This document shows, piece by piece, positions 1 through 11,352 of a stretch of 11,352 nucleotides of DNA. The number at the start of each line of letters is the position of its first letter. Positions within the stretch are counted from its first letter, which is position 1. A model generated the notes under the pieces. The model ran no database searches, was not told where the DNA came from, and saw only the letters and a program-made list of their open reading frames with translations. Source of the stretch: an uncultured Gemmatimonadota bacterium (lineage in GTDB: Bacteria; Gemmatimonadota; Gemmatimonadetes; Gemmatimonadales; Gemmatimonadaceae); contig CAMPKM010000056.1 of the NCBI GenBank assembly GCA_946887155.1, forward strand, positions 1 through 11,352, in the 5' to 3' direction. The position numbers and the translations under genes were made by a program.

Positions 1-3000
1 AGTTTGATCTGGCGCACCGATCGGCATTCCGGCCGGAACAGGTGCGGGCTCGCCACCACGATCACCGCGCACCGGGCGCGCGACGTTGCCACGTTGAGGC
101 GATTGGGACTGTAGAGGAACTCCATGCCCCGCGGCGCGTCTTCGGGCCGCGACGTCGCCATGGAATAGATGACGACCGCCTTCTCCTGGCCCTGGAACTT
201 GTCGACCGTGCCGACGTGAGCGCCCGCCGGCAGCGCTTCGGCCAGCTGGTTCACCTGTGAGTTGTACGGAGCGACGATCAGGATGTCGTCGATGGTCATT
301 TGCCTGGCATGGCCTTTGGCATCGCGCCATTGCGGGCCGGGACTCGTCAGGCGCTCGACCAGGTCGACCACGGCCGCAACCTCTTCAGGTGAATGATTCC
401 GGTTGCCTTCGTGTTCGACTTCGATCATCCGCAGCCCGGAGCCGTTGAATTCGCCGGCGTTGACCAGGGCCTGCTGCTCCAGGCCGGGAATCGATGTCAG
501 CTTGCGTTCGTAATAGAGCTCGGACGTGAACAGGCAGATCGATGGCGCCAGGCGCCACGTCGCCGGGAGAAAGATTCCGCGGTCGGCGGCAATCGTTTGA
601 TGCTCTCCCAGCAGGTGTTCCAAGGCCGAAACGCCCACGCCGTCCGGGTGCGTACCCTGCGTGGGTTGATCGAGCTGCTGCGGGTCGCCTAACAACACGA
701 CGGCGCTCGCCGCCTGCGACACAGCGGCGACGTTGGCCAGTGACATCTGCCCGGCTTCGTCGACCACGAGGACGTCCACCGCGCCAGCATATTCCTCGCG
801 CGCCCACAGCCATGGCGTTCCGCCCAACACGTTGAACTCTTTCGCAAGAATCCCCTCAATGGGTGCTTCGTTGCCACAGAGCGACGTAACGCCGCCGGTG
901 CTTTCAGGCTTGTCGTCCTTGTGCGCCACGCTGATGGCGACGCCCCTTTCTGCGGCCGTCTGCACGCATCGGTCGAGCAAGTTGCGAATGACCTTGTGCC
1001 CGCTCGCGGTGACCCCGACACGTTTCCCCTGCGCCACGAGCGCACACACCATCTCGGCGCCGGTGAACGTCTTGCCCGAGCCGGGTGGGCCCTGGATGGC
1101 GAGGACGGATCGATCCAGCACGCCGGCGATACGGACGGCGAATCCCGTGGCTATTTCGCCGGGACGCGGCTCAAATCGCTCACCAGGCAACAGCCGCGGC
1201 GCCTTTGCCAGCAACAGATCCGCGGCGGCAGAGGTCACCGCATCGACACTCCCCGCCCCGGCGACCTGCTCGCCCAGCCGCATCAGCGACTCTTCGATTT
1301 CTTCCGCCCCGATAAAGTCAAAAGCGAACAACGCGTCCTGGTGCACGCCGTCTCGTTTCCTGGCCTTCTCCAGATCCAGCGTGCGCGATGACCGATCGTG
1401 CGCGACCACTTTTCCGAAATCCTTTCCATCACCCGGAGTCCGTAGCTTGTCACCTCGATTGAAGTCGACTTCCTGCCGCGGATATCGATAGCGATCGACT
1501 ATCGGCCCCTTCGGCTTTCCGTTCCTGTGAAAGCCCGTGCCGCTGGAAACCTGCTCGATGAACTCGAGGCCATAGACCGCGCTCCGTTCGTCCATCAGGT
1601 CCTCGATAGGCAGCTCGCGCAGACGGAAGTACTCCCACCACGTCGCCTTGTCTTCCCGCCGGTGAAAATCCAGCAGGTATGCCAGGACCCATCGCGCCTG
1701 CTGCTCCGGACTCCGGTCCTCGTCAGGCACCCCCGACAACAACCGGGCGCGCAGGTCCTGCACACGCCTCGCCTTGTCGTTGACCTCTTCGGACGATTCG
1801 TCTGGCGTCTGCACCGGTCGCGGAAAGGATGCGCCTTTCGACACGGCATCAGCCCTGACCTGTTCCAGCCAATCGCGCAGCCGCAACGTCGAGACGCAGT
1901 CATCGCGGTTGTATCCCTCGATCGTCGCGCGATCCTCCTCAGGCACATCCTCGGCTCGTCGAGTCTGAAGCGCGTATTCCATCCGCCGCAACGCATGCGA
2001 GGCATCGGGAAGATCCACGTCGCGCGCAAAGCCATAACACGGCTCGAGCTGCTTGATGGAGTAACTCTCGACACCGATCCACATCGCCTGCCTGACGACG
2101 GCGTACAGGTCGATGAATCGGCCGCCGCGCAGCAGCCGGTCCAGTTCCGCTTCGCGCACGGCGTGCCGGCCCATCAGCCGCTTGAACGCGGAGGGCTCGT
2201 ACGGCGCGTAGTGATAGATGTGCATGTCCGGGAAGCGCTCGAGCCGCGCCATGATGAAGTCCATCACCGACTCGAAGGCTTCGCGCTCCTCGCGCATCGT
2301 GATGGCCCACCACGCGCGATAGTCAGGCTCCCCGGCGTCGCCCACGGTCGCGATGCCGAACAGGTACTCCCGGCCCACGTCATCGGCAAAGAGATCACCT
2401 TCGAGATCGAGGAAGACATCGCCGGGGGACGGTTCCGGCAACCGCGAGAGACCATACGGCTCCGGTTCCACACCTTCCTTTGTCACCGGCATCGGGCGCA
2501 ACGCGTGCAACGGCACGTCGCGACCGCGGGACTGGAGCTGCACGACGGCCTGTTCACGTGCCCGTTCGTACGACTCGCGCGATCCGCGTCCGGGATTGAA
2601 CGGCAGCGGCACCATCATCGCGGCCAGCTTCGCCAGCGAATCGAAGTTGTTGCGGGCGAGCTCGCGCCGGTGCAGCCGGCCAAGTCCAGCGACGAGCGAC
2701 AGGTGGTCGTCCGCATGCCGTTTCTCGTCGCATCGGCGCCACCAGGCGCACACGCCACAATGTTCGACGGGCTCGGGATAGTGCGCACTCGACAGCGCGG
2801 CATGACCCATCGCCACGGCAGACATCAGTTCCGCCTGCATGAAACGCAAATACGCCGAGTAATCGTCGGTGCGATGCGTATGCTGGACGGTGGAGCCGCG
2901 CTCGCCAGGCACCACGACGTGAAATCGCTCGGGCGTTGCGCCAAGGATCTCGCTCAGCATCGACGTATAGACGCCGAGCTGCATGATGGTGCCGGCCCGG

Positions 3001-3416
3001 GTCTCGCGAGCCAGCTTGGTGTCGGCGACTTCGTACGACCAGTTGCCGAGCGCGCTCGACGAGTCGGTACGGATCAGGATGTCGGTGTACCCGAACCACT
3101 GATCGTGGCGCAGGGCGCCTTGCACGATGACTTCGGCGCCGTGCGTGATCGCTTCGAGCGTATCGGTAACGGCGTCTTCGTTCTTGCGCGTGATCTCGAC
3201 GACCTCGCGTCCCGCCTGTCGTAACGAATTTACGAAGGCCTTTTCGTGATCCCGCCCGCGCTGCGCGATAAGGTCCACGAGCGGATCGTCACGCTTCCGT
3301 GGTTTTTCGTAAATCCTGTCGACGGCCCCCAGGTTGAGCGCAAAGAGGTGCCGGCAGTCGAGGAAGTGCGCGACGTCGGTGGCCGAGATGGTCAGGCCGG
3401 CTTCGGTGCGGAACAT
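1..3416 (-). CDS. TM0106-type RecB-like nuclease / RNase H-like exonuclease / SF1 helicase fusion (3' end outside window)
   Basis: Probable DNA-processing enzyme combining nuclease and helicase activity. The window holds 1138 codons in one uninterrupted frame; the last visible residues (FRPECR...RQIK) match the usual end of this family, so only about 20 residues should be missing. Domains in order: (1) residues 1-250, Cas4/RecB-like PD-(D/E)XK nuclease with D112 (GYTDILI), D132-T-K134 and a QLGVY motif near 147; C21, C220, C223 and C229 copy the one-plus-three cysteine pattern of Fe-S cluster nucleases. (2) residues about 330-515, RNase H-like/DEDD exonuclease with D337-L-E339, HYAPYE and NRDDC (D505, D506). 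(3) residues about 740-1138, Dna2/Nam7-like SF1 helicase with Walker A GPPGSGKT (776-783), Walker B VVDEAG (D886, E887), GDPQQ, VDKFQGQE and NVATSRA. The start is ATG 3416, nine bases after the preceding WYL gene; no strong Shine-Dalgarno is present, so translation is probably coupled. Domain functions come from family knowledge; the biological role (repair or defence) is inferred. Confidence 0.9.
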   Translation of the reverse strand, partial: MFRTEAGLTISATDVAHFLDCRHLFALNLGAVDRIYEKPRKRDDPLVDLIAQRGRDHEKAFVNSLRQAGREVVEITRKNEDAVTDTLEAITHGAEVIVQGALRHDQWFGYTDILIRTDSSSALGNWSYEVADTKLARETRAGTIMQLGVYTSMLSEILGATPERFHVVVPGERGSTVQHTHRTDDYSAYLRFMQAELMSAVAMGHAALSSAHYPEPVEHCGVCAWWRRCDEKRHADDHLSLVAGLGRLHRRELARNNFDSLAKLAAMMVPLPFNPGRGSRESYERAREQAVVQLQSRGRDVPLHALRPMPVTKEGVEPEPYGLSRLPEPSPGDVFLDLEGDLFADDVGREYLFGIATVGDAGEPDYRAWWAITMREEREAFESVMDFIMARLERFPDMHIYHYAPYEPSAFKRLMGRHAVREAELDRLLRGGRFIDLYAVVRQAMWIGVESYSIKQLEPCYGFARDVDLPDASHALRRMEYALQTRRAEDVPEEDRATIEGYNRDDCVSTLRLRDWLEQVRADAVSKGASFPRPVQTPDESSEEVNDKARRVQDLRARLLSGVPDEDRSPEQQARWVLAYLLDFHRREDKATWWEYFRLRELPIEDLMDERSAVYGLEFIEQVSSGTGFHRNGKPKGPIVDRYRYPRQEVDFNRGDKLRTPGDGKDFGKVVAHDRSSRTLDLEKARKRDGVHQDALFAFDFIGAEEIEESLMRLGEQVAGAGSVDAVTSAAADLLLAKAPRLLPGERFEPRPGEIATGFAVRIAGVLDRSVLAIQGPPGSGKTFTGAEMVCALVAQGKRVGVTASGHKVIRNLLDRCVQTAAERGVAISVAHKDDKPESTGGVTSLCGNEAPIEGILAKEFNVLGGTPWLWAREEYAGAVDVLVVDEAGQMSLANVAAVSQAASAVVLLGDPQQLDQPTQGTHPDGVGVSALEHLLGEHQTIAADRGIFLPATWRLAPSICLFTSELYYERKLTSIPGLEQQALVNAGEFNGSGLRMIEVEHEGNRNHSPEEVAAVVDLVERLTSPGPQWRDAKGHARQMTIDDILIVAPYNSQVNQLAEALPAGAHVGTVDKFQGQEKAVVIYSMATSRPEDAPRGMEFLYSPNRLNVATSRARCAVIVVASPHLFRPECRSVRQIK

Positions 3417-3425
3417 GGCGGCTCG

Positions 3426-4328
3426 TCAGGCGACCGCGCGGCGCAACGCGTCGCGATAAGCGGGCGGGTCCACGATCATCGCGTCGGTTCCGAATTCCAG
3501 CACGCGGCGCGTGAGCCACTCGGTGCTGGAAGCAGGAAAGGGCACGTTCACCGAACCATCGGGAAGCACTTCATGTTCGGTGAAATATTCGGTCGCCCAC
3601 GGTGCGGCACCGGCGCGGAAGCGGACCGTGACGCGGTCGACCTGCTCGCGGACCCTGAAGGTGTCGCTGCCGGATGCGATCGGTTCAAAATCGTGCCGCA
3701 TGACGAATGCCACGTCCGCGGGGCGCACGGCTGATACGCGGTCGAGCCGGAAGTGCCGCCAGGCGTCTACGTCGGGCGTGAACGCCACGATGTAGGTACG
3801 CATGCCCATCTCCACCATCTGGTACGGATGGATGACGCGCGTGCGGATCGCGGCATCAGTTTCGCCCGCGTAATCGATTTCCAGCGCCTTGTGCTCGTGG
3901 ATCGCGTCGCGGATGACATCGGCGGGAGTGTCCGGCTGCTCTGGTTGCGATGCAGGATGGGTCCTTTCTCCGGACCAGTGTGCGCCGAGTCGCCGGGCGA
4001 GCGCGCCGCCTTCGCTGTCCATGGCCAATGCGACCTGCACGGCGAGTTGTTCTTCCGGCGACAGCCGAACCGGGCGGCGGAACGGGCCACGGCTCGAGAT
4101 GGCCACGCGGTCTCCCTGCTGCCAGACCTGCAACGACAGGAGCCAATCGGCGTCCGCGTCTTCGCCTAACACCGTGAGTGCCCGGATGTCGGCTGCGATG
4201 TCCGCCGCCGAGACATCATGTTCAGCCGCGAGATCGTCCAGCGCCACCGACTCGTCAGGCGCCTGGTCGCGGCGGCTGAGCTCGGCAACGAGCGACACGA
4301 TTCGGGCAAACTGTTCGGTCGCGCGCAT
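3426..4328 (-). CDS. WYL-domain transcriptional regulator, PafC-like
   Basis: Second of two tandem WYL regulators, 300 aa from ATG 4328. An N-terminal helical, HTH-like segment (about 5-55, RIVSLVAEL...LDDLAAEHDVSAADI) is followed by a linker (SPEEQLAVQVALAM). Then comes a WYL domain with the core GMRTYIVAF (about 175-183) and FRLDRV (about 193-198), and a C-terminal WCX-type tail (EFGTDAMIVDPPAYRDALRRA). The layout resembles PafC, the weak-HTH partner of the PafBC heterodimer; WYL domains sense nucleic acid or other ligands. The GTG at 4331 is an alternative start. I prefer ATG 4328 because GAGG sits seven bases upstream, and it overlaps the previous stop as TGATG. The TGA stop lies inside a copy of the GCCTGACGAG word. 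Assignment as specifically PafC rather than a generic WYL regulator is inferred from the tandem order. Confidence 0.88.
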   Translation of the reverse strand: MRATEQFARIVSLVAELSRRDQAPDESVALDDLAAEHDVSAADIAADIRALTVLGEDADADWLLSLQVWQQGDRVAISSRGPFRRPVRLSPEEQLAVQVALAMDSEGGALARRLGAHWSGERTHPASQPEQPDTPADVIRDAIHEHKALEIDYAGETDAAIRTRVIHPYQMVEMGMRTYIVAFTPDVDAWRHFRLDRVSAVRPADVAFVMRHDFEPIASGSDTFRVREQVDRVTVRFRAGAAPWATEYFTEHEVLPDGSVNVPFPASSTEWLTRRVLEFGTDAMIVDPPAYRDALRRAVA

Positions 4329-5380
4329 CACACCGCCTCGGCGTACAACGCGGCTACGTCGGCGCGGAGCGCGTCCAAAGTTTCGCGCAGCAACGGTGGA
4401 TCAATGATGTTCGCCTTCCTGCCGAACGACAGGATCCAGCGGAGGAAGGCGTCTTCGTCACGAACCTCGAACTCGATGACGGTATCGCGTGGTTCCTCGC
4501 TGATGATCCGGCCGAGGCCGCGATTGACCACCCAGCGCGACCCGGGAAACGAGAAGGCCACCTGCACCTTGCTGATGGGTCCCGACCCGAACTCCCACGG
4601 CGACAGGTCGACGAACGTTCTGATGTCGAACTCGTCAGGCACGTCGAACCGCGCGGTGGGCCCGGTCAACCGCTTCACATCACGCATGCGGTCGACTCGA
4701 AACATCCGCGCGTCGTCGCGGTCGCGCGCCCGGGCCACGCAGTACCAGCGTCCCCATTGGAACATCAGGCCCCACGGCTCCAGTTCGCGCACCGACTCGG
4801 CGCGCCGCGACATGGTGTAGTAGCGGCAGGAGATCGCCTGTCGCTGGACCACCGCATCCTGCAGCACCGCCAATGCCTGACGAGCGTGTTCGGGTACGGG
4901 CCAGCCGAGGATGCGGTCGGACGTATCGGAGGTGAAGGGGAGATCGAACGAGAGCTTGCGGCGGGCACTGGCCGCGGCCGCGGCGAGGGGAGTTGCATCG
5001 AGCGCGGCAAGCGAACGCGTGGCGCGGTCGAGGGTCTCGAGTTCCGGCGTCGAGAGCAACAGGCGATCGAGACCCTGGTAGGAATGGTCCGGCGCCGGCG
5101 AGTCGATGAGCTCGAGGTACGGGAGGTAAGCGTTGCGCGGGCGGAGCCGGTACCCCGCGGCTGGTTCATCGCCGGCCGCTCCAGGCATCGGGACGGTTTC
5201 GATGTCGATGCCTGACGCGCGGAGCTCGTCCTTGTCGCGCTCGAACTTGCGGCGCGCCGACTCCGGTTCTCCGTCGTAGCCGCCGACCTTCGCAAAGATC
5301 TGCTCGCGTGTGACCGGGTAGCGCCGGTCGAGCAGGAAGGCGACCAGGTCGAGCCAGCGGGTTGGTTTGGGGGCGGGCAC
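4328..5380 (-). CDS. HTH-WYL transcriptional regulator, PafB-like
   Basis: First gene of the minus-strand unit, 350 aa. Residues 6-60 form a winged-HTH-like region (WLDLVAFLLDRRYPVTREQIF, then SARRKFERDKDELRASGI), typical of the DNA-binding end of WYL regulators such as PafB. The WYL domain is near 180-240, with core WGRWYCVAR (209-217) and FRVDRM (227-232). The C-terminal WCX-like end carries ILSFGRKANIIDPPLL. The start is GTG 5380, the only plausible start ahead of the HTH; its Shine-Dalgarno is weak. The protein overlaps the downstream WYL gene by one to four bases, which supports co-translation of two interacting subunits. PafBC in actinobacteria activates the LexA-independent DNA damage response; that this pair controls the adjoining nuclease/helicase gene is inference from the operon. 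Confidence 0.9.
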   Translation of the reverse strand: MPAPKPTRWLDLVAFLLDRRYPVTREQIFAKVGGYDGEPESARRKFERDKDELRASGIDIETVPMPGAAGDEPAAGYRLRPRNAYLPYLELIDSPAPDHSYQGLDRLLLSTPELETLDRATRSLAALDATPLAAAAASARRKLSFDLPFTSDTSDRILGWPVPEHARQALAVLQDAVVQRQAISCRYYTMSRRAESVRELEPWGLMFQWGRWYCVARARDRDDARMFRVDRMRDVKRLTGPTARFDVPDEFDIRTFVDLSPWEFGSGPISKVQVAFSFPGSRWVVNRGLGRIISEEPRDTVIEFEVRDEDAFLRWILSFGRKANIIDPPLLRETLDALRADVAALYAEAV

Positions 5381-5438
5381 GGTGAGCTAACGGGCGGCGT
5401 TGGTCATGGATGGTAAGATGGCCAGGGGGTGTGACATC

Positions 5439-5497
5439 AGGCCAAACTGAACCATAACCCTGCTTGCTACTTGAGGTTAGCGAACGACCATTGGCCT
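5439..5497. promoter_or_regulatory. Inverted repeat upstream of the WYL operon
   Basis: AGGCCAA at 5439-5445 and TTGGCCT at 5491-5497 form a perfect 7 bp inverted repeat separated by 45 bases. It lies in the 129 bp gap between the M23 gene end (5510) and the WYL operon start (5380), where the operon promoter should lie. I could not identify convincing -35/-10 boxes. It could be an operator for the WYL pair or chance. Confidence 0.3.
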
Positions 5498-5509
5498 TAC
5501 CGGGCGCCG

Positions 5510-6070
5510 TCAGCTCCTCCCGGGCGGCGCCGCCACGTAAGTCCTACCTGCCACCAGTGAGTCAGACGACGCGTTCGAAAATCCGATCCTGATGCTCTGG
5601 CACCCCCAACGGTAGCACCCGCGTGTGACGTCGAAGTGCAGGTGAGGGCCGGCGCTGGCGCCTGTGCTCCCGCTCCGGGCGATGGTGTCGCCAGCGGCCA
5701 CCTTCTCGCCGACGTCGACCAGTGCGCCGTTGATGGTCAGGTGATAGTACCGCGCAAACGTCGAGTCGTCGTGCGAGACAATGACGAAGTTCTCTTCGCC
5801 TGCCTTACGAGTAAAATCGGCGAAGCGCTCCTCGACGGTAACGACGACACCCGGCTTCGCCGCCGTCACCGGACTTCCAACGGGCATCACGAAGTCCCAT
5901 GCCCATTCGGCGTGTCCTGTGTGGCCATACGGTCCATTCGGCCCCTGGATCAGTCGTGCCGAGTCACCGGCCGGGAAGGGGAGGAGATAGGTGTGTTCAG
6001 TTGACTGGGGAGTTCGGGCAGCAATCGAAACAACGATCGCGACGCCCAGGATTACCACTTTCGGCCACAT
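5510..6070 (-). CDS. Exported M23 family metallopeptidase (LytM-like), small
   Basis: Probable zinc endopeptidase acting on peptidoglycan cross-bridges in the periplasm, 186 aa. An N-terminal hydrophobic segment (residues 4-17, KVVILGVAIVVSIA) acts as signal peptide or anchor. The M23 domain has its zinc ligands in order: H53 and D59 (HAEWAWDF), catalytic H110 (RYYHL), and H143/H145 (GPHLHFDV). The spacing H-x5-D is that of the family branch with an aromatic insert. C152 and C157 could form a disulfide. ATG 6070 was chosen over the longer open frame to 6202 because GGAGAG lies about seven bases upstream and the signal peptide begins right there. It is separated by 129 bp from the downstream WYL operon, so it is probably transcribed separately. 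Whether it cleaves or only binds peptidoglycan is not visible, but the metal site is intact. Confidence 0.88.
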   Translation of the reverse strand: MWPKVVILGVAIVVSIAARTPQSTEHTYLLPFPAGDSARLIQGPNGPYGHTGHAEWAWDFVMPVGSPVTAAKPGVVVTVEERFADFTRKAGEENFVIVSHDDSTFARYYHLTINGALVDVGEKVAAGDTIARSGSTGASAGPHLHFDVTRGCYRWGCQSIRIGFSNASSDSLVAGRTYVAAPPGRS

Positions 6071-6236
6071 CACGATCTCTCCGGGGAGGGACCCTGAGAC
6101 AGTCGAGCCCGTGGGGAAGGTTGCGTGAGGAGGACGTGACGAGGCTTTTCGCCGCATTGAGGGGTACGTGGATGGTGCGTGGCCGACTGCTGCGGCCGCC
6201 ATTCATCTGTCCCTTTTCGATCGAGAGGATTACACC

Positions 6237-6395
6237 ATGCCAACGGTCTGGTTAGGCATCATCCTGGTCATCGCGTGGGCCGTGCTCTGGCTCGGGCTCA
6301 AGCTTGCCACGGGTCTCATCCATCTGCTGGTGGTCGTCGGCCTGGCGCTCGTCGTGTGGGGGCTGATCAAGCGGGGCGCGCGCGCGATTACCTGA
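6237..6395 (+). CDS. lmo0937/DUF5670-type small membrane protein
   Basis: A 52-residue protein made almost entirely of two hydrophobic helices (about 4-20 and 26-43) around a short GLKLATGLIH turn, ending in a basic tail (KRGARA). This length and pattern (hydrophobic helix, G-x-x-x-G-x-I-H-L-L, hydrophobic helix, basic end) is that of the lmo0937/DUF5670 family of small membrane proteins, whose function is unknown and which are often stress-induced. ATG 6237 is preferred to the upstream in-frame ATG 6168 because GAGAGG ends eight bases ahead of it and the preceding 23 residues look unlike a protein. It is divergent from the small M23 gene across 166 bp. Confidence 0.8.
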   Translation: MPTVWLGIILVIAWAVLWLGLKLATGLIHLLVVVGLALVVWGLIKRGARAIT

Positions 6396-6539
6396 TGAAG
6401 CGAGTTGAGTGAATTCAATAGGTGGCGCGTTGCCAGGATGATGGCCGTCGGCAGCCTATCGGCTCAATGCCTCTGGTCCCTGACCGGGCGCCGTAGGGTA
6501 ACCACGAGCTCGGTCCTGAATTCCCCGCAAGTCAGGTGA

Positions 6540-7907
6540 TTACCCAATCCCCGCCTCGCGGAGTTTTCGCGTTATGCGGTCCTCGACCCACTGCGCACTC
6601 CACCAGTCGATCGGCGTAACCGCTCGCCCGCCAAGCAGCATGGTGAAATGCAGGTGGTCACCGCCGGCGAGGCCGGTCGTTCCGCTACGTCCGAGCTCCT
6701 GGCTCATCTGCACGCTGTCGCCGCGCTGCACACCGATCGACGACAGGTGCGCGTAGAGTGATTGCAGCCCCATGCCGTGATCGAGAATCACGCAGTTTCC
6801 GTAAATACCGAGGAACCCGGCGTGAACCACTGTGCCGCTGTTTGCGGCCAGCACCGGCGCCGCTGATGTCGAGGCAAGGTCGAAACCGAGATGCGTCTGA
6901 AAATCGACCGAGTCGCCCTTGTACACGTAGGTGCGCCGGTCCGCGAATCCGGCTTCGACGGCTGAATTGAGGAGCTGCTTGAACGGACCTCGCCAGAGAA
7001 CGCGCGGTGAAGTCTCCTGTGCGAGGGCGGCAATGCGGGCGTCGTTCTCCCGGCGAAGGTCGCGATTGATTCGCAGGTAAGACGCCAGCAGGTCACCCGG
7101 ATTCTCGACCTTGAAGTCGGGCGTATTCTGGAGGATCGCGGGCACGACCTTGCCAAGAAACGCATCGTCGATGCCGATCCGGCTCCGGCGAAACGTCTTC
7201 GGGAAAGCTCGGTGCTCGAGTTGGGCGGTGGCTTCGTTGCCCGCCTCGTCGCGCGCGAACACGCTGATCGGCGTATTCACGTCCTGGTCCCACGAGAGGG
7301 CGAAGAACGCGACGTGCAGGCTCGACTCCGAACTCGTCTGGCCGGCTCCCGAGGCCGGGAAACCGCGGAACTCGCGATCGCCGACGCGGACGCCAGACGG
7401 CACGTCAGGCGGTGTGGCCCGGTAGACGACGACCTCCGAGCCGCCGTGATTGATGTAGTGTTGCGTCGACAGGACCGCGACGCGTGGCGGCGTGAGCCTG
7501 ACGGTCAGGGGGCGCGTCAGCGTCGTCTTCGTCTGCTGCAATCCCATGAACGTCGGTTGTCCGGCGGTCACCTGGATGACGGCCGGACCTTCGACGAGTT
7601 CAGGATGATGCTGCTTGCCTATCGAGCGTGTGAACCGGAACTGGTTTTCACCGGCTGGGGTTATCGCTGCTGAACTGTCTTCTTCCAGTGTGAATACCGG
7701 AATCCGGTTTTCACCCTGCGTCAGGACGACATCGAGGGTGGTAAGCCGGCCCTTCGGGGCATCGATGAGCAGGACGAGTTCACCGCTCTGGCCGATGGCC
7801 GAGGTGGGCCATTCCATGGTGATGGCGGGTCCGGTACCGCGTCCGGCGATGAACCAGGCGATGGCGAATCCCACGCCCAGGATGAGAAGGGCAAGCAGTT
7901 TGCGCAT
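6540..7907 (-). CDS. Membrane-anchored M23 family metallopeptidase with N-terminal beta-rich region
   Basis: Probable peptidoglycan endopeptidase, 455 aa. A signal anchor (residues 3-20, KLLALLILGVGFAIAWFI) is followed by an Ig-like, beta-rich region (about 30-235; a segment near 150 reads VAVLSTQHYINHGGSEVVVY), a helical linker (about 240-320), and the M23 catalytic domain at 325-455. Zinc and catalytic residues are complete: H339 and D343 (HLGFD), H387 (LYAHL), H418 and H420 (DHLHF). The family, as I recall it from Acidobacteriota and other environmental bacteria, has this same long N-terminal part. Start ATG 7907 places the basic MRK directly before the anchor; no clear Shine-Dalgarno precedes it. 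Near residues 100-107 the sequence carries HHPELVEG, whose DNA matches a dispersed-repeat consensus. It converges on the small membrane gene across 144 bp, in which I see no convincing terminator. Confidence 0.9.
   Translation of the reverse strand: MRKLLALLILGVGFAIAWFIAGRGTGPAITMEWPTSAIGQSGELVLLIDAPKGRLTTLDVVLTQGENRIPVFTLEEDSSAAITPAGENQFRFTRSIGKQHHPELVEGPAVIQVTAGQPTFMGLQQTKTTLTRPLTVRLTPPRVAVLSTQHYINHGGSEVVVYRATPPDVPSGVRVGDREFRGFPASGAGQTSSESSLHVAFFALSWDQDVNTPISVFARDEAGNEATAQLEHRAFPKTFRRSRIGIDDAFLGKVVPAILQNTPDFKVENPGDLLASYLRINRDLRRENDARIAALAQETSPRVLWRGPFKQLLNSAVEAGFADRRTYVYKGDSVDFQTHLGFDLASTSAAPVLAANSGTVVHAGFLGIYGNCVILDHGMGLQSLYAHLSSIGVQRGDSVQMSQELGRSGTTGLAGGDHLHFTMLLGGRAVTPIDWWSAQWVEDRITRKLREAGIG
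7588..7610 (-). repeat. HPELVEG-type dispersed repeat core within coding sequence
   Basis: The + strand reads CCTTCGACGAGTTCAGGATG followed by ATG. On the coding strand this gives HHPELVEG inside the M23 gene. This 20-mer is, from memory, the core of a short dispersed repeat common in several high-GC genomes, which yields HPELVEG when translated. Homologues of this peptidase naturally carry a P-E-L-x-x-G motif here, so the match may be partly native. Confidence 0.4.
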
Positions 7908-7929
7908 GTCGGAACTTTAACCGCGGTGT

Positions 7930-8053
7930 CGCTCGCTTGGAGGTTCCGCCGGGCTCGATCCGATACGCTCGCTCGGAGGTTCCGCCGCCCTCGCTGTGCG
8001 CTCGGTGATTGCTTGAGCGACGGGCCGCGCACGGCTCGGTCGGCGGAACCTCC
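7930..8053. repeat. Intergenic direct/inverted repeat cluster (GGAGGTTCCGCCG)
   Basis: A 22 bp unit, CGCTCGCT(T/C) plus GGAGGTTCCGCCG, occurs at 7930-7951 and 7966-7987 with one mismatch. The 13 bp core returns inverted as CGGCGGAACCTCC at 8041-8053. A related TCGCTCGCTCC lies near 8095-8105. The copies sit wholly in the spacer between the M23 gene and the gene at 8207. The second and third copies could pair as a 13 bp stem around a 53-base loop. This resembles REP-type extragenic elements. Open frames across it give only low-complexity RRRFRR/AEPPSER text and are not genes. Confidence 0.75.
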
Positions 8054-8154
8054 GTCGTTCGCTGGCCGATTCCTGCAACAAATCGGAGCCTCTGTCGCTC
8101 GCTCCTGATCTTTCACGGGGGGGCATCGAGGTCGCTCGACGAGGTGACGCGGCG

Positions 8155-8189
8155 GTGACGGCTTGGCGCAAGCATTGCGCGGACGTCAC
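8155..8189. promoter_or_regulatory. Composite hairpin just upstream of the 8207 gene
   Basis: GTGACG (8155-8160) pairs with CGTCAC (8184-8189). Nested inside, GCGCAA (8166-8171) pairs with TTGCGC (8175-8180) around a three-base loop. The structure ends four bases before the GGAGGG Shine-Dalgarno of the next gene, so it could be an operator or a translation-modulating leader hairpin. There is no T-tract, so it is not a terminator. Confidence 0.45.
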
Positions 8190-8206
8190 TCACGGGAGGG
8201 TAGAGG

Positions 8207-8842
8207 ATGGGACTCACATTTGGTTACGAGCTTCGGCTGCCGGCATCGCTCTCCGGAGACGAAGTGGATGCGATTCTGGAGAAGCTGAAGCGACACGCGG
8301 AACGCTCACGGTTTCGCCAGGTTTCATCGACCTACGCCGGTGTGGTCGACTTTCTGCCTGACGAGTGGCGGCAGGTCTTCAACGTCCTTGCCGAAGTGAA
8401 TGCAGAAGTCTTGGGCAACGACGAGCGACCCTATGCCGCCGATCTCGCCACCGCGCGGGGATTTCTCGCGTCGCCAGGGAAAGGGGCTGAAACGACCTCG
8501 TTCGGCTTCATGCTCCGAACGTTCGACGATGACGGGAGCCGGGAATGGTTCTGGCAGGGGTGGTGCAAGACACAGTATGCCTCCAATCATGGCGACGAGC
8601 ACTTTCTACGCTGTCATCTTCGACTGGTCGAGATGATGGACTTTGCGATCCAGTCCGGCGTCGAGGTGACGGTGTGGGACGAGGGGCAGTATTGGGAAAC
8701 CCGCGATCGCGACGTCCTGCTGGCGGAACTGGACAAGATGAACCGACTGATGGCCCGCGTGGCCGGACGGCTGCATGACGCGAAGCATCAAGTCGAGTCG
8801 CCGATCTTCGAGCACCCCGACTGGGAGCGCCTCGAGGGGTAG
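8207..8842 (+). CDS. Conserved uncharacterised protein with WFWxGWCKTQYASN motif
   Basis: A 211-residue soluble protein with no signal peptide or membrane segment. The start ATG 8207 follows GGAGGG (8193-8198) at good spacing. Recognisable blocks are SFGFMLRTFDDDG (98-110), EWFWQGWCKTQYASN (113-127), FLRCHLRLVEMMDFA (133-147) and VTVWDEGQYWETRD (154-167), then a helical end (MNRLMARVAGRLHDA). I recall a similar block order (aromatic-rich, CKTQYASN, FLRCHL, DEGxYWE) in unannotated proteins of cyanobacteria and other bacteria, but I know of no assigned function. The density of conserved W, C, H, D and E residues hints at a binding or catalytic site, which is inference. It stands alone, with a hairpin and repeat cluster upstream. 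Confidence 0.85.
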   Translation: MGLTFGYELRLPASLSGDEVDAILEKLKRHAERSRFRQVSSTYAGVVDFLPDEWRQVFNVLAEVNAEVLGNDERPYAADLATARGFLASPGKGAETTSFGFMLRTFDDDGSREWFWQGWCKTQYASNHGDEHFLRCHLRLVEMMDFAIQSGVEVTVWDEGQYWETRDRDVLLAELDKMNRLMARVAGRLHDAKHQVESPIFEHPDWERLEG

Positions 8843-9099
8843 CCGCCGACCACTCTAGGATTGAACGCCACACTGGTCACAGCGGATACTCGACTCCGGA
8901 AATACGTTCCCCTGCGCACGATTTGGGACTGATGTTTCCCTTTCAGTGCAGGATCTCACGTCGGTTGCGCACGAGTTCCTCGTGCATGGCGTCAGCACGT
9001 GTCCGACCGGATGGCCATGGGACCGCGCCGTTGAGCAACGATTCCTTGGGGAGGTCCGCGAGCGCAGCGAAGAAGCCGGAGCGCGTTCAGGCGCCGAAA
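8843..9099. other. Intergenic stretch with a possible gene remnant
   Basis: This 257 bp lies between convergent genes. No terminator with a T-tract is visible. On the minus strand an open stretch (8943-9086) reads FFAALADLPKESLLNGAVPW, later DAMHEELVRNRREILH, then stops; its composition is protein-like, but it lacks a start codon and Shine-Dalgarno. A 7 bp stem with a three-base loop (8969-8985, GCACGAG/CTCGTGC) lies inside it. It may be a decayed gene end or nothing. Confidence 0.3.
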
Positions 9100-9546
9100 T
9101 CAGTTCGAGCCGAGCAGGTCGATGAAGCGTTGAATGAAAGACTTTCCTGGCGGAACGGGGCGCTTCTTCGGGCCGATGACGCGAACGGCGACGGCGTTGC
9201 CCTTGCGTTGGGTTCCGGTGCCGAGGAAGGCCGCCGCGACTTTAGCACCGGCGCTTGGCTCATCGACGCGCGGCAGCAGGACGCCATTGCCACCGAGTTC
9301 GCCGGCTTTCCGCCGCATTGCCTCGAGCATCTCGGACTGATTGGTCCACTCCCCAGATCCGGTGGCTTCGATGATGGCGACGCGGACGTAGTCGAGTGTA
9401 TCGAGCTCCGTCTGGTCGGTGAAGATGCGCACCGAGTCCGGGTGCACCCGTGCATAACGCGTTGCCGAAGGGTCGAGCAATGTCGCGTGTGTGGTGATGC
9501 AGCCAGCGAGCACAATACACAGCAATCCCAAGCCGATCGTTCGCAT
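9100..9546 (-). CDS. Small lipoprotein, RcsF/DUF4156-like style
   Basis: A 148-residue lipoprotein. The signal sequence MRTIGLGLLCIVLAGC ends in a clear lipobox LAGC with the lipidated cysteine at 16, so it should be anchored in the inner or outer membrane. The mature part has SVRIFTDQTELDTLDYVRVAIIEATG (about 38-63), then a helix ending KAGELGGNGVLLPRV, a pattern shared by small lipoproteins of the RcsF/DUF4156 kind (a V-x-I-F strand, then an A-x-E-x-G-G/A-N-x-V turn). It ends in a basic stretch (GPKKRPVPPGKSFIQRFIDLL). ATG 9546 is preceded by GGAGG at five bases. It is divergent from the lipoprotein at 9692. The family assignment is by pattern and is not firm; no function can be given. Confidence 0.82.
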   Translation of the reverse strand: MRTIGLGLLCIVLAGCITTHATLLDPSATRYARVHPDSVRIFTDQTELDTLDYVRVAIIEATGSGEWTNQSEMLEAMRRKAGELGGNGVLLPRVDEPSAGAKVAAAFLGTGTQRKGNAVAVRVIGPKKRPVPPGKSFIQRFIDLLGSN

Positions 9547-9582
9547 GCAAGCCTCCGTGCGGTGTGCTGAACGATGAGGTCA

Positions 9583-9621
9583 GGGTGTGACACCGTCTAT
9601 GGCGGCTTTGATGTCACACCC
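9583..9621. repeat. 10 bp inverted repeat between divergent lipoprotein genes
   Basis: GGGTGTGACA at 9583-9592 and TGTCACACCC at 9612-9621 form a perfect inverted repeat with a 19-base loop, midway between the divergent starts at 9546 and 9692. The right arm, extended to 14 bases (TGATGTCACACCCC, 9609-9622), recurs in reverse complement at 5426-5439 in the spacer before the WYL operon. It may be an operator for the divergent pair or a copy of a dispersed extragenic palindrome. Confidence 0.55.
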
Positions 9622-9691
9622 CTGCTGCACGGTACTGGCGCCCGCTTCCAGGCATCTTCACCTTCTGACCCGTCCAACACAGGAGCGTCTC

Positions 9692-10432
9692 ATGTGGCAC
9701 GTCCGCTGGGCTTTTTCTCTCGCAGTCACCATCTCATTCGGCTGCGCCGACAGCGCGACGGAGCCGCGAAGTGTCCTGGACGCTGGATCGAGTGCCGCCA
9801 CCAGCAAGGTCGATGCTTTCCAGACGACCGCTGGCGCTCAGGCGAAGGTGTATTGCGACGGCACGTCATGCGTCGCCGCGGCCTTCGAGTTCAAGGATTA
9901 CCGGTCGGACCTGGAGGGGCGATACACGATTCTCTCAGCTTACTTCCAGAATCTTCAGGGGACGTACCCAAGCAATGGGCCGACAACGCCTGTATCGCTG
10001 AACTGGTTCTTCTTCCAGTTTTTCGACCCGAACGTGGGCGACGACTGGGTCGACGCCGCGTTGGACAACGAAGCACTTTCGGCGCTGGGAAACGTGGTCG
10101 CTGGAGACCATAACGTGTGGAGTAATGATTCACCCGCCGAAGGTGTGAACTACGATTCGTTCACGAACTTCAGCTATGGGATAGTCGGATGCGACGGCCC
10201 CCTGCCGGAGTTCCCACTCGCGTTCTTCGCGTTCAACACGTGTCCTGCGAGCGGGCTCGATGGGTGGGTCCGGATTGACTTCAAACTGAGACATCTTGGC
10301 GCCGATCCGTCTCACGCGCCCGTTCGATTCCATGACTTCCGATTTTCATTCGGGGAACTGGGCGGCGGCTTCTGCAGCATCGGTGGCAAAGAGCCGGGGA
10401 CGTGCGATGAAATTCCCTACAACAGGTTATGA
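9692..10432 (+). CDS. Secreted cysteine-containing lipoprotein of unknown function
   Basis: A 246-residue exported protein. Start ATG 9692 has AGGAG six bases upstream and begins a signal peptide (MWHVRWAFSLAVTISFGC); the first cysteine, C18, is followed by ADSATEP, typical of a lipoprotein linker although the lipobox SFGC is not canonical. The open frame reaches back to 9587, but that extension lacks signal character. The mature part is rich in aromatic residues and small amino acids (LNWFFFQFFDP, FTNFSYGIVG, RFHDFRFSFGELGGG) and has paired cysteines (CDGTSC, GCDGPLPEF...NTC, GFCSIGGKEPGTC) likely to form disulfides. The look is that of a beta-rich extracellular protein; I do not recognise a family. 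It is divergent from the small lipoprotein and has no partner downstream. Confidence 0.82.
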   Translation: MWHVRWAFSLAVTISFGCADSATEPRSVLDAGSSAATSKVDAFQTTAGAQAKVYCDGTSCVAAAFEFKDYRSDLEGRYTILSAYFQNLQGTYPSNGPTTPVSLNWFFFQFFDPNVGDDWVDAALDNEALSALGNVVAGDHNVWSNDSPAEGVNYDSFTNFSYGIVGCDGPLPEFPLAFFAFNTCPASGLDGWVRIDFKLRHLGADPSHAPVRFHDFRFSFGELGGGFCSIGGKEPGTCDEIPYNRL

Positions 10433-10536
10433 GGGCTGACGCGGACCGAATGGTCTGGGGCCGGGCCTCGCCAATGTCCACCCGGCACGGCGACGCCCGG
10501 CGCCACAGGAAACCTCAAGTCTATCTGCGAAAGATA

Positions 10537-10570
10537 CCATGTCTACTTGATAGTTGACATGGCAACATGT
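10537..10570. promoter_or_regulatory. Operator-like ACATG repeats and TTGACA box before the MerR-like gene
   Basis: CCATGTC (10537-10543) and GACATGG (10556-10562) form a perfect 7 bp inverted repeat with a 12-base spacer. ACATG (10557-10561) and CATGT (10566-10570) form a second repeat around GCAA, so the second arm is shared. A consensus -35 box TTGACA lies at 10554-10559 inside this region, but no good -10 follows at 17-20 bases. The overlap of dyads with a promoter element is typical of autoregulated MerR-type genes. Confidence 0.5.
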
Positions 10571-10581
10571 AGCTTCGGGAC

Positions 10582-11310
10582 ATGACCTCCGAAGCGCGAT
10601 ATAACCTCGACCAACTGGCCGACCTCGCCGACGTACCGGCGCGACAGATCCGCGAGCTGATCCGGCATGACATCGTTCCCGCCCCGTCGTCCGGCGGGAG
10701 AGGGGCGACCTACGGGAGCGACCACCTCGACCGGTTGCGGGCGTGGAAAGTCTTGCGAGACCAGGCGCCACCGAAGACCACCAACGAACAGCTCCGGGTC
10801 GCGCTCAACCGGCTGAGCGCCCAGGGCATGCTCCGGTCGATCGCGGAAGGCAAAACGCCCGTGGTGCTCTTTGACGACGACAAGGATGACATCACCATCG
10901 AGCGGATTGCCGGCAGCTTCGCAGCCGCATCCTCCCCCACCGCTCGAATGTCACGGGGTGAGGATACTGTAAACGAGCCGGCGCTGGCGTACCTGGCCAA
11001 CCTGCCGCGGGGAAGCGCACGGGTGCGGATGTCGAACCTGACGCGCAGGCCGCAGGTCGAAGTGCCGCTCACGAGGGAAGGTTCGGCGAGGGTTCCGCTC
11101 GAGCGGTTGCGCGAGGCGCTCGACAGGTACGTAACCGATCACGCCGCCGAGGTTCGCGTGAAGCCGCCACGCACCGAAACGTGGCAGCGGGTGACCGTCA
11201 GCGGTGATCTCGAGATCTCCGCGCGTGGGCCGCTCATGCCTGACGAGATCGAGTTGCTGGAAACCATTGGCCAGCTGCTGCAGCAGGCCATCTATAGAAA
11301 GGAGCGTTGA
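10582..11310 (+). CDS. MerR-like HTH transcriptional regulator
   Basis: A 242-residue protein. Residues 6-58 (YNLDQLADLADVPARQIREL, then DIVPAPSSGGRGATYGSDHLDRLRAWKVL) match the MerR-type winged HTH. The middle part is low in structure, and the C-terminal end (EVRVKPPRTETWQRVTVSGDLEISAR...ELLETIGQLLQQA) resembles the end block of MerR regulators found beside VIT/VWA-domain genes, as I recall them. No cysteine or metal-binding motif of classical MerR is visible. ATG 10582 has no clear Shine-Dalgarno, so a short or leaderless transcript is possible. The next gene begins two bases after its stop, giving a two-gene operon. Autoregulation through the ACATG repeats upstream is inferred. Confidence 0.85.
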   Translation: MTSEARYNLDQLADLADVPARQIRELIRHDIVPAPSSGGRGATYGSDHLDRLRAWKVLRDQAPPKTTNEQLRVALNRLSAQGMLRSIAEGKTPVVLFDDDKDDITIERIAGSFAAASSPTARMSRGEDTVNEPALAYLANLPRGSARVRMSNLTRRPQVEVPLTREGSARVPLERLREALDRYVTDHAAEVRVKPPRTETWQRVTVSGDLEISARGPLMPDEIELLETIGQLLQQAIYRKER

Positions 11311-11312
11311 CG

Positions 11313-11352
11313 ATGCGACGGGATGATGAGAGCCTCACGATCCGTTATGAAG
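11313..11352 (+). CDS. Start of a gene co-transcribed with the MerR-like regulator (partial)
   Basis: ATG 11313 follows AAAGGAG (11298-11304) at proper spacing and two bases after the regulator's stop. Only MRRDDESLTIRYE is visible before the window ends. Regulators of this kind are often followed by a VIT/VWA-domain protein, and a beta-strand start such as LTIRYE would suit that, but 13 residues cannot establish it. Confidence 0.65.
   Translation, partial: MRRDDESLTIRYE

Follow-up and report, generated by a model that had tools for sequence, protein, structure and literature searches.

The window, that is, the whole stretch of 11,352 nucleotides analysed here, has a GC content of 63.8% and presents 10 genes when called with a simple codon-usage script. 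Among them are a TM0106-type nuclease-helicase gene (named from plasmid matches and domains), a pafC-like and a pafB-like WYL gene, two M23 peptidase genes and a MerR-like gene. Most of the protein matches carry no organism label; the labelled ones belong mainly to Gemmatimonadaceae, Gemmatimonadales and Gemmatimonadota, with one from Vicinamibacterales. No Rfam family matches the window at gathering scores, and no viral contig encoding a relative of the pafB-like protein was found. Six plasmid records were considered as relatives of the window and rejected, as they match just about 105-108 bp of the nuclease gene.

A 10-base word, GCCTGACGAG (form I), is found eight times in the window, and every copy lies where the sequence-only reading had placed it. 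Shuffling gives an expectation of 0.05, and none of 200 shuffles reaches 8. Together with its complement, the word is the commonest 10-mer of the window, in agreement with the over-representation claimed for it. The shorter GCCTGACG, also claimed to be in excess, occurs 12 times against 0.85 expected, with 0 of 200 shuffles as high. Sister forms, defined below and absent from the sequence-only reading, are present as two copies of GCCTAACA (0.1 expected) and two of GCATAACG (0.2 expected). The copies are the following.

343 to 352, minus strand: form I, nuclease-helicase gene, Leu-Thr frame
687 to 694, plus strand: sister form GCCTAACA
1719 to 1728, minus strand: form I, nuclease-helicase gene, Pro-Asp-Glu frame
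2090 to 2097, plus strand: partial word GCCTGACG
3422 to 3431, minus strand: form I, overlapping both the pafC-like gene end and the gap between it and the next gene
4164 to 4171, plus strand: sister form GCCTAACA
4251 to 4260, minus strand: form I, inside the pafC-like gene
4631 to 4640, minus strand: form I, pafB-like gene, the sole copy of five alignable ones kept in the relative L001
4875 to 4884, plus strand: form I, antisense in the pafB-like gene
5210 to 5217, plus strand: partial word GCCTGACG, the aligned place in the relative L002 being GCCTAACG
6570 to 6577, minus strand: sister form GCATAACG, 3' end not AG
7403 to 7410, minus strand: partial word GCCTGACG
7496 to 7503, plus strand: partial word GCCTGACG
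8356 to 8365, plus strand: form I, unnamed gene (8207-8842)
9452 to 9459, plus strand: sister form GCATAACG, 3' end not AG
11238 to 11247, plus strand: form I, MerR-like gene

By themselves the four sister-form copies are weak evidence, and synonymous shuffles of the window give up to 2 copies of GCATAACG.

Relatives of the locus were found by scanning genome contigs, by alignment, with the PafB-like protein of the window and 33 matches. The scan yielded three loci, of which two lie in Gemmatimonadaceae genomes (L001 in G001, L002 in G002) and the third, L003, lies in G003. Many of the relatives' genomes are fragmentary. Form I is counted 756, 318 and 1 times in G001, G002 and G003, and the same word read backwards 22, 13 and 21 times; copy numbers are alike on both strands in the counted relatives. 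Among 395 genomes drawn from the phylum, 12 hold at least 115 copies of form I and the remaining 383 hold 38 or fewer. Of the 179 genomes in the family of G001, 17 have at least 107 copies of the longer YGCCTGACGAG and the other 162 have 23 or fewer; all 12 form I genomes of the phylum draw are among these 17. A second form, YGCCTAACG (form II), is in excess in 26 of the 179 family genomes, with 154-3,557 copies (56 or fewer in the others) and a top density of one per 1.3 kb; the weakest of the 26 is G002, with 154 copies against 43 for the reversed word. All 17 form I genomes sit among these 26, and the other nine carry form II only. Outside the family, where counts are the sole measure, six genomes of the phylum draw have 304-595 copies of form II; G040 and G187 of the same draw have 139 and 122, with 172 and 35 for the reversed word. 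The distribution is bimodal and follows lineage.

The window's word is one of several forms taken by a broader motif, whose core is YGCCTAACR. Form I has 78 copies in 419 kb of G001 (2.5 expected) and 84 in a 937-kb contig of G032 (5.6 expected), and the preceding base is C or T in 73 of the 78 and 71 of the 84. In both genomes, most one-base changes at positions 1-8 of form I return the count to about expectation, and changes at positions 9-10 are partly tolerated. The exception is position 5, where G to A stays above expectation, and it was this tolerated change that led to the sister form GCCTAACG, with 147 copies in G032 (6.1 expected) and 101 in G001 (3.1 expected). In all four genomes tested GCCTAACG shows the highest excess among 8-mers with at least 15 copies, and there are 0 copies in 420 kb of the wordless genome G160. 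A third form, GCATAACGA, is found 22 times in G001 against 0.4 expected. The 3' end varies with the rest of the motif: AG is the commonest 3' pair after GCCTGACG, with 78 of 182 in G001 and 84 of 247 in G032; the same holds after GCATAACG (16 of 32 and 8 of 13) and not after GCCTAACG. The 3' end is almost unconstrained when position 5 is A; when position 5 is G, or position 3 is A, the pair AG is favoured at positions 9-10. This pattern suggests that the forms may be read by one binding activity, or receptor, with a threshold.

Copies with one mismatch are few, and the changes that are tolerated make up dialects. The dialect of G001 and G032 allows G at position 5 as well as A at position 1 or 3; in that of G083 and G246, A is accepted at position 8, and G083 also accepts C at position 4. 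We looked for another dialect in 460 kb of the wordless G160 and rejected it, as no word stood out there, only repeats of about 12 bases with 10-20 copies each.

Is the excess a by-product of protein sequence? On that account the word would be an artefact of repeated Pro-Asp-Glu or of favoured codon pairs. Its basis lies in the window, where five of the eight copies are in the Pro-Asp-Glu frame, with one in the Leu-Thr frame, one antisense and one at a gene edge (by the simple gene caller), as the sequence-only reading had described. Twenty synonymous-codon shuffles of the window give a mean of 0.25 copies against the 7 observed in genes, in support of the earlier view that protein sequence alone is insufficient. 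Synonymous shuffles within genes of the relatives (20 each) give the same answer: 183 in-gene copies against 7.25 in G083 and 53 against 2.4 in G246; for form I, 63 against 3.05 in G032 and 57 against 1.6 in G001; and for form II, 89 against 5.55 and 74 against 4.15 in these two. Moreover, form I occupies five frames, which are all the stop-free ones, and form II prefers the frame antisense to NCG-TTA-GGC. The excess resides in the DNA and not in protein, and the probability left to a protein or codon artefact, refuted by the shuffles and disfavoured by the spread over frames, is negligible. Non-coding DNA is itself enriched: in G083 it holds 86 of 269 copies while making up 21% of the sequence. 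Form II shows this enrichment plainly, form I to a slight degree (21 of 84 copies at 22% non-coding DNA in G032; 21 of 78 at 19% in G001). The counts in relatives, which stand for the genome-wide count, lie far from expectation, and the copies are not confined to the Pro-Asp-Glu frame; with the shuffles and the spread over frames they bear out a real signal at the level of DNA.

Modification or mutation of the DNA would be another source of such a signal, the word being a methylation target or the product of methylation-driven or other mutational bias. Some methylated words, HIP1 for example, are over-represented in other bacteria; HIP1-like words are palindromes, and the word described here is not. 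For G083, which we take to be Gemmatirosa kalamazoonensis KBS708, the published methylome lists only RGATCY, ATGCAC and CCAGN7TCA, all m6A motifs, with 4mC and 5mC outside the list (PMC3974934). The word is not among these m6A motifs, which bears on the sister form and not on form I; on the evidence of the only relative whose methylome is published, the methylation target proposed by the sequence-only reading is therefore disfavoured for that sister form. Mutation from GCCCAACG, the likely C-to-T source, was rejected as the origin of the word because the numbers do not fit. In G083 GCCCAACG is itself in excess (89 against 19.8), and in G001 its loss (9 against 25.5) is far below the approximately 98 extra copies of GCCTAACG. 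We consider methylation or mutational bias very unlikely.

The layout of the word along the replicons bears on signals that are read by an intracellular motor. The chromosome of G083 was sampled over its first 2.8 Mb and in four further 10-kb samples, 460 kb in all; within those 2.8 Mb, 21 samples (20 kb each) carry 154 and 136 copies on the two strands. With replication-strand polarity judged by GC skew, and not by a mapped origin or terminus, the G-rich and C-rich strands carry 149 and 141 copies in G083, 127 and 132 in G032, and 95 and 102 in G001. One 200-kb stretch of G246 is skewed (41 against 72, p 0.005), perhaps through gene orientation. A signal for recombination (Chi-like) or for polar segregation (KOPS/AIMS-like) would also be dispersed, non-palindromic and over-represented, as the word is on chromosome and plasmids alike, and the G246 stretch would suit it. 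The word, however, has no link to the G-rich strand in three of the four genomes, and it is this lack of strand polarity that disfavours the Chi-like or KOPS-like candidate put forward earlier. In addition, a 15-50 fold excess of a word of 7-11 bases exceeds the values familiar for Chi, for which a strong avoidance of short gaps would also be unexpected. Taken together, a signal of this class is decidedly unlikely. The dispersed regulator site, another of the earlier candidates, is ill-suited to hundreds to thousands of copies that are mostly intragenic.

Short gaps between copies are rarer than at random in G083, G246 and G001: of 2000 random placements, 0, 8 and 23, respectively, show values as low. 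G032, with 162, does not clearly share this. Judged by the coefficient of variation of the gaps, spacing is even in G083 and G001 only (4 simulations as low in each, 252 in G032 and 1121 in G246). Inverted pairs are few; among 306 words of G083 there are 13 neighbour pairs within 120 bp, of which 5 are inverted. Words are as dense on the 21-kb high-copy element of G083 as on its chromosome; all four replicons, this element included, hold 12-17 copies of GCCTAACG in their first 20 kb. One 20-kb sample of G083 has 0 words against about 14 expected, and it carries type I restriction genes and an Mrr-type nuclease. Word-free gaps of G032 were tried as islands and rejected, the longest being 19.8 kb against about 20.1 kb by chance, and so the island evidence rests on the single G083 stretch. 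A depletion in rpoB was likewise set aside as weak (13 words against 18.2 expected; 0 against 6.3 in the flanks).

Individual copies turn over fast. In aligned relatives, words are gained and lost without gaps. Of the window copies, 1 of 5 alignable form I words and 0 of 2 GCCTAACA words are kept in L001, and the GCCTGACG at position 5210 is switched to GCCTAACG in L002. Between genomes (gapped places left out), G001 copies are also present in G032 for 2 of 9 form II and 1 of 8 form I words, G032 copies in G001 for 2 of 6 and 1 of 3, and the comparison of G083 with G246 gives 1 of 7 and 0 of 7 shared. The trait itself changes as well. In an rpoB tree with 21 rows used of 30 genomes searched (G090 and G392, with short rpoB pieces, omitted), nine worded genomes form one clade (100/99) and the worded G246 joins the wordless G160 and G171, so that at least three changes of the trait are needed in this tree. 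These observations can be set against the idea that, with no link to uptake, the word is bound by an abundant intracellular protein, architectural or other, that selects for regular sites. A threshold-like motif, even spacing and words on all four G083 replicons would agree with such a protein. But fast turnover of sites, dialects that follow lineage and repeated change of the trait within one family would be better suited to a drive through uptake, and we hold the intracellular binder to be unlikely.

Integrons offer a further comparison. The attC core consensus is GTTRRRY, and the complement of the form II core, GTTAGGC, fits it; the complement of form I, GTCAGGC, does not. The copies could then be attC remnants or integrase landing sites, in line with the abundance of integrons in the family (integrase over the cut-off in 35 of 52 genomes) and with same-strand clusters in some genomes outside it. 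The copies are nevertheless single, with 2 close pairs among 163 GCCTAAC in G032, and mostly intragenic, unlike attC sites with their paired inverted arms next to cassette genes. An integrase over the cut-off is present in 15 of the 26 worded genomes and in 20 of the 26 without the word. On these three grounds, pairing, location in genes and distribution among genomes, an integron origin is rejected as highly improbable.

With the clearest rivals failing a defining test, the reading that fits best is the uptake-like word, which had also been named first among the earlier candidates. We put at roughly three in four the probability that this word is a DNA uptake sequence in its local form. The mechanism would be as follows. 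A surface DNA receptor, linked to a type IV pilus and a ComEA/ComEC import path, would bind sequences of the YGCCTAACR or YGCCTGACGAG kind and favour the uptake of DNA that carries them. Incoming DNA would recombine, and the word would spread by point mutation over both strands, through genes and gaps. The putative word-binding activity would then be an uptake receptor, the worded bacteria would be naturally transformable, and uptake would drive the accumulation of the word.

Known uptake sequences, in the excerpted accounts of PMC1939737 and PMC7811141, are evenly spaced, without orientation bias and in many cases within reading frames, and they show a non-coding excess, few mismatched copies and scarcity in newly acquired segments. 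As far as they could be tested, these hallmarks appear in all or most of the genomes studied; the evidence for even spacing and for scarcity in new DNA is partial. In the portions of the sources at hand, the DUS of Neisseriaceae resembles the Gemmatimonadota word in having about 10 bases, a non-palindromic sequence, hundreds to thousands of copies and dialects that follow lineage (PMC3630211), and its density in N. gonorrhoeae is comparable, at 1,965 copies; the USS 9-mer of H. influenzae has 1,471 (both PMC1939737, in part). The DUS is read by the minor pilin ComP, and its word and phylum are unrelated to the present case. Unlike the DUS, the Gemmatimonadota word has few inverted pairs and comes without a ComP-type receptor over the cut-off: ComP_DUS (PF16732) exceeds it in 0 of 52 genomes, with weaker matches in 5, worded and wordless. 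The Pasteurellaceae USS, as far as the excerpts describe it, shares the lack of orientation bias, a location mostly in reading frames, an excess in non-coding DNA and turnover through point mutations; it is also evenly spaced and scarce in new DNA, features that the Gemmatimonadota word shows in part. Its word differs, and the Gemmatimonadota hosts are GC-rich, their receptor and word-dependent uptake being putative.

Self-specific uptake has probably evolved in Gemmatimonadota separately from that of Neisseriaceae and Pasteurellaceae. It would use a word family of its own and a putative threshold receptor, with several gains, losses or dialect switches inside one family, and many Gemmatimonadota genomes would bear the print of frequent natural transformation. 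Our literature search, outside which most subscription papers and preprints fall, found nothing tying uptake sequences to Gemmatimonadota or Gemmatimonas; among the matches listed, no paper holds the words themselves and none is an uptake-sequence survey of other phyla. For natural competence in Gemmatimonadota, two papers were listed. The layout resembles the self-DNA tags of Neisseria and Haemophilus and may be a further independent case of self-recognition. If so, a case in another phylum would indicate that the trait evolves repeatedly, and the molecular-drive explanation would be open to comparative test. The often uncultured Gemmatimonadota would be marked as naturally transformable, and the word could serve as a practical tag for DNA meant to enter these bacteria.

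Pilus and import genes are widespread among the genomes compared. PilT is over the cut-off in all 52, and a ComEC match is present in 44, that is, in 21 of 26 worded and 23 of 26 wordless genomes, being absent from 5 of the 26 worded assemblies. A ComEA-like match is found in 47 of 52, over the model's cut-off in 1. As ComEC, PilT and ComEA-like genes are equally common in wordless genomes, they were rejected as discriminating genes. In many of the listed genomes a pilT is found no more than a few kb from the ComEA-like match, and in G083 pilC-pilT-pilB adjoin the ComEA-like gene.

In its favored frame, form II of the word (core YGCCTAACG) places a TTA leucine codon, rare at the GC content of these genomes, in many genes of the worded family genomes G083 (taken as Gemmatirosa kalamazoonensis KBS708), G246, G032 and G001. 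YGCCTAACG is found also beyond the family, at 304-595 copies each in the genomes G112, G044, G169, G369, G136 and G156; these copies perhaps represent another dialect, or a system spread more widely.

Same-strand runs of YGCCTAACG, at a spacing of ~0.5-1 kb, were seen on single contigs of four genomes without the dispersed word (G141:C5, G117:C2, G257:C14 and G216:C24). Their layout is like that of integron cassette arrays. Integron integrase matches above the model cut-off are common in the family, with 35 of 52 genomes having them. The wordless family genome G160 has scattered repeats of 11-12 bases, such as GATCCGGAGCAT and TCCGCATCCCT, with about 10-20 copies in the 460 kb covered (C1 plus samples of C2 and C3).

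The 21-kb high-copy element of G083 (L144, G083:C1), possibly a phage according to the genome paper (PMC3974934), matches the chromosome in word density. Another locus of this genome is word-free and holds restriction genes:

G083:C2:2655764-2675763, word-free stretch (L171) with HsdR, HsdS, HsdM and Mrr-type genes

A type I enzyme, such as the Hsd genes of L171 may encode, would fit CCAGN7TCA, one motif of the G. kalamazoonensis methylome (PMC3974934).

In the window, two genes adjoin the nuclease-helicase gene:

3426-5380, pafC-like and pafB-like genes

This trio is also grouped in the relative G001 (locus L001).
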